64,000 nt of DNA from assembly GCF_026967805.1 (NCBI RefSeq), contig NZ_JAPVBG010000001.1, forward strand, positions 124,001 to 188,000, read 5' to 3'. A program made the position numbers and the translations under genes. The notes beneath the pieces are model-generated. The model was not told the DNA's origin and did not search any database. It saw only the letters and a list, made by a program, of their open reading frames with translations. Source of the DNA: Blastococcus sp. VKM Ac-2987 (GTDB lineage Bacteria; Actinomycetota; Actinomycetes; Mycobacteriales; Geodermatophilaceae). This document shows positions 1 through 64,000 of this stretch, piece after piece; the first letter of the stretch is position 1; each line of letters begins with the position of its first letter.

Positions 1-1052
1 CCCGCGTTGCGCACCCGCAGCGCCACCTCGCGGGGTCGCTGAGTCTGGATCTCCAGGTGCTCGGCGGCGTAGGCGTCCACCACGCGCAGGCCGGCGTCCA
101 GGTCGTCGACCAGCACGACGCCGGACTGGCTGCCGTCCAGCGCGGTGCGGATCCGGTCGGAGTGCTTCGTGGCGTCCACCTGCCCGGGCACCAGCGCGAG
201 GACGGCGTCGGCCAGCTCCTCGCTGGTGGTGACGAGCACCGCGCCGGCGAGGGGATCGTGCTCGGCCTGGCTGATCAGGTCGGCCGCCACGTGCCCCGGG
301 TCGGCGGTGTCGTCGGCGAGGATGGCCACCTCCGTGGGGCCGGCCTCGGAGTCGATGCCGATCAGCCCGCGCAGCAGCCGCTTGGCGGCGGTCACGTACA
401 CGTTGCCGGGGCCGGTGACCATGTCGACCGGCTCGCAGGACCCGGCGCCGTACCCGAAGACGGCGATGGCCTGCGCGCCGCCGACGGCGTAGACCTCGGT
501 GACCCCGAGCAGCGCGCACGCGGCGAGCACGCCCGGGTCGGGCAGGCCGCCGTGGTCGCGCTGCGGCGGGGAGGCCACGGCGATCGACTCGACGCCGGCG
601 ATCTGCGCGGGCACCACGTTCATGACCACGCTGGACAGCAGCGGCGCCAGCCCGCCGGGCACGTACAGCCCCACGCGGCGGACCGGCAGCCAGCGCTCGG
701 TCACGCTGCCGCCGCCGACGACCTGCGTGGTGACGTCGGTGCGGCGCTGGTCGGCGTGCACCTTCCGGACCCGGGAGATCGCCTCCTCGAGCGCCTCGCG
801 CAGCGTCGGGTCGCACTCGGCCAGCGCCCGGTCCAGCGCCTCCTGCGGCACGGCGAAGTCCTCGGCGTCCACCCCGTCGAGCCGGGCGGTGATCTCCCGC
901 ACCGCCTGGGCGCCCCGGATCCGCACGTCCTCGCAGAGCGGCCGGACGGTGGCCATGACCGAGTCGATGTCGGTGGCGGCCCGCGGCAGCAGGCCGGCGA
1001 GCTCGCGGACGCCGGGCAGCGCGGTTCCGCGCAGGTCGATGCGGGCGAGCAC
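1..1052 (-). CDS. hisD: Histidinol dehydrogenase, C-terminus cut by window edge
   Basis: Catalyses the last two steps of histidine synthesis (L-histidinol to L-histidine, NAD-dependent, zinc enzyme). About 350 codons are visible. The zinc-ligand stretch SQAEHD lies near residue 262 and the catalytic AEHLEI near residue 333; both match the HisD family. The remaining C-terminal part, with the last zinc ligands, lies beyond position 1. The GTG start at 1052 has a GGAGG seven bases upstream. A TACGCT hexamer at 1108-1113 on this strand could be its -10 box. It is transcribed away from the LON-domain gene at 1183. hisD is a known neighbour of dnaE1 in actinobacteria. Confidence is high. Confidence 0.95.
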
Positions 1053-1169
1053 GGATGCCTCCGGGGGTGGGCGGGACGAGTCGCTGGCGTGGGCCGACGC
1101 GGCCTCCAGCGTAGCCAGCGCCGCCCGCCGCGCCCGGGGCGCCCGGGCGGGCGGTGGGCCCGCGACCCG

Positions 1170-1175
1170 TACGCT
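1170..1175 (+). promoter_or_regulatory. -10 box for a leaderless start
   Basis: TACGCT (TANNNT type) ends seven bases before the ATG at 1183, so transcription would begin at or next to the start codon. No Shine-Dalgarno sequence is seen in front of that ATG. Leaderless starts with this geometry are common in actinobacteria. Confidence 0.5.
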
Positions 1176-1182
1176 TGCCCGG

Positions 1183-1983
1183 ATGGGTGAGCTGATCCCG
1201 CTGTTCCCGCTGGGACGGCCGCTGTTCCCCGGGGTCGTGCTGCCCCTGCAGATCTTCGAGCCCCGGTACCGCCGGCTGATGCGCGACCTGATGGACCTGC
1301 CCGAGCACGGGGACCGGCGCTTCTTCGGCGTCGTGGCCATCCGGCAGGGCTGGGAGGTCGAGCACGTCTCGCCGGCCGCGGCGCTCTACGACATCGGCTG
1401 CACCGCGCGGCTGCAGCGGATCCAGCCCCAGGCCGACGGCGGCTTCCGGATCCTCACCGTGGGCGGCGAGCGGTTCCGCCTGCTCGACGTCGTCGTCGGC
1501 GACGACCCGCCCTACCTGCAGGCCGAGGTGGAGTGGCTCGCCGAGGAGGAGGCCGCCGAGGAGGCGGCCGGCGACGCCGAGGCGGTCACCGACGGCACCG
1601 GCCCGCCGGCGCCGCCCGCCGACGAGGTGGCCACCTCGGTGGCCCGCGGCTCGCTGGACGTGCTCGCCCACGGGGTGGGCGACCTGTTCACCCGCTACGT
1701 GTCGGAGGTGTCGGCGCTGGGCGCCGGGGCCCAGGGGGACGGTGTGGAGGCCGCGGTGCGCCTCGCCGCCGCGGCCGACGACCCGGAGGCGCTGTCGTGG
1801 CTGGTCGCGTCCTCGGCGCTGCTGACGACGGAGGACCGGCAGGCCCTGCTGGCGGAGTCCGCGACCCGCCGGCGGCTGGCGGCGGAGTCCCGCCTGCTGC
1901 GCCGCGAGCTGACGCTGCTGCAGACCCTCGGCGCGGTGCCCGCGCCGCTGCAGCAGTTCGCCACCCCGATGACGGTGAACTGA
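1183..1983 (+). CDS. LON N-terminal (substrate-binding) domain protein
   Basis: A 266-residue stand-alone LON substrate-binding domain protein. The N-terminus ([26 protein letters not shown]) matches the first strands of the Lon N domain; here split as IPLFPLG and PLQIFEPRY. There is no AAA ATPase and no Ser-Lys protease part, so it is not a Lon protease. The middle carries an acidic Ala/Glu stretch (about residues 115-140). The C-terminus is an all-helical Leu/Arg-rich region. In actinobacteria such proteins lie next to hisD; the molecular role is unknown. The start is the ATG eight bases after a TACGCT box, probably leaderless. It converges on the next gene with only seven bases between the stop codons. 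Confidence 0.85.
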
Positions 1984-1990
1984 ACCTGGG

Positions 1991-2605
1991 TCAGGCTCCC
2001 GGCGGGACGGCGGTGTACCCGCCGGGGACGGCGTCGTCGCGGCCTACCCGGCCGAGGCCGTCGTCCGCGGCCACCAGCACGCACCCCAGGTAGACCAGCA
2101 GCGCGGCGAACGGCGCGGCGGCCAGCCCGGGCAGCGAGCCCAGCACCAGGCCCGTGCTCAGCCGGGCGCCGACGACGGCGAGCTCGGCCTCGCTCGGCGA
2201 GGGGGCCAGCAGCTCGCCGGTCTGCCAGGCGACCAGCGCCGCCAGCGACGTCCCCAGCGCGAGGACGACCAGCATGCCGACGCCGCGGCCGCGCCGCAGC
2301 CGCCACGCGAACGCACCGGCGAGCAGGCCCAGGCCGATCAGCACCAGGACCAGCACGGCGTCGTCGCCGATCCGCAGCTCCCCCGACGGGGTGCCCACGG
2401 CGACCGGCCCGAGGTCGGTCACCTGGAACTCGGCGCGCGGGGCCAGGGCCCACCAGAGCAGCCCGGCGGGGATGCCGGCCAGCACGAGCGCGAGCAGCAG
2501 CGGCCGCCCCACGTGCATGTCCTGCCGGACCTCCGGCCAGCCGCGCCAGTAGGCGTGCGGCGGCACCCCGGGGAACGGTCGGAACATCGGCGGTGGGGTG
2601 CTCAC
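1991..2605 (-). CDS. DUF2567-like membrane protein
   Basis: A protein of about 204 residues with four predicted membrane helices (LLLALVLAGIPAGLLWWAL, VLVLVLIGLGLLAGAFA, MLVVLALGTSLAALVAW, and a Gly/Ala/Leu-rich last one). The pattern resembles actinobacterial DUF2567 proteins, which have no known function. The start is uncertain: TTG at 2620, GTG at 2605 and ATG at 2587 are all in frame and none has a clear ribosome site; GTG is taken here. It lies 67 bases after dnaE1 on the same strand and may be read from the same transcript. The family assignment is by eye and only moderately sure. Confidence 0.7.
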   Translation of the reverse strand: MSTPPPMFRPFPGVPPHAYWRGWPEVRQDMHVGRPLLLALVLAGIPAGLLWWALAPRAEFQVTDLGPVAVGTPSGELRIGDDAVLVLVLIGLGLLAGAFAWRLRRGRGVGMLVVLALGTSLAALVAWQTGELLAPSPSEAELAVVGARLSTGLVLGSLPGLAAAPFAALLVYLGCVLVAADDGLGRVGRDDAVPGGYTAVPPGA

Positions 2606-2672
2606 CGGTCCAGTGAACAACGGCGATCGGCGCGGGCGGTCCGCACCCCCGGGCGACCGGGGGCCGGCCCGC

Positions 2673-5600
2673 TCAGAGGATCGCCACGCTGGTGGGGCCC
2701 AGCAGGGCCTTGATGTCGCCCATCAGCGCCGTGCTGGGCCGCACCCGGAGCCCCTGGTCCAGGCGCAGCACGGTCTCCCGGCTGCCGTTGACCAGCTTGA
2801 GCTGCACCTCGGTGGTGCCGGGGTGGCTGCCCAGGACCTCGCGCAGGCGCTCGACGACCGGCGGGGTGCAGCGGGCGGCCGCCATCGAGACCAGCACCGG
2901 GCCGCGCGGGCCCTCGGTCAGCTCGGGGACGGTGACCTCGGAGCCGAAGAGGGAGGGCTGGTCGTCGCGCCGGCTGATCCGGCCCTTGACCACGACGATC
3001 TGGTCGCGGACGACCTTCTCCGACACCTCGGCCCACGTCTTGGGGAAGAAGAGCACCTCGATGCCGGACTCGAGGTCCTCCAGAGTGGCGATCGCCCACG
3101 GCGCGCCCTGCTTGTTCGTCCGCGGGGAGACCGCGGTGAGGATGCCGGCGATCGTGACGTTGGCGCCGTCCTCGACCCCGCCGGCGTTGATCTCGGCGAT
3201 CGGGGTGTCGGCGTGCGAGGTGAGCACGTGCTCGACGCCGTGCAGCGGGTGGTCGGAGACGTAGAGGCCGAGCATGTCGCGCTCGAACATCAGCCGCTCG
3301 CTCTTCGACCAGTCCGCCGTGGGGATGGTGATGTCGAGGGCCCCGGCGAACGGGTCGTCGGCGGCGTCGTCGGCGCCGAAGCTGCCGAAGAGGTCGAACT
3401 GGCCCTCGGCCTCCTTGCGCTTGAGCCCCATCGCCGAGTCGACCGCCTGCGCGTGGACGGCGACGATGCCCTGCCGCGAGTGGCCCAGCGAGTCGAACGC
3501 GCCGGCCTTGGCGAGGGACTCGATGACCTTCTTGTTGCAGGCCACCGTGTCGATCTTGCGCATGAAGTCGGCGAAGTCCTTGAACGCGCCCTTCTCCTCG
3601 CGGGCCCGGACGATCGACTCCACGACGTTGGTCCCGACGTTGCGCACCGATGCCAGGCCGAAGCGGACGTCGGTGCCGACGGCGGTGAAGTCCCAGGAGG
3701 ACTCGTTGACGTCCGGCGGGAGCACCTTGATGCCCATCCGGCGGCACTCGGCCAGGTAGATCGGCCGGCGGTCCTTGTCGTCGCCGACGCTGGTGAGCAG
3801 CCCGGCCATGTACTCGGCCGGGTAGTTGGCCTTGAGGAACGCCGTCCAGTACGAGACCAGGCCGTAGGCGGCCGAGTGGGCCTTGTTGAACGCGTAGTCG
3901 GCGAACGGGACGAGGATGTCCCACAGCGTCTTGACGGCCGCGGCGGAGAAGCCGTTGGCCTTCATCCCGGCCTCGAACCCGACGAACTCGGCGTCCAGGA
4001 CCGACTTCTTCTTCTTGCCCATCGCGCGGCGCAGCAGGTCGGCCTTGCCGAGCGAGTACCCGGCGACCTTCTGCGCGATCGCCATGACCTGCTCCTGGTA
4101 GACGATCAGGCCGTAGGTCTGCCCGAGGATCTCCGCCAGCGGTTCGGCGAGCTCGGGGTGGATCGGCGTGATCTCCTGCTGGCCGTTCTTGCGCAGCGCG
4201 TAGTTGGTGTGCGAGTTCGCACCCATCGGGCCGGGCCGGTAGAGCGCGCCGACGGCGGAGATGTCCTCGAAGTTGTCCGGCCGCATGAGCCGCAGCAGCG
4301 AGCGCATCGGCCCGCCGTCGAACTGGAAGACGCCGAGGGTGTCGCCGCGGGAGAGCAGCGCGTAGGTGTTCGGGTCGGTGAGGTCCTTGCTGAGCTCGTC
4401 GAGGTCGATCGGCTCCTTGCCGTTCAGCACGATGTTGCGCAGCGCGTCGTCGATCACCGTGAGGTTGCGCAGCCCCAGGAAGTCCATCTTCAGCAGGCCG
4501 AGCGTCTCGCAGGTCGGGTAGTCGAACTGCGTGATGACCGCGCCGTCGGCCTCGCGCCGCATGATCGGGATGCTGTCGATCAGCGGGTAGCGGCCGATGA
4601 TCACGCCGGCGGCGTGCACGCCCCACTGGCGCTTCAGACCCTCGAGCTTGCGGGCCTGGTCGACGACCTCGGCCGCGCCCGGGTCGGACTCGTAGCGGGC
4701 GCGGAACTCCGCGGCCTCCTTGTAGCGCGGGTGGGCCGGGTCGAAGACCCCCGACAGCGGGATGCCCTTGCCCATCACGTCCGGCGGCATGAGCTTGGTC
4801 AGCTCGTCACCCACCGAGTAGGGGCGGTCGAGCACGCGGGCGGCGTCCTTGATCGCGGCCTTCGCCTTGATCGTGCCGTAGGTGACGATCTGGCTGACCC
4901 GCTCCTCGCCGTACTTCTGCGAGACGTACTGGATGACCTCGCCGCGGCGGCGGTCGTCGAAGTCGATGTCGACGTCGGGCATGGAGACGCGCTCGGGGTT
5001 GAGGAAGCGCTCGAAGATCAGGCCGTGGGCCAGCGGGTCGAGGTCGGTGATGCCCATGGCGAAGGCGGCCAGCGAGCCGGCGGCCGAGCCACGGCCCGGG
5101 CCGACGCGGATGCCGTTGTCCTTGGCCCAGTTGATGAAGTCGGCGACCACGAGGAAGTACCCCGGGAAGCCCATCTGGCAGATGATCCCGGTCTCGTAGT
5201 CGGCCTGCTTGCGGACGTGGTCAGGGATGCCGTTCGGGTAGCGCTTGTGCAGGCCGCGCTCGACCTCCTTGACGAACCAGGAGGTCTCGTCCTCCCCCGG
5301 CGGCAGCGGGAAGCGCGGCATCAGGTCGGCGCCCTCGGTGAAGGTCACCTCGCACTGCTCGGCGATGACCAGCGTGTTGTCGCAGGCCTCGCGCAGGTCA
5401 CCGGGGAACAGCGCCCGCATCTCGGCCGCGGACTTCAGGTAGTAGCCGTCGCCGTTGAACTTGAAGCGGTTGGGCTCGTTGAGCCGGGAGCCGGTCTGGA
5501 TGCACAGCAGGGCGTCGTGGGCGTCGGCGTCCTCCTTGTGCGTGTAGTGCAGGTCGTTGGTGGCCAGCAGCGGGATGCCGAGGTCCTTGGCGATGGCCAG

Positions 5601-6239
5601 CAGCGCCGGGCGGGTCTTCTTCTCGATGGACAGCCCGTGGTCCATCAGCTCGGCGTAGAAGTTCTCCCGGCCGAAGATGTCCTGGAAGTCCGCGGCCGCC
5701 TGGCGCGCCCTGTCCTCCTTGCCGGCGCGCAGCCACATGTTCACCTCGCCCGAGGGGCAGCCGGTGGTGGCGATCAGGCCCTTGCCGTAGCGCTCCAGCA
5801 GGTCGCGGTCGAAGCGGGGCTTGCGGTACTGCCCCTCGAGGCTGGCCAGCGAGGAGATGCGGAACAGGTTGTGCATGCCCTCGGTGGTGCGGGCCAGCAG
5901 CGTCATGTGGGTGTAGGCGGCCTTGCCCCGGTTGGACCCGCCGTCACCCTCCTCGTCGAGCAGCTTGTCGCCGAAGTCGAACGGTGCGCGGTCGAACCGG
6001 GAGCCGGGCGTGTAGTAGCCCTCCATCCCGATGATCGGCTTCACGCCGGCGCCCTTGGCCTGCTTGTAGAAGTCGTAGGCGCCGAAGACGTTGCCGTGGT
6101 CGGTCATCGCCAGCGCTGGCATGCCCTGGGCGGCCGCGGCCGCGGTGACCTCCGGCAGCTTCGCCGCGCCGTCCAGCATCGAGTACTCGGTGTGCACGTG
6201 CAGGTGCACGAAGTTCTCTTCGCGGGACGGGCTGCTCAC
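2673..6239 (-). CDS. dnaE1: DNA polymerase III alpha subunit (replicative)
   Basis: The main replicative polymerase, 1188 residues, normal length for actinobacterial DnaE1. The PHP domain begins at once with HVHTEYSMLDG, and the palm motif PDVDIDF is at residues 421-427 with its metal-binding aspartates at 424 and 426. The third-Asp region (KMDFLGLR) follows. An OB-fold-like part near the C-terminus (WAIATLEDLESGIEVLFFP) and a final beta-clamp or tau-binding region complete it. No intein interrupts the palm motifs. The start is GTG at 6239, with GAGGAG about eleven bases upstream. A second, SOS-linked alpha subunit (dnaE2) is at 56.2-60.0 kb, so both polymerases are present. Confidence 0.97.
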   Translation of the reverse strand: MSSPSREENFVHLHVHTEYSMLDGAAKLPEVTAAAAAQGMPALAMTDHGNVFGAYDFYKQAKGAGVKPIIGMEGYYTPGSRFDRAPFDFGDKLLDEEGDGGSNRGKAAYTHMTLLARTTEGMHNLFRISSLASLEGQYRKPRFDRDLLERYGKGLIATTGCPSGEVNMWLRAGKEDRARQAAADFQDIFGRENFYAELMDHGLSIEKKTRPALLAIAKDLGIPLLATNDLHYTHKEDADAHDALLCIQTGSRLNEPNRFKFNGDGYYLKSAAEMRALFPGDLREACDNTLVIAEQCEVTFTEGADLMPRFPLPPGEDETSWFVKEVERGLHKRYPNGIPDHVRKQADYETGIICQMGFPGYFLVVADFINWAKDNGIRVGPGRGSAAGSLAAFAMGITDLDPLAHGLIFERFLNPERVSMPDVDIDFDDRRRGEVIQYVSQKYGEERVSQIVTYGTIKAKAAIKDAARVLDRPYSVGDELTKLMPPDVMGKGIPLSGVFDPAHPRYKEAAEFRARYESDPGAAEVVDQARKLEGLKRQWGVHAAGVIIGRYPLIDSIPIMRREADGAVITQFDYPTCETLGLLKMDFLGLRNLTVIDDALRNIVLNGKEPIDLDELSKDLTDPNTYALLSRGDTLGVFQFDGGPMRSLLRLMRPDNFEDISAVGALYRPGPMGANSHTNYALRKNGQQEITPIHPELAEPLAEILGQTYGLIVYQEQVMAIAQKVAGYSLGKADLLRRAMGKKKKSVLDAEFVGFEAGMKANGFSAAAVKTLWDILVPFADYAFNKAHSAAYGLVSYWTAFLKANYPAEYMAGLLTSVGDDKDRRPIYLAECRRMGIKVLPPDVNESSWDFTAVGTDVRFGLASVRNVGTNVVESIVRAREEKGAFKDFADFMRKIDTVACNKKVIESLAKAGAFDSLGHSRQGIVAVHAQAVDSAMGLKRKEAEGQFDLFGSFGADDAADDPFAGALDITIPTADWSKSERLMFERDMLGLYVSDHPLHGVEHVLTSHADTPIAEINAGGVEDGANVTIAGILTAVSPRTNKQGAPWAIATLEDLESGIEVLFFPKTWAEVSEKVVRDQIVVVKGRISRRDDQPSLFGSEVTVPELTEGPRGPVLVSMAAARCTPPVVERLREVLGSHPGTTEVQLKLVNGSRETVLRLDQGLRVRPSTALMGDIKALLGPTSVAIL

Positions 6240-6438
6240 GGTGCGGGGTGCTCCTCACGGGTCTCGCCGGCCCGGCCGGCGCGGGGGCGGGCGGGGTCGA
6301 CGGGGTGGATCTCATGACCGGCGGGGAAGGCCGTTCGGCGGTGACTCTCCAGCGGGAACCGGTGCCCCGATCCTCGCACCTCGACAGGTCTACCGGCGAC
6401 CACCGACAGAACGTGTCTCGGCGATCCGGACCACTCCG

Positions 6439-6903
6439 TCACACGGTTCCCGCAGGCCCCCGGCCCAGCTCGCGCCGCATGGTGACGTGGGCGATCCCGG
6501 CCTCCTCGTAGACCTCGCCCACGGCCGCGTACCCGGCGCGCTCGTAGAACCGCCGGGCCGGCAGCTGTGCGTGCAGCTCGACCCCGGTCGCCCCGAGCCG
6601 GGTCGCCTGGCGGTGCAGCTCGTCGAGCACCGCGGCGCCGTGCCCCCTGCCCCGGACCTCGGCCGCGGCGGCCATCCGGCCGATCCGGGCCGTCGCGCCG
6701 TCGACCAGCAGCCGCCCGGTGGCCACCACCCGCCCGGCGTCGTCCCGGCTGAGCACGTGCACCGCCGTCGCGTCGGCGGCGTCCTGCTCGATCTCCGGCG
6801 GAACACCCTGCTCGTCCACGAACACGCGGGTGCGCAGCGCGGCGACCTCGGGCCAGTCGGCGGCGGTCGCGACCTGCGCGGTGGGGCTCGGCACGGCGTC
6901 CAT
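6439..6903 (-). CDS. GNAT family N-acetyltransferase
   Basis: A 154-residue single-domain GNAT acetyltransferase. The acetyl-CoA binding motif is EVRGRGHGAAVL, close to the family Q/R-x-x-G-x-G/A pattern. The N-terminal part (LRTRVFVDEQGVPPEIEQD) resembles ElaA-type GNATs, and the C-terminal RRFYERAGYAAVGEVYEEAG is the usual last strand and helix. The substrate is unknown. The ATG at 6903 directly follows the CPBP protease gene (15 bases between them), so the two are probably cotranscribed. The 199 bases between this gene and dnaE1 hold no other gene that I can see and probably carry the dnaE1 promoter. Confidence 0.85.
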   Translation of the reverse strand: MDAVPSPTAQVATAADWPEVAALRTRVFVDEQGVPPEIEQDAADATAVHVLSRDDAGRVVATGRLLVDGATARIGRMAAAAEVRGRGHGAAVLDELHRQATRLGATGVELHAQLPARRFYERAGYAAVGEVYEEAGIAHVTMRRELGRGPAGTV

Positions 6904-6918
6904 CCTGCCGACCGCGGC

Positions 6919-7722
6919 TCAGCCGCCCGCGTCCCCCTCCGCGCCGGCGGCCGCGGCGGGCAGGGCGCTGGCCGGCACCAGCAGGAACCGGAGGTCGATC
7001 ACCGCGTGCAGCAGCACCGGCAGCAGCAGCGAGCCGGTGTCCAGGTAGAGCGCCGCCATCACCCCGCCGAGGACGCCGGTGAGCACGACGCCCGCGCGGC
7101 CCTGGTAGGCGTGCGCCAGCCCGAAGGCGACGGCGGCGGCCAGGACCAGCACGACCGACGGCGCCCCGCCGACCAGGGCCGAGAGCACGGCGAGGAAGAA
7201 GCCGCGGTACAGCCACTCCTCGCAGACGCCGGCGGTGACGCCGACGACGCTGAACAGCCGCCGCTCGCCGGCCGTGCGCGGCAGCAGCGCCAGCGTCGAC
7301 TGCCCCGGCGGCTCGGCGTGCCGGCCCTCCCCCGGCCGGCGCGACGGCCGGGTCATCTCCAGCAGGGCGCCCGAGCGCAGCTGGCGGGTGGAGGCGACGA
7401 CGAACAGCAGCAGCAGGACGACGACGGCCGCGGACACCGGTCCGGGCCACTCGCGCGGCCAGACCAGACCGACGGCCGCGGCGTCGACCCCGGGGGCGGA
7501 CAGCCAGACGACGAACGCGACGACCGCCAGTCCCCACTCGAGCACCAGCAGCCGCCGGTAGAACGAGCGGCGGGCCCCCGCGTCGGTGCGCAGCCGGCCC
7601 TCGAACCGGCGGTGCAGCACGTGCCCGACCGCGGGCTCCCCCACCACCAGGTAGACGGCCACCACGACCGCGGCCAGCGCCGCGGGGCCGAAGTCGGCGA
7701 GGGAGGCCGGCAGCGCCGTCAC
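6919..7722 (-). CDS. CPBP family intramembrane metalloprotease
   Basis: A 267-residue polytopic membrane protein of the CPBP (CAAX protease / bacteriocin-processing, ABI) family. The motif EExxxR is present as CEEWLYRGF (Glu168-Glu169), followed by the second motif FGLAHAYQG and a third with a conserved His in LLHAVIDLRF. About seven hydrophobic helices are visible. In other bacteria such proteins process peptides or confer self-immunity; the substrate here cannot be told. It lies 10 bases downstream of the pseudouridine synthase gene on the same strand, so the two are probably cotranscribed with lspA. Confidence 0.85.
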   Translation of the reverse strand: MTALPASLADFGPAALAAVVVAVYLVVGEPAVGHVLHRRFEGRLRTDAGARRSFYRRLLVLEWGLAVVAFVVWLSAPGVDAAAVGLVWPREWPGPVSAAVVVLLLLFVVASTRQLRSGALLEMTRPSRRPGEGRHAEPPGQSTLALLPRTAGERRLFSVVGVTAGVCEEWLYRGFFLAVLSALVGGAPSVVLVLAAAVAFGLAHAYQGRAGVVLTGVLGGVMAALYLDTGSLLLPVLLHAVIDLRFLLVPASALPAAAAGAEGDAGG

Positions 7723-7732
7723 CGGAGGTGCG

Positions 7733-8680
7733 TCAGGCCTCGGCGCGCAGGACGGCCAGCGCGCCGGCGAGGTCGGGCGGGTACTCGCTGGTGAACTCGA
7801 CCCACCGCCCGTCGGCCGGGTGCGGGAAGCCCAGCCGCACCGCGTGCAGCCACTGGCGGGAGACGCCGAGCCTCGCCGCGAGGGTGGGGTCGGCGCCGTA
7901 GGTGGTGTCGCCGACGCAGGGGTGGCGCAGCGCCGAGAAGTGCACGCGGATCTGGTGGGTGCGGCCGGTCTCCAGCCGGATGTCGACCAGGCTGGCGGCG
8001 GCGAAGGCCTCCGTGACCTCGTAGTGGGTGACCGACGGGCGGCCGCCGCTGACGACGGCGAACCGCCAGTCGTGCCGCGGGTGCCGGTCGATCGGTGCGT
8101 CGATGGTGCCGCGCGAGGGATCCGGGTGGCCCTGCACGAGGGCGTGGTAGCCCTTCTCGACCGTGCGCTCCTTGAAGGCGGCCTTCAGCGCGGTGTAGGC
8201 GCGCTCGCTCTTCGCGACGACCATGACGCCGGTGGTGGCGGCGTCCAGCCGGTGCACCACGCCCTGCCGCTCGGCCGCCCCCGACGTCGAGACCCGGTAG
8301 CCGGCCGCCGCGAGACCGCCGATCACCGTGGGCCCGTCCCACCCCGGGCTGGGGTGCGCCGCGACGCCGACCGGCTTGTCCACGACCACCAGGTCGTCGT
8401 CGTCGAACAGGATCGACATGCCCTCGACCGGCCGGGGCGGCGCGGGCTCCCCCGGCGGGGGCGGCAGCTCCACCTCCAGCCAGCTGCCGCCGGTCAGCCG
8501 GTCACCCTTGCCGCGGACGCGGCCGTCGACGAGGACGTGGCCGGCGTCGGCCACCTCGGCGGCGGCGGTGCGGGAGAGGCCGAACAGCCGGGACAGGGCC
8601 TGGTCGACCCGCTGGCCCTCCAGCCCGTCGGGCACCGGGAGGGCCCGGGAGAGGCCGGGAGCGCTGGTCACGGGCTCCAT
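7733..8680 (-). CDS. RluA/RluD-family pseudouridine synthase
   Basis: Converts uridines in ribosomal RNA to pseudouridine. It has an N-terminal S4 RNA-binding domain ([19 protein letters not shown] to [11 protein letters not shown]) and a catalytic domain with the motif HRLDAATTG, in which Asp146 is the expected catalytic residue. Further RluA-family signs are VDKPVG, KGYHALV, and the RTHQIRVH motif near the C-terminus. Length (315 residues) is normal for RluD. The ATG at 8680 is taken as start; GTG at 8671 is a close alternative. It lies 37 bases after lspA, the standard actinobacterial gene pair (as in mycobacteria). Confidence 0.92.
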
Positions 8681-8717
8681 TGTGCGGGTCGGGCGGACCG
8701 GACGGCGGAGCCGTGCC

Positions 8718-9350
8718 TCACGCGGTGCCGGCCCGCTCGTCCGCGCCGCTGCGGGTGCCGTCGAACTCGACGCCCCGGATGGCCAGCAGCACCCCGAGGA
8801 TGCCACCGCAGACGATGGCCGAGTCGGCGACGTTGAAGACCGGGAACACGCTCCCGTCCGGGCCGAAGACCGAGAGGAAGTCGACGACGCCGCCGCGCAG
8901 GAAGCCGGGGTCGCGGAAGATCCGGTCGATCAGGTTGCCCAGCGCCCCGCCGAGCACCAGGCCGAGCGCGACCGCCCAGCCGGTCGACCGCAGCCGGCGG
9001 GCGGTGCGCACGATGACCACCGTCACCACCGCGGCCACCAGGGTGAACAGCACGGTGAAGCCCTCGGCGAAGGAGAACGCCGCCCCGGTGTTGCGCAGCT
9101 GGGTCAGGTACAGCGCCCCGCCCAGGGTGCGGATGTCCTCCCCCGGCTCGATCGTCGCGACCACGACCAGCTTGGTGACCAGGTCGAGCACCAGGACGGT
9201 GGCCGCCAGCGACAGCAGCAGCCGGGTGCGGAGTGGGTGCGGCGGCGCGACGGCGGAGGAGCCGCCGGACGCGTCGTCCGCCGGGTCGACGTGCTCGGAC
9301 AGGAGGGCTCCTCGGCTCGGCAGGGTGGTCGGCGGCGGCCGCGCGACCAT
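8718..9350 (-). CDS. lspA: Signal peptidase II (prolipoprotein peptidase)
   Basis: Cleaves the signal peptide from diacylated prolipoproteins in the membrane. It has four membrane helices, and the two catalytic aspartates are present as Asp142 in GNLIDRI and Asp176 in FNVADSAI, the family signatures. About 55 extra N-terminal residues (Pro/Ala/Ser-rich) precede the first helix, usual for actinobacteria. The ATG at 9350 fits a leaderless start from the TATCGT at 9359-9364. Its clients in this window would include the binding lipoprotein at 14343-15650 and the small lipoprotein at 56028-56213. Confidence 0.95.
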
Positions 9351-9358
9351 CTCCGTCG

Positions 9359-9364
9359 ACGATA
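9359..9364 (-). promoter_or_regulatory. -10 box of lspA, leaderless geometry
   Basis: TATCGT on the minus strand ends eight bases before the lspA ATG at 9350. A GGAG directly touches the ATG, too close to act as a ribosome site, which favours a leaderless or near-leaderless start. Confidence 0.45.
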
Positions 9365-9402
9365 GCCGCGGGGATCGGCGCCGGGCGGCAGGAGACGGGC
9401 GG

Positions 9403-11046
9403 CTACGAGGCGCCGGGGTCCAGCCAGACCGCGGTGTCGGGCGGCAGCAGGTCCGCACACGGCGCGCTGGACAGGAGGCGGCGGCCCGCTCCGCGCAGGT
9501 CCAGCGGCACGTCCGACAGGTTCACCACGCACCGGAACGACGGCCCGCGGTCGAAGGCGACCGCGTCCTCGGCGACCCGCCACCAGGAGAACTCGCCGCC
9601 GCGCAGGCCCGGGAGGCGCCGGCGGAGGGAGAGCGCCGTGCGGTAGAGGGACAGGGTCGACGTCGGGTCGGCCAGCTGCGCGGCGACGGTGCAGCCCGCC
9701 CAGCCCGCGGGCTGCGGCAGCCAGGGCTCGACGCCGTCGTCGGTGAACCCGAACGGCGGGCGGTCGCCCGACCACGGGAGGGGCACGCGGCACCCGTCCC
9801 GGCCCCGGGCGGTGCGGCCCGACCGTTCCCACGTCGGGTCCTGCAGCGCCTCCTCCGGCAGGTCCTCCACCTCGGGGAGCCCGAGCTCCTCGCCCTGGTA
9901 GACGTAGGCCGAGCCGGGCAGGGCGAGGGTGAGCAGCGCGGCCGCCCGGGCCCGCCGGAGCCCGAGCTCCGGGTCGCCGGCCGGCGCGCCGGTGTCGAAG
10001 CCCATCGTGGCGGCCGCGCTCCGCGCCCGCCCGAACCGGGTCGCGTGCCGGGTCTCGTCGTGGCTGGACAGCACCCAGGTGGCCGGGGCCCCGACCGGTT
10101 CGAGCGCGGCCAGGCTGGCATCGATCACGGCGCGGAGGTGGCCGGCGTCCCAGGGCGAGGCCAGGTAGTCGAAGTTGAAGCTGGTGTGCATCTCGTCCGG
10201 CCGGACGTAACGGCTGAGCCGTTCGGGCCCGTTCACCACCGCCTCGGTGACGAACAGCCGGCCGCCCTCGTAGCTGTCCCCGATCCGCCGCCACCGCCGG
10301 AGGATGTCGTGCACCTCGTCGACGTCCCAGTGCGGGTTCCCCACCCAGGTGCGGGACTCGAAGAGGGCGCCGGGGCCGTGGCCGGCGTCGGGGAGCCCGG
10401 TCACCTTCGCCATCGCGGGGGCGGCGTCCACCCGGATCCCGTCGACCCCGCGGTCGAACCAGAAGCGCAGGACGGCGTCGAAGTCGTCCCGGACGCCCGG
10501 GTGGTCCCAGTCGAGGTCGGGCTGTTCCGGGGCGAACAGGTGGAGGTACCACTGCCCCGGCGAGCCGTCGGGCTCGCGCACCCGGGTCCAGGCCGGCCCA
10601 CCGAAAGCGCTGATCCAGTCGTTCGGCGGCGCCGAGCCCCCCGCCCGGCCGTCGCGGAAGAAGTACCTGCTCCGCTCCGGCGCCCCCGGCCCGGCCGCCA
10701 GAGCAGCCCGGAACCACGGGTGCTCCTCGGAGGTGTGGTTGGCGACCAGGTCGGTGATGACCCGGAGCCCGAGCCCGTGGGCCTCGGCGAGGAGCGCGTC
10801 GGCGTCCGCGATGGTGCCGAACCGCGGATCGATGTCGCAGTAGTCCGCGACGTCGTACCCGCCGTCGGCCATGGGCGAGGGGTACCAGGGGGTGATCCAC
10901 AGCGCGTCGACGCCGAGCTCGGCGAGGTAGGGCAGCCGACGGCGCAGGCCACCGAGGTCGCCGACCCCGTCCCCGTCCGAGTCGGCGAAGCTCCGCAGGT
11001 ACACCTCGTAGACGACGGCGTCCCGCCACCACGCGTCCCGCCCCAT
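9403..11046 (-). CDS. GH13 alpha-glucosidase
   Basis: A cytoplasmic family-13 glycoside hydrolase of 547 residues, without a signal peptide. All four conserved GH13 regions are visible: DLVANHTS (region I), GIRVDAAPA with nucleophile Asp207, FVTEAVV with acid/base Glu268, and SSHDE with Asp330. The start region WWRDAVVYEVYLRSF and the length fit alpha-glucosidases acting on short alpha-glucosides such as maltose, isomaltose, sucrose or trehalose. The ATG at 11046 has GGAG nine bases upstream. It lies last in an ABC-sugar-uptake operon and would hydrolyse the imported disaccharide. The exact sugar cannot be read from sequence. Confidence 0.9.
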   Translation of the reverse strand: MGRDAWWRDAVVYEVYLRSFADSDGDGVGDLGGLRRRLPYLAELGVDALWITPWYPSPMADGGYDVADYCDIDPRFGTIADADALLAEAHGLGLRVITDLVANHTSEEHPWFRAALAAGPGAPERSRYFFRDGRAGGSAPPNDWISAFGGPAWTRVREPDGSPGQWYLHLFAPEQPDLDWDHPGVRDDFDAVLRFWFDRGVDGIRVDAAPAMAKVTGLPDAGHGPGALFESRTWVGNPHWDVDEVHDILRRWRRIGDSYEGGRLFVTEAVVNGPERLSRYVRPDEMHTSFNFDYLASPWDAGHLRAVIDASLAALEPVGAPATWVLSSHDETRHATRFGRARSAAATMGFDTGAPAGDPELGLRRARAAALLTLALPGSAYVYQGEELGLPEVEDLPEEALQDPTWERSGRTARGRDGCRVPLPWSGDRPPFGFTDDGVEPWLPQPAGWAGCTVAAQLADPTSTLSLYRTALSLRRRLPGLRGGEFSWWRVAEDAVAFDRGPSFRCVVNLSDVPLDLRGAGRRLLSSAPCADLLPPDTAVWLDPGAS

Positions 11047-11057
11047 CGTTGCCAACT

Positions 11058-11187
11058 CCGAGCCTGGTGACGTGCTGGAACGGCCGCCCTCCGCGGACCC
11101 GTGCCGAGCCTGGTGAGGTGCTGGAACGGCCATCCTTCAGGGGCCCGCGCCGAGCGTGCGAGGCGTGGGGGGAAGGATGGCCCTTCC
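11058..11187. repeat. 28-bp direct repeat plus inverted repeat
   Basis: Two 28-base copies (11058-11085 and 11104-11131) differ at one position and share the core GTGCTGGAACGGCC. The second copy runs into GGCCATCCTTC (11128-11138), whose exact reverse complement is at 11172-11182. In addition 11171-11187 forms its own hairpin (GGAAGG, loop ATGGC, CCTTCC). The block fills the gap between the ATPase and glucosidase genes and could act as a hairpin or attenuator between them. It looks like a dispersed intergenic repeat element, but only one locus is visible here. Confidence 0.7.
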
Positions 11188-12489
<1,302 letters not shown>

Positions 12490-12544
12490 CAGTGTTCGTC
12501 CCCTCGGGAGGTCGCTGCGGTGGAGCGGGTGGGAGTCATGGCGG

Positions 12545-13378
12545 TCAGCCCTTGACCGCGCCGTTGGTCAGCCCGGCGACGATGCGCCGCTGGAACAGCA
12601 GGACCAGGACGACGACCGGGATCGTCACGATCAGCGCGGCCGCCGCGATGGCGCCGGTCGGGTCCTCGAACTGGGAAGCGCCGCTGAACAGGCCGAGCGC
12701 CGCCGGAACGGGTCGGGCTGCCTCCGTCGAGGTCAGGACGATGCCGTAGACGAAGTCGTTCCAGGCGATGAAGAACGCGATGATCGCCGTGGTGAACACA
12801 CCGGGAGCGGCCAGCGGGACGATCACCTTGCGGAACGCCTGCCAGGTGGTCGCGCCGTCGACCTGGGCTGCCTGCTCCATCTCCCACGGGATCTCCCGGA
12901 AGAACGCCGACATGGTCCAGATCGAGATGGGCAGGGTCAGCGACAGGTACGGGAGGATCAGCCCGGGCCAGGTGTCGTAGAGCCCGATCTGCCGCCACAC
13001 GTTGAACAGCGGGGTCACGATCGAGATGACCGGGAAGATCGCCACCGCCAGCGCCGTGGACAGGATCACCTTCTTGCCGGGGAAGTCCAGCCGGGCGATG
13101 GCGTACGCGGCGAACATCGCGAGCAGGCAGGAGATGGCCGTGGCGATCAGGCAGATGCCGAACGAGTTGCGCAGTGCCGGCAGGAACAGCTCGCTCGCGC
13201 TCCCGGTCAGGACCGTCTCGTAGTTGCCCCAGGAGATGCTGCTCGGCAGGAACTGGCCGTTGGCGATGTCCGACGGGGCCTTCAGCGAGATGGAGATGAT
13301 CCAGGCGATCGGGAACAGCGCGTACACGACGATGATCGCGCCACCGATCCACCACATGACCTTCTTCCGAGTGGACAT
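12545..13378 (-). CDS. Sugar ABC transporter permease (MalG/SugB type)
   Basis: The second inner-membrane permease of the carbohydrate ABC importer, 277 residues with six predicted helices. The EAA loop that contacts the ATPase is present as EMEQAAQVDGATTWQAFRKVIVPLAAPG. The ATG at 13378 is preferred because GGGGGA lies six bases upstream; a GTG at 13384 overlapping the previous stop codon is a possible alternative. With the companion permease it forms the membrane channel that receives sugar from the binding lipoprotein. Confidence 0.93.
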   Translation of the reverse strand: MSTRKKVMWWIGGAIIVVYALFPIAWIISISLKAPSDIANGQFLPSSISWGNYETVLTGSASELFLPALRNSFGICLIATAISCLLAMFAAYAIARLDFPGKKVILSTALAVAIFPVISIVTPLFNVWRQIGLYDTWPGLILPYLSLTLPISIWTMSAFFREIPWEMEQAAQVDGATTWQAFRKVIVPLAAPGVFTTAIIAFFIAWNDFVYGIVLTSTEAARPVPAALGLFSGASQFEDPTGAIAAAALIVTIPVVVLVLLFQRRIVAGLTNGAVKG

Positions 13379-13380
13379 CC

Positions 13381-14346
13381 TCACTCCCCCCGAGTCGAGG
13401 CCAGATCGACCTTGAATGCCTTGATGAAGGTGAACGCGATCAGCACCACCACGAGGAACAGCAGCACCGAGACCGCGGACCCGAGCCCGATCTCCAATCG
13501 GGCGATCGTCTGCCGGTAGGCGAGGAACGACACCGATTCGGTGCCGTTGGCGCCGCCGGTCATGATGAAGATGCTGTCGAAGACCCGGAACGCATCCAGG
13601 CTGCGGAACAGCAGGGCGACCATGATCGCCGCCTTCATGTTCGGGATGGTCACCCGCCACAGCCGTTGCCACCACGAGGCGCCGTCGACCTTCGCCGCCT
13701 CCTGCAGCACCTCGGGCACCTGTGCCAGACCGGCCAGCAGCAGCAGCGAGATGAACGGGGTGGTCTTCCAGATCTCCGCCAGGCAGATGACCAGCAGGGA
13801 CTGCCACCTGTCACCGAACCAGTCGGTGTCCGCGGTCACCCCGGGTATCCAGGCGAACCAGGAGTTGACGAACCCCGTGTTGATGTCGAAGGCGAACTGC
13901 CACGCGAAGGCCGACACCACCGTGATGACCGCGTACGGGATGAGGATCGCCGCCCGCACGACGGGGCGGATGGAGCTGAGCGCCTTGGCCATCACCATGG
14001 CGAGGCCGAAACCGAGCACGAGCTCCACCGCCACGGTGACCACCGTGATGAAGACGGTGACCCAGATGGCCTGCCACCAGATGGGATCGGTGAGGATCAC
14101 CCAGTAGTTGGTCAGCCCGGTGAACGACCGGTTGGCCGGGTCGGTGAGCCGGTAGGAGAACAGGGACTCGTAGATGGCCTGGGCGATCGGGTAGGCGGTG
14201 ACCGCCAGCATCACCACGAACGCCGGGCCGGCCAGCAGCCAGCCGAGCTTCCGCTCGCTGCGCGACCGATCGCTGATGCCGGCCTTCTTCTCCGGCGCCG
14301 ATCTCGGATCGGTCTTCTCGCCGGGCGGCAGGGTCGTGGTGCTCAC
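13381..14346 (-). CDS. Sugar ABC transporter permease (MalF/SugA type)
   Basis: The first inner-membrane permease, 321 residues with six predicted helices. The EAA loop is EVLQEAAKVDGASWWQRLWRVTIP. The N-terminal 30 residues are charged and cytoplasmic. The GTG at 14346 overlaps the stop codon of the binding protein by four bases (GTGA), which indicates translational coupling within the operon. Together with the MalG-type permease and the ATPase it makes a complete importer. Confidence 0.93.
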   Translation of the reverse strand: MSTTTLPPGEKTDPRSAPEKKAGISDRSRSERKLGWLLAGPAFVVMLAVTAYPIAQAIYESLFSYRLTDPANRSFTGLTNYWVILTDPIWWQAIWVTVFITVVTVAVELVLGFGLAMVMAKALSSIRPVVRAAILIPYAVITVVSAFAWQFAFDINTGFVNSWFAWIPGVTADTDWFGDRWQSLLVICLAEIWKTTPFISLLLLAGLAQVPEVLQEAAKVDGASWWQRLWRVTIPNMKAAIMVALLFRSLDAFRVFDSIFIMTGGANGTESVSFLAYRQTIARLEIGLGSAVSVLLFLVVVLIAFTFIKAFKVDLASTRGE

Positions 14347-15650
14347 AGCAGTTCCTCCCCTGCCAGGACGGCGTTGATGAGTTCGGCGGCCGTCGCGCCG
14401 GTCTGACCCGGCTCCACCGAGCTCGCCGGGTGGTAGACCCGCTGCAGCGCCCCGGAGACCTCGCTGTAGTAGACGGTCTGCGGCCGGGGTGCGGCCGCCT
14501 CCAGCGACTCCCGGATGAGCGGTGCCTGCGGGAACTCCTCGAGGACCTCGGGGTCGTCGTAGACGGACGCCTTGGCCGCCGGGTTGCCGTTGGTGAGGAA
14601 GTAGTAGGTCTGGTTCTCCTCGGAGACGATGCACTCGGCGGCCTCGTACGCCAGGTCGGTGTTCCGGCTGAAGGCGCCGATGCCGATGTTGATGCCGCCG
14701 TAGGGAGGCCTGCTCTCCTCCCCCTCGACGGTCCGCGGGTAGCGCGCCCACCCGTAGTCCTCGGGGACGGACGCGTCGAGGGTGCCCGCCTCGACGGCGG
14801 ACAGGGCGCGGGGCCAGACGAACGGCCAGTTGACCATGAAGGCCGCGTCGCCCTCCTCGAAGTCCGTCACGTTGGCGTCCTCGCCGGCGGTGGAGAAGGC
14901 AGGACCGCCGACCGTCGCCACGGCCTGCATGGCCTCGGCCGCCGCCACGGCGGCCTCGGACCGGAGACCGAGTTCGATGTCCTCCGGGTCCGGGGCGGTC
15001 TCCTCGATGATCGAGCCGCCGGCCCCTTCGATGAGCGCGTTGGTCCAGACCGTGAGCGCCTCGGCGCGGATGCCCTGCGCGGCGATCTGCGTGCCCTGCT
15101 CCTCGGCCGCGGCGACGAGCTGGGCCCACGTGACCGGCTCGTCCATGTCCAGCCCGGCGGCCTCGGCCGCCGACTGCTTGTACCAGAGCAGCTGGGTGTT
15201 GGCCCAGAACGGCACGGCGACCAGCTCGTCGTCCCAGGTGGACCCGTCGATCGCGCTCTGGACGACGTCCTCCGTCACCCGCTCGGCGACGTCCTCGGGC
15301 ACGGGTGCCAGGAAGCCGGCCTGGGCGAACTCGGGGATGTACGGCGGGTCCAGGCTCATGAGGTCGATCGAGTCGTCCTCCGCCGCCAGCCGCCGGATCA
15401 GCTGCTCGCGCTGCTGCGACGACTCCCGGGGCAGCTGCGCCGTCTCGATGGTGTACGCGCCGTCCGCTGCCTCGGTGCAGCGCGCCGCGATCTCCGCCTG
15501 CCCTCCCGAGTCGGGATTGGTGTACCAGGTGAGCGTCGAGTCGCTGCCCGAGTCGCTCCCGCAGGCCGACAGCGTGGCCACCGCGACGAGCGAGGCCGCA
15601 GCCCCCACTGCCCTTCTCCTCTGGCGTCTCCGACCAGGAGCGTTCGGCAT
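14343..15650 (-). CDS. Extracellular sugar-binding lipoprotein (LpqY/ThuE type)
   Basis: The substrate-binding protein of the importer, 435 residues. The N-terminus has an Arg-rich n-region, a hydrophobic stretch and the lipobox LSAC with Cys30, so it is lipidated and anchored outside the membrane. The mature part starts with TLTWYTNPDSGGQ and shows the solute-binding-protein type 1 fold signs (WANTQLLWYKQ). Overall it resembles mycobacterial trehalose-binding LpqY and ThuE/AglE proteins, so an alpha-glucoside such as trehalose is likely. The ATG at 15650 has GGAGG nine bases upstream. It is the first gene of the five-gene operon. Confidence 0.9.
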   Translation of the reverse strand: MPNAPGRRRQRRRAVGAAASLVAVATLSACGSDSGSDSTLTWYTNPDSGGQAEIAARCTEAADGAYTIETAQLPRESSQQREQLIRRLAAEDDSIDLMSLDPPYIPEFAQAGFLAPVPEDVAERVTEDVVQSAIDGSTWDDELVAVPFWANTQLLWYKQSAAEAAGLDMDEPVTWAQLVAAAEEQGTQIAAQGIRAEALTVWTNALIEGAGGSIIEETAPDPEDIELGLRSEAAVAAAEAMQAVATVGGPAFSTAGEDANVTDFEEGDAAFMVNWPFVWPRALSAVEAGTLDASVPEDYGWARYPRTVEGEESRPPYGGINIGIGAFSRNTDLAYEAAECIVSEENQTYYFLTNGNPAAKASVYDDPEVLEEFPQAPLIRESLEAAAPRPQTVYYSEVSGALQRVYHPASSVEPGQTGATAAELINAVLAGEELL

Positions 15651-15702
15651 CAGTCCTCGCCTCCGTTGGCGTCCACCCGACCGAGATCACGACGGCTCTC
15701 GG

Positions 15703-15731
15703 AGCGTGGTACAGGTCACAAGGGGTGTCAA
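15703..15731 (-). promoter_or_regulatory. Promoter of the sugar-uptake operon
   Basis: A perfect -35 box TTGACA (15726-15731) is followed after 17 bases by CACGCT (15703-15708), a plausible -10. Transcription would start about 45 bases before the binding-protein ATG at 15650. The spacer holds an imperfect inverted repeat (GTGACCTGTACCAC) that could be an operator. No regulator gene lies beside the operon. Confidence 0.55.
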
Positions 15732-15804
15732 TCCGAACCGGTGAGATCTCGGCGATTCGCGGCCGGGCCGAGACCTGCGCCCCGGCGGGCCGTCCTCCTG
15801 GTGG

Positions 15805-17034
15805 CTACTTCCGCCCGGCGATGACCGACGGCGTGGTGACCTCGGGGGGCGTCCGCGGCAGCACCGTCTCGAGGTAGGACCGCGCCGCCTCCGTCGTCCC
15901 GACGTCCCGGCCGGCGTGCTCGGACAGGAACCACCGGTGCTCGAGCACCTCGTGGAAGATCTCCGCCGGCGCCAGCCGGCCGGCGAGGTGGCGCGGGATC
16001 GCGTCGACGACGGGTTGGTAGACCTCCGCCAGCCAGCGGTGCCCGGCGATCGTCTCCGGCACCGGCCGGCCCGATTTCTGCTCCAGGTAGGCGCGGAACG
16101 CGCGCACGTCGTTGAGCAGCCGCTGGGCCTGGCGCTCCTGCACCTCCAGTCCGGTCAGCTTGAACAGCTCCCGCCGGTTCTGCCCGGGCTCGGCGACGCG
16201 GGTCTCCACCCGCAGCCGGGTGCCTTCGTCGGTGGTCAGCAGCTCCACCTCGCCGACGTCGAACCCCAGGTCGTTGAGGCGCCGCAGCCGCTCGGCGACC
16301 CGGTAGCGCTGCTCGTCGGTGCGGAAGACCTCCTCGCGGGTGACCTCCTCCCACAGCGTCTCGTAGCGCCGGGGCAGCCCGTCGGCCACCTCGATGGGGT
16401 CGATGCCGTCCGGGAGCAGCCCGCCGAAGCGCAGGTCCAGCAGCTCGGCGCCCACCCGCTCGCGGGCGAGGTCGACGTCGTAGGCCCGCTGCCCCGGGGA
16501 CAGCCGCGGGTGCCGGTCGACGGTCTCGGCGTCGACGAGGTAGGCCGAGAAGGTGCCGGCGTCCAGCCGGAAGAGGGTGTTGGACAGCGAGCAGTCACCC
16601 CAGAAGACGCCGGCCAGGTGCAGCCGGACCAGCAGCACGACCATCGTGTCGAGCAGCTGCTCGGCCGAGTGCTCGCCCTGGGGCCGGGAGAACAGCCAGC
16701 GGTAGGACATCGAGTACTCGAGGTAGCGGGTCACCAGGATGGCCTGCTGGTCGTGCGGCCGGTCGACGCAGATGCCGAGCACCGAGACGGACGGCAGCCC
16801 CTCCCCCTCGAACTGGGCCAGCAGCGCGTACTCGTGCCGGGCCAGCCGCTCGGAGATCTCCTTCAGGGCGAAGACGTGGCCGTCGACGGCGACGAACCGG
16901 ACGACGTGCCGCGAGATGCCGCGCGACGGGACGTCGAGCAGCAGCTCGTCTTCCCACTCCTCGAGCGGCTGGTCCCAGGGCAGGCTGAGCAGCCCCGTCG
17001 CCTCGGCGGCGGGTGGCCGGAAGATGAACCGCAT
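15805..17034 (-). CDS. DUF4032 kinase-like protein
   Basis: A 409-residue actinobacterial protein with a protein-kinase-like N-terminal half. FALKEI resembles the ATP-binding lysine strand; FWGDCSLSNTLF (about residues 143-154) resembles a catalytic loop in which HxD is replaced by GDC; and YLVDAETV resembles the metal-binding DFG position. This arrangement matches DUF4032 (LPS-kinase-like) proteins. The C-terminal half is helical, with WLAEVYQPVVDAI and HEVLEHRWFLSEHAGRD as striking stretches, and has no known fold by eye. The substrate is unknown. The gene has no signal peptide, so it is cytoplasmic. Confidence 0.8.
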   Translation of the reverse strand: MRFIFRPPAAEATGLLSLPWDQPLEEWEDELLLDVPSRGISRHVVRFVAVDGHVFALKEISERLARHEYALLAQFEGEGLPSVSVLGICVDRPHDQQAILVTRYLEYSMSYRWLFSRPQGEHSAEQLLDTMVVLLVRLHLAGVFWGDCSLSNTLFRLDAGTFSAYLVDAETVDRHPRLSPGQRAYDVDLARERVGAELLDLRFGGLLPDGIDPIEVADGLPRRYETLWEEVTREEVFRTDEQRYRVAERLRRLNDLGFDVGEVELLTTDEGTRLRVETRVAEPGQNRRELFKLTGLEVQERQAQRLLNDVRAFRAYLEQKSGRPVPETIAGHRWLAEVYQPVVDAIPRHLAGRLAPAEIFHEVLEHRWFLSEHAGRDVGTTEAARSYLETVLPRTPPEVTTPSVIAGRK

Positions 17035-17109
17035 GGCGCGCTCCGAACCGGTGGACGACGGCGGTCACCGGCGCTCACCATCCCATGCCCGGTCGCGGTG
17101 CGCGTCCCG

Positions 17110-18621
17110 TCAGTCGGTCTCGTCGGGGCGGCCGGTCTCGCCCCGCCACGTGGCGAGCCGGCCGGCGCGGCTGACCGCGCGCAGCCTGCGCTCGGCCTCC
17201 GGCCGGGAGCGCCGCGCCGAGACCAGCAGCGCCTGGTCCCCGCGCATCAGCCGGGTGTTCTCGTCGGGCACGAACGAGCGGCCGTCGCGGACGATGAGCA
17301 CCACCGCCGCATCCTCGGGCAGGCGCAGCTCCGGCAGGTACACGCCGTGCAGCCGGGAGCCCTCGGGCACTGTCATCTGCATCAGCTCGGCGTCCAGCTC
17401 CTCCAGCGGCGCGGCCTCCACCTGGATCTCCCGCGGTGCGACCGGTGTGCCGATCCCGAGCCGCCGGGCGACCCACGGCAGGGACCAGCCCTGCACCAGC
17501 GTGAAGACGACGACCAGCACGAAGACGGTGTCGAAGATCCGCCCCGCCCCCGGCACACCCGCCGTGACGGGGAACGTGGCGAGCACGATCGGCACGGCCC
17601 CGCGCAGCCCGGCCCACGACACGAACGCCTGCTGGGACCAGGGCCACCGGAACCACATCAGCGACAGGACCACGGAGAGCGGCCGGGCCACCAGCAGCAG
17701 CGCCCCGCCCACGACGAGGGCCGGGACGAGCGCATCGGCCAGCCGGGGCGGTGAGACCAGCAGTCCCAGCAGCACGAACAGCCCGATCTGGGCCAGGGAC
17801 GCCATCCCCTCGGCGAACCCGATGCTCGCCGTGCGGTGCGGCAGCGTGGCGTTGCCGAGCACGACCCCGCACAGGTAGACGGCGACGATGCCCGAGGTCC
17901 ACGCCAGCGTCGCCGCGGCGAACGCGAGCACGCACAGCGACAGGATCGCGAGCGGGTAGAAGCCGGCCAGCGGCAGCGCCACCCGCCGCAGCAGCTGCGT
18001 GCCCAGGACCCCGGTCGCGACGCCGACGACCGCACCGCCCACGAGTTGCCCGACCACCTGCAGCACCACCAGCCACCAGGCGTCGGCCTGGACGTCGGTG
18101 AGCACGGCGGCCAGCGTGGTCACCAGCAGGATCGCCGGGGCGTCGTTGAGGCCGCTCTCCGCCTCCAGCGCGGCGGCGAGCCGGCGCGGGAGCGGCAGCT
18201 TGCGCAGCGCGGCGAAGACCGCCGCCGCGTCGGTCGAGCCGATGACCGCGGCAAGGAGCAGCGCGAAGCCCCACGACGCGTCCAGCAACCACACCGTGAT
18301 GCCGGCCGTGACCAGCACGCTGACCGCGACGCCCACGGTGGCGAGGGTGAGGCCGGGCCCGATCGCCCGGCGGACGTCGGCCCACCGGGTCGTCAGGCCA
18401 CCCTCGGCCAGGATCACCACCAGCGCGGCGACGCCGAGCGTCTGGGTGAGCTCGGCGTCGTCGAACTGCACGCCGAGCCCGCTCTCCCCCAGCATCACGC
18501 CCAGGGCCAGGTAGAGCAGCAGGCTGGGCAGCCCGAGGCGGTCCGCCAGCCGCAGCGCCACCGCCGCGACCAGCACGACGACCGCGCCGATGGCCAGGGC
18601 GACGGTGACGGTGGCGTTCAC
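17110..18621 (-). CDS. Potassium/proton antiporter (NhaP2/CvrA type, CPA1)
   Basis: A 503-residue cation/proton antiporter. It has about twelve hydrophobic helices, and the transport core includes GSTDAAAVFAALR and AESGLNDAPAILLVT, typical of CPA1 antiporters. A C-terminal RCK_C (TrkA-C) domain at about residues 400-470 (PEGSRLHGVYLPELRLPEDAAVVLIVRDG, given here in part) suggests nucleotide or ion gating as in NhaP2. The GTG at 18621 has GAGGG seven bases upstream. It is transcribed away from ileS; the 130 bases between them hold promoters and the structured element at 18667-18715. Confidence 0.9.
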   Translation of the reverse strand: MNATVTVALAIGAVVVLVAAVALRLADRLGLPSLLLYLALGVMLGESGLGVQFDDAELTQTLGVAALVVILAEGGLTTRWADVRRAIGPGLTLATVGVAVSVLVTAGITVWLLDASWGFALLLAAVIGSTDAAAVFAALRKLPLPRRLAAALEAESGLNDAPAILLVTTLAAVLTDVQADAWWLVVLQVVGQLVGGAVVGVATGVLGTQLLRRVALPLAGFYPLAILSLCVLAFAAATLAWTSGIVAVYLCGVVLGNATLPHRTASIGFAEGMASLAQIGLFVLLGLLVSPPRLADALVPALVVGGALLLVARPLSVVLSLMWFRWPWSQQAFVSWAGLRGAVPIVLATFPVTAGVPGAGRIFDTVFVLVVVFTLVQGWSLPWVARRLGIGTPVAPREIQVEAAPLEELDAELMQMTVPEGSRLHGVYLPELRLPEDAAVVLIVRDGRSFVPDENTRLMRGDQALLVSARRSRPEAERRLRAVSRAGRLATWRGETGRPDETD

Positions 18622-18666
18622 CGGTCGACCCTCATGACCGCAGTCTTCCGCACCGCTCCTCCGGGC

Positions 18667-18715
18667 CCTCCCCGCCGCGGGTGCCGGGCGGGTCGGCGGC
18701 GGGGAGGTGGCACCC
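18667..18715 (+). other. Interleaved inverted repeats before ileS
   Basis: Arms of 12 bases (18667-18678 and 18696-18707) pair perfectly, and a second pair GGGTGCC / GGCACCC (18679-18685 and 18709-18715) interleaves with it, so the RNA could form an H-type pseudoknot. It lies 36 bases upstream of the ileS GTG. It has no T-box sequence, so it is not a T-box riboswitch. It could equally be a coincidence of GC-rich DNA. Confidence 0.35.
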
Positions 18716-18751
18716 GGCGAACCCGTTTGCCGGTTCGGGGAGAATGGGGGC

Positions 18752-21913
<3,162 letters not shown>

Positions 21914-21950
21914 GGGGGGACCCCGTCCCGCGGCCGGGCGCGCGACAGGC

Positions 21951-22637
21951 CTAGCCGGACCTCCGGCGGGCCCGGGCGCGCTCGGCGAGCGTGCGGTCGG
22001 GGCGGCACACCCCGCACGGGGTGAACCCGTCGGTGCGCGCCTCGTCCAGCGGCAGCGGGATCGTGCTGTGGCCGTCGAGGTGCACGCACCCGGGCACGTG
22101 GTACCGGGGGCGCTCGTCGACGACGAGCACCTCGTCGGTGAGGTCGACGATGACCAGCAGATCGGTCACCTCCACCTCCTCCACCGGCGGGTCGGGCAGC
22201 TCCGCGGCCGCGGCCGGGGCGGCGGTCGCCCCTGCCGCCGGCTCCCTGACGGGCGTGGTCCTCCCCTGCGCGGGATCGGCGGCCGGCTCGGCGGCGGGTT
22301 CGGCCGTGCGCTGCCGGTCGGCGGGCGGCTCGACGCGAGGTGGCTCGACGGGAGGTGGCTCGCCGGGAGGCCGGGCTCCGGTGGCGCCGGTCGCCAGGTC
22401 CGGCCCGGTCGCCGCCGGGAGCCCGGCCGGAGCCGGCGCCCCGTCGCCCGGGGCGGTCGGGTCGGTCGCCGCCGGGGCCGGACCGGCCCCCATCGCCCGG
22501 CGGGCCGCCACCAGCACCCCCGCCGCGACGACGCAGGCGGCCACGCAGCCCCAGTAGAGCGCGGTGATGCCCGTGATCAGCCCGCCCACGAACAGCCCGG
22601 CGCCCAGGAGCACGAGCAGCCCGGCGGACACGATCAC
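21951..22637 (-). CDS. Membrane protein with C-terminal Ada-like Zn motif
   Basis: A 228-residue protein of no recognised family. Two N-terminal membrane helices (GLLVLLGAGLFVGGLITGI and YWGCVAACVVAAGVLVAA) are followed by a long Pro/Ala/Glu-rich linker (about residues 50-150). The C-terminal 60 residues carry YHVPGC and then FTPCGVC, an H-x4-C...C-x2-C layout that resembles the small zinc-binding Ada-type or nuclease-associated module. The GTG at 22637 lies six bases after TAGAGT, fitting a leaderless start. It converges on ileS. The zinc call is inference from spacing only. Confidence 0.65.
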   Translation of the reverse strand: MIVSAGLLVLLGAGLFVGGLITGITALYWGCVAACVVAAGVLVAARRAMGAGPAPAATDPTAPGDGAPAPAGLPAATGPDLATGATGARPPGEPPPVEPPRVEPPADRQRTAEPAAEPAADPAQGRTTPVREPAAGATAAPAAAAELPDPPVEEVEVTDLLVIVDLTDEVLVVDERPRYHVPGCVHLDGHSTIPLPLDEARTDGFTPCGVCRPDRTLAERARARRRSG

Positions 22638-22643
22638 GCCTGG

Positions 22644-22649
22644 ACTCTA
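22644..22649 (-). promoter_or_regulatory. -10 box for leaderless start
   Basis: TAGAGT on the minus strand, with six bases between it and the GTG at 22637. No ribosome site is visible in front of that start. Confidence 0.45.
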
Positions 22650-22722
22650 GAAGGCCCATCCGCCACCCACACCTCGCAGACCCGGCGCGGGTCCCCGCGG
22701 CGGGGCGGGGCCCAGGAACGCA

Positions 22723-22756
22723 GCAGGGCCCCCGGATCGAAATCCGGGGGCCCTGC
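22723..22756 (-). terminator. Strong hairpin terminator after wag31
   Basis: A perfect 15-base stem (22723-22737 with 22742-22756) closes a four-base loop. It lies 21 bases past the wag31 stop codon, the end of the long dcw transcript. There is no strong T-run after it, as is usual for actinobacterial terminators. Confidence 0.85.
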
Positions 22757-22777
22757 GGTACTGCCCGTCAGGCTGAG

Positions 22778-23518
22778 TCAGGCGGAGGCGTGCTGGTTCT
22801 GCCGGCCGGCCGTCGCGGGCTCGGCCGAGCCACGGCTGTCCAGGTCGCGCAGGTGCGACTCGAGGTAGGACCGCAGCCGGGTGCGGTACTCGCGCTCGAA
22901 GGTCCGCAGCTCCTCGATCTTCCGCTCCAGGCTGCTGCGCTTCTCCTCGAGGCCGCCCATGACCTCGACGTGCCGGCGCTCGGCGTCCTGGTCGAGCGCG
23001 GCGGCCTTGGTGCGGGCCTCCCGCTCCATGGTCTCGGCGCGGGTGCGCGCGTCGCCGATCATCGAGTCCGCGCGGTGCTTGGCCTCGGTGACCATCTGCT
23101 CGCTCTTGGACCGCGCCTCGGTCATGAGGCGCTCGCTGTTGGTCTTGGCACCGGTGAGCATCTGCTCGGCCTGCGTCTTGGCCTCGTTGACGTAACGGTC
23201 AGCGGTCTCGGTGGCCAGGGCCAGCATCCGCGAGGCACGCGCGCTGTCGTCCTCCCGCGGCGGCTGGACCGGCGGCGGGGCGGCCACCGGCGGGGCGACC
23301 GGGGCCGGCGCCGGGGCGGGCGGCTCGGGCCGCTCCTCGGCCCGCGCGCCCGCGCGGCCCGCGGTGGAGCGGAGCTCGTTGTTCTCCTCGATCAAGCGGG
23401 CCAGCTCGGCCTCCACCACGTCGAGGAAGGCGTCGACCTCGTCCTCGTCGTAGCCCCGCTTGCCGATGGGCGGCTTCTTGAAGACGACGTTGTGCACGTC
23501 GGCAGGCGTCAGTGGCAT
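22778..23518 (-). CDS. wag31: DivIVA-family polar growth protein
   Basis: Wag31/DivIVA, 246 residues, a coiled-coil scaffold that marks cell poles and septa and directs new wall synthesis. The conserved N-terminal membrane-binding part is [27 protein letters not shown], here seen over residues 7-33. A Pro/Ala linker (about residues 65-90) is followed by a long coiled coil rich in Ala/Glu/Lys and ending in ESHLRDLDS. The ATG at 23518 has a full GAGGTGA ribosome site. It is the last gene of the dcw cluster and ends at a strong terminator. Confidence 0.96.
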
Positions 23519-23615
23519 CGCAGGTCACCTCGGGTCGGACGGCGGGACAGGGTCGTGCGGGGGCGGCCGGTGGAGCGCGACCGTCCTGCGGCTCTGATCC
23601 CGGGGGATTCAGCGG

Positions 23616-23903
23616 TCATGCGAGTGCGAGCGTGACGTTCCGGAGGACCACCACGGCGATCAGCAGCACCATAAACCCGAGGTCCAGTCTGATGGACCCC
23701 AGGTTCAACGGCGGGATGACCTTGCGCACCGCCTTGAGCGGCGGGTCGGTGGTGGAGTAGACGACCTCGAGGCCGGCCGCGACCAGGCCCGTGGGGCGCC
23801 AGCTGCGGGCCAGCACCATCACCCAGTCGACGACGAACCGCGCGAAGAGCAGCACGAGGAAGACGAGCAGCACCGATGAGAGGATCTGCCAGAAAAGAGA
23901 CAC
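23616..23903 (-). CDS. YggT family membrane protein
   Basis: A 95-residue protein with two membrane-helix regions (LFWQILSSVLLVFLVLLFARF at the start, LDLGFMVLLIAVVVLRNVTLAL at the end) and the conserved linker STTDPPLKAVRKVIPPL between them. This is the YggT signature. In gram-positive bacteria YggT lies between sepF and divIVA and is thought to help division, though the role is not settled. The start is GTG at 23903. Confidence 0.93.
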   Translation of the reverse strand: MSLFWQILSSVLLVFLVLLFARFVVDWVMVLARSWRPTGLVAAGLEVVYSTTDPPLKAVRKVIPPLNLGSIRLDLGFMVLLIAVVVLRNVTLALA

Positions 23904-23952
23904 GGGCCCCGCTCGTTCAGGGCACCCCCTGGTGCCGACTCCACTTCGCCGC

Positions 23953-24690
23953 TCAGGACTTGTCGGAGAACCCGCCCTCGCGGATCTTCGCCTTGTCCTC
24001 AGCGGTGACGGCGACGTCCTGCGGGCTGAGCAGGAACACCTTCGCCGTGACGCGCTCGATACTACCGCGCAGCCCGAAGCTCAGGCCCGCAGCGAAGTCG
24101 ACGAGGCGCTTGGCGTCGGCGTCGTCCATCTCGGTGAGGTTCATGATGACCGGCATGCCGTCGCGGAACCGCTCGCCGATGGTGCGCGCCTCGTTGTAGG
24201 TGCGCGGGTGCAGCGTGGTGATCCGGTAGGTCTTGGACACGGGAGCAGGTGCCGCCTCGGGCTCGGGCTCGGGGGCCACCACCGGCTCGCGGACGGCGAG
24301 GCCCGCGGCAGCGACGGGGCCGCTGTTCATGCCGCCGAGCCGGGCACCCACCGGGCCGGAACCGGTGCCGGCTCCGGAGGCGCTCGCCCCGGCCGGCGCG
24401 AGGCCGAGCGGACGGGCCTGCACCCGGCGCACCGACAGCGGCTCGGGGTCGCGGGCGGCGGGCACCGCGGCGACCGCGGGCTCCTCGTCGGCGTACCCGC
24501 CGGCGTAGTCGTCGTCGGCGTAGGGCCGGTCGGCGAACTCGTCGCCGTAGCGGTCCTCGCCGTACCCGCCGTAGCGACGGTCGCGCTCCAGCTCGTCGGA
24601 ACCGCGGGAGTCGTACCGGCCGTAGCCGCGGGGGTCGTCGTCCTCGACGAGCCCCAGGTAGATCCCCATCCTCCGCATGGCTCCAGCCAT
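23953..24690 (-). CDS. sepF: Cell division protein SepF
   Basis: Membrane anchor for FtsZ at the septum (actinobacteria lack FtsA). It has 245 residues. The N-terminus begins [14 protein letters not shown], the amphipathic membrane-binding helix. A long, Asp/Tyr/Gly-rich and then Ala/Pro-rich linker leads to the C-terminal SepF domain from about residue 150 ([40 protein letters not shown]). The ATG at 24690 has GGAGG upstream. An earlier ATG in frame (24744) lies before that site and is less likely. Confidence 0.95.
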
Positions 24691-24780
24691 CGGACCTCCC
24701 CCTCTGCCGGTGTCCTCAGCGCGCGTCTGCACGATCGTCGTCACATCGCCCCTACGAGCCCGGTGAGCCTGCGGCTCGCG

Positions 24781-25515
24781 TTACGGCTGTGACTCGCGTG
24801 GCTGGTGTTCCTCGAACTCACCGCAGGGTAGGGGCCGCGCGCCGAACAACGCGGTTCCGACACGCACGATGGTGGCGCCGGCCGCGACGGCGTCCTCGAG
24901 GTCACCGCTCATGCCCGCGGAGATCTCGACCGCGCCGGGGTGGTCGGCCCGCAGCCGCTCCGCGAGGGCGGCGAGGCGCTCGAACGCGGCTGCCGGGTGC
25001 TCGCCGCGGGGGGCGACGGCCATGAGCCCCCGCAGCCGCAGACCCGGCGAGCCGGCGACCGCGTCGGCGAGGGCGGGGACGTCCCGGGGCTGCGCCCCGC
25101 CCCGCGCAGCGGCCTGCCCCTCCGGGCCCCCGAGGTCCACCTGGACGAGCACGTCCACCGCGCGCCCCGCCTCCTGGCCGGCGCGGTCGAGGGTGGCGGC
25201 CAGGGAGGCCCGGTCGACGGAGTGGACCACCGCGCCGGTCCGGGCCACCGCGGCGGCCTTGTTCCGCTGCAGCTGGCCGACGAAGTGCCACCGCAGGTCC
25301 GCACCCGCCAGCTCGGCGGCCTTGCCCAGGAGCTCCTGCACGCGGTTCTCGCCGAAGTCGCGCTGCCCGAGGCCGGCCAGCGCCCGCACGTCGTCGACGG
25401 GCCAGGTCTTGCTGATCGCGAGCAGCGCGACGTCGTCGGGCTCCCGCCCGGCGGCCCGGGCCGCCGCGTCGATCCGGGCGCGCACGGCCCTCAGGTTCTC
25501 GGCGAGCGGACTCAT
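24781..25515 (-). CDS. YggS family PLP-binding homeostasis protein
   Basis: A 244-residue alanine-racemase-like TIM barrel protein that holds pyridoxal phosphate and controls free PLP. The PLP lysine lies in LLAISKTWP, followed by FGENRVQE, LRWHFVGQLQRNK and VHSVDR; the phosphate-binding end is SAGMSGDLEDAVAAGATIVRVGTALFG. All are YggS signs. The ATG at 25515 has a GGGGGAGG ten bases upstream. It sits between pgeF and sepF, the standard dcw order in actinobacteria. Confidence 0.94.
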   Translation of the reverse strand: MSPLAENLRAVRARIDAAARAAGREPDDVALLAISKTWPVDDVRALAGLGQRDFGENRVQELLGKAAELAGADLRWHFVGQLQRNKAAAVARTGAVVHSVDRASLAATLDRAGQEAGRAVDVLVQVDLGGPEGQAAARGGAQPRDVPALADAVAGSPGLRLRGLMAVAPRGEHPAAAFERLAALAERLRADHPGAVEISAGMSGDLEDAVAAGATIVRVGTALFGARPLPCGEFEEHQPRESQP

Positions 25516-25582
25516 GACGCCGATCCTCCCCCGCGGCGGGCAGGGAGCGGCCGGGGGCGGCGGCCGGCGACGGGATCCGTCG

Positions 25583-26314
25583 TCAGGCGAGCCAGACGAG
25601 CCCGGCCTGGCGGCCGGTGACGCCGTCGCGGCGGTGCGAGAACAGGGTGGGGTCCTCCACCGTGCAGCGCGCGTCCTGGACCACCTCGGGGATCCCGGCG
25701 CGGCGGAGGATCTCCTCGATCCCGGCCCGCAGGTCCAGCCCCGGTGTGCCGACGCGGGTGCGCACGGCCGCGGTGGGCGCGACCTGCGCGACGTCGGCCT
25801 GCATCGCCTCGGGCACCTCGTAGCAGGCACCGCACACCGCGGGTCCGAGCAGCGCGGTCACGTGCCGGGCGCGGGCGCCCAGGCTCGCCATGGCCGACAG
25901 CGCGGCCGGCAGGACGCCCCGGCGCACCCCCTCCCGCCCGGCGTGCACGGCGGCGACGACGCCGGTGCGGTGGTCGGCCAGCAGGACCGGGACGCAGTCG
26001 GCGGCGAGGACCGCGAGCACCAGGCCCGGCGTGGCGGTCACCAGACCGTCGGTGGCGGCCAGCGGCCCCGGCTGCGGGCCGTCGACGACCGCCACGTCCG
26101 TACCGTGCACCTGGTCCATCCAGACCAGCCGGTCCTCGGCCACGCCGAGCTCCCGCGCGACGCGGGCCCGGTTGGCCGCGACGTCGGCCGGGTCGTCACC
26201 GACGTGCGACCCGAGGTTGAAGGAGTCGTAGGGGGCACGGGAACGGCCGCCCCGTCGGTCGGTGACGACCCGGCGTGGTCGCACCGCCGACGAGGCGGCC
26301 GCATCGATGCTCAT
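25583..26314 (-). CDS. pgeF: Purine nucleoside phosphorylase / laccase-domain protein (YfiH)
   Basis: A 243-residue YfiH/PgeF (DUF152) protein. It shows the family residues in YDSFNLGSHVGDD, MDQVHGTDV, LAADCVPVLLAD and AAVHAGREGVRRGVL, which include the metal-binding His/Cys/His. Family members act on purine nucleosides or correct misplaced amino acids in peptidoglycan precursors (the PgeF role). The position just after ftsZ suits the peptidoglycan role. The ATG at 26314 is seven bases after TAGGGT, so the gene may have its own leaderless promoter within the cluster. Confidence 0.9.
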   Translation of the reverse strand: MSIDAAASSAVRPRRVVTDRRGGRSRAPYDSFNLGSHVGDDPADVAANRARVARELGVAEDRLVWMDQVHGTDVAVVDGPQPGPLAATDGLVTATPGLVLAVLAADCVPVLLADHRTGVVAAVHAGREGVRRGVLPAALSAMASLGARARHVTALLGPAVCGACYEVPEAMQADVAQVAPTAAVRTRVGTPGLDLRAGIEEILRRAGIPEVVQDARCTVEDPTLFSHRRDGVTGRQAGLVWLA

Positions 26315-26321
26315 CGGGACC

Positions 26322-26327
26322 ACCCTA
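26322..26327 (-). promoter_or_regulatory. -10 box of pgeF, leaderless geometry
   Basis: TAGGGT on the minus strand, with seven bases to the ATG at 26314. It lies in the 79-base gap after ftsZ. Confidence 0.4.
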
Positions 26328-26393
26328 GGGCCTCCTCCGAGCCCCCGCCCCGGCCGTGCCGGGTGGGAGGAGGAGACCCTAGGGGCGGCCCGC

Positions 26394-27689
26394 TCAGCCC
26401 TTGAGGAACTCCGGGATGTCCAGCTCCTCCTCGAAGTCCTCGTTGGACAGCGGACGGCGACCGTTCGCCACCGGACCCGGGATGGGCGGCAGCGGGGGGA
26501 CGGTCAGCCCGCCCCCGGCCGGCCGGCCGGCCGACGCGCTGGGCGCCGGCTGCGCCAGCCGCTCCCCCGTCGCCTGCGGCGCGGCCGGGGCCGGAGCCGG
26601 AGCCGGAGCGGGCGGAGCCGCGGCGACCGGTGGGGCGGCGACCGGACGGCGGTGCGACGCGAACGGCGACGCGTTGCCGGTGGACAGCCCGCCGGAGACC
26701 GCACCCGGCGTCGCCGCCGAGGCCTCCTTGCGCGAGCTCGGCCGGCCGCCGTCGAACCCGGCGGCGATGACCGTCACCCGCACCTCGTCGCCGAGGGCGT
26801 CGTCGATCACCGCACCGAAGATGATGTTCGCGTCGGCGTGCGCGGCGTCGGAGACCAGCGAGGCGGCCTCGTTGATCTCGAACAGGCCGAGGTCCGACCC
26901 GCCCGAGATCGACAGCAGCACGCCGTGCGCGCCCTCCATCGAGGCCTCGAGCAGGGGTGAGGCGATGGCCTGCTCGGCGGCCAGCAGCGCGCGGTTGTCA
27001 CCGCGCGCGCTGCCGATGCCCATCAGCGCCGACCCGGCCCCGGACATGACCGACTTGACGTCGGCGAAGTCGAGGTTGATCAGACCCGGGGTGGTGATCA
27101 GGTCGGTGATGCCCTGGACACCGGAGAGCAGCACCTGGTCGGCGGTGCGGAAGGCGTCCATGACGCTGACGTTCCGGTCGCCCAGCTGCAGCAGCCGGTC
27201 GTTCGGGATGACGATGAGCGTGTCGCACTCGTTGCGCAGCTCCTCGATGCCCGACTCCGCCTGCACCGCGCGCCGCTTCCCCTCGAAGGAGAACGGGCGG
27301 GTGACGACGCCGATGGTCAGCGCACCGAGCTTCCGCGCGATCGAGGCGACGACGGGGGCGCCACCGGTGCCGGTGCCACCGCCCTCGCCCGCGGTCACGA
27401 AGACCATGTCGGCGCCCTTGAGCACCTCTTCGATCTCCTCGCGGTGGTCCTCGGCGGCCTGCCGGCCGACGTCGGGCTGCGCACCGGCCCCGAGCCCACG
27501 GGTGAGCTCGCGGCCGACGTCGAGCTTGACGTCGGCGTCGCTCATCAGCAGCGCCTGGGCATCGGTGTTGATCGCGATGAACTCGACCCCCTTGAGGCCG
27601 ACTTCGATCATGCGGTTGACCGCGTTCACCCCGCCGCCGCCGATGCCGACGACCTTGATGACCGCTAGATAGTTGTGCGGAGGTGTCAT
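26394..27689 (-). CDS. ftsZ: Cell division GTPase FtsZ
   Basis: The tubulin-like ring protein of division, 431 residues. The tubulin signature GGGTGTG is at residues 103-109. The N-terminus [18 protein letters not shown] binds the nucleotide, and the T7 loop contains [11 protein letters not shown]. The Ala/Pro-rich linker (about residues 320-410) ends with DIPEFLKG, the C-terminal tail that binds SepF and FtsW in actinobacteria. The ATG at 27689 has GGGGAG six bases upstream. It has its own long upstream region with promoter and GACAC motifs. Confidence 0.98.
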
Positions 27690-27761
27690 GCGGCGCTCCC
27701 CAACTGGACCCTCATCCTCAAGTTCAGCCTTACAGTTATGTCAACTCGGTCGACGTGGATG

Positions 27762-27791
27762 AAGTTAGGTGCGCCCGGAGAGGCGCTACAA
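27762..27791 (-). promoter_or_regulatory. ftsZ promoter candidate
   Basis: TTGTAG (27786-27791) and TAACTT (27762-27767) are 18 bases apart, giving a leader of about 65 bases before the ATG at 27689. A perfect TTGACA lies at 27739-27744 but has no good -10 partner; the stretch around it (TTGACATAACTGTAAGG) resembles sequence conserved upstream of ftsZ in other actinobacteria. Confidence 0.45.
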
Positions 27792-27810
27792 GCACCCTCC
27801 CCGGGTCGGC

Positions 27811-27990
27811 GTGTCGGTGGGCGGGGATCGCACCAGACGCTGAGGACACACTGGTCACATATGCACCACGAGGTGTGACGACTCGCCTCGGAAATGTCTC
27901 ATCCCGTGATCCAGGGACGGGCGCCGCACGCGACGAGAAAAGATCCGTGAGCAATGTGCGTGTCGGGCGTGTCGCACCGCCCGGCGTGTC
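27811..27990. promoter_or_regulatory. Cluster of GACAC motifs upstream of ftsZ
   Basis: GACAC occurs on the ftsZ-coding strand at 27811-27815, 27960-27964, 27969-27973 and 27986-27990, and on the other strand at 27845-27849. Four of the copies extend to GACACG. GACAC is the known core motif of WhiA, which with WhiB activates ftsZ in Streptomyces. Of the 422 bases between ftsQ and ftsZ (27690-28111), no gene is seen; this cluster and the promoter above are the only clear content. Confidence 0.45.
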
Positions 27991-28111
27991 GGCTCGGCTG
28001 CCGGCTGCCGCCGGTGCGCAGCCGCGCGGCGACCGTCTGCGACCGCCGGCGTCGACGGACCGCGCTCGCGGCAGTCGGCAGTCGGACCGGACGACGCCGG
28101 CCGCACGGCGG

Positions 28112-28912
28112 CTAGCGCAGGACGACCGCGTCGGGTGCGCTCACGTCGATCTCGGCGGCCGGCTCGAGGTCGCCGGCGGCGATCCGGTCGAGCAGCGCGA
28201 CGAGCACCTGGGCCTTGGTGCCGGAGTCGGCGGCATCCCCCCAGGTCACGACCGTGCCGTCGGTCATGGTCAGGCCGATGTCCTCGACGCCGGGGACGGC
28301 GACCTCGGCGACCTCGTCCCGCACCTCCGCGGGGAGGGCGCGGATCGCCTCGATCCCGGCCACGAGCTCGGGGTCCCCCTGCTCCGGGTCGTCCACCACG
28401 AGGGGCACCACCCCCGGCGGCAGGGCACCGGTGACGGTGTCGAAGAGCACGCCCTCGGCGTCGACCAGCGACCGCCGGCCCGGCCCGCCGACCACGACCA
28501 CCGGCACCCGCTCGGCCACGGTCACCACGATCCGGTCGGGCCAGCCGCGCGCGGCCTGCACGTCGCGGACCTGCGGCAGCCGGGCGACCCGGTCCTCGAC
28601 CGCGCCGAGGTCGATGCGCAGCAGCGGCACGCCCCCGGGGACCTGCGCGGCGTCCCGCACCTGCTCGGCCGACAGCGTCGTCGCCCCGTCCACCTGCACC
28701 GCGCGGACCGCCAGCACCGGAGCCAGCCACAGCAGCCAGCCGGCCACCGCCGCGACGGTGAGCGCGACGGCGACCTGGATCAGCCGCCGGCGCCGGGACC
28801 GGCGGCGGACCGGCCGCCGGTCGGGCAGCGGGGTGACGCGGGCGCCGCGGCGGGCCGCCGTCCGGCGCCCACGCCGCGTGCGGTCACGCGTGGTGCTGCC
28901 GGTCCGGTTCAC
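28112..28912 (-). CDS. ftsQ: Cell division protein FtsQ
   Basis: A 266-residue bitopic divisome protein. An Arg-rich cytoplasmic N-terminus of about 45 residues leads to one membrane helix (LIQVAVALTVAAVAGWLLWL). The extracellular POTRA domain follows (VRAVQVDGATTLSAEQVRDAA), then the FtsQ domain (RVARLPQVRDVQAARGWPD) up to the C-terminus. It links FtsW/FtsI with the ring. The GTG at 28912 overlaps the murC stop by four bases. A 422-base gap to ftsZ follows. Confidence 0.93.
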   Translation of the reverse strand: MNRTGSTTRDRTRRGRRTAARRGARVTPLPDRRPVRRRSRRRRLIQVAVALTVAAVAGWLLWLAPVLAVRAVQVDGATTLSAEQVRDAAQVPGGVPLLRIDLGAVEDRVARLPQVRDVQAARGWPDRIVVTVAERVPVVVVGGPGRRSLVDAEGVLFDTVTGALPPGVVPLVVDDPEQGDPELVAGIEAIRALPAEVRDEVAEVAVPGVEDIGLTMTDGTVVTWGDAADSGTKAQVLVALLDRIAAGDLEPAAEIDVSAPDAVVLR

Positions 28913-30369
28913 CGGCCGGCGTCCGGCGCGTCGTCCTTCCCGGCCGGCCCCTCCGCGGCGCGCAGCGCGTCGAGCACCTCCGGCCCGACCATGGACACGT
29001 CGCCGGCGCCCATGGTCATGACCAGGTCGCCGGGGCGGGCCCGGGCGGCGAGCGCCGGGCCGGCCGCCGACCACGACGGCTCGAAGAGCACCTGATCGGC
29101 CGGCAGCGGCACGGCGTCGGCCACCATCGCACCGGTGACCCCGGGGACCGGGTCCTCCCGGGCGCCGTAGACGTCCATGACCACGACCTCGTCGGCCAGG
29201 CCGAGCGCGGCACCGAACCCGTCGGCGAACTCCCGCGTGCGGCTGTACAGGTGCGGCTGGAAGGCGACGACCAGCCGCCCCTCCCCCGCGACGGCGCGCG
29301 CGGCGCGCAGCTGCGCCTCGACCTCGGTCGGGTGGTGGGCGTAGTCGTCGTAGACCCGCACGCCCCCGGCGACGCCCTTGAGCTCGAAGCGCCGGTGCAC
29401 GCCCCCGAAGCGCCCGAGCCCGTCGATCAGCCCGGCTGCGGGCAGCCCGAGCTCGAGGCCGGCGAGCAGCGCCGCGGCGCTGTTGCGGGCCATGTGCTCC
29501 CCCGGCAGCTGGATCTCCACCCGGCCCAGCTCGGCACCGTCCAGGAGCGCGGTGTAGCTGGTGCGCTCCTGGCCGACGACCAGGTCGGCCAGGCGGAGAT
29601 CGGCATCGGCCGCGGTGCCGTAGGTGCGCACCCGCGCCGGGCCCGGGACGGTCCGCAGCCGGGCCGCGCCCGGGTCATCGGCGCACAGCACCACGAAGCC
29701 GTCGGGGTGCACGGTCTGCAGGAACCGGTCGAAGGCGTGCTCGACGGCCGCGAGGTCGCCGTAGTTGTCCAGGTGGTCGGCCTCGACGTTGGTGACGATC
29801 CCGGCGAAGGGCGCGAGCAGCAGGAAGGACCGGTCGCTCTCGTCGGCCTCGGCGACGAAGACGTCGCCCTCCCCCGCATGCGCGTTGCTGCCGGACTCGT
29901 TGAGGTTGCCGCCGATGGCGAAGGAGGCGTCGACCCCGCAGGCCTGGACGGCGACGGTGAGCATCGAGGTGGTCGAGGTCTTGCCGTGGGTGCCGGCGAC
30001 GGCGACGCTGCGCCGCCCCGCCATCACGGCGGCCAGGGCCACCGCGCGGGGCAGCACCCGCAGCCCGCGGTCGCGGGCGGCGACCAGCTCCGGGTTGTCC
30101 GCCCGGATCGCCGTCGAGACGACGACGGTGTCGGCATCGCCCAGGTGCGCGCCGTCGTGGCCCAGCTCCACGCGAGCGCCGAGGGCCCGCAGCGCCAGCA
30201 GCGTCGGGCTGTCCCGCCGGTCGGTGCCGGACACGCGGACGCCCCGGGCGGCGAGGATCCGGGCGATGCCGCTCATGCCGGCGCCGCCGATGCCGATGAA
30301 GTGCACCGCACCCAGCTCGGGCAGGGACGGCACCGGGCCGGTCCAGGCCGCCACGTCGTCGGCGCTCAC
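28909..30369 (-). CDS. murC: UDP-N-acetylmuramate-L-alanine ligase
   Basis: Adds L-Ala to UDP-MurNAc, the first amino-acid step of peptidoglycan precursor synthesis, in the cytoplasm. It has 486 residues. The N-terminal Rossmann domain reads [18 protein letters not shown]; the ATP-binding loop is GTHGKTSTT; and Mur-ligase residues follow in EADESDRSF and [11 protein letters not shown]. The GTG at 30369 overlaps the murG stop by four bases (GTGA), which suggests translational coupling. Confidence 0.96.
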
Positions 30370-31463
30370 TGCCCTGCCACCTCGCAGACGATGTCGGCCA
30401 GCCGCTCGTCGGCGTCCGGGACCCCGGCCGCGGCGGCGTGCGCGGCCAGCCCGGCCAGCGCGGCGGGGTCGGTGAGCAGCGGGACGAGGGTGCCGGTGAT
30501 CCAGGCCGGGTCCAGGTCGGCGTCCTCGACCAGCAGCCCACCGCCGGCCTGGATGACCGGCAGCGCGTTGCGCCGCTGCTCGCCGTTGCCGATCGGCAGC
30601 GGCACGAACGCCGCGGGCAGGCCGACGGCGGAGAGCTCGGCGACCGTGACCGCACCGGAGCGGCACAGCGCGAGGTCGGCCGCGGCGTAGGCGAGGTCCA
30701 TGCGGTCCAGGTAGTCGACGACGACGTAGGGCGCGCTGCCGGCCGGCCGCTCGGGCACCACCACGCCGGTGTTCTTCGGCCCCCGGGCGTGCAGCACCTG
30801 CACCCCTGCGGCGGTGAGGGCGTCGGCCGCGGCGACGGCGGCGAGGTTGAGCGACGTCGCCCCCTGCGACCCGCCGAACACCAGCAGCGTCGGGCGGTCG
30901 GCGTCCAGGCCGAACGCGGCCCGTGCCTCGGCCCGCCGGGCGACCCGGTCGAGCGAGGAGATCGCCCGGCGCAGGGGCATGCCGACGTGCTCGCCGCGGT
31001 GCAGCGGTGTGCCCGGCACGGTGACCGTGACGCGGGCGGCGAGCCGCGCCCCGATGCGGTTGGCCAGCCCCGGCAGGGCGTTCTGCTCGTGCACGACCAC
31101 CGGTACGCCGGCGCGGCGGGCGGCGAGGTAGGCCGGCAGCGCCACGTAGCCGCCGAAGCCGACCACCACGTCGGCGGCCACCTCGTCGAGGACCGCCCGG
31201 GTCTCGGCGACCGACCGGCGCACCCGGCCGGGCACGCGCAGCAGGTCGGGGGTGGGCCTGCGCGGCAGCGGGACCGGCGGGATGAGCCGCAGGTCGTAGC
31301 CGCGGGCGGGGACCAGGCGGGTCTCCATCCCCCGCGCGGTGCCCAGGCAGGTGAGGCGCAGGCCGCCGTCGCGCCGGTGGAGCGCGTCGGCGAGGGCGAG
31401 CATCGGCTCGATGTGCCCGCCGGTGCCGCCGCCGGCGAGGACCACCGAGCGCACGGCGCTCAC
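30366..31463 (-). CDS. murG: Lipid II synthase MurG (GlcNAc transferase)
   Basis: Adds GlcNAc to lipid I on the inner membrane face, making lipid II. It has 365 residues and the GT28 pattern: the N-terminal glycine loop [17 protein letters not shown], then [17 protein letters not shown] and [15 protein letters not shown], and the donor-binding region [13 protein letters not shown] with [11 protein letters not shown] and [12 protein letters not shown]. The start is GTG at 31463, overlapping the ftsW stop by four bases. Confidence 0.96.
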
Positions 31464-32983
31464 CGGTCACCCCCGGGCCGGCCGCGCGGGGCGACGGGAC
31501 GCTGCCGCGGCGCGGCACCGGACGGGGTGCGCAGGGGCGCGCCGCCGCGGGTCGCGGCCCGGGGACGCGCTGCACTGGCGCCCCTCGCCGGGGCCTCGGT
31601 GCGGGCCGGGGAGCGGCGGGGCTCGGCGGCCCGGGCGTGCAGCAGGGTGCGGGCGCTGCCGACGACGGGGCGCTCGGCGGCGGCCGCGGGGACCCGGCGG
31701 GGACGGACCTGGTCGACGGCGGTGGTCGGCGCCGGCATGAGCAACCGGGCCAGCCGGCCGCGCTCGGCCGTGCGCAGGTGCTCGACCGCCGCCGGCTCGG
31801 AGCGGGCGAAACGGGCCAGCAGGCCGACGATGAAGAGAGTGAGGATCAGCGAGGTGCCGCCCGCCGAGATCAGCGGGAGGGTCACGCCGGTCACCGGCAG
31901 CAGGCCCACCACGTACCCCATGTTCATGGTCGCCTGGCCGATCAGCCACACCGTGATGGCGACGCTGGCGAGCTGGACGAAGCGGTCGGCCGAGCGGCGG
32001 GCGATGCGGAAACCGGCGTAGGCCAGCACCCCGTAGAGGGTGACGACGACCAGGCAGCCGAGGAAACCGAGCTCCTCGCCGATGATCGCGAAGATGTAGT
32101 CGGACTCGGCCTCGGGGAGGATGTTCCACTTCATCGCGCTGTTGCCCAGGCCCACGCCCCACAGCCCCCCGGTGGCCAGCGCGTACATGCCGCGGATCGC
32201 CTGGAAGCCGGTGTTCGTCGGGTCGGCGAACGGGTCGAGGAACGCGGTGATCCGCGCCATGCGGTACGGCGCGGCCTGCACCATGACCACGATCGCCACC
32301 GCGGCCACCGCGGCGAAGGCGGCGAACCAGCGCATCGGCATGCCCCCGGCCCAGAGCAGGCCCACCAGCACCAGGCCCAGGCTGACCACACCGCCGAAGT
32401 CGGGCTCGGCGATGAGCAGCAGCGACAGGACGCCGAACACCGGCAGCACCGGCACGAGCAGCGACGTCGTGGTCAGGTACCGCTCGCGCAGGGCGAGCAC
32501 GTGGGCGCCCCACAGCGCGAACACCAGCTTGCCCAGCTCCGAGGGCTGGAAGTCGGTGACGCCCAGCGAGATCCACTGCCGGGCACCGTTGCGCTCCTGA
32601 CCGATCCCGGGGATCAGCACCAGGATCAGCAGGACGACGACCACGATCAGCGCGAGCGGCGACCAGCGGCGCACCAGCCCCACCGGGAGCCGCATGGCGA
32701 CGACCATGGCACCCAGCCCGATGCAGGCCAGCGCCAGCTGCTTCACGCCCGGCGCCCACGCCGGCTCGTCGGCCAGCGCCGCCTCGATGGACGAGGCGGA
32801 GAACACCATGACCAGACCGATGAGCAGGAGCAGCCCGGCGGCACCCAGCACCAGGTGGCAGCTGGTCATGGGGCCGTCCAGCCACGCCGGCGCGGGCCAG
32901 CGGCGGGCCGGGGTCCGGGCGGAGGGCACCCGGACCCGGTCGCGACGGGCCTCGCGGAGAGGTCGGTCGGTGGTGGTGGTCAT
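31460..32983 (-). CDS. ftsW: Peptidoglycan polymerase FtsW (SEDS family)
   Basis: The septal glycosyltransferase that pairs with FtsI. It has 507 residues and about ten membrane helices of the RodA/FtsW/SpoVE type. Family residues include [30 protein letters not shown] and [17 protein letters not shown]. The Arg/Ala/Pro-rich cytoplasmic tail of about 100 residues is long, as in mycobacteria, where the tail contacts FtsZ. The ATG at 32983 lies five bases after the murD stop. Confidence 0.95.
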
Positions 32984-32987
32984 CGCG

Positions 32988-34421
32988 TCACCCCAGCGTC
33001 CGCACCGCGTCGGCGAAGGCCTGCCCGCGGTGCCCGTAGTCCCGGAAGACGTCCATGGACGCCGCGGCCGGTGCCAGCAGCACCGTGTCGCCGGGTCGGG
33101 CCAGGCGCGCCGCGGCGGCGACCACGCGGGCCATCGTCGTCTCGGCGCCGGTCCGCTCGTGGTCCACCGCCCCATCGTTCCCGCTGGCCACCTCCACCAC
33201 AGGGACCGACGGGGCGTGTCGCGCCAGGGACTGCGCCACCACGGCGCGGTCCCGGCCGAGCAGCACGACCCCGGACAGCCGGGGGGCGACGGCGGCGACG
33301 AGCGGATCGACGTCGGCGCCCTTGAGCAGGCCACCGGCGATCCAGACGACCCGCGGGTAGGACGCGAGCGAGGCGCCGGCGGCGTGCGGGTTGGTCGCCT
33401 TGCTGTCGTCGACGTAGTCCACCCCGTCGATCGTGGCGACGAGGACGTTGCGGTGGGCACCGCCGCGGAAGCCGGCCAGCCCGCGGGCGACCGCCGCCGC
33501 CGGGACGCCGACCGCCCGGGCGAGCGCGGCCGCGGCCAGCGCGTTGACGGTGTTGTGCGGCCCGGGGACCGGCAGCTCCGCGCGGTCCATGATCGGCTCC
33601 CCGGCCGGATCGGCGGCGAAGGCGCGGTCCACCAGCGCGCCGCCCCGGACGCCCAGCTGCCCGGGCGCGGGCTCGCCCACGGTCACGGTCACCGGACGGG
33701 GGTGGCCGGCGACGAGCGCCGACGCGACGGGGTCACCGGCGTCGGCGACGGCGAACGGCGCCCGCTCGAGGATGCGGGCCTTCGCGTCCCGGTAGGCGGC
33801 GAAGGAGCCGTGCCAGTCGGTGTGGTCGTCGGCGACGTTGAGCACCGCGGCGGCGGCCGGGGCCAGCGACGAGGACCAGTGCAGCTGGAAGCTGGAGAGC
33901 TCCACCGCGATCACGTCGTGGGCCGGGGCGCCGTCGGCGTCGCGGGCGGTGACCACCTCCACGAGGGGCCGGCCCACGTTCCCGGCCGCCACCGCGCGGT
34001 GCCCGGCGGCGGTGAGGATCGCCTCGAGCATGGTGACCGTCGTCGTCTTGCCGTTCGTGCCGGTGACGGCCAGCCAGGGCGCCGGCGTGCCGTCCGGGCC
34101 CGGGATGCGCAGCCGCCACGCCAGCTCGGGCTCGCCGATGACCTCTATCCCGGCGGCCGCGGCGCCGGCCAGCAGCGGTGCGTCGGGCCGCCAGCCGGGC
34201 GAGGTGACCACCAGGTCGACGCCCTCGGGCAGGGTCGCCGGCGCGCCCAGCCACTCGGCGCCCCGGCCGGTCAGGTCGTCGACGGCCGGGGGGCGGGCGG
34301 CGTCGGTGAGCAGCACGCGGGCCCCGGCGTCCAGCAGCACCCGCGCGGCGGCGGCGCCCGAGACGCCCAGCCCGGCGACCAGGACGGTGCGGCCGGCGAC
34401 CGCGGCCCCGGCCGCGCTCAC
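32988..34421 (-). CDS. murD: UDP-MurNAc-L-alanine-D-glutamate ligase
   Basis: Adds D-Glu to the precursor peptide in the cytoplasm. It has 477 residues. N-terminal UDP-binding domain: TVLVAGLGVSGAAAARVL. The ATP loop is VTGTNGKTTTV, and later ligase residues are ELSSFQLHW, VADDHTDWHG and DSKATNPHA. The GTG at 34421 is preferred because GGAGG lies five bases upstream; another GTG at 34442 adds seven residues and falls inside a direct repeat. It is separated from mraY by an unusual 173-base repeat-rich gap. Confidence 0.95.
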   Translation of the reverse strand: MSAAGAAVAGRTVLVAGLGVSGAAAARVLLDAGARVLLTDAARPPAVDDLTGRGAEWLGAPATLPEGVDLVVTSPGWRPDAPLLAGAAAAGIEVIGEPELAWRLRIPGPDGTPAPWLAVTGTNGKTTTVTMLEAILTAAGHRAVAAGNVGRPLVEVVTARDADGAPAHDVIAVELSSFQLHWSSSLAPAAAAVLNVADDHTDWHGSFAAYRDAKARILERAPFAVADAGDPVASALVAGHPRPVTVTVGEPAPGQLGVRGGALVDRAFAADPAGEPIMDRAELPVPGPHNTVNALAAAALARAVGVPAAAVARGLAGFRGGAHRNVLVATIDGVDYVDDSKATNPHAAGASLASYPRVVWIAGGLLKGADVDPLVAAVAPRLSGVVLLGRDRAVVAQSLARHAPSVPVVEVASGNDGAVDHERTGAETTMARVVAAAARLARPGDTVLLAPAAASMDVFRDYGHRGQAFADAVRTLG

Positions 34422-34432
34422 GACGTCCTCCG

Positions 34433-34600
34433 GTCCGCTCACAGCGTTCCCCGGTTCACTCCCGCGGCGCGCTCCGCTCCTCGCTCCGACGTCCCGGCCG
34501 ACTCCGCGGTCACTCCGCTCCTCGCTCGTTCCTCGCTGCGATGCTCGCTCCCTGTCGTCGGCCGCCTCGCTGCGATGCTCACGCTCCTGTCCGCTCACAG
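34433..34600. repeat. Repeat-rich gap between mraY and murD
   Basis: The gap holds several perfect short direct repeats: CCTCGCTGCGATGCTC at 34531-34546 and 34565-34580, CTCCGCTCCTCGCTC at 34472-34486 and 34513-34527, and GTCCGCTCACAG at 34433-34444 and 34589-34600. The last pair flanks the block, one copy containing the mraY stop codon and the other the alternative murD start. No gene or promoter is seen. Slippage growth of a short GAGCGAGG-type unit fits. Confidence 0.75.
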
Positions 34601-35674
34601 GCCCACGAAGTTCAGCCAGTCGGCGTAGAACAGCCCGAGACCGAACGCGACCGCCATGCCGGTGACCAGCCAGAACCGCACGATCACGGTGTTCTCGGTC
34701 CAGCCGGCGAGCTCGAAGTGGTGGTGCAGCGGCGCCATGCGGAAGACCCGCCGCCGGGTGGCCCGGAAGAACGCCACCTGGATGACCACCGACAGCGTCA
34801 CCGCGACGAACAGCCCGCCGAGGACGACGAGCAGCAGCTCGGTGCGGGTGACGATCGCCAGGCCGGAGAGCAGCCCGCCCAGGGCCAGCGAGCCGGTGTC
34901 GCCCATGAAGATCCGCGCCGGGCTGGTGTTCCACCACAGGAAACCCAGGCAGGCGCCCATGCCGGCGGCGGCCACCAGCGTGACGTCCAGCGGGTCGCGC
35001 ACCGTGTAGCAGCCCTCGATCAGCTCGTTGGCGCAGTCGTGGGTGAACTGCCAGAAGGAGATGAATATGTAGGACGCGAACACCATCGCCGAGGCGCCGG
35101 CGGCGAGCCCGTCCAGCCCGTCGGTGAGGTTGACGGCGTTGGAGAAGCCGGCGATGAACAGGTAGGCCAGGATCACGAACGCGATCGGACCGAGGGCCAG
35201 CGGCGCGATGTCGCGGACGTAGGAGACGACGGTGGACGCCGGGGTGACGTCGTCGCCGTTCGGGAAGTTGATCGCCAGGACGGCGAAGGTGACGCCGACG
35301 ACGAGCTGGCCCACCAGCTTGGCCGTCTTGTTCAGCCCCAGGCTGCGCCGGTGCCGGATCTTCAGGTAGTCGTCGAGGAAGCCGACGGTGCCCATGCCGA
35401 CCATCAGGAACAGCAGCAGCAAACCGGTGGCGCTGAACCCCCAGCCGGACTCACCGACGAACGCCAGGTGGGCGGCGAGGTAGCCCAGCACGGTGGCGCC
35501 CACGATGACGGTGCCGCCCATCGTGGGCGTGCCCTTCTTCGACAGGTGGCTCTCGGGGCCGTCGTCGCGGATCTCCTGGCCCAGCCCCTGCCGGCGGAAG
35601 GCCCGGATGGCCAGCGGCGTCAGCAGGATCGAGACGATCAGGCCGACGGCCGCCGCGATGAGGACGCTCCTCAC
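34595..35674 (-). CDS. mraY: Phospho-MurNAc-pentapeptide translocase
   Basis: Makes lipid I by joining UDP-MurNAc-pentapeptide to undecaprenyl phosphate. It has 359 residues and about ten membrane helices. The family regions are SHLSKKGTPTMGG, FLDDYLKIRHRRSLGL (the DD motif), NAVNLTDGLDGLAAG and the C-terminal MAPLHHHFELAGW with three histidines. The start is GTG at 35674, overlapping the murF stop by four bases. Confidence 0.97.
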   Translation of the reverse strand: MRSVLIAAAVGLIVSILLTPLAIRAFRRQGLGQEIRDDGPESHLSKKGTPTMGGTVIVGATVLGYLAAHLAFVGESGWGFSATGLLLLFLMVGMGTVGFLDDYLKIRHRRSLGLNKTAKLVGQLVVGVTFAVLAINFPNGDDVTPASTVVSYVRDIAPLALGPIAFVILAYLFIAGFSNAVNLTDGLDGLAAGASAMVFASYIFISFWQFTHDCANELIEGCYTVRDPLDVTLVAAAGMGACLGFLWWNTSPARIFMGDTGSLALGGLLSGLAIVTRTELLLVVLGGLFVAVTLSVVIQVAFFRATRRRVFRMAPLHHHFELAGWTENTVIVRFWLVTGMAVAFGLGLFYADWLNFVGL

Positions 35675-37062
35675 TGCCCGGCACCGCCCAGCAGGTCGGC
35701 CGCGAGGAGCTCCAGGCCGTAGGAGCGGCTGGCCTTCACCAGGACGACGTCCCCGGGGCGCAGCACCCCCGTCAGCCATGCAAGGGCGGCGCCCCGGTCC
35801 GGCACGTGCACCGACTCCTCTCCTGCGCGCCGCCCTCCGGCGGCCGCGCCCTCCGCTATGCCTACCGCATCGGCCCCGACCGCCACGACCAGGTCGACCC
35901 CCGCCGCGGCCGCGTCGCGGCCCAGCCGCTCGTGCTCGGCCGCGGCGTCCGGGCCCAGCTCGGCCATGCCGCCCAGGACGGCGATGCGCCGCTCGCCCGG
36001 CAGCCCGGCCAGCGCCGCCAGCGCGGCGCGCATCGACTCGGGGTTGGCGTTGTAGGCGTCGTTGACGACGGTGACGCCGTCGGCGCGCCGGTCGACCTCC
36101 ATGCGCCAGCGGCTGCGGGGCTCCGCGGCCGACAGCGCCGCGGCGACGTCGGGGAGGCGGAGACCGGCCGCCAGCGCCGCACCCGCCGCCGACAGCGCGT
36201 TGGCGACCTGGTGCTCCCCGACCACGCGCAGCGCCACCGGGGCGCGCTCCCCGTCGGCCACCAGGGTGAACCGCGGGCGGGCCGAGTCGTCCAGCTCCAC
36301 GTCGACCGCGCGGACGTCGGCCGCCGCGGAGCGTCCGGTGGTGCGCACCCGCGCCCGCGTGCGGGGGGCCATGCCGAGGACCCGCAGGTCGTCGGCGTTG
36401 AGCACGGCGGTGCCGTCGGCGGGCAGCGCCTCGACGAGCTCGCCCTTGGCCTGGGCGATCCCCTCCGGGCTGCCGAACTCGCCGAGGTGGGCCGAGCCCA
36501 CGTTGAGCACGACGCCGACCTGCGGCCGGGCCACGCGGCACAGGCGGGCGATGTGCCCGGGGCCGCGCGAGCCCATCTCGAGCACGAGGAACCGGGTGTC
36601 CCGGTCGGCCGAGAGCACCGTGAGCGGCAGGCCGATGTCGTTGTTGTAGGAGCCCGGCGGGCTGACCGTGGGCCCGGCCGCCGCGAGCACCTGCCCGAGC
36701 AGGTCCTTGGTGGAGGTCTTGCCCGACGAGCCGGTGATGGCGAGGGTGCGCACGCCCGCGGCGGTCAGCCGCTCGTGGACCCCGGCCGCCAGCCGGCCCA
36801 GCGCGGCCACCGGGTCGTCGACCACGACGCACGGCAGCGCCGGGTCGGGTCGCGCGGCCAGCGCGGCCACCGCACCCGCCGCCGCGGCCGCGGGCAGGAA
36901 GTCGTGGCCGTCGGCCCGCTCCCCCGCCACGGCGACGAACAGGTCGCCGGCCGCGACCGCGCGCGAGTCCAGCGTGACCGTGCCGGTGACGGCGCCGTCC
37001 GGCGCGCCCTCCAGCCGGCCACCGGCCAGCTCGGCCACCTCGGTCAGGGACAGCTCGATCAC
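35671..37062 (-). CDS. murF: UDP-MurNAc-tripeptide-D-Ala-D-Ala ligase
   Basis: Adds the D-Ala-D-Ala dipeptide, the last cytoplasmic step of precursor synthesis. It has 463 residues. MurF signs are TLDSRAVAAGDLFVAVAGER, the ATP loop ITGSSGKTSTK, LEMGSRGPGHI, NVGSAHLGEFGS and VNDAYNANPESM. The GTG at 37062 overlaps the murE stop (GTGA) and has GGAGGA about five bases upstream. No ddl (D-Ala-D-Ala ligase) lies in this cluster, so the dipeptide is made elsewhere. Confidence 0.96.
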   Translation of the reverse strand: MIELSLTEVAELAGGRLEGAPDGAVTGTVTLDSRAVAAGDLFVAVAGERADGHDFLPAAAAAGAVAALAARPDPALPCVVVDDPVAALGRLAAGVHERLTAAGVRTLAITGSSGKTSTKDLLGQVLAAAGPTVSPPGSYNNDIGLPLTVLSADRDTRFLVLEMGSRGPGHIARLCRVARPQVGVVLNVGSAHLGEFGSPEGIAQAKGELVEALPADGTAVLNADDLRVLGMAPRTRARVRTTGRSAAADVRAVDVELDDSARPRFTLVADGERAPVALRVVGEHQVANALSAAGAALAAGLRLPDVAAALSAAEPRSRWRMEVDRRADGVTVVNDAYNANPESMRAALAALAGLPGERRIAVLGGMAELGPDAAAEHERLGRDAAAAGVDLVVAVGADAVGIAEGAAAGGRRAGEESVHVPDRGAALAWLTGVLRPGDVVLVKASRSYGLELLAADLLGGAGQ

Positions 37063-38621
37063 GACGTTCCTCCGCTCAGGACCTCGCGCAGCGCCGTGCG
37101 GTCGTCGAAGGGGTGCACCGTGCCCGCGATCTCCTGCCCCGTCTCGTGGCCCTTGCCCGCGACCAGCAGCGTGTCGCCCGGCCGGGCCAGCTCCACGGCC
37201 GCGGCCAGGGCGGCCCGCCGGTCCCCCACCTCCAGCACCTCGGCGCCCCGGCCGGCGGGCACCTCCGCCGCACCGGCGAGCACCGCGGCGCGGATGGCGG
37301 CGGGCTCCTCGGAGCGGGGGTTGTCGTCGGTGACCACCAGGACGTCGCTGCCCTCCGCCGCTGCGCGGCCCATCTCGGGGCGCTTGCCGGGGTCGCGGTC
37401 GCCGCCGCAACCCAGCACGGTGATCAGCCGCCCGGGGGTGGCCCCGCGCAGGGCCGCCAGCGCGGTGCGCACGGCGTCCGGGGTGTGCGCGTAGTCGACG
37501 ACGGCGACGAAGGGCTGGCCGGCGTCGACCGGCTCCATGCGCCCGGGGACGACGGTCGCGGCGAGACCCGCCAGCGCGTCCTCGACGGCGACGCCGATGC
37601 CGTCCAGCAGCGCCACGGCGAGCACCGCGTTGGCCACGTTGAACCGGCCGGGCAGGCGCAGCCGGGCCGGCCAGGTGCGCCCGCCGGGCCCGTGCAGGGT
37701 GAACGCCGAGCCGCCGCCGGGCGCCGTCGTGACGCCGGACGCGCTCCAATCGGCAGCTGCGCCCTCGCTGCTGGCGACGGTCACCGGGCGCGGCCGGCCG
37801 GCGCGCGACACCAGCCGGCGGCCGTACGGGTCGTCGACGTCGACCACCTCCACCGCGGCGCGGCCGTCGAACAGCAGCGCCTTGGCCTGGAAGTAGTCCT
37901 CCATGTCGTGGTGGAAGTCGAGGTGGTCGCGGCCGAGGTTGGTGAAGCCGGCGGCGGCGAACCGCACGCCACCGACCCGTCCCTGGACCAGCGCGTGGCT
38001 GGAGACCTCCATGACCACGGTGGAGACGCCCGCGTCGGCCATGCCTGCCAGCAGCGCGTGCAGCGCCGGCGCCTCCGGGGTGGTGCGGATGCTGGGCAGC
38101 TCGGTCACCGTCGGGCTGCCGTCGGCGGAACGCCCGCGGGTGCGGGCCTGCACGGTGCCGATCAGCCCGCTGGACCGCCCGGCGGCGGCCAGCCCGGCCT
38201 CGACCAGGTAGCTCGTCGTCGTCTTGCCGTTGGTCCCGGTGATCCCCAGCACGGTGAGCCGGCGGCTGGGCTCCCCGTAGACGCGGTCGGCGACCGTCCC
38301 GAGCACGGCGCGGGGGTCGGCGACGACGCACACCGGCAGCCCGGTGGCCAGCGCCCGGTCCCGGCCGGCGGCGTCGGTGAGCAGCGCCACGGCACCCCGG
38401 GCGGCGGCGTCGGCGGCGAAGCGGGCGCCGTGCGTCCGGGCGCCGGGCAGCGCGGCGTAGAGGGAACCGGGGGCGACCTCGGTGGACGCCAGCGTGACGC
38501 CGGAGACCGCGATGTCGGCGCCGTCCCCCTCCGGGACGCCGATCAGGTCGGCCAGCGCGGCGAGGGGCAACGGGCGGTTCCCCGCGGGCCGGGGGGCCGT
38601 CCCGGGGTCGGTCGGGGTCAC
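37059..38621 (-). CDS. murE: UDP-MurNAc-tripeptide synthetase, meso-DAP adding
   Basis: Adds the third residue of the stem peptide. It has 520 residues. The ATP loop is ITGTNGKTTTS, and the substrate motif reads DDNPRSE: DNPR is the pattern of meso-diaminopimelate-specific MurE, so the wall is expected to be of the meso-DAP type. Other marks are EVSSHALVQGRV and NLGRDHLDFH. The start is GTG at 38621; TAGATT lies eight bases before it and GGAG four bases before it, so either a leaderless or a normal start is possible. Confidence 0.95.
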   Translation of the reverse strand: MTPTDPGTAPRPAGNRPLPLAALADLIGVPEGDGADIAVSGVTLASTEVAPGSLYAALPGARTHGARFAADAAARGAVALLTDAAGRDRALATGLPVCVVADPRAVLGTVADRVYGEPSRRLTVLGITGTNGKTTTSYLVEAGLAAAGRSSGLIGTVQARTRGRSADGSPTVTELPSIRTTPEAPALHALLAGMADAGVSTVVMEVSSHALVQGRVGGVRFAAAGFTNLGRDHLDFHHDMEDYFQAKALLFDGRAAVEVVDVDDPYGRRLVSRAGRPRPVTVASSEGAAADWSASGVTTAPGGGSAFTLHGPGGRTWPARLRLPGRFNVANAVLAVALLDGIGVAVEDALAGLAATVVPGRMEPVDAGQPFVAVVDYAHTPDAVRTALAALRGATPGRLITVLGCGGDRDPGKRPEMGRAAAEGSDVLVVTDDNPRSEEPAAIRAAVLAGAAEVPAGRGAEVLEVGDRRAALAAAVELARPGDTLLVAGKGHETGQEIAGTVHPFDDRTALREVLSGGTS

Positions 38622-38629
38622 GGGGCTCC

Positions 38630-38635
38630 AATCTA
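38630..38635 (-). promoter_or_regulatory. -10 box before murE
   Basis: TAGATT on the minus strand, eight bases before the GTG at 38621, in the 106-base gap after ftsI. It suggests an internal promoter that re-starts transcription for murE and the genes after it. Confidence 0.4.
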
Positions 38636-38727
38636 CCGGCGCGGACCCGCCCGACCAGCGCACGTGCACGGGACACCGCCGGTCGCACCGCTCCCCCGTG
38701 CGGGGGCGGCGCCGGCCGGGGCGCGGT

Positions 38728-40590
38728 TCAGGGGGTGGCGGGGGTGCCGGTCAGCTCGAACTCGGGACGCGGCGTGCCCGAGGGCACCACCCCGTCGGCC
38801 GTCAGCGCGGCGCGCATGACGTCGGCGAAGACCGGCGCGGCGACCTGGCCGCCCTCCGCATCGCTGCTGGGGCGCTCCAGGTCGACGGCGACGACGTACT
38901 GCGGGTCGTCCGCCGGGGCGAACCCGACGAAGGTGGTCACGTAGCCGCCGCCGGCGTAGCAGTTGCACTCTGGGTTGGCCCGCTGCGCGGTGCCGGTCTT
39001 GCCGGCCACCCGGAAGCCCTCGATCTGCGCGAGCGGGGCGGTGCCGCCCTTGCCGACGACGGCCTCGAGCATGTACGCCATCTGCTCGGCGGTCGACTCG
39101 CTGACGACCCGGGTGCGGGCCGGCTCCGCGACGGGCGCCGGGCGGCCGTCGGCGCCGGTCACCGACGACACGATCCGCGGCTCGATCCGCATGCCCCCGT
39201 TGGCGATCGCCTGGTACACCGAGGCCATCTGCAGCGTGGTGACCGAGACGCCCTGCCCGATGGCCACGTTGGCGGCGCGCACGCCGCTCCACTCCGCCGA
39301 GTCCTGCAGGATGCCCCGGCTCTCGCCGGGCAGCTCGATGCCGGTCCGCTCGCCGACGCCGAACGCCCGCAGGTACTCCTCGAGCGTCGCGTCACCCACC
39401 TCGCGGGCCAGCATGATCGTGCCGACGTTGCTGGACTTGGCGAGGATGCCGGTCACCGTCCAGTCGACCGGCGCGTGGTCGTGGGCGTCCCTCACGACGC
39501 GGTCGCCGGCCTCGATGTGGCCGTTGACCGACAGCACCCGGTCCGGCGTCGCGACCCCCTCCTCGACGGCGGCCGCCAGCGTCACCGCCTTCATGACCGA
39601 CCCGGGCTCGAAGACGTCGGACACCAGCGGGTTGCCCAGCCGGTCGGGATCGGTCTCGCCGTACTTCCCGGGGTCGTAGCCCGGGCAGGAGCCCATGGCC
39701 GCCACCTCGCCGGTGGCCACCTCGAGCACCACCGCGGAGGCGCGCGTGGTCGCGCCGTCCGCGCACGCCTCGGCCAGCCGCTGCTCGGTGACGAACTGGA
39801 GATCCTGGTCCACGGTCAGCGTGACGTCCCGGCCGTCGGTCGCCGGGGTGGACTCGTCGATGCCGGACGGGATCGGGTGGCCACCGCTGCCCACCTCCAC
39901 CGTGCGCTGCCCGGGCGTGCCCGACAGCTGCTCCTCGAAGGTCTGCTCGATGCCGGCCAGGCCCGTGCCCTCGCGCCCCACGAAGCCGACGACCTGGCCG
40001 CCCACCGAGCCCGCGGGGTACAGCCGGACCGGGTCGTCCTCCAGGAAGATCCCGGAGAGCCCGAGCTCGTCGATGGCGTCGGTGGTCTCCGGCGGGACCT
40101 GGGTGGCCAGCACGACGTACCGGCCGTCGGCGGAGAGCTTCTCGGTCAGCTCGGGCACCGGGACGTCGAGCAGCGTGGTCAGCGCCAGCGCCGTGCGGGC
40201 CGGGTCGCGGACCACGGTCGGGTCGGCCACCACGCGGGAGGCGTCGACGGTGTAGGCGAGCGGGTTGCCGTCGCGGTCGAGGATCTGGCCGCGGAGAGCC
40301 GCCAGCGTGATGTTGCGCAGCCGGTCCTGCTCCGCGGCGCTGGCGTACGCCCCGCCGTCGATGCCCTGGAGCACCACCAGGCGCCCGACGACGAGCACCA
40401 GCAGCGAGATCAGGACGACCAGGCCCCACCGGTTCCGCCGGCCGCGCTGGTCCACCGAGAGGCCGGCGCCGCCGCTGCGGCGGGTGCCCGGCGCCCGGCG
40501 GGAGACGAAGGGCCCGGTGTCACCCCGGCCCGGGGCGGACGGGCGCCCCGTGCGGGGGCCGGCGCCGGTTCCACGGGTGCTGCTCGGCAC
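38728..40590 (-). CDS. ftsI: Septal penicillin-binding protein FtsI (class B PBP)
   Basis: The septal transpeptidase, 620 residues. A basic, Gly/Pro-rich cytoplasmic start of about 55 residues precedes one membrane helix (WGLVVLISLLVLVVGRLVVL). The pedestal domain (RGQILDRDGNPLAYTVD) and the transpeptidase follow. Active-site motifs are SVMK with Ser331 and Lys334, SSN in KSSNVGT, and KTG with Lys531 in AGKTGTAQ. Two extra cysteines (CNCYAGG) lie just after KTG. The GTG at 40590 lies three bases after the ftsL stop. Confidence 0.96.
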   Translation of the reverse strand: MPSSTRGTGAGPRTGRPSAPGRGDTGPFVSRRAPGTRRSGGAGLSVDQRGRRNRWGLVVLISLLVLVVGRLVVLQGIDGGAYASAAEQDRLRNITLAALRGQILDRDGNPLAYTVDASRVVADPTVVRDPARTALALTTLLDVPVPELTEKLSADGRYVVLATQVPPETTDAIDELGLSGIFLEDDPVRLYPAGSVGGQVVGFVGREGTGLAGIEQTFEEQLSGTPGQRTVEVGSGGHPIPSGIDESTPATDGRDVTLTVDQDLQFVTEQRLAEACADGATTRASAVVLEVATGEVAAMGSCPGYDPGKYGETDPDRLGNPLVSDVFEPGSVMKAVTLAAAVEEGVATPDRVLSVNGHIEAGDRVVRDAHDHAPVDWTVTGILAKSSNVGTIMLAREVGDATLEEYLRAFGVGERTGIELPGESRGILQDSAEWSGVRAANVAIGQGVSVTTLQMASVYQAIANGGMRIEPRIVSSVTGADGRPAPVAEPARTRVVSESTAEQMAYMLEAVVGKGGTAPLAQIEGFRVAGKTGTAQRANPECNCYAGGGYVTTFVGFAPADDPQYVVAVDLERPSSDAEGGQVAAPVFADVMRAALTADGVVPSGTPRPEFELTGTPATP

Positions 40591-40593
40591 GGG

Positions 40594-41214
40594 TCAGTCC
40601 CCGTCCGGCGCGCTGCCGGCGGGCGCGGGGGCGGGGGCGGCGTCCGGCGCCGGTGCCGGCGCGGGGTCGGAGGCCGACGCCGGGGCGGGCTCCGGCACGG
40701 GCGGGGCGGGCGCGGGCTCGGGGGTGCCGCGCATCGTCGTCGTTCCCTCGGGGCCCAGCACCAGGTAGCCGGCGACGCCCGCGGGCACGAGGCCGGCGGC
40801 GACCGCGGCGGCGGCGACGCCGGCCGGGGTGTTGCCGGCGACGACGAGCTGCTCCAGGCGCTGCACCTCCTGCGCGCGCGCGGCGTTCTCCGCCCGCAGC
40901 GCGGTGGCCTTGAGCGAGTCGACCGCGATGGCGGTGTTCAGCACCAGCAGCCCGAGCGTGGTCAGGGCGAGGAGCGCCACCACCAGCAGGACGAACGGCG
41001 CCTTGCGGGAGCGCAGCGCGCCGCGGGCGCGGCGGCGGGGCCGGACGGCGGCGCCGGTGGGCACCAGCCGGAGCTCCGGGCGCGGGGTGGCGCGGCCGGT
41101 GCCGCGCGTCCCGTGCAGCGACGTGCGCGGGGCCGGACCGGTGGCCCGTGTCGAGCCGGTGCGGGGGGCGGTGGTGCGCGGCGCGGTGGCGCGCACCGCT
41201 GCGGCGCGGGTCAC
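40594..41214 (-). CDS. ftsL: FtsL-like divisome protein
   Basis: A 206-residue bitopic protein in the ftsL position between rsmH and ftsI. A basic Ala/Thr/Arg-rich cytoplasmic part (about 70 residues) leads to one membrane helix ([20 protein letters not shown]), then a short coiled-coil region ([22 protein letters not shown]) and a very Pro/Ala-rich tail. FtsL is poorly conserved, so the call leans on position, size and layout. The GTG at 41214 overlaps the rsmH stop by four bases. Confidence 0.8.
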
Positions 41215-42188
41215 GCCGCCCGCCGGATGCGCTCGGCCGCCCGCACCCGTGCCGAGGCCGCGCGCGGGTTGGTGGCGGTCTCCTGGGACGTGGGGGCCTC
41301 TCCCCCGCGGGTGAGCAGCCGCAGCGTGGGCCCGTGCTCGGGCAGCGGCACCGGCAGCTCCGGTGGGGTGCGGTCCACGGCACCCGCGGCGAGGGTCTGC
41401 TTCACGATCCGGTCCTCCAAGGAGTGGAAGGTGATGACCGCGACGCGACCACCCACGGCCAGGGCGTCGATCGCGGCGGGGAGGGCGCGCTCCAGCGCAC
41501 CCAGTTCGTCGTTGACCTCGATGCGCAGGGCCTGGAAGGTCCGCTTCGCGGGGTGACCCCCGGTGCGCCGGGTGGCGGCGGGGATCGACTCGCGCACCAG
41601 CTCCGCCAGGCGCGCGGTGCCGGTGAACGGCTCGCGCGTGCGCTCCCGCTCGATCGCCGACGCGATGCGGGAGGCGAAGCGCTCCTCGCCGTAGACGCGC
41701 AGCACCCGGGCCAGGTCACCGTGCGCGTAGGTGTTCACGACGTCGGCGGCCGTCCGTGGCGCGCCGGGGTCCATGCGCATGTCGAGCGGGGCGTCGGTGG
41801 AGTAGCTGAAGCCCCGGTCGGGGCGGTCCAGCTGGAGGGAGGAGACGCCGAGGTCGAACAGCACGCCCTGGACCTCCTCGATGCCGAGGCGGTCGAGCAC
41901 CTCGGGGAGCTCGTCGAAGACGGCGGGGACGACGGTGACGCGGCCGGCGTGGCCCGCCGACCCGATACGGGCGGTGGCCTCGGCGCGGGCGTCCGGGTCG
42001 CGGTCGAGCCCGACCACGCGCAGCCCCGGGTGGGCCTCGAGCATGGCGAGGGTGTGGCCGGCCAGGCCGAGGGTGGCGTCGACCAGCACGGCGCCGTCGG
42101 CGGCGCAGGCCGGGCCGAGGAGCTCGACGACCCGGTCGAGGAGGACGGGCACGTGCACGGGGGGCCGGGGCGGCTCCGTGCTGCTCAT
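41211..42188 (-). CDS. rsmH: 16S rRNA (cytosine-1402 N4) methyltransferase
   Basis: RsmH (MraW), which methylates C1402 of 16S rRNA using SAM. It has 325 residues. It begins [13 protein letters not shown] and has the SAM-binding region [27 protein letters not shown], and the family stretches [30 protein letters not shown] and [14 protein letters not shown]. The ATG at 42188 has GAGGCAG eight bases upstream. A 425-base leader separates it from mraZ and holds a structured RNA. Confidence 0.96.
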
Positions 42189-42283
42189 CGTCTCTGCTGC
42201 CTCTCGAAGGGTCCGGGACGGTGCGGCGATGGTGCCGCGCCGCGCTCGGCCGCGGGGGGACGCGGCGGCGGGTGCGTGTGCGG

Positions 42284-42355
42284 GTGGGGCCCAGGGGGGC
42301 GGTGGGACGCCGATCCCGGCGGTGGGGCGGGGTGGGGCCGGTGGAGCGGAGTGGG
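42284..42355 (+). promoter_or_regulatory. Second array of GTGGG boxes in the rsmH leader
   Basis: GTGGG occurs on the plus strand at 42284, 42302, 42322, 42332 and 42351, with GTGGA at 42341, several spaced 9-10 bases apart. This resembles the direct repeats bound by MraZ (see 43111-43155) but in the opposite direction. GC-rich sequence makes chance repeats likely. Confidence 0.3.
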
Positions 42356-42507
42356 GCAGCGGGACGTCGGACCGGGGTGGTGGCCGGCCCCGCGGGGTCC
42401 GCCTGGCGTCGGGGAAGAGCGTCAGGTGGCGCCCCGCGGGGCCGGTGGGATGCCTCCACCGGCGGAGGCCCCCACCGCTGGTCCGTGCGGTCCTCCGCCG
42501 TGGGACC

Positions 42508-42566
42508 GAGCCGCGGGGAAGGCGGCTGGGGCCCGGATCCGGTCGAGCCGCGGGGAAGGCGGCTCG
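42508..42566 (-). ncRNA. Twin hairpins with CUUCCCC loops (mraW RNA motif candidate)
   Basis: On the minus strand two hairpins carry the same seven-base loop CUUCCCC. The first has an 8-bp stem (42544-42551 with 42559-42566, loop 42552-42558). The second has a 6-bp stem (42509-42514 with 42522-42527, loop 42515-42521). A 20-base direct repeat (42508-42527 and 42545-42564) underlies them. Location (between mraZ and rsmH) and the CUUCCCC loops fit the actinobacterial mraW RNA motif. The rest of the 425-base gap (42189-42613) is GC-rich, with further possible hairpins and no gene. Confidence 0.6.
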
Positions 42567-42613
42567 AACGGGGCGGCGCGGAGGCCGGGAGGGACGGGTG
42601 GGACATCCCGGGA

Positions 42614-43048
42614 TCACGACAACGTCGGCATCCCCTCGCTCTCCATGTCGGCGAAGGCGGCCTCCTGCTCGGCCACGTAGGCGTCCCAGGTGGCGGAGTC
42701 CCAGATCTCGAAGCGCGTGTCGACCCCGACCACGACGACGTCGCGGTCCAGGTGGGCGTACTCGCGCAGCGACGCGGGGAGGGTGATGCGGCCGGTCTTG
42801 TCCGGCTCCAGCTCGACCATCGACCCGAAGCTCATGCGGGCGCGCATGCGCGCCGCGGCGGTGTCGGAGGGTGCCATGGCGGCCATCGCGGCGCTCTGCT
42901 CGGCGACCCGGGCCATGGTGAGCCCGTAGATGCAGCGGTCCTGCCCCTTCTTGATCACCATGCCGTCGGCCACCTGGTCGCGGAACCGGACGGGCAGGGC
43001 GAGCCGGCCCTTCTCGTCGAGGCGCAACTGGTAGCTGCCGACGAACAC
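42614..43048 (-). CDS. mraZ: Transcriptional regulator MraZ
   Basis: A 144-residue double SpoVT-AbrB-fold protein at the head of the dcw cluster. The first repeat contains [20 protein letters not shown]; the second contains [25 protein letters not shown] and DKTGR are the paired DNA-binding turns. In other bacteria MraZ binds repeats in its own promoter and represses or tunes the cluster. The GTG at 43048 has a complete GGAGGTGA five bases upstream. Its operator is seen directly upstream, so autoregulation is expected. Confidence 0.96.
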
Positions 43049-43110
43049 CGGATCACCTCCCGCATCGGTCCTCCCATGGCTCTGCAGGTCCCCGGGCGAA
43101 ACCCTGCCTC

Positions 43111-43155
43111 CCCACCGGCCGACACAGTAACCCACCAGCCCCCACTGGACACCAC
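43111..43155 (-). promoter_or_regulatory. MraZ operator, five boxes at exact 10-bp spacing
   Basis: On the minus strand GTGGT (43151-43155), GTGGG (43141-43145), GTGGG (43131-43135), GTGTC (43121-43125) and GTGGG (43111-43115) follow each other at exactly ten-base steps, one helical turn. Direct TGGG-type repeats with five-base gaps are the known MraZ site. The -10 box of mraZ lies inside the array, so bound MraZ should block RNA polymerase. Confidence 0.75.
43124..43129 (-). promoter_or_regulatory. -10 box of mraZ
   Basis: TACTGT on the minus strand, inside the MraZ array, about 75 bases before the GTG at 43048. It is the most likely start point for the dcw transcript. Confidence 0.5.
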
Positions 43156-43261
43156 CCGAGGCCGTGTCGTGACCCGCCTCCCCCACCGGCGTCCCGCCGT
43201 CGTCCGGAGCGGGTCGGGCGGCGGCGTGATCGACGGCGCACGCCCGGTCTCGCCCGGCACG

Positions 43262-43267
43262 TACGGT
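43262..43267 (+). promoter_or_regulatory. -10 box of moxR, leaderless geometry
   Basis: TACGGT ends six bases before the GTG at 43274. GGGGAGG directly touches the start codon and is too close to serve as ribosome site, so the transcript may begin at the GTG. Confidence 0.45.
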
Positions 43268-43273
43268 GGGGAG

Positions 43274-44257
43274 GTGACGGAGGCGACACGGGCCGCCGAC
43301 GGGACGGCCGACGCGTCGGTCGACGTCGCCGCGGAGGGCGCACGCATCGCGGCGAGCGTGAGCCGCGTCGTCCAGGGCAAGGACGGCGTCGTCCGGCTGG
43401 CCCTGGTGGTGCTGCTGGCCGAGGGGCACCTGCTGATCGAGGACGTCCCCGGCGTCGGCAAGACCACGCTGGCCAAGGCGCTCGCCGGGTCGGTCGACGC
43501 CAGCGTGCGCCGCATCCAGTTCACGCCCGACCTGCTGCCGAGCGACGTGACCGGCGTGGCGGTCTACGACCAGGAGACCCGGGCGTTCGAGTTCAAGCCC
43601 GGGGCGATCTTCGCCAACATCGTCGTCGCCGACGAGATCAACCGCGCCTCCCCCAAGACGCAGTCGGCGCTGCTGGAGTGCATGGAGGAGCGGCAGGTGA
43701 CCGTCGACGGCGTCAGCTACGAGCTGGCCCGCCCGTTCATGGTGATGGCCACGCAGAACCCGCTGGAGATGGAGGGCACCTACCCCCTCCCCGAGGCGCA
43801 GCGCGACCGGTTCACCGCCCGGGTGTCCATGGGCTACCCCGACCCGGCCGCGGAGCTGGCGATGCTCGACGACCGCGCGACCACCGATCCGCTCGGCACC
43901 CTGCGGCCCGTCGCCGATGCCGCCCTGGTCCGCTCCCTGGTCGCCGCCGTGGGCCGGCTGCACGTCTCCGAGGCGGTGCGCCGGTACGTCGTCGCGCTGG
44001 TGGAGGCCACCCGCCGCTCCTCGGAGCTGCGCCTGGGCGCCTCACCGCGGGCCGGGCTGCAGCTGCTGAGGGCCGCCCGCGCCGCCGCCGCGCTGGACGG
44101 CCGCGACCACGTGCTGCCCGACGACGTCCAGGCGCTCGCGGTGCCCGTCCTGGCGCACCGCCTGCTGCTCAGCAGCGAGGCCTCGGTCGGCCGCCGCACC
44201 GCCGAGCAGGTGGTCGCGTCGCTGCTCGCCTCCGTGCCGGTCTTCCGCGGGCGCTGA
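43274..44257 (+). CDS. MoxR family AAA+ ATPase
   Basis: A 327-residue chaperone-like ATPase. Walker A is EDVPGVGKTTLAKAL, Walker B is VVADEINRASPKTQSALLECMEE, and the sensor region MATQNPLEMEGTYPLPEAQRDRF follows; this is the MoxR signature. MoxR proteins next to DUF58 and transglutaminase-like genes are thought to assist complex assembly in the envelope. It is the first gene of a three-gene operon that runs divergently from mraZ. The start is GTG at 43274. Confidence 0.93.
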   Translation: MTEATRAADGTADASVDVAAEGARIAASVSRVVQGKDGVVRLALVVLLAEGHLLIEDVPGVGKTTLAKALAGSVDASVRRIQFTPDLLPSDVTGVAVYDQETRAFEFKPGAIFANIVVADEINRASPKTQSALLECMEERQVTVDGVSYELARPFMVMATQNPLEMEGTYPLPEAQRDRFTARVSMGYPDPAAELAMLDDRATTDPLGTLRPVADAALVRSLVAAVGRLHVSEAVRRYVVALVEATRRSSELRLGASPRAGLQLLRAARAAAALDGRDHVLPDDVQALAVPVLAHRLLLSSEASVGRRTAEQVVASLLASVPVFRGR

Positions 44258-44260
44258 CGG

Positions 44261-45607
44261 GTGGGCGGCGGTTCCGGGGCGCGCTCGGCCCTCACGCTCC
44301 GCGGCCGCTGCCTGGTCGGCGGTGGCCTGGCCCTCGGCCTCACCGGGGCGGTGCTGGGCGAGCGGCCGCTGGTCCAGCTGGCCGCCTTCGTCCTGGCCCT
44401 GCCGGTCCTCTCCTGGCTCACCGTGGCGCGGGGCCGGTTCCGGCTGACGACCCGGCGCGTGGTCAGCCCACCCCGGGTGCCGCGCGGCGCACCGGCCGAG
44501 GTGGTCCTGCAGCTGGGCAACTCCGACACCCGCCGGGGCGGGCTGTGGCTGCTCACCGAGCAGGTGCCCGCCGCGCTGGGGCGCCCGCACCGCTTCCCCG
44601 TCGCCGGCCTGTCCGCCGGCGCCACCACCACCGTCCGGTACCGGCTGCTCGGCCGGCACCGTGGCCGCTACCAGCTGGGGCCGCTGCGGCTCCGCATCCT
44701 CGACCCCTTCGGGCTGGTGGAGCGCACGGCCGCCGGCACCGACACCGCACCGCTGTCGGTGGTGCCCCGGGTGCGACCGCTCGGCCGCGAGGGGCCGGGT
44801 GGGGAGCACGGCAGCGGGGGCGACGGCGTCCGCCGTGCGCTGGCCGTCCACGGCGACGACGACGTCAGCGTGCGCGAGTACCGGCAGGGGGACGACCTGC
44901 GCAAGGTGCACTGGCGGGCCACCGCGCGCACCGGCGAGCTGATGGTCCGGCTCGAGGAGCGCCCGTGGCGGGCCCAGGGCACGCTGCTGCTCGACACCCG
45001 CGCGCGGGCGCACCTGGTCGCGCCGGTGGGGCATCCCCGGCAGGTCCCCGGGCCCCCCGGTGACGACTGCCCGCCCGCCGACAGCCTGGAGTGGCTCGTG
45101 GAGGCCGCCGCCAGCATCGGGGTGGCCCTGGTGCAGCGGGGCGCGGAGCTGCGGGTGGTGACCGAGACCGGCGAGCTGCCGCCGGCCTCCGGCCGCGCGG
45201 GGCTCGGGGCCGAGGAGCTCCTGGACCGGCTGGCACTCGTCGGGCCCTCGCGGGTGCCCGATCTGTCGGCCGCGGTGCCGGCGGCGTGCCGGGCGGCCGG
45301 CGACGGCCCGCTGGTCTGCCTGCTGGGCGCGGTGGGCCCCGACGACGTCGCCGACCTCGTGCGGCTGCGCCCCGGCCCGGCCACCGGGCTGGCGGTCCTC
45401 ATGGACATCACCGGGTGGGGCGACCCGGTCCCCGGCCGGCGACGCGGGGCGGCGGGCACCGCCCCCGACGCGCTGGCCGCGCAGCGCGAGCAGGCCGCGG
45501 CGATGCTGGCCGGCGCCGGCTGGCGGGTGACCACCGCGGCGGCCGGTCAGGACGTCGCCGAGGTGTGGGCCGCGCTGGGCGCGGTTCCCGCGGGGGCACC
45601 GGCATGA
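44261..45607 (+). CDS. DUF58 domain protein
   Basis: A 448-residue membrane-anchored protein. Two N-terminal hydrophobic helices are followed by the DUF58 region with the family motif VREYRQGDDLRKVHWRATARTGEL, here at about residues 206-230. The C-terminal part looks like a von Willebrand A-like fold. Partner genes are moxR (three bases upstream) and the transglutaminase (four-base overlap, ATGA). Role unknown; it may be the target that the MoxR ATPase remodels. The start is GTG at 44261. Confidence 0.9.
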   Translation: MGGGSGARSALTLRGRCLVGGGLALGLTGAVLGERPLVQLAAFVLALPVLSWLTVARGRFRLTTRRVVSPPRVPRGAPAEVVLQLGNSDTRRGGLWLLTEQVPAALGRPHRFPVAGLSAGATTTVRYRLLGRHRGRYQLGPLRLRILDPFGLVERTAAGTDTAPLSVVPRVRPLGREGPGGEHGSGGDGVRRALAVHGDDDVSVREYRQGDDLRKVHWRATARTGELMVRLEERPWRAQGTLLLDTRARAHLVAPVGHPRQVPGPPGDDCPPADSLEWLVEAAASIGVALVQRGAELRVVTETGELPPASGRAGLGAEELLDRLALVGPSRVPDLSAAVPAACRAAGDGPLVCLLGAVGPDDVADLVRLRPGPATGLAVLMDITGWGDPVPGRRRGAAGTAPDALAAQREQAAAMLAGAGWRVTTAAAGQDVAEVWAALGAVPAGAPA

Positions 45608-47952
45608 GCCCGTCCGACGTCCGCACCCCCGTGGCGACCGCGGTCGCCACCCTGCTCGGGGCGCTGGCCCTGACCCCCGTGTTCACCAGCCGGGCCTGGC
45701 TCCCGCCGGTGGTCCTCGTGGTGGCCGCCGTCCTGGCCGGGGGGCTGCTGCTGCGCGCGGCGGGCGCCCGGCTGTCCGCGCAGGCAGGCGTCCCCGGGTC
45801 GCTCGGGGGGCTCGGCACCCTGCTGGTGCCGGTCGGGCAGCTGGCCCTGGTCGCCTGCGTGCTGACCGCCGTCTTCGCGCCGGAGGGGGCGGTGGCCGGG
45901 GTGCTGCCCACCCCGTCCTCCCTCGGGGGGCTCGTCGAGGTCTTCGGGGACGGCGCGGCCGAGATCCGCGAGCAGGCGACGCCGGCGCTGCCGCTGACCG
46001 GCCTCCTCGCGCTGACCACCCTCTTCGTCGGGCTGGTCGCCGTCCTCGTCGACCTGGTCGCGGTCGCCGGGCGGCAGGCGACCCTGGCCGGGGTCGGGCT
46101 CCTCGTCCTCGTCTGCGTGCCGGTGGGCACGGTGATCGGCGGGGTCGGCCTGGTGGCCCTGGCGGGACCGGCCGCCGGCTTCGCGCTGCTGCTGTGGGCC
46201 GACCAGCGCCGCACCCTGGACGGGCCCGCCGGCGAGCCGGTCACCGGTGGCACGGGCAGCGCCGTGCGCATCGCCGTGGCCGCCGGGGCCGCCGGCATCC
46301 TCCTCGGCACCGTGGTGCCCACCCTCCCGGAGGGGTCGTTCACCACCGGCCTCGGCGGCGGCGCCGGATCGGCCACCGGGACCGCGCTCGACCCGGCGGC
46401 CGAGCTGCGCGGGCAGCTGACCCTGCCCGAGCCGATCGAGCTGCTGAGCGTGGCCGCCTCCGTGGACGACCCGGGCTACCTCCGGGCGGTGGCCCTCGAC
46501 GAGTACGACCCGGCCGGCGGCTGGTCGCTGAGCAACCTCGACGGCGAGGTCTCCGTGGCCGACGACCAGCCCCTCGCACCGCTGCCGGACCGGCAGGCGG
46601 CCCGCCCGGTGACCGCCTCGGTCCAGGTCCTCGAGCACGACGACCGCTTCCTCCCCGTCCCGTCCGTGCCGCAGTCGGTGCGCGTGGACGGCGACGGCGA
46701 CGCGTGGCGGTTCGACGCGGCGACCGGCACCATCTTCGGCCGGGACGTGACGAGCTCGGGGCTCACCTACCGGGTGACCGCCGCCGAGCCCCGGCCGTCG
46801 GCGGAGCTGCTGTCGAGCGCCGAGCCGCTGCCGCTGGGCTCCCCGATCCAGGAGCGCTTCGGCGCCCTCCCCCCGCTGGACCCGGCCATCGGGGAGCTGA
46901 CCGCCGGGCTGACCGCCGGCGCGGTGACGGGGTACGAGCGGGTCCGGCGCATCCAGACCTACCTGAGCGACCGGTCCAACGGGTTCACCTACAGCCTCTC
47001 CACCGCCCCCGGGACCAGCGGCGACGACCTGGTGGACTTCCTCCGCCTCAAGCGCGGCTACTGCGAGCAGTACGCCGGCGCCATGGCGGTGCTGGTCCGG
47101 CAGGCGGGGATGCCGGCGCGGGTGGCGATGGGTTACACGCCCGGCGACGTCCGGCCGGACGGCAGCCGGCTGATCACCAGCGACGACGCCCACGCCTGGG
47201 TGGAGGTCTTCTTCCAGGGGTACGGGTGGGTCCCCTTCGACCCCACGCCGCTGAGTTCCGCCCGGCAGGTGGACCTCCCGTGGGCGCCCCGGGCCGCCGA
47301 CGAGGACCGGGCCGATCCCGCCCCGGCCGTGCCGGCCCCGAGCGCGGCCCCGGCGCCGGTGGCGCCCCGCGGTGACCGCCTGCCCGAGGGGGTGCCGCAG
47401 CCCGGAGCGCAGGCGCAGGTGGAGACGTCGCAGCGACCGCTGCTGATCACCGCCGGTCTGGGGACCCTCGGCGCGCTGCTGCTGGCGGCACCGGCCGGGC
47501 TGCGCTCCCTGCAGCGCCGGCGCCGGCTGGCCGGGGAGGGCGCCGACGGGCTCTGGGACGAGCTGACGGCCGGCGCCGTGGACCTGGGGGTGCACCTGCA
47601 CCCGTCCTGGACCCCGCGCCGGGTGGCCGACGCGCTGGCGACGACCCTGACCCGCGGTCCGGGCGGACCGTCGGTGGCCGGGTCGGTGGCCGCGGTGCGG
47701 GAGCTGGCCCGGGCGGAGGAGGCGGCCACCTACGGGCGGCCGGGGGACGGCCGGCCCGACGCCCGGCTGAAGGCGGCTCTGCGGACGGCGCGCCGGGGGC
47801 TGGCCGGGGCGCGGCCGTGGCCGGTGCGGCTGCGGGCGCTGCTGTGGCCGGCCTCGCTGGTGTCCGACGCCCGCACCGCGCTCCCGCGCTGGTGGCGGGA
47901 CGCCACCGGCCGCCGTCCGGGGAGGACGACGGCCGGGCAGGCAGGCGCGTGA
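45604..47952 (+). CDS. Transglutaminase-like membrane protein
   Basis: A 782-residue protein with five or six N-terminal helices (about residues 1-220), an extracellular DUF3488-type region, and a transglutaminase core with Cys487 in RGYCEQY, His530 in DDAHAW and Asp546 in FDPTPL, a complete catalytic triad. A further membrane helix (LLITAGLGTLGALLLAAPAGL) precedes a cytoplasmic DUF4129-like tail. It probably acts on the cell surface as a peptidase or crosslinking enzyme; the substrate is unknown. The ATG overlaps the DUF58 stop (ATGA). Confidence 0.92.
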   Translation: MSPSDVRTPVATAVATLLGALALTPVFTSRAWLPPVVLVVAAVLAGGLLLRAAGARLSAQAGVPGSLGGLGTLLVPVGQLALVACVLTAVFAPEGAVAGVLPTPSSLGGLVEVFGDGAAEIREQATPALPLTGLLALTTLFVGLVAVLVDLVAVAGRQATLAGVGLLVLVCVPVGTVIGGVGLVALAGPAAGFALLLWADQRRTLDGPAGEPVTGGTGSAVRIAVAAGAAGILLGTVVPTLPEGSFTTGLGGGAGSATGTALDPAAELRGQLTLPEPIELLSVAASVDDPGYLRAVALDEYDPAGGWSLSNLDGEVSVADDQPLAPLPDRQAARPVTASVQVLEHDDRFLPVPSVPQSVRVDGDGDAWRFDAATGTIFGRDVTSSGLTYRVTAAEPRPSAELLSSAEPLPLGSPIQERFGALPPLDPAIGELTAGLTAGAVTGYERVRRIQTYLSDRSNGFTYSLSTAPGTSGDDLVDFLRLKRGYCEQYAGAMAVLVRQAGMPARVAMGYTPGDVRPDGSRLITSDDAHAWVEVFFQGYGWVPFDPTPLSSARQVDLPWAPRAADEDRADPAPAVPAPSAAPAPVAPRGDRLPEGVPQPGAQAQVETSQRPLLITAGLGTLGALLLAAPAGLRSLQRRRRLAGEGADGLWDELTAGAVDLGVHLHPSWTPRRVADALATTLTRGPGGPSVAGSVAAVRELARAEEAATYGRPGDGRPDARLKAALRTARRGLAGARPWPVRLRALLWPASLVSDARTALPRWWRDATGRRPGRTTAGQAGA

Positions 47953-47968
47953 GGGGTGCCGGCCGGGG

Positions 47969-48373
47969 CTACTGGTCGTAGCGGCGGCGGAAGCGCTCCT
48001 CGAGGCGGCTCTTCATCGGCTGCTTGCGGCCGCCGCGGCCGCCACGGCCTGCGGCCGTCGAGCCACGCGGCCCGGCCGGGCCGTCGCTGACCTCGACGGC
48101 GCCGGTGGCCCCGCGGTAGTGCAGCACCCCCAGGGCGGCACCGGCGAAGGCGACCAGGAATCCCAGCACGCCGAGCGGCACGGACTCGGCGACCGCGCCA
48201 CCGACCAGGACGGCGAGGCCGACCAGGACCAGCAGTGCGCCGAGCTGCAGCTTGCGGCGGGCCTTGTTGCGGCGATCGCCGGTGCGGACCGAGGAAGCGA
48301 ACTTGGGATCGTCATCGACGAGGGCGCGCTCGATCTGCTCCAGCAGACGCTGCTCGTGCTCGGAGAGCGGCAC
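47969..48373 (-). CDS. DUF3040 membrane protein
   Basis: A 134-residue protein with the DUF3040 start PLSEHEQRLLEQIERAL and the following DDPKFASSVR. Two membrane helices (LQLGALLVLVGLAVLVGGAV and LGVLGFLVAFAGAALGVLHY) and a Gly/Arg-rich tail complete it. The family is actinobacterial and of unknown role; it often lies next to dinB and the dcw cluster. The GTG at 48373 has GGAGG seven bases upstream. TATCCT at 48433-48438 (minus strand) may be its -10. Confidence 0.9.
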   Translation of the reverse strand: MPLSEHEQRLLEQIERALVDDDPKFASSVRTGDRRNKARRKLQLGALLVLVGLAVLVGGAVAESVPLGVLGFLVAFAGAALGVLHYRGATGAVEVSDGPAGPRGSTAAGRGGRGGRKQPMKSRLEERFRRRYDQ

Positions 48374-48537
48374 GTCGACCTCCAAATGGGCGGAGCCAGG
48401 TCCGTCGGAGGCTCCCGCCGACGGTACGTCCGAGGATACGAGCCGATCGCAAGGCGCGAAAGGCGGCGCCGCCGCGACCCGCCGAGCGGGCGCACCGATC
48501 ACTCCTCCGGGTGGCCGCGTCGGCGCGAAACCGCTGG

Positions 48538-49749
48538 TCAGCGCCCGGGTGCTCCGGTCGGCCCCGCGCGGCGCAGGAGCGTCGCCGGACGGACCGCGCC
48601 GGCACCGAACCGCCGGGCGGCGCGATCGGCGGCCAGCTCGGCCTCCCGGCGCCCGTGCTCGCGCGCCCCGAGCTCCAGCTGGCGGGGCGCCGATCCGGCC
48701 TCGACGAGCCGTTCTGCCCGGACGCCGACGAGCCGGATGCGGGCCCGGTCGAGCCCCAGGGCGTCGTAGAGGGCACGGGCCGTGTCGTAGAGCTCCTGCC
48801 CCACGTCGGTGGGCGCCCCGAGCGTCCGGCTACGGGTGATCGTCGCGAAATCGGCGAAGCGCACCTTGATGCTCACCGTGCGGGCGAGGCTGCCGGTCGA
48901 GCGAAGCCGCCCCGCCGTCCGCTCCGCCAGGCGCAGCAGCTCCCGGTGGACGACCACGGGGTCGTCGACGTCGGTGGCGAAGGTCTCCTCCGCGCCGGTG
49001 GAGCGCTCGGGCTCGTCCGGGACGACCCGCCGGGGGTCGCGCCCCCAGGCGAGCTCGTGCAGGTGGGCGCCCGCGGCCACGCCGAGGGCCCGCTGCAGGG
49101 TCTTCGCCGGCACGTGCGCCAGGTCGCCCACCGTGCGCAACCCCAGCCGCAGCAGGGTCTCCTCCGTCTTGGGGCCCACGCCCCAGAGCGCGCCCACCGG
49201 CAGCGGGTGCAGGAAGCCCATGACCTCCGGGGGCCGGACGACCAGCAACCCGTCGGGCTTGGCCCGCGTGGAGGCCAGCTTCGCCACGAACTTGGTGCCG
49301 GCGACGCCGACCGAGCAGGTGATGCCCTGCTCGTCGAAGACCCGGGCGCGGAGGTACTCGCCGATCTCCGCGGCGTCGCCCAGCCGGCGACCGGCGCCGG
49401 ACACGTCGAGGAACGCCTCGTCCAGCGAGAGCGGCTCGACCAGCGGGGTGATCGACCGGAACAGCGCCATGACCGCCCGGGACACCTCGGTGTAGAGCGC
49501 CAGGTCCCCCGGCAGGACCGTCGCCGTCGGGCACAGCCGCAACGCCCGTGCGGTGGGCATGGCCGCGTGCACCCCGTAGCGCCGGGCCTCGTAGGTGGCC
49601 GAGGTGACCACGCCCCGGTTGCCGGCCCCGCCGACGATCACCGGCGTGCCGGCCAGCTCCGGGTGGCGGCGCACCTCCACGCTGGCGAAGAACGCGTCCA
49701 TGTCGACGTGCAGCACGGTGCAGCCGGCAGCCCGCGCGCTCTCCCCCAT
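48538..49749 (-). CDS. dinB: DNA polymerase IV (Y family)
   Basis: An error-prone translesion polymerase, 403 residues. The metal-binding aspartates are intact: HVDMDAFFASVE at the N-terminus and PLSLDEAFLDVSG in the palm. The little-finger region (TVSIKVRFADFATITRSRTL) follows. Because the catalytic residues are complete it is a true DinB, not the inactive ImuB. The ATG at 49749 has GGGAGG upstream; an earlier start at 49797 would overlap the LexA site. Expression should be under SOS control (LexA box at 49777-49792). Confidence 0.95.
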   Translation of the reverse strand: MGESARAAGCTVLHVDMDAFFASVEVRRHPELAGTPVIVGGAGNRGVVTSATYEARRYGVHAAMPTARALRLCPTATVLPGDLALYTEVSRAVMALFRSITPLVEPLSLDEAFLDVSGAGRRLGDAAEIGEYLRARVFDEQGITCSVGVAGTKFVAKLASTRAKPDGLLVVRPPEVMGFLHPLPVGALWGVGPKTEETLLRLGLRTVGDLAHVPAKTLQRALGVAAGAHLHELAWGRDPRRVVPDEPERSTGAEETFATDVDDPVVVHRELLRLAERTAGRLRSTGSLARTVSIKVRFADFATITRSRTLGAPTDVGQELYDTARALYDALGLDRARIRLVGVRAERLVEAGSAPRQLELGAREHGRREAELAADRAARRFGAGAVRPATLLRRAGPTGAPGR

Positions 49750-49762
49750 GACCCCTCCCGCA

Positions 49763-49806
49763 CGTCGCCCCGTGGATCGAACAGGTGTTCGATCCACGGG
49801 GCGACG
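49763..49806. promoter_or_regulatory. LexA (SOS) box in a 44-bp perfect palindrome
   Basis: TCGAAC-AGGT-GTTCGA at 49777-49792 is a perfect actinobacterial LexA site. The symmetry goes on well beyond the box: 20-base arms (49763-49782 and 49787-49806) are exact reverse complements around a four-base centre. A -10 candidate TATCGT (49804-49809, minus strand) overlaps the outer arm, so LexA would sit on the dinB transcription start. The palindrome would also form a strong hairpin in RNA. Confidence 0.9.
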
Positions 49807-49857
49807 ATAGCGGTCGGGCGCCGGCGGGGCCGGGTGGCCCTCACCGGCGCGCCGCGG

Positions 49858-50559
49858 TCAGCGGACGGCGACGCGCTCGTCCTCGTCGTCGTGCTTGCTC
49901 GGCCACATCTTGGCGCCGAGCACGCCACCGAGGGCGGCCGCGGCGATCGACAGACCCAGTCCGAGCACCGCCCAGCTGGCGGCGGAGCGGGCCGCATCCG
50001 CAGCCTCGCCGGCCTGGATGTCGGGGATGTCGGACTGCTGGATCCCGGCGATGTCGGTGACCGCACCGGCGAGCGAGCCGAGCAGGGCCCCGCCGCCGAA
50101 CAGCGTGAGGAGGAGCAGCGACACGATGGTCAGCGCCCAGACGAGGATGCCGTGCAGGAGGCCGTCGCTGATCCCGCGCCAGATGGCGGTGGCGGCCGCG
50201 GTCAACCCACCCAGGAACAGGGCGACCAGACCGTTGATGCTGCTCCACAGGTCGGCGTTGTTGCCCTCACCCGCGCCGACGTCCCACAGGCCCAGGGCGA
50301 GGGTGGCGAGCTGCAGCAGCAGGAACGTGGGGATCGCGACCACGAGACCGGCCCACACCGGACCCCACCGGACGCGGTCGCGCCGCGTCGGTGCCACGGA
50401 CACCTGCGTGGGCCGCCCGACGTGATCGTCGTCGTGGTCGACCCGCGGGGCGGCCGCGACGCGGGTGGCACCCTCCGTCGTCCCCACGGGCGTGGTGGCC
50501 CCTTCGGTGCGGGCGTCCGCCCCGCTGCCGGAATCGATTCGTGCACGACCTTCGGTCAT
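49858..50559 (-). CDS. Four-helix membrane protein, unknown
   Basis: A 233-residue protein without a recognised family. A polar N-terminus of about 70 residues rich in Asp/Thr/Ala precedes four membrane helices (VWAGLVVAIPTFLLLQLATLALG, INGLVALFLGGLTAAATAIW, GILVWALTIVSLLLLTLFGGG, AASWAVLGLGLSIAAAALGGVLG). The tail is short and acidic (PSKHDDEDERVAVR). The ATG at 50559 is chosen because GGAG lies six bases upstream; ATG at 50565 touches the GGAG. It has a 253-base upstream region shared with the divergent repeat-peptide gene. Confidence 0.75.
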   Translation of the reverse strand: MTEGRARIDSGSGADARTEGATTPVGTTEGATRVAAAPRVDHDDDHVGRPTQVSVAPTRRDRVRWGPVWAGLVVAIPTFLLLQLATLALGLWDVGAGEGNNADLWSSINGLVALFLGGLTAAATAIWRGISDGLLHGILVWALTIVSLLLLTLFGGGALLGSLAGAVTDIAGIQQSDIPDIQAGEAADAARSAASWAVLGLGLSIAAAALGGVLGAKMWPSKHDDEDERVAVR

Positions 50560-50812
50560 GACCATCTCCTTCTCGTTCGTCGTCTCAGCTGTTCTGGGGA
50601 GAGATGCCCGGTCAGGTGCGCATCCCTCCCGCCGGCGCCCAGCCGTAACCGGATCGAGATGTGCGCGCGCTGCCCCGTGGCGCCCCACCGCACCTCCCCC
50701 ACCGGCACGAACACCGAGGTCACCGCCCATGTGTGGACCGGGAGCGCATTAGGTACAGCAGCTCCCGCAGGGTCGCCGTCCGGTGGCCCGGTCGATCGGA
50801 TCGGAGGAGCCA

Positions 50813-51079
50813 GTGGCGCTCGACGACGAGGACATGACCAGCACGGAGGGCCCGGCCGACGGTGGTGCGTCCGGCACCGCGGGAACGCACGACGGAGGCG
50901 CTGACGGTGGCGCTGACGGTGGCGCCGACGGTGGCGCCGACGGCGGCGCCGAGGGCCCGGCCGACAGCAGCGCGGGCCCGGCCGACCACGGCGCTTCCGG
51001 CGCTCCGGGCGGCCACGACGGCGGTGCCGACGGTGGTGCCGACGGTGGCGCCGACGGCGGTGCGGACGGTTCGGCCTGA
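50813..51079 (+). CDS. Gly/Asp/Ala repeat small protein, possible precursor peptide
   Basis: An 88-residue protein made almost wholly of Ala, Asp and Gly. Two similar halves exist: each has PAD, then ASG and HDGG, followed by four to five DGGA units (one block ends AEG, the other ends at the C-terminus, DGSA). The first residues (ALDDEDMTSTEG) are the only non-repetitive part and look leader-like. The GTG at 50813 has GGAGGA four bases upstream. It is directly followed by a JmjC oxygenase and a ferredoxin-like gene. It has no signal peptide, helix or cysteine. It may be a substrate of the oxygenase; that is inference. Confidence 0.6.
   Translation: MALDDEDMTSTEGPADGGASGTAGTHDGGADGGADGGADGGADGGAEGPADSSAGPADHGASGAPGGHDGGADGGADGGADGGADGSA
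50891..51069 (+). repeat. Two arrays of a 12-base tandem repeat
   Basis: Units close to GGCGCCGACGGT repeat without gap at about 50891-50956 and again at about 51018-51069, coding for DGGA units. Third-position changes are frequent (GGT, GGC, GCT, GCC), so the amino acids are kept although the DNA varies. This suggests the protein repeat is selected and not only slippage. Confidence 0.7.
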
Positions 51080-51147
51080 GCGAGAGCCAGACCCCGCAGG
51101 GCCGGGCGGAGCAGCAGCTCCGCCCGGCCCTGCGGCGGTGCACGGAC

Positions 51148-52401
51148 ATGGCGCCCGAGCTCTTCGCCGAGCAGTACTGGGCGCGCCGCCCGCTGCTCAC
51201 GCGGGCTGCGGACACCGGTAACTCCTTCACCGACCTGCTCGACCTGCCCGCGGTCGACGAGCTGCTCTCCCGGCGCGGCCTGCGCACGCCGTTCCTGCGG
51301 ATCGCGAAGGACGGCGCCGTCGTCGACGCGAAGCGGTTCACCGCATCCGGCGGGGCCGGAGCGGAGATCGCCGACCAGGTCTCCTCCGACGCGGTGCTGC
51401 GGCTGTTCGCCGACGGGAGCACCGTCGTCCTGCAGGGCCTGCACCGGCTGTGGCCGCCGCTGATCGAGTTCGCCGACCAGCTCGCCGCCGACCTCGGCCA
51501 CCCCACGCAGGTGAACGCGTACGTCACCCCGCCGTCCTCGCAGGGCTTCAGCCCGCACTACGACGTCCACGACGTCTTCGTGCTGCAGGTGGCCGGGGAG
51601 AAGCACTGGACCATCCACGAGCCGGTCCTCCCCGACCCGCTGCGCACCCAGGTCTGGACCGAGCGCGCCGACGAGGTCGCCGCCGCGGCCGCGCGCGAGC
51701 CGGTCATCGACGCCGTGCTGCGCCCCGGTGACGCCCTCTACCTGCCGCGCGGCTACCTGCACTCGGCGAAAGCCCTCGGGGCGATCAGCGCGCACCTGAC
51801 CGTCGGCATCCACTCCGTGACCCGCTGGGCAGCCGCCGAGTCGGTGCTGGACCTGGTGCGCACCCTGGCGGCCGAGGACCGCGCGCTCCGGGGCTCGCTG
51901 CCCCTGGGCGTCGACCTGGCCGACCCCGACGTCCTCGCCGACGACGTCGCCGCCGTCGTCGAGGGGCTGCGCGGGTGGCTGGGCCGGGTCGACCCCGCGG
52001 AGGTGGCCGACCGCCTGCGGGCGCGCACCTGGGCCCAGGTGCGCGCGGAACCGGTGGCCCCTCTCGCCCAGGCCTCGGCCGCCGCCGCGGTCACGGCGGA
52101 GACGGCGCTGCGGCTGCGGCGCCGGCTGCGCTGCACGCTGCGCGACGGCGACGACGGCCGGGTCACCCTGCTCGCCGGGCGCCGCACGCACTCCTTCCCC
52201 GCCGAGGTGCGCCCCGCGCTGGCCGAGCTGCTGGCCGTCGGCGAGCTGAAGGCCGGCGACCTGCCCGGCCTGGACCCGGCGGAGCGGCTCACGCTGGCCC
52301 GCCGGCTGGTGACCGAGTCGATCGCCACCGTGCCCGGCGCCACCCTGCCGTCGACCGGGCACGCGGCCGCACGCGAGGACGCGTCCGGGCCCGGTCGGTG
52401 A
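51148..52401 (+). CDS. JmjC/cupin Fe(II) 2-oxoglutarate oxygenase
   Basis: A JmjC-type oxygenase, 417 residues from the ATG at 51148, similar in layout to ribosomal-oxygenase (YcfD/NO66) proteins. The iron-binding triad is His137 and Asp139 (SPHYDVHDVF) and His205 (PRGYLHSAK); these enzymes hydroxylate Arg, His or other residues of proteins. A C-terminal winged-helix-like part ends the protein. No ribosome site precedes the ATG. The frame stays open upstream with family-like residues (ALRRCTD), and a CTG at 51076 overlaps the stop of the repeat-peptide gene, so the true start may lie earlier. Confidence 0.85.
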   Translation: MAPELFAEQYWARRPLLTRAADTGNSFTDLLDLPAVDELLSRRGLRTPFLRIAKDGAVVDAKRFTASGGAGAEIADQVSSDAVLRLFADGSTVVLQGLHRLWPPLIEFADQLAADLGHPTQVNAYVTPPSSQGFSPHYDVHDVFVLQVAGEKHWTIHEPVLPDPLRTQVWTERADEVAAAAAREPVIDAVLRPGDALYLPRGYLHSAKALGAISAHLTVGIHSVTRWAAAESVLDLVRTLAAEDRALRGSLPLGVDLADPDVLADDVAAVVEGLRGWLGRVDPAEVADRLRARTWAQVRAEPVAPLAQASAAAAVTAETALRLRRRLRCTLRDGDDGRVTLLAGRRTHSFPAEVRPALAELLAVGELKAGDLPGLDPAERLTLARRLVTESIATVPGATLPSTGHAAAREDASGPGR

Positions 52402-52405
52402 CACG

Positions 52406-53398
52406 GTGGCGCGCGTGACCGGAGCCGGCTCCGCGACCGGCGACGACGTCCGCCGCACCGACGCCCCCGCCCGCCCGCCCGGCCGGCTCGACGGGAACCG
52501 CTGCTCGGTGCAGGCGCTGGAGCGCGGCGACTCCGGCATCGCCACGGCGTCGCCGGTCTCCCGCTGGCTGCTGATCGAGCAGCCCGGTCCGTGGGGACGC
52601 CAGGCGCTGCTCCAGTCCCGGTTCGACGCGCGGGTGGCCCCGCTGCTGGCCGAGCGTGCGGACCGGGAGGGCGTGCGGGTGCTGCTGGTCCGCCGCCCCG
52701 GCGACCGGCTGTCGGACTCCGGCCGCCGCTGGGCCTACGCCGACAGCCGGCCCGGGCAGGAGGGGCTCTGGTGGTCGGTGCGCTCGGCCGACGCCGACCT
52801 GCTCACCGCGCCGTGGGACGGCTCGGTCGGCGAACCGGCGCAGGGTCGGACGTACCTGGTGTGCACCCACGGCGGGCACGACGCCTGCTGCGCGCTGCGG
52901 GGCCGGCCGCTCGCCCGGGCGCTGCCCTCCCCCGGCCCGGCCGACGTCTGGGAGTGCAGCCACCTGGGCGGCGACCGCTTCGCCGCCAACGTGCTCGTGC
53001 TGCCGCACGGCTTCTACTACGGGCAGGTGCCCGGGGACGGCGCCCTCGTCGTCGCCGCGCACGACCGCGGCCAGGTGGCGCTGCCGTGGCTGCGCGGGCG
53101 GGCCGGGCTCACGGCACCGGTGCAGGCGGCCCAGCACTACGCGCGCGAGGAGCTCGGCCTGCTCGGCGTCGACGACCTGGCGCCCTTGGGGGTCACCCGG
53201 CTGGACACGGCCGATCCGGCGGTGGAGCGGTGGGAGGTGTCCCTCACCACGCCGGCCGGACCGGTCGGGGTGACGGTGGAGAGCCGTCCGTCACCCGAGC
53301 TGGTCCACCTCACCTGCCAGGCGGCGCGCCCGGGCCGGGTGCGCAGCTGGCACCACCTCTCGCTGACGACCCGGCCGGCGCCACCGGCCGAGGGCTGA
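52406..53398 (+). CDS. Sucrase/ferredoxin-like protein
   Basis: A 330-residue Suc_Fer-like protein with a thioredoxin-like ferredoxin domain. The cysteine motif is VCTHGGHDACCALRGRPLA and the partner motif is WECSHLGGDRFAANVLVLPHG; these would bind a 2Fe-2S cluster. A second half (VGVTVESRPSPELVHLTC) ends the protein. It starts four bases after the JmjC stop, probably in one transcript, and may supply electrons for the oxygenase; that link is inference. The GTG at 52406 is used; GTG at 52415 is an alternative. Confidence 0.88.
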   Translation: MARVTGAGSATGDDVRRTDAPARPPGRLDGNRCSVQALERGDSGIATASPVSRWLLIEQPGPWGRQALLQSRFDARVAPLLAERADREGVRVLLVRRPGDRLSDSGRRWAYADSRPGQEGLWWSVRSADADLLTAPWDGSVGEPAQGRTYLVCTHGGHDACCALRGRPLARALPSPGPADVWECSHLGGDRFAANVLVLPHGFYYGQVPGDGALVVAAHDRGQVALPWLRGRAGLTAPVQAAQHYAREELGLLGVDDLAPLGVTRLDTADPAVERWEVSLTTPAGPVGVTVESRPSPELVHLTCQAARPGRVRSWHHLSLTTRPAPPAEG

Positions 53399-53403
53399 GG
53401 GCC

Positions 53404-53418
53404 GACCGGACGCCGGTC
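53404..53418. terminator. Small hairpin at a convergent junction
   Basis: GACCGG (53404-53409) pairs with CCGGTC (53413-53418) over a three-base loop, between the convergent stops of the ferredoxin-like gene and the phosphatase gene. It overlaps the phosphatase stop by two bases. Six base pairs are short, so the terminator role is a guess. Confidence 0.35.
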
Positions 53419-54607
53419 AGCCGAGGGCGCGCCCCCGGGCGGCGAGTAGCGGGATCGCCAGCTCCGTCGCGGTGAGCGACCCGTGGTAGGCCGCCAGCCG
53501 GCTCGGTCCGGGCTCCAGGCGGGGGCTGACCAGCACCCAGCTGCCGCGGGCCAGCGCCACGACGTCGCCGATGCGGGCGGCGAGCGCGTCGTCCACCGCG
53601 CCGAAGATCCCGCTGGCGACCGCCTCCTCGCGCCCGACGACCCAGGCGCGGTCGCCGAGGACGCCGCGCCAGCGGTCCAGGACATCGGTCTGGGCCCCGG
53701 GCTCGGTGTGCACGTAGCGGGCGCGCGGCTCACCGGCGAGCAGCCGCACCCCGTCGGCGAGATCGGGCTCGTCGTCGAGGTCGAGCCGGGTGTGCGCGGG
53801 GACGTCGAGCATCCCGTGGTCGGCGGTGACCAGCAGGGCGGCGTCGTCGGGCAGGCCGTCGACGAGCTGCTCGACGACGCGGTCGACCAGCGCGAGCTGG
53901 GCCCGCCAGCTGGGTGAGTCGACGCCGCGGACGTGGCCGGTGAGGTCCAGCTCGGCCATGTACCCGTAGACCAGGGCCCGCGGGCCCTGGTCCAGGGCCG
54001 ACCGCATGAGCGCGGTGAGGTCTCCGGGGCCCACCGCCCCGGTGTAGTCGGCGCCGCGGTAGGCGGCCACGGTGAGGCCCGAGCCCGCGTAGGCCCACGG
54101 GCCCACCGCGGTGACCGCGACACCGTCGGCGGCGGCGTGCTCGAAGACGGTGGGCCGTGCCTGCCAGGCGGCCGGATCGGGATCGTCGGCCCACTGGGTG
54201 TGGTTGAGGGTGCGGCCCTCCCCCGGCACCTCGGTGACGAAGCCCAGGACGCCGTGGCTGCCGGGCGGCAGCCCGGTGCCGATCGTGGTGAGGCTGACCG
54301 GGGTGGTGCTGGGGCAGGGCGCCTGGAGGTCCCCCACCGGGCTGGCCAGCGCGGCAAGGGTGGGGGCGAGATCGGCGTGGGCGCGGACCAGGTCGGCGCC
54401 CAGCCCGTCGACGAGGAGGACCGCCACCCGACGGGCCCCGTGCAGCGCCGAGGCGAGGCCGAGCGGATCGGCGGGCAGGTCGCCTCGTGGGACGGGCGCG
54501 CCCAGCGTCGCCGCCACGCCCGGCAGCACGTCGGCCAGGGTGGCCACGCCGTAGGCCGGCCGGTGCAGGTCGGGGGGGAGCCCGCCGCCGTCGACCGCGC
54601 CGGTCAC
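53417..54607 (-). CDS. Alkaline phosphatase-superfamily nucleotide pyrophosphatase/phosphodiesterase
   Basis: A 396-residue member of the alkaline-phosphatase superfamily (NPP type). The first metal motif is VAVLLVDGLGADL; the nucleophile region is CPSTTPVSLTTIGTG with a Thr as likely nucleophile; and the metal ligands TADHGMLD and the final His in AAYHGSLT complete the set. The gene has no signal peptide that I can see, so it may be cytoplasmic. The GTG at 54607 overlaps the methyltransferase stop by four bases, so the two genes are coupled. Substrate unknown. Confidence 0.88.
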   Translation of the reverse strand: MTGAVDGGGLPPDLHRPAYGVATLADVLPGVAATLGAPVPRGDLPADPLGLASALHGARRVAVLLVDGLGADLVRAHADLAPTLAALASPVGDLQAPCPSTTPVSLTTIGTGLPPGSHGVLGFVTEVPGEGRTLNHTQWADDPDPAAWQARPTVFEHAAADGVAVTAVGPWAYAGSGLTVAAYRGADYTGAVGPGDLTALMRSALDQGPRALVYGYMAELDLTGHVRGVDSPSWRAQLALVDRVVEQLVDGLPDDAALLVTADHGMLDVPAHTRLDLDDEPDLADGVRLLAGEPRARYVHTEPGAQTDVLDRWRGVLGDRAWVVGREEAVASGIFGAVDDALAARIGDVVALARGSWVLVSPRLEPGPSRLAAYHGSLTATELAIPLLAARGRALG

Positions 54608-55338
54608 GCGCGGGTGGCCAGCAGGTGGAGGCCGGCGGCCACTTCGCGGTAGGGCGAGGCCTCGGCGAGCGCCAGCTCGAGGGTGCGCACGGCGGCCGGG
54701 TCGGCGCCGGAGGCGGCCTCGAGCAGGTCGGCGACGACGGAGACACCGCGCCAGGTGCCCGCGGTCAGGCCCGCGCCGTCGACGAGCGCGAGGAGATCCC
54801 CGGGGCTGAACCGGCGGCGCACCGGCCGGCCGGGAACGCCCCGGCCGCCGAGCACCGCGAGCGCCTCGGCGGGCTGACCGGCGACCGCCCGGGCCAGCAC
54901 GGCCCCGGCGCGGTTGGCGACGGCGAGGCTCACCCGGCCGCCCGGGCACAGCGCCCCGGCGATCTCCCGCAGGGTCACCGCCGGGTCGTCGACGACCTCC
55001 AGCACGGAGTGGCAGAGCGCGAGGTCGTACCCGCCGTCGTCGTCGGCGAGCACCTCGTGCAGCAGGTCGCCGTCGCCCTGCACGCCGCGGACCCGCTCCC
55101 TCACGCCGGCCGTCTGGGCGCGGCGGTGCAGGGTGGCGAGGGCGTCGGCGCTGGGGTCGACGACGGTGACGCGGTGGCCGAGCCGGGCCAGGGGGACGGC
55201 GAACATGCCGCTGCCGCCGCCGACGTCCAGCACCCGGAGCGCCGTGCCGGCGCTGACCAGCGGGTCGAGCGCGGCCCAGACGGCAGCGGTCCGTACGGGC
55301 AGCTGCTCCGTGGTCGGCGCGGCGGGTTCGGTCGGCAC
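54604..55338 (-). CDS. SAM-dependent methyltransferase
   Basis: A 244-residue class I methyltransferase. The SAM-binding loop is LRVLDVGGGSGMFAVPLARLG, here residues about 34-54; the acidic residue after strand 2 is VVDPSADA; then YDLALCHSVLEVVDDPAVTL and GGRVSLAVAN. The layout is that of Methyltransf_11/SmtA-type enzymes; in mycobacteria and relatives such a gene pairs with the phosphatase-type gene after it. The GTG at 55338 is seven bases after TAGGCT, so it is probably leaderless. The substrate is unknown. Confidence 0.88.
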   Translation of the reverse strand: MPTEPAAPTTEQLPVRTAAVWAALDPLVSAGTALRVLDVGGGSGMFAVPLARLGHRVTVVDPSADALATLHRRAQTAGVRERVRGVQGDGDLLHEVLADDDGGYDLALCHSVLEVVDDPAVTLREIAGALCPGGRVSLAVANRAGAVLARAVAGQPAEALAVLGGRGVPGRPVRRRFSPGDLLALVDGAGLTAGTWRGVSVVADLLEAASGADPAAVRTLELALAEASPYREVAAGLHLLATRA

Positions 55339-55345
55339 CCACCGG

Positions 55346-55351
55346 AGCCTA
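55346..55351 (-). promoter_or_regulatory. -10 box, leaderless start of the methyltransferase
   Basis: TAGGCT on the minus strand, with seven bases to the GTG at 55338. It lies in the 37-base gap to the VOC gene. Confidence 0.45.
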
Positions 55352-55375
55352 GTGGCGCCGGTGCGGCCGCACCGT

Positions 55376-55861
55376 TCAGGCGGGGACGCTGTCGGCGGCC
55401 CGCCGGATGGCGTCGACGTCGATGCGGCGCATCTGCAGCATGGCCTGGGTGGCGCGCTGGGCACGGCCGGGATCGGGGTCGTTGACCAGGGTCAGCAGCT
55501 CGACCGGGACGACCTGCCAGGAGACGCCGAACCGGTCCTTCAACCAGCCGCACATGCTCTCCTCGCCGCCATCGGTGAGCCGGGTCCAGTAGTGGTCGGC
55601 CTCCTCCTGGTCGGCGCACATGATCTGGAAGGACACCGACTCGTTGAACCGGAACTGCGGGCCGCCGTTGAGCGCGGTCCAGGGCTGCCCGTCGAGCGTG
55701 AAGTCCACCGTCATCACGTCCCCCTCCTTCATGGGCGGCGGCATGTCGGGGCCGTAGCGGGTGATGTCGCGGATCGAGCTGTTGGGGAAGATCGACGTGT
55801 AGTGCCGGGCCGCGGCCTCGGCGTCGCCGTCGAACCACAGGCACGGGATCTGCTGGGGCAT
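55376..55861 (-). CDS. VOC family (PhnB-like) protein
   Basis: A 161-residue glyoxalase/VOC-fold protein of the PhnB/3-demethylubiquinone methyltransferase-like type. The marks are PCLWFDGDAEAAARHYTSIFPNSSI, VDFTLDGQPWTALNGGPQFRFNESVSFQI and WLKDRFGVSWQVVP. The middle GG...F-N-S pattern is that of PhnB-like proteins, whose substrates are mostly unknown. The ATG at 55861 has AAGGAGG seven bases upstream. It is transcribed away from the small lipoprotein gene; both share a 166-base control region. Confidence 0.9.
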   Translation of the reverse strand: MPQQIPCLWFDGDAEAAARHYTSIFPNSSIRDITRYGPDMPPPMKEGDVMTVDFTLDGQPWTALNGGPQFRFNESVSFQIMCADQEEADHYWTRLTDGGEESMCGWLKDRFGVSWQVVPVELLTLVNDPDPGRAQRATQAMLQMRRIDVDAIRRAADSVPA

Positions 55862-56027
55862 CGCTGGTCCTCCTTCGTGCGCCGGCCGGACGCCGGCGTC
55901 GGTGGGTGGACCGCCCCGCACCGGTGGACTCATCGGTCGCCGGGCGTACCGCGGGTGATCGTTTACCGGTCCACCCGCCCCGGGCACACCCCTCGACGTC
56001 CGCAGCGCCGACGATCGAGGAGTTCCC

Positions 56028-56213
56028 ATGGCCCGCTCCACCCGTCCCCGCCTGGTCCGCGCGACCGCGGCCGCGTTCGTCATCGCCGCCGCCTCCTTCA
56101 CGACCGCCGCCTGCGGCGAGGACGTCGTGGACGACGGCGTCGAGCAGAACGTCGAGGAGGGTGTGGACGAGCTGGAGCAGGAGGTCGAGGACGCCACCGA
56201 CGGCGAGGGCTGA
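56028..56213 (+). CDS. Small acidic lipoprotein
   Basis: A 61-residue secreted lipoprotein. The Arg-rich start (ARSTRPRLVRA) is followed by a hydrophobic region (FVIAAASFTTAA) with a Cys at residue 29 in TTAACGED, a lipobox-like site. The mature part is about 33 residues, nearly all Glu/Asp/Val (EQNVEEGVDELEQEVEDA), likely one amphipathic helix. GAGGAG lies five bases before the ATG, a good ribosome site, so the gene is real in spite of its size. It has no known function. It converges on dnaE2 with 15 bases between the stop codons. Confidence 0.75.
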   Translation: MARSTRPRLVRATAAAFVIAAASFTTAACGEDVVDDGVEQNVEEGVDELEQEVEDATDGEG

Positions 56214-56228
56214 GCCTGCGGCCCTCCC

Positions 56229-59200
56229 TCAGTGGCCGGAGCTGCCCGGGCTGGAGTGCCAGAGCTTCCGGGGCGGCCCGGCCGCTGCCCGCCGCGCGGC
56301 GACCTTGGTCTCCTCGCCGGCCGGCTTGATGTCGGCGTAGGGCGACATCCGGAAGCCGGTCGGGTGGACCAGGACCGGCCGGACGACGACCGGACGGGCG
56401 CCGTGCGAGGCCGCGGCACCGGCGATCGCCTGCTCCGTGTACTCCCCCGGCGCAGCCATCAGCTCGGCGACCGACTCGAGCCCGCCGGCCTCCCACGCCT
56501 CGTGCAGCGCCGGCAGCTCCCAGGCCCCGGTAGCCCGCAGCGACATCCCCCGCGGGCCGGTGCGCCGCAGCACCCCGCGGATCACCAGCAGCCACGAGTG
56601 GAAGACCGTCGCGGCGTAGGGGCCCTGGGCGTCCTCGAAGAAGGTCGAGTCGGTGCAGCCGGTGCCGTCGTCGAGGGTCACGAACACCACCCGGCGCCCG
56701 GACCGGATCGGTGGCGTCTGGGTGGCCACCTTGACCCCGGTGACCAGCACCTCCGCCCCGCTGCGGCAGCCGAGGAGCTCGCCGGCCGGTACCGCGCCGA
56801 GCGCGGAGAGGAACGGCCGGTAGAAGTCGACGACGTGCCGGCTGGCGTCCAGCCCCAGCACCTCCAGCTCCGCCCGCACCAGCTCGGCGTCGGTGAACTC
56901 GGGCAACCCGCTGCTCTCCGCCCAGGCGGGGGCGGTCGCACCGTCGGACTCCGCCGTCCCGGCCGCCGGCTCCTCCTCCAGCCCCATCAGGTCCAGGCTC
57001 AGCTGCCCGTCGGACGTGGCCCGGGCACCGCTGCGGCTCCACCGGTCCAGCTCGCTGATCTGCAGCAGCAGGTCCCGCCGGGTCACCTGGTGGCGCCGCC
57101 GGGTCGGCCGGCCGGCCTCGCGGTCGCGCACGCCGAAGCCGTAGAGCGAGTCGAACCCGCCGGCCAGCACCAGCCGCTCGACCACCGGCCGGGACACCGA
57201 CGCGCGCGACCAGAAATCCGTCAGTGACCGATAGGGCTGCCCGGCGACGACCCGCGCCACCTCGTCGTCGGAGATGCCCTTCACGTCGGCCAGGGACAGC
57301 CGGATGCCGTAGCGCGAGGGGTCGGGCATCGCCGTCGGCATCCACTCGGGGCGCCGCCAGCCCTGGATCTCACCCTCCACCTCACGGTCAGGGTCGGTCG
57401 CGTCGTCGTCCGTGGCGCCGTCGGTGGCCAGCCGCTCGACGCGGTAGCTGCCGGCCGAGGCGTTGACGTCGAGGCCGAGCACGCGGATGCCGAAGTTGCG
57501 GGCGTCGTCGAGGATCAGCCGCTTCGGGTACATGCCGGGGTCGTGGGTGAGCACCCCGGCGAGGAAGGCCGCCGGGTGGTGGGTCTTCAGCCAGGCCGAC
57601 TGGTAGGTGGGCAGCGCGAACGCCGCGGCGTGCGCCTTGCAGAAGCCGAACGACCCGAAGGCCGCCAGCACCTCCCACACCCGTTCGGCCACCTCGACCG
57701 GGTAGCCGGCCGCCAGCGCACTGGGCACGAACCAGGCCCGCACCTCCGGGTGGGCGTCCTTCTCCCCCAGGGCACGGCGCACCTCGTCGGCCTCGGCCAG
57801 CGTGCAGCCGACCATCCGGGCGACCACCTGCAGCACCTGCTCGTGGAAGACCACCACCCCGGCGGTCTCCGCGAGCGCGAACTCCAGGTCGGGGTGCGGG
57901 TACTGCGCCTCCTGCCAGCCGTTCCGGGCCATGAGGAACGGGGTGACCATGTCGCTCTTCACCGGCCCGGGCCGGAACAGCGAGATGTCGATGATGATGT
58001 CCTCGAAGGTCTGCGGCCCGAACTTGCCGACCAGCTCCCGCTGCCCCGGCGACTCGATCTGGAACATGCCGAGCGTGCGGGTGCTGCGGATCAGCTCGAA
58101 GGTCGTCGGGTCGTCCCGCGGGACAGCGTCGATGTCGACCGCCTGCTCGTCGACCCGCTCGATCTCCTCGAGGGCGTGCGCGATGGCCGACTGCATCCGG
58201 ATGCCGAGCAGGTCGAGCTTGAGCAGCCCCAGCTCCTCCACGTCGTCCTTGTCGAACTGGCTCATCGGGTAGCCCAGGTAGCTGCTCTCCACCGGGGTGC
58301 GGTCCAGCAGCGTGGCGTCGGAGAGCAGCACCCCGCACGGGTGCAGCGCGATGTGCCGGGGCAGCCCGTCGAGCCGGGCGACGAGGTCGAACAGCAGGTC
58401 CAGATCACCGGAGCCACCGGCCCGCTTCGAGCCCAGCCGGCTGGCCTGCAGCTCCGGCAGGTCGCGCAGCGCCGCGTGCACCTGGTTGGCCCGGATGTGC
58501 GGGAACGCCTTGGCGACGGCGTCGACCTCCGCCGGGGGCAGCCCGAGCGCGGCGCCGACGTCACGGATCGCGTGCCGCACCCGGTAGGTGTCCATCATCG
58601 AGATGCAGCTGACCCGGTGGGCGCCGAAGCGGTCGATGACCGCGTCGTAGACCTCCATCCGGCGGGCGGACTCCACGTCGATGTCGATGTCGGGCAGCTG
58701 GTGACGCAGCGGCGAGAGGAACCGCTCCATCAGCAGCCCGTAGCGCAGCGGGTCGACGTCGGAGATGCCCAGCAGGTAGGTGACCAGGCTGCCGGCGCCA
58801 GAGCCACGGGCGGCCGCCCGGACCCTCAAGCTCCTGATGAGGTCGACCACGTCGGCCACGGTGAGGAAGTAGGAGGGGTAGCCGAGGGACTCGATGACCG
58901 CGAGCTCGTCGGCCAGCCGCCGGCGGACCCGGGCCGTGGGGGCCATGCCGCGCCGGCCCAGCCCGGCCTCGCAGCGGGCTCGCAGCACCTGCGTGGGGCC
59001 CATGCCGCGCTCGGCCGGCGTGGTGACGACGTCGAGCTCGGGGTACCGGACGCTGCCGATGCCCAGGTCGGCGGTGGTGTCGACGGCGCACTGCTCGGCC
59101 AGCCGGGCGGTGCGCTCGAGCAGCCGCAGGGCGGCGTCCCGGTCGGGGCCCACCACGTCCTCGGCGACGTCGGCCATCTCCTTGCCCGACTTCAGGTAGC

Positions 59201-60020
59201 CCTCGGCCGTGGTGCGGTCGACGTGCCGCGCGCCGAGCGGGACCAGCCGCCGGGCGGCGTCCAGCACGTCGGCGGTCGGTGCGTCCAGGGCGTCGACGTA
59301 GCGGACGGCGTTGCTGAGCACCACCGGCACGCCCTGCTCGGTGGCGAACCGCAGCATCGCCTGGGCCCGGGAGCGGTCACCGCGCCCGCGGTGGTGCACC
59401 AGCTCCAGCGCCAGCCGTGGGCCGAACACCGCCCGCCAGGCGTCCAGCTGCTCGGCGGCCAGATCGGCCCGGCCGGCCAGCAGCGCCCGCCCCACCGGGG
59501 AGTCGGGACCGAGCAGCGGGGTCAGCCCGGTCGCGTGCTCGGCGGCGATCGCCAGCGAGCTCACCGGCTCACCGCGGGTGCCGCGCAGGTGGGTGGCGCT
59601 GGTGAGCCGGCACAGCGACCGCCAGCCGGCGCCGTCCCGCGCCAGGAAGGTGACCCGGGGCAGCCGCAGGTCGACGCTCGCCCCACCGCGGGCCGGCGCC
59701 CGGCGGCCGGCCGGCGCTGCCCGCGACCGGGGGGCCCGCGCCGCGGCAGGGTCCTCCCCCAGCACGTGCGCGAGCGCCGGGGGCACGCTGGTGCCCAGCG
59801 ACGGCGCCACCGCCAGGTCGACGCCGAAGATCGGCCGCACCCCGGCCGACCGGCAGGCCAGCGCGAACTTGACCGCGCCGTAGAGGCCGTCCCGGTCGGT
59901 CAGGGCCAGCGCCGGCATGCCGTGCTCGGCGGCGCGGGCCACCAGGTCGGCCGGGTGGTTGGCCCCGTACCGCATGGAGTAGCCGGAGGCGACGTGCAGG
60001 TGGACGAAGGGGTCGCTCAC
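56229..60020 (-). CDS. dnaE2: Error-prone DNA polymerase DnaE2
   Basis: The second alpha subunit, used for SOS mutagenesis, 1263 residues. PHP start: VHLHVASGYSMRYGANHPADLV; the palm motif is LPDIDID with Asp444, Asp446 and Asp448. Further family stretches include FHEQVLQVVARMVG and SFGFCKAHAAAFALPTYQSAWLK. An unusual Arg/Ala/Pro-rich insert lies near residues 90-125, after the PHP start. The C-terminal OB part ends in a Gly/Ser tail. The GTG at 60020 has GAGGAAG upstream. It follows the HEPN and DUF6504 genes and should be LexA-controlled. Confidence 0.96.
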   Translation of the reverse strand: MSDPFVHLHVASGYSMRYGANHPADLVARAAEHGMPALALTDRDGLYGAVKFALACRSAGVRPIFGVDLAVAPSLGTSVPPALAHVLGEDPAAARAPRSRAAPAGRRAPARGGASVDLRLPRVTFLARDGAGWRSLCRLTSATHLRGTRGEPVSSLAIAAEHATGLTPLLGPDSPVGRALLAGRADLAAEQLDAWRAVFGPRLALELVHHRGRGDRSRAQAMLRFATEQGVPVVLSNAVRYVDALDAPTADVLDAARRLVPLGARHVDRTTAEGYLKSGKEMADVAEDVVGPDRDAALRLLERTARLAEQCAVDTTADLGIGSVRYPELDVVTTPAERGMGPTQVLRARCEAGLGRRGMAPTARVRRRLADELAVIESLGYPSYFLTVADVVDLIRSLRVRAAARGSGAGSLVTYLLGISDVDPLRYGLLMERFLSPLRHQLPDIDIDVESARRMEVYDAVIDRFGAHRVSCISMMDTYRVRHAIRDVGAALGLPPAEVDAVAKAFPHIRANQVHAALRDLPELQASRLGSKRAGGSGDLDLLFDLVARLDGLPRHIALHPCGVLLSDATLLDRTPVESSYLGYPMSQFDKDDVEELGLLKLDLLGIRMQSAIAHALEEIERVDEQAVDIDAVPRDDPTTFELIRSTRTLGMFQIESPGQRELVGKFGPQTFEDIIIDISLFRPGPVKSDMVTPFLMARNGWQEAQYPHPDLEFALAETAGVVVFHEQVLQVVARMVGCTLAEADEVRRALGEKDAHPEVRAWFVPSALAAGYPVEVAERVWEVLAAFGSFGFCKAHAAAFALPTYQSAWLKTHHPAAFLAGVLTHDPGMYPKRLILDDARNFGIRVLGLDVNASAGSYRVERLATDGATDDDATDPDREVEGEIQGWRRPEWMPTAMPDPSRYGIRLSLADVKGISDDEVARVVAGQPYRSLTDFWSRASVSRPVVERLVLAGGFDSLYGFGVRDREAGRPTRRRHQVTRRDLLLQISELDRWSRSGARATSDGQLSLDLMGLEEEPAAGTAESDGATAPAWAESSGLPEFTDAELVRAELEVLGLDASRHVVDFYRPFLSALGAVPAGELLGCRSGAEVLVTGVKVATQTPPIRSGRRVVFVTLDDGTGCTDSTFFEDAQGPYAATVFHSWLLVIRGVLRRTGPRGMSLRATGAWELPALHEAWEAGGLESVAELMAAPGEYTEQAIAGAAASHGARPVVVRPVLVHPTGFRMSPYADIKPAGEETKVAARRAAAGPPRKLWHSSPGSSGH

Positions 60021-60093
60021 GCGGCTTCCTCGCCGGCGGTCGTCATCCGCGTGATCGCGGCTGCCGTCTCCACTGGTGAGCTCGCGAGCTCGC

Positions 60094-60603
60094 TCACCTC
60101 CGGGGCCCGGCGGACCGGGACGCGGCACCGGACGCCGACCCGCCGACCACGTGCGGCCTCGGGTAGCGGGGCGACCCGGGCAGCGGCGTGCTGCCGAGCG
60201 CGGTCTCGACCACACCGAGGAAGGCGCGGACGTCACGCACCAGGTCGTCGGCCTCCCGCTCGGTGACCGCCCGGGACAGCCCCGCCTCGGCGGCGGCGCG
60301 CTTGCCCGCCCCGGCGGCGAAGAAGGTGGCCCACTCCCCCAGCTCCGGCGCCACCTGCCCGAGCAGCACCCAGGCGCTGCGCGGCCGGCGCCGCTCGCCC
60401 TCCGGCCGGGTGCGGGCGGCCAGCACCGCGGCGGCGGCGCGGAGCGCGGCGAGGTGGGCGGTGGCGTACCGCTCCCGCTGGTCGGTGGCCGCGGCGGCCA
60501 CGGCCAGCCCCCGGTGGGCCTGGCCCAGCAGCGCCGAGGCGGCGGCGGGCAGGGCGGGGGGAAGCGGCAGCTGCTCGGCCGGCACGGCCCGTGCGGCGCC
60601 CAT
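60094..60603 (-). CDS. SAV_6107-type HEPN domain protein
   Basis: A 169-residue all-helical protein of the SAV_6107 HEPN type, a family found beside dnaE2 in actinobacteria. The conserved part is LLGQAHRGLAVAAAATDQRERYATAHLAALRAAAAVLAAR, in which Arg45-x4-His50 is an HEPN-like R-x4-H motif. It is followed by WVLLGQVAPELGEWATFFAAGAGKRAA. The ATG at 60603 shares one base with the DUF6504 stop (TGATG), so translation is coupled. HEPN proteins are often RNases or RNA-binding; the role here is unknown. 73 bases separate it from dnaE2. Confidence 0.85.
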   Translation of the reverse strand: MGAARAVPAEQLPLPPALPAAASALLGQAHRGLAVAAAATDQRERYATAHLAALRAAAAVLAARTRPEGERRRPRSAWVLLGQVAPELGEWATFFAAGAGKRAAAEAGLSRAVTEREADDLVRDVRAFLGVVETALGSTPLPGSPRYPRPHVVGGSASGAASRSAGPRR

Positions 60604-60926
60604 CAGTCGTGCACCCGCACGAGCCACCAGCGGTTGCCCGATGCGTCCCAGGACAGGTCGTAGACCCCGGCGAAGCTCATCCGGGAGCGCCCGGCCCGGA
60701 CCGCCTCGACCCGCCAGACCTCCCGCGGCGCCACCAGATCGGCGGACGCGCCACCCGTGCCGGCGTCCCGCAGCCACCACGGCGCGGTCTCGACCCAGGA
60801 GTCGAGCAGCTCGCCCACGACGTACCGGGAGTGCCCGCGCCAGAACTGCACCGGACCCACGGGGCCACGCTCGACCTGCACCTCTTCGCCGACCCGACCG
60901 ACGACCTCACCCAGCACCCGGCTCAT
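60603..60926 (-). CDS. DUF6504 protein
   Basis: A 107-residue protein (GRVGEEVQVERGPVGPVQFWRGHSRYVVGELLDSWVET) rich in Trp (SWVETAPWW, REVWRVEAVRAG, NRWWLVRVHD). It matches DUF6504 proteins found in actinobacterial SOS mutasome cassettes, where the gene lies beside imuB and dnaE2. Function is unknown. The ATG at 60926 has GGGGAG six bases upstream. It is the first gene after the LexA box at 61014-61029, so it leads a three-gene operon. Confidence 0.82.
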   Translation of the reverse strand: MSRVLGEVVGRVGEEVQVERGPVGPVQFWRGHSRYVVGELLDSWVETAPWWLRDAGTGGASADLVAPREVWRVEAVRAGRSRMSFAGVYDLSWDASGNRWWLVRVHD

Positions 60927-61013
60927 GCCCGACTCCCCACGCCTCACCCCGCGCGCACGCCGCCCCGGGACCCCACCGGCGGGGAAGAGCCGGGGAGGCG
61001 GGCCGGACGTCGT

Positions 61014-61029
61014 TCGAACAGGCGTTCGA
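61014..61029. promoter_or_regulatory. LexA (SOS) box before DUF6504, HEPN and dnaE2
   Basis: TCGAAC-AGGC-GTTCGA is a perfect actinobacterial LexA box. The symmetry extends three bases on both sides (CGTTCGAAC / GTTCGAACG). It lies 88 bases before the DUF6504 ATG on the minus strand and 136 bases before the YbaK-like ATG on the plus strand, so it may control either or both. Confidence 0.9.
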
Positions 61030-61164
61030 ACGAGGACCAGTAGACCCGAGCGCCCCGCCGCCGTCAAGCCGCGCCACGCCGTGTCCCGGCGCCCGTCCGC
61101 ACCCGTCTCCCGGAGGGCGGGACACGCCGGGCGGAGCCCCCCGGGGCGGTGGCAGGATCGGTCC

Positions 61165-61677
61165 ATGCCCCCGCCGGACCACCCCCGGGTCACCGACGTC
61201 GCGCGGCTGCTCCGCGCGGCCGGTGCCACCGGCGAGGTACGCCACCTGCCCGACAGCGCCCGCACCGCCGCGGCGGCCGCCGCGCAGCTCGGCGTACCGG
61301 TCGGCGCCATCGCCAACAGCCTGGTGTTCGACGTCGGCGGCAGCCCACTGCTGGTCCTCACCAGCGGCGCCCACCGGGTGGACGAGGCCCGGGTGGCCGA
61401 ACTCCTCGGTGTCCCGGCGCTCACGCGGGCCACCCCCGACTTCGTGCGGCGGCACACCGGCCAGCCCATCGGCGGGGTCGCGCCGATCGGCCATCCGGAG
61501 CCGATCGGCACGCTGGTCGACGTCGAGCTGGCCCGCCACGACGAGGTCTGGGCGGCCGCGGGGCACCCGCACACGGTCTTCCCGACCAGCTACGACGAGC
61601 TGCTCCGGCTCACCGAGGGCACCCCGGCCGAGGTGGCGGCCGCGACCGGTCCCGCGACGGAGGCGGTCGGCAGATGA
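61165..61677 (+). CDS. YbaK/EbsC family aminoacyl-tRNA deacylase
   Basis: A 170-residue YbaK/ProX-type editing-domain protein that may hydrolyse mischarged tRNA. The family region is LGVPVGAIANSLVFDVGGSPLLVLTSGAHRVDEARVAELLG, then GGVAPIGHPEPIGTLVD and HTVFPTSYDELLRLT near the end. The ATG at 61165 is six bases after CAGGAT, a weak -10, so the start may be leaderless. It is the first of four coupled genes; the GNAT start overlaps its stop (ATGA). The exact tRNA is not known. Confidence 0.9.
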   Translation: MPPPDHPRVTDVARLLRAAGATGEVRHLPDSARTAAAAAAQLGVPVGAIANSLVFDVGGSPLLVLTSGAHRVDEARVAELLGVPALTRATPDFVRRHTGQPIGGVAPIGHPEPIGTLVDVELARHDEVWAAAGHPHTVFPTSYDELLRLTEGTPAEVAAATGPATEAVGR

Positions 61678-62267
61678 CGGGAACCCGCCCGGGCACGCGG
61701 ATCCTCGAGCTGCCCCCGCCGTGGATGCGGGAGCACATGCACGAGGTGCTCACCGTCTACGGCCTGGCGATGGGGTACGACTCCGGCGTCGTCGCCGGGC
61801 GGTACAGCTATGCGATCCAGCACACCGACCGGCCCGGCTTCCGCGCCGTCGGCGCCTTCGCGCAGACCCCGGAGGGCGAGCGGCTGGTCGGCTTCGGCTA
61901 CGGCTACCTCATCGCCCCCGGCCAGTGGTGGCACGACCAGGTGCGCGCCGCGCTGGACCGCCGGACGGCCAAGAAGTGGCTGCCCGGCGCCTTCGAGGTG
62001 TGCGAGCTGCACGTCCACCCCGACGCGCAGAGCCAGGGGCTCGGCCGGCAGCTGCTGCACGCGCTCGTCGAGGGCCTGCCGCACCCGGTCGCCCTGCTCT
62101 CCACGCCCGACGCCGACACCAAGGCCTTCCGCCTGTACCGCGCCGACGGCTTCGTCGACCTGGCCCGCGGCTACCACTTCCCCGGCGACTCCCGGCCCTT
62201 CGCCATCCTCGGCGCCCGGCTGCCCCTGCATCCACCCGCCCCCTCCGCGCCGAACTCCCGGGCGTGA
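61674..62267 (+). CDS. GNAT family N-acetyltransferase
   Basis: A 197-residue GNAT protein. It starts TRILELPPPWMREHMHEVLTVYG and has the CoA-binding pattern ELHVHPDAQSQGLGRQLLHAL with Q-x-x-G-x-G. The final part LYRADGFVDLARGYHF is the usual GNAT end. The acceptor is unknown. The ATG overlaps the YbaK stop by four bases and the oxidoreductase start overlaps its stop, so it is the middle gene of a tightly coupled set. The Tyr/Trp-rich centre (GYGYLIAPGQWW) is typical of actinobacterial GNATs in this position. Confidence 0.9.
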   Translation: MTGTRPGTRILELPPPWMREHMHEVLTVYGLAMGYDSGVVAGRYSYAIQHTDRPGFRAVGAFAQTPEGERLVGFGYGYLIAPGQWWHDQVRAALDRRTAKKWLPGAFEVCELHVHPDAQSQGLGRQLLHALVEGLPHPVALLSTPDADTKAFRLYRADGFVDLARGYHFPGDSRPFAILGARLPLHPPAPSAPNSRA

Positions 62268-63919
62268 CCGCTTCCCCCGCTCCCGTGGACGTCGTCGTCG
62301 TCGGCTCCGGCCACAACGGCCTGGTCGCCGCCTGCTACCTGGCCCGGGAGGGCCTGCGGGTGGAGGTCGTCGAGTCCGACGACGTCCTCGGCGGCGCGGT
62401 GTCCACCGTCGAGCGCTGGCCCGGGGTGCGCGTCGACCGCGGCTCCAGCGCCCACGTGATCGTCCGGCACAGCGGCATCGTCGAGGAGCTGGACCTCGCC
62501 GCGCACGGGCTCCGCTACATCGACTGCGACCCGTGGGGCTTCGCACCGGCTCCCGCGCCGGGCGACGCCGGCCCGGACGGCCGGCCGCTGGTCTTCTCCG
62601 TCGACCTGGACGCCACCTGCGCCTCGATCGAGGCCGCCTGCGGTCCGGCCGACGCCGCGGCCTACCGGCGCTTCGTGGCGGTGTGGCAGCCCCGCAGCCG
62701 CGCGGTGGTCGCCTCCTTCGGGCGCGCCCCGTCCGCCGGTGGCCTGGTCCGCTCCTTCTGGCCGCTCGGCGCACCCGCCGAGGGCCGGCCGCGCACCCCC
62801 GGTGGCGAGCTGGCCGTCGACTTCCTCGGCTCGGGCGACGCGCTGCTGGACCGGTGGTTCACCAGCGAGCGGCTCAAGGCGGCGCTGGCGTGGTTCGGCG
62901 CCCAGTCGGGCCCGCCGATGTCCGAGCCCGGCACCGCGGCGATGGTCGGCTGGGTGGCGCTGCTGCACGACGTCCCGCCCGGGCACCCCGTCGGCGGCTC
63001 CGGTGGGCTGACGCAGGCGCTGCGCCGGCGGCTGGAGTCCGACGGCGGCCGGGTCGTGCTGGGCGACGGCGCCGCGCGGCTGCTGGTGGAGGACGGCCGG
63101 GTCGCCGGCGTCGAGACCCGGTCCGGCCGGGTCGTGCGGGCGCCGTCGGTGGTGGCCGCGTGCCACATCGGGGTGACCCGGGAGCTGGCCGGCGACGCCG
63201 CACCCCCGGTGCTGGCCGACGCCGCGCCGCCGATCGGCAACGGCTTCGGCCTGGTCGTGCGCGCGCTCACCGACGCCCCGCCGTCGTACCCGGGCGTGGC
63301 CGCCGCCGACGCCCTGCAGGGCCTCCAGCTGCTCTGCACCGACCGCGGCCAGCTGGCCGCCGCGCACGGCGACTGGGGCGCCGGGCGGGTGCCGCGCGAG
63401 CCGGTGCCGCTGGCCATGTCGTTCTCCGCGAGCGACGACACGCTGGCCCCGCCGGGGCAGCACGTCGTCACGATCTGGGGCCAGTGGTACCCGTACGCGC
63501 TGGCCGACGGCGGCGACTGGGACGCCCTCGCCGACGCCGAGGCGCGGCGCCTGGTGGCCGCGGTCGACCGCTACGCCCCCGGGTTCGCCGCCTCGGTGCG
63601 GGAGACCTACGTGCAGACCCCGCTGGCCCTGGAGCGGGAGCTGTCACTCCCCCGTGGCAACGTCATGCACGTGGAGATGGGCCTGGCCAGCATGTTCGCC
63701 TTCCGGCCGGCGCCGGGGCTGTCGGGCTACCGGGTGCCGGGCCTGCCCGGCCTCTACCTCGCGGGCGCCTCCACCCACCCCGGCGGCGGCGTCTCGGGCA
63801 ACTCCGGGCGGACGGCGGCGCGCACCGTCCTCGCCGACCGCCGGGCCCTGCTGCCGCGCGCCCGGGCGGCGGCCGGCCGCGCCGTGCGGCGGCTGCGGGC
63901 CGGAGCGGCGGAGGCGTGA
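62264..63919 (+). CDS. FAD-dependent oxidoreductase (phytoene desaturase/CrtO-like)
   Basis: A 551-residue flavoprotein of the NAD(P)/FAD oxidoreductase type. The dinucleotide-binding start is VVVGSGHNGLVAACYLAREG; the C-terminus GLYLAGASTHPGGGVSGNSGR is the FAD-binding end of phytoene-desaturase-like enzymes (CrtI/CrtO). Such proteins desaturate or oxygenate carotenoids, but related proteins act on other lipids, so the substrate is open. The GTG at 62264 overlaps the GNAT stop (GTGA). It belongs with the genes at both sides in one transcript. Confidence 0.9.
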   Translation: MTASPAPVDVVVVGSGHNGLVAACYLAREGLRVEVVESDDVLGGAVSTVERWPGVRVDRGSSAHVIVRHSGIVEELDLAAHGLRYIDCDPWGFAPAPAPGDAGPDGRPLVFSVDLDATCASIEAACGPADAAAYRRFVAVWQPRSRAVVASFGRAPSAGGLVRSFWPLGAPAEGRPRTPGGELAVDFLGSGDALLDRWFTSERLKAALAWFGAQSGPPMSEPGTAAMVGWVALLHDVPPGHPVGGSGGLTQALRRRLESDGGRVVLGDGAARLLVEDGRVAGVETRSGRVVRAPSVVAACHIGVTRELAGDAAPPVLADAAPPIGNGFGLVVRALTDAPPSYPGVAAADALQGLQLLCTDRGQLAAAHGDWGAGRVPREPVPLAMSFSASDDTLAPPGQHVVTIWGQWYPYALADGGDWDALADAEARRLVAAVDRYAPGFAASVRETYVQTPLALERELSLPRGNVMHVEMGLASMFAFRPAPGLSGYRVPGLPGLYLAGASTHPGGGVSGNSGRTAARTVLADRRALLPRARAAAGRAVRRLRAGAAEA

Positions 63920-64000
63920 CGGCCGCGACCGCCACCACGCCGGCGCCGGCCCTGCGCCGGGTCGTCCCCCTGGCGCTGGCCGGCGCGCTCGTGGCCACGG
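63916..64000 (+). CDS. Start of a further coupled gene, cut by window edge
   Basis: A GTG at 63916 overlaps the oxidoreductase stop by four bases, the same coupling as in the three genes before. The first 28 residues (TAATATTPAPALRRVVPLAL to LVAT) go into a hydrophobic stretch, so a membrane protein or an export signal is likely. Nothing more can be said; the gene runs off the window. Confidence 0.6.
   Translation, partial: MTAATATTPAPALRRVVPLALAGALVAT

Follow-up and report, generated by a model that had tools for sequence, protein, structure and literature searches.

Does a short, Asp-rich repeat protein encoded directly ahead of a JmjC oxygenase gene serve as the dedicated substrate of this enzyme? 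The question is raised by a locus within a window of 64,000 nucleotides from Blastococcus sp. VKM Ac-2987 (the whole stretch of DNA that was analysed), for which a preliminary description had proposed a peptide-modifying system composed of the repeat protein, the oxygenase and a ferredoxin-like protein. We consider it fairly probable that the locus is a compact, RiPP-like and stand-alone module whose oxygenase would beta-hydroxylate the Asp residues of a multi-repeat peptide.

Layout of the locus and coding status of the repeat ORF

The order and strand initially reported for the repeat ORF, the oxygenase gene and the Suc_Fer gene were correct, and the latter two match the families PF08007 and PF06999 (Table 1). 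The repeat ORF has the described length and consists of two similar halves, each with the arrangement EGPAD...HDGGADGGADGGA.... It starts with GTG, is preceded by GGAGGAG, and contains period-12 arrays with TRF scores of 98 and 68.

Table 1. Features of the locus, with positions counted from the first letter of the window.
Feature	Position	Strand	Remarks
Promoter-like block GTGT-N16-AGGTA	50731..50755	+	Conserved in the window's family
Inverted repeat GGGTCGCCG-TC-CGGTGGCCC	50770..50789	+	Lies between the promoter-like block and the ribosome site; relatives show matched changes
Asp-rich repeat protein (putative precursor/substrate)	50813..51079	+	88 aa; leader VALDDEDMTST, then 2 repeats EGPAD..HDGGADGGA..
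JmjC_2 Fe(II)/2OG oxygenase	51076..52401	+	441 aa from CTG 51076 (probably); 417 aa if ATG 51148
Suc_Fer-like thioredoxin-fold 2Fe-2S protein (cluster predicted)	52406..53398	+	330 aa

In random pairs of repeat-ORF orthologs from the window's family, substitutions at codon positions 1, 2 and 3 amounted to 1675, 1478 and 5076, respectively, and the median dN/dS of 150 ortholog pairs from this family was 0.20, based on alignments that are rough owing to the repeats. These codon statistics, together with the position ahead of the oxygenase at 170 of 182 loci, place the repeat ORF beyond chance. Two further comparisons were discarded: exact DGGA units compared with each other at the codon level provide no evidence, since units of four identical residues hardly vary except at third positions, and the in-register comparison of arrays is biased by the protein pattern used to pick them. 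Neither the precursor of the window nor six others tested matched a precursor family in Pfam or NCBIfam, and the precursor of locus L199 reached 15.8 bits with daptide_123, below the cut-off of 25. The window's genome holds no second convincing copy of the repeat gene (next best E 0.196).

Upstream of the gene, the promoter-like pattern was found in 33 of 46 regions from the window's family, compared to 1.3 expected, and in 0 of 88 elsewhere. No Rfam match was obtained between positions 50400 and 53600, and scans for sigma-70 promoters and terminators returned nothing.

The oxygenase and its active site

The oxygenase was assigned to JmjC_2 (E 3.6e-28; 98.1 bits with a cut-off of 22). Its translation probably begins at the CTG that overlaps the TGA of the repeat ORF and not at the downstream ATG, because the additional 24 residues carry a conserved N-terminal block, RPALRRC, which is confidently modelled in its last part. 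The AF2 model of the enzyme has a pLDDT of 92.5, and the predicted fold resembles those of NO66 and MINA53, with NO66 as the closest solved relative (E 1.3e-42; Foldseek 6.7e-27). The triad named at the outset, His137/Asp139/His205, is correct and invariant in alignments of 22 and 54 rows (161/163/229 in the numbering of the latter), and the catalytic HxD..H motif is accompanied by an invariant Lys in 54/54 oxygenases.

Ser421 and Ser257 are the His-binding Ser residues of NO66 and MINA53. Mapped by sequence alignment with the NO66 numbering, their position is occupied by an invariant Gly (54/54), and the enzymes lack the substrate-His-binding Ser that characterizes ribosomal histidyl hydroxylases of the NO66/MINA53 type. 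An excerpt of PMC9994133 describes how this Ser holds the substrate His in both enzymes.

Linkage of the repeat ORF to the oxygenase

Relatives were gathered by the oxygenase alone, which yielded 190 distinct loci, 182 of them testable with at least 200 nt of upstream DNA. An Asp-rich repeat ORF lies immediately upstream of the enzyme in 170 of these 182 (two doubtful), and the arrangement looked for in related genomes, small repeat ORFs ahead of JmjC genes, is thus present. The 12 remaining loci encode remote JmjC_2 proteins, none of which is followed by Suc_Fer. As a control, 21 of 3149 random anchors passed the repeat-ORF test, and only one did so with a leader. Suc_Fer follows the enzyme at 148 loci, and all 140 of these with sufficient upstream DNA possess the repeat ORF, so that a JmjC/Suc_Fer pair without a repeat gene, which would have spoken against the proposed system, occurred in no case. 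A short precursor gene next to a candidate modifying enzyme, one of the hallmarks of RiPPs, is hence found at 170/182 loci, with the modification itself predicted. The linkage is with one enzyme clade and spans at least two classes of Actinomycetota and both repeat types described below. The suggestion that the repeat protein is the dedicated substrate of the oxygenase gains strong support from this conserved pairing, and the oxygenase probably acts on the peptide encoded ahead of it.

In a search for DGGA precursors among 97 relatives, matches were obtained in 29 of 74 enzyme-bearing genomes and in 0 of the 23 genomes in which the oxygenase was not found, a zero that carries little weight as the search missed 45 enzyme-bearing genomes. 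One genome inside the clade (G231, locus L088) has the enzyme, and no DGGA gene was found in it. The survey covered Actinomycetota and, beyond them, plasmid and viral collections. Carriage on plasmids or phages was rejected: tblastn with P0002 gave 120 plasmid records, none of which reached 60% identity or matched 80% of the query at a single site, and viral contigs gave no match.

Repeat types and the putative target residue

The 156 start-called precursors comprise 115 of a DGGA type, 37 of a DxD type (DGDATDGTDGDA, DADGTDA) and four others. DGGA repeats belong to one enzyme branch, and the DxD type belongs to another, mostly outside the window's class. Both cores are preceded by a similar short leader, L-x-D-[DE]-D-[IM]-x-T, and a loose form of this pattern is present in 152 of the 170 repeat ORFs, which provides the conserved N-terminal leader separate from a variable core that is expected of RiPPs. 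On a quick tree of 77 enzyme rows, in which the outgroup rows have long branches, one change of repeat type suffices for 38 DGGA and 21 DxD rows; when each label is set against all others, the changes number 5 each for DxD and for other, 4 for DGGA and 2 for none. A row without a repeat ORF, L211, sits within a DxD group of this tree.

After residue 14, Asp alone occurs five times or more in every one of the 156 precursors; if the leader is included, the median is 19 Asp per precursor. His is absent after residue 14 in 43/156, and the precursors without any His are in many cases of the DxD type and in some of the DGGA type (L009, L010, L157, L162). Hydroxylation of Asp, as originally suggested, stands in part: in favour of Asp as the target, it is retained between lineages that differ in spacing and in adjacent residues, but Gly (150/156) and Ala (153/156) are almost as constant. 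With moderate confidence, we propose Asp as the target residue.

The Suc_Fer protein and the gene neighbourhood

The Suc_Fer protein matches PF06999 with an E of 2.5e-16 (60.8 bits; cut-off 34.9) and, weakly, the Aquifex 2Fe-2S ferredoxin 1f37. Cys153, Cys162 and His186 are invariant in 43 rows and are presumably the ligands of the 2Fe-2S cluster, by analogy with Apd1. The supporting role assigned to this ferredoxin stands on weaker ground: 27 loci with a repeat ORF (two doubtful) have no adjoining Suc_Fer. Among genomes of this kind, five have no PF06999 match anywhere (G071, G083, G092, G369, G370), and four have one elsewhere (G078, G205, G231, G444). Suc_Fer is best read as an accessory of the module.

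Neighbour clustering within 4 kb identified Suc_Fer as the sole widely conserved gene besides the enzyme. Among the 14 largest clusters from 80 named loci, only the enzyme, Suc_Fer and minus-strand shadow frames exceed six genus labels, the latter as one cluster that remained despite strict rules against GC-rich shadow frames. No further widely conserved neighbour was found beyond the window's own family, and neither a protease nor an exporter proved to be conserved near the 80 loci; a mature, secreted RiPP is consequently not claimed. Host proteases could act on the precursor.

Proposed module and alternative explanations

Within the proposed module, the short ORF would give rise to an acidic, Gly/Ala/Asp-rich repeat peptide with the leader as an N-terminal recognition stretch, and in many species translation of the oxygenase gene may be coupled to that of the ORF. 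The oxygenase would dock on the leader and hydroxylate the Asp residues of the repeats, with the beta carbon as the most likely site, to yield a poly-3-hydroxyaspartyl repeat peptide. Where present, Suc_Fer would probably supply electrons or keep the oxygenase iron reduced, and the product would probably bind a metal (Ca or Fe) at many places along the chain. The coupling, the docking and the roles of Suc_Fer and metal binding are put forward tentatively.

A role of the enzyme as a ribosomal oxygenase comparable to NO66, MINA53 and YcfD, with the repeat ORF as a regulator or substrate-mimicking decoy, appears unlikely. Its nearest solved structures are of this kind, and an excerpt of PMC9994133 raises the idea that analogues competing with the substrate have a regulatory role, but the Ser position is an invariant Gly, a ribosomal target would need no repeat peptide ahead of the gene, yet nearly all testable loci have one, and 23/97 relatives yielded no match to the enzyme. 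We also give little credence to the idea that a residue of the HDGG unit other than Asp, such as the His, is modified. His precedes DGG in many DGGA repeats and is the residue hydroxylated by NO66 and MINA53 according to the same excerpt (PMC9994133), yet the His-free precursors include both DxD and DGGA types.

A repeat protein that works unmodified, as a disordered acidic stress protein or a buffer for metals, and has no tie to the oxygenase beyond a common operon would suit the conserved promoter-like block of the window's family and the neighbourhoods without a conserved protease or exporter. This reading is rather improbable, as the linkage involves a single enzyme clade and holds for both repeat types and in at least two classes. 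A chance frame of GC-rich tandem DNA repeats would agree with the low complexity, the high G+C content and the period-12 arrays. However, purifying selection as expressed by the dN/dS, the conserved leader and ribosome site, and other lineages that keep the same position before the enzyme with a different repeat leave it a negligible probability, and the chance ORF was rejected as largely refuted by ortholog codon statistics and conservation.

Returning to the hydroxylating module, a bolder proposal, to which we assign somewhat less than even confidence, is that of a new ribosomal peptide class in at least two Actinomycetota classes: an Asp-repeat chain beta-hydroxylated by one dedicated JmjC enzyme may constitute an encoded poly-hydroxyaspartate chelator of iron or calcium, the repeat design (DGGA/DxD) having co-evolved with the enzyme. 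If the module reading is true, it would represent a class of peptide modification whose sole core enzyme is a JmjC hydroxylase and whose substrate offers many potential sites, and the substrate of a large orphan JmjC_2 branch would become directly testable via two short genes. Should the product prove to be poly-hydroxyaspartate, common actinobacteria would encode a metal-binding polymer of a new type, which would also offer an easy way of introducing hydroxy-Asp into peptides.

Comparison with known systems

No published description of an Asp-repeat peptide/JmjC pairing was found in the literature searched. The ribosomal oxygenases NO66/RIOX1, MINA53/RIOX2 and the bacterial YcfD share the JmjC fold and the HxD..H triad plus Lys and give the best sequence and fold match, but differ by the Gly at the His-binding Ser position and by the location of the gene behind an Asp-repeat ORF here. 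The thioredoxin-like ferredoxins of the Suc_Fer/Apd1-Aim32 type share PF06999 and the invariant Cys/Cys/His, whereas here the Suc_Fer gene is coupled to an oxygenase gene.

FIH acts on ankyrin repeats, and we know of no dedicated neighbouring gene that encodes a substrate of FIH or AspH. Both are presented in an excerpt of PMC9994133 as Asp/Asn C-3 hydroxylases, AspH acting on EGF-like domains, and they resemble the present enzyme as 2OG enzymes able to act on protein Asp.

PF08007 proteins with RRE-like domains in RiPP-like contexts are mentioned in one sentence of PMC12710340; this passage deals with proteins of fish and algae and with bacterial homologues at about 30% identity, and describes no precursor or repeat. 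Excerpts of PMC12707348 and PMC12257519 report BipG (biphenomycin) and PbsQ (pbs) as JmjC hydroxylases in RiPP clusters. The likeness lies in a JmjC/cupin enzyme that hydroxylates a ribosomally made peptide, a modification that is predicted in our case. A cluster of the biphenomycin type is marked by MNIO, B12-radical SAM and arginase genes as neighbours; in the clustering around the 80 loci, no neighbour besides Suc_Fer was widely conserved. As far as these excerpts extend, BipG and PbsQ are tailoring enzymes linked to the formation of ornithine, with MNIO and B12-radical SAM genes as neighbours, whereas in the present loci no modifier other than the oxygenase is widely conserved and the peptide consists of Asp repeats.

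A repeat ORF linked to a JmjC oxygenase

The three same-strand genes named in the preliminary description, a DGGA-repeat ORF, a JmjC_2 oxygenase and a Suc_Fer-like protein, were all found as claimed. The repeat ORF consists of two halves, each reading EGPAD...HDGGADGGADGGA. Its protein matched no Pfam or NCBIfam family, and a search of the genome for a second copy returned five matches, of which the next best reached only E 0.196. No NCBIfam model matched the other two proteins, and the 54 enzymes in alignment A2 likewise had no match (0/54).

Features of the three-gene region and its flanks (window coordinates; minus strand where marked)
Feature	Position	Remarks
Polymerase-like gene	48538-49797 (-)	flanking; presumably DNA polymerase IV (DinB)
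Inverted repeat	50770-50789	GGGCCGCCG-nC-CGGCGGCCC type
DGGA-repeat ORF	within 50813-53398	88 residues; GTG start preceded by GGAGGAG
Period-12 arrays in repeat ORF	50890-50952 and 51008-51069	Tandem Repeats Finder
Probable CTG start of oxygenase	51076-51150	overlaps stop as CTGA
JmjC_2 oxygenase	within 50813-53398	PF08007, 98.1 bits (cut-off 22)
Suc_Fer-like protein	within 50813-53398	PF06999, 60.8 bits (cut-off 34.9)
Polymerase-like gene	56229-60236 (-)	flanking; presumably error-prone DnaE2/ImuC-type

The enzyme was surveyed across Actinomycetota and, beyond that phylum, on plasmids and viral contigs only. An enzyme-only search matched 74 of 97 relatives, and among the first 70 loci read, all with enough upstream DNA carry a DGGA-repeat ORF just 5' of the oxygenase. 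A profile of 22 enzymes (alignment A1) was run against 396 genomes sampled from the phylum and matched 58; by reading, 49 of these have the repeat ORF, 6 lack it, 2 lie at contig ends and one (genome G231, locus L088) is unclear. The scan of named genomes contributed another 80 loci, the best of its 562 matches. They bear 20 genus labels, 'None' being one; among the others are Blastococcus, Geodermatophilus, Modestobacter, Klenkia, Actinoplanes, Micromonospora, Kribbella, Actinokineospora, Saccharopolyspora, Cellulomonas and Marmoricola. A Blastococcus-like locus with 85% enzyme identity appeared under the record UNVERIFIED_ORG Bacillus sp. AZ43 (L110), which accounts for another of the 20 labels, is marked unverified and is probably misnamed. 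With further fetches, the total reached 219 loci, or 190 once identical enzyme cores were removed. Leaving out 8 with less than 200 nt upstream and no hit, 182 were testable; close strains were kept, and these are not 182 independent events.

An Asp-rich ORF ends just before the enzyme in 170 of the 182 testable loci, the rule being that its last 50 residues include 5 or more Asp and are 80% made up of DGASTPENQH. The gap to the aligned enzyme start has a median of 69 nt (range 17-500), and 152 of the 170 match a loose pattern for the short conserved N-terminal leader, L-x-D-[DE]-D-[IM]-x-T. Two of them (L088 and L186) are doubtful by eye; a stricter first cut-off of 7 Asp was passed by 153 of the 190 loci. 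At random anchors in the same loci, the same rule was passed by 21 of 3149, only one with the leader. The 12 loci without a repeat ORF (L206-L215, L223, L224) encode remote JmjC_2 proteins with 27-37% identity to the best query, none followed by Suc_Fer (0/12), and serve as negative controls. JmjC/Suc_Fer pairs lacking a repeat gene were sought as the case speaking against a dedicated substrate, and none was found: all 140 testable loci, of 148 with Suc_Fer, have the repeat ORF.

When the DGGA precursor of locus L061 was searched in the 97 relatives, it matched 29 genomes at E 1e-6, all with the enzyme, 28 at the enzyme locus and one elsewhere (G049:C16). None of the 23 enzyme-less genomes matched, which is weak evidence because the insensitive search also missed 45 of the 74 enzyme genomes. 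At E 0.001, nothing matched in seven genomes whose enzyme lacks a clear repeat ORF, and the positive control G178 matched; G231, for this reason, looks like a genome with the enzyme and no DGGA gene. Its locus L088 holds a DGGA-clade enzyme preceded by an acidic, unrelated-looking ORF.

Repeat designs and selection on the peptide

A second, DxD repeat type (DGDATDGTDGDA, TDADADSTDADADS, DADGTDADGTDA) precedes enzymes about 34-43% identical to the DGGA-type ones. Most genomes with it belong to the same phylum outside the window's class, with exceptions in its class (L102) and its order (L220-L222). The leaders are alike, L-[ST]-D-[DE]-D-I-x-T-V in the second type and L-D-D-D-D-M-T-S in the DGGA type. 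As a further design, the L199 precursor has the usual leader followed by PTEDDENLDAPGEHSQDTGDE twice, and that of L104 an odd core of YGPRDxxSADGTDQGV units. In the Geodermatophilus ruber repeat protein (L131), the DGGA array is interrupted midway by an insert, GLIDKVRDKVRDVIGGDKG. A quick tree built from 77 enzymes includes 38 DGGA and 21 DxD rows, and one change separates the two types when only these rows are counted; with all labels, DGGA needs 4 changes and DxD 5. Two changes are needed to part repeat from none, as L211, on a long branch, sits inside a DxD group.

A start could be called for 156 of the 170 precursors (115 DGGA, 37 DxD, 4 other), which span 46-225 residues with 9-37 Asp and no Cys. 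In constancy, Gly and Ala come close to Asp. Among 150 random ortholog pairs of the window's family, where the repeats make alignments rough, codon positions 1/2/3 differ 1675/1478/5076 times and the median dN/dS is 0.20. Adjacent repeat units in register differ 128/62/1629 times at the three codon positions, in arrays picked by protein pattern, which favours this result. Judged by these substitution patterns, it is the protein sequence of the repeat ORF that selection keeps.

Oxygenase start and upstream elements

The oxygenase probably starts at CTG 51076, giving 441 residues, because a conserved block near its N-terminus, which reads RPALRRC in the window, is encoded upstream of ATG 51148, because within the window's family the codon that overlaps the repeat-ORF TGA in the oxygenase frame is CTG at 64 of the 69 loci (GTG at one), and because the last part of the extension is modeled with confidence: mean pLDDT is 79 over residues 11-20 and 97 over residues 21-30, ATG 51148 being residue 25. 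No ATG, GTG or TTG lies between the overlap point and the aligned start in 52 of the 69 loci. Among the 101 loci outside the family, the codon at the overlap is CTG 25 times, GTG 13 times and TTG 3 times. The CTG start suggests translational coupling of the two genes, and automatic annotation would probably truncate the N-terminus of such oxygenases.

Further upstream, a GTGT-N16-AGGTA block occurs in 33 of 46 upstream regions of the window's family (1.3 expected) and in 0 of 88 elsewhere. In most of the 46 family loci (L006-L053), an inverted repeat lies 38-46 nt 5' of the repeat-ORF start. Its arms change in step (GGCTGCC/GGCAGCC, GACCGCC/GGCGGTC, GTGGTCGCC/GGTGGCCAC), and stems of at least 9 pairs occur in 22 of 46 loci versus 7.7% of control windows (median 8 versus 6), making it a candidate 5' hairpin or palindromic operator.

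Suc_Fer and the gene neighborhood

Neighbors up to 4 kb away from each of the 80 named loci were clustered, over less DNA at contig ends. On the coding strand, wide sharing is confined to the oxygenase, under 20 genus labels, and Suc_Fer, under 16; the other clusters among the 14 largest cover at most 6 labels, those of the window's family, save one minus-strand shadow-frame cluster. No conserved protease or exporter was found among these neighbors. Suc_Fer is accessory and not a necessity, since 27 loci with a repeat ORF lack it downstream (L088 and L186 included; chiefly Micromonospora, Actinoplanes and Paractinoplanes) and 5 of 10 genomes examined besides the window's own have no PF06999 match anywhere (G071, G083, G092, G369, G370). 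The other five (G078, G205, G231, G444, G460) have one elsewhere in the genome. The AlphaFold2 model of Suc_Fer has a pLDDT of 91.5. Both the fold search (best Foldseek E 0.04) and the profile search (best E 0.0011) gave weak matches, led by 1f37, a thioredoxin-like 2Fe-2S ferredoxin. Cys33, Cys153, Cys161, Cys162, His186 and Cys304 are invariant in 43 rows; putative cluster ligands are assigned by analogy with Apd1.

Proposed mechanism

Transcription would begin upstream, perhaps at the GTGT-N16-AGGTA block; the repeat peptide would be translated first, and the oxygenase would follow via coupling. The leader, common to both repeat types, could then dock on the enzyme, which would move along the repeats and oxygenate Asp, yielding a flexible, highly charged 3-hydroxy-Asp chain. 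In siderophores, 3-hydroxy-Asp binds iron, and in proteins it binds calcium.

Comparison with known systems

With regards to the oxygenase, the AlphaFold2 model built from 54 sequences reached a pLDDT of 92.5. The nearest solved proteins by sequence profile are NO66 (1.3e-42) and MINA53 (7e-34), then YcfD types, and Foldseek agrees (NO66 rank 1, 6.7e-27). The triad and one Lys are conserved in 54/54 enzymes without exception, and the HxD motif is followed by an invariant His165-Asp166. In simulations of NO66/MINA53, the hydrogen bond of Ser421/Ser257 to the substrate residue was described as the most stable (PMC9994133). The profile alignment places this Ser opposite a Gly (G244) that is invariant in 54/54 enzymes, counted outside the 12 outgroup ones. 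The mapping of the Ser onto G244 is a tentative one, by sequence alignment in NO66 numbering. Loss of this grip on His would fit a substrate other than His. Aspartyl residues are described as possible targets of FIH, and both aspartyl and asparaginyl residues as targets of AspH (PMC9994133).

No description of the repeat-ORF/JmjC pair or module was found in titles and abstracts, and the literal repeat strings were in no relevant paper found, in a literature mostly without subscription journals and preprints. One sentence of PMC12710340 places bacterial PF08007 homologues in RiPP-like contexts, and none of the titles of its references 40-45 names the system. BipG, a JmjC-type enzyme in a RiPP cluster, reportedly hydroxylates ornithine, and the related PbsQ is reported to have added oxygen only with the arginase co-expressed (PMC12707348, PMC12257519). 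Next to these systems, the module is filed as a putative RiPP-like, JmjC-modified peptide, neither a proven RiPP nor a ribosomal oxygenase.
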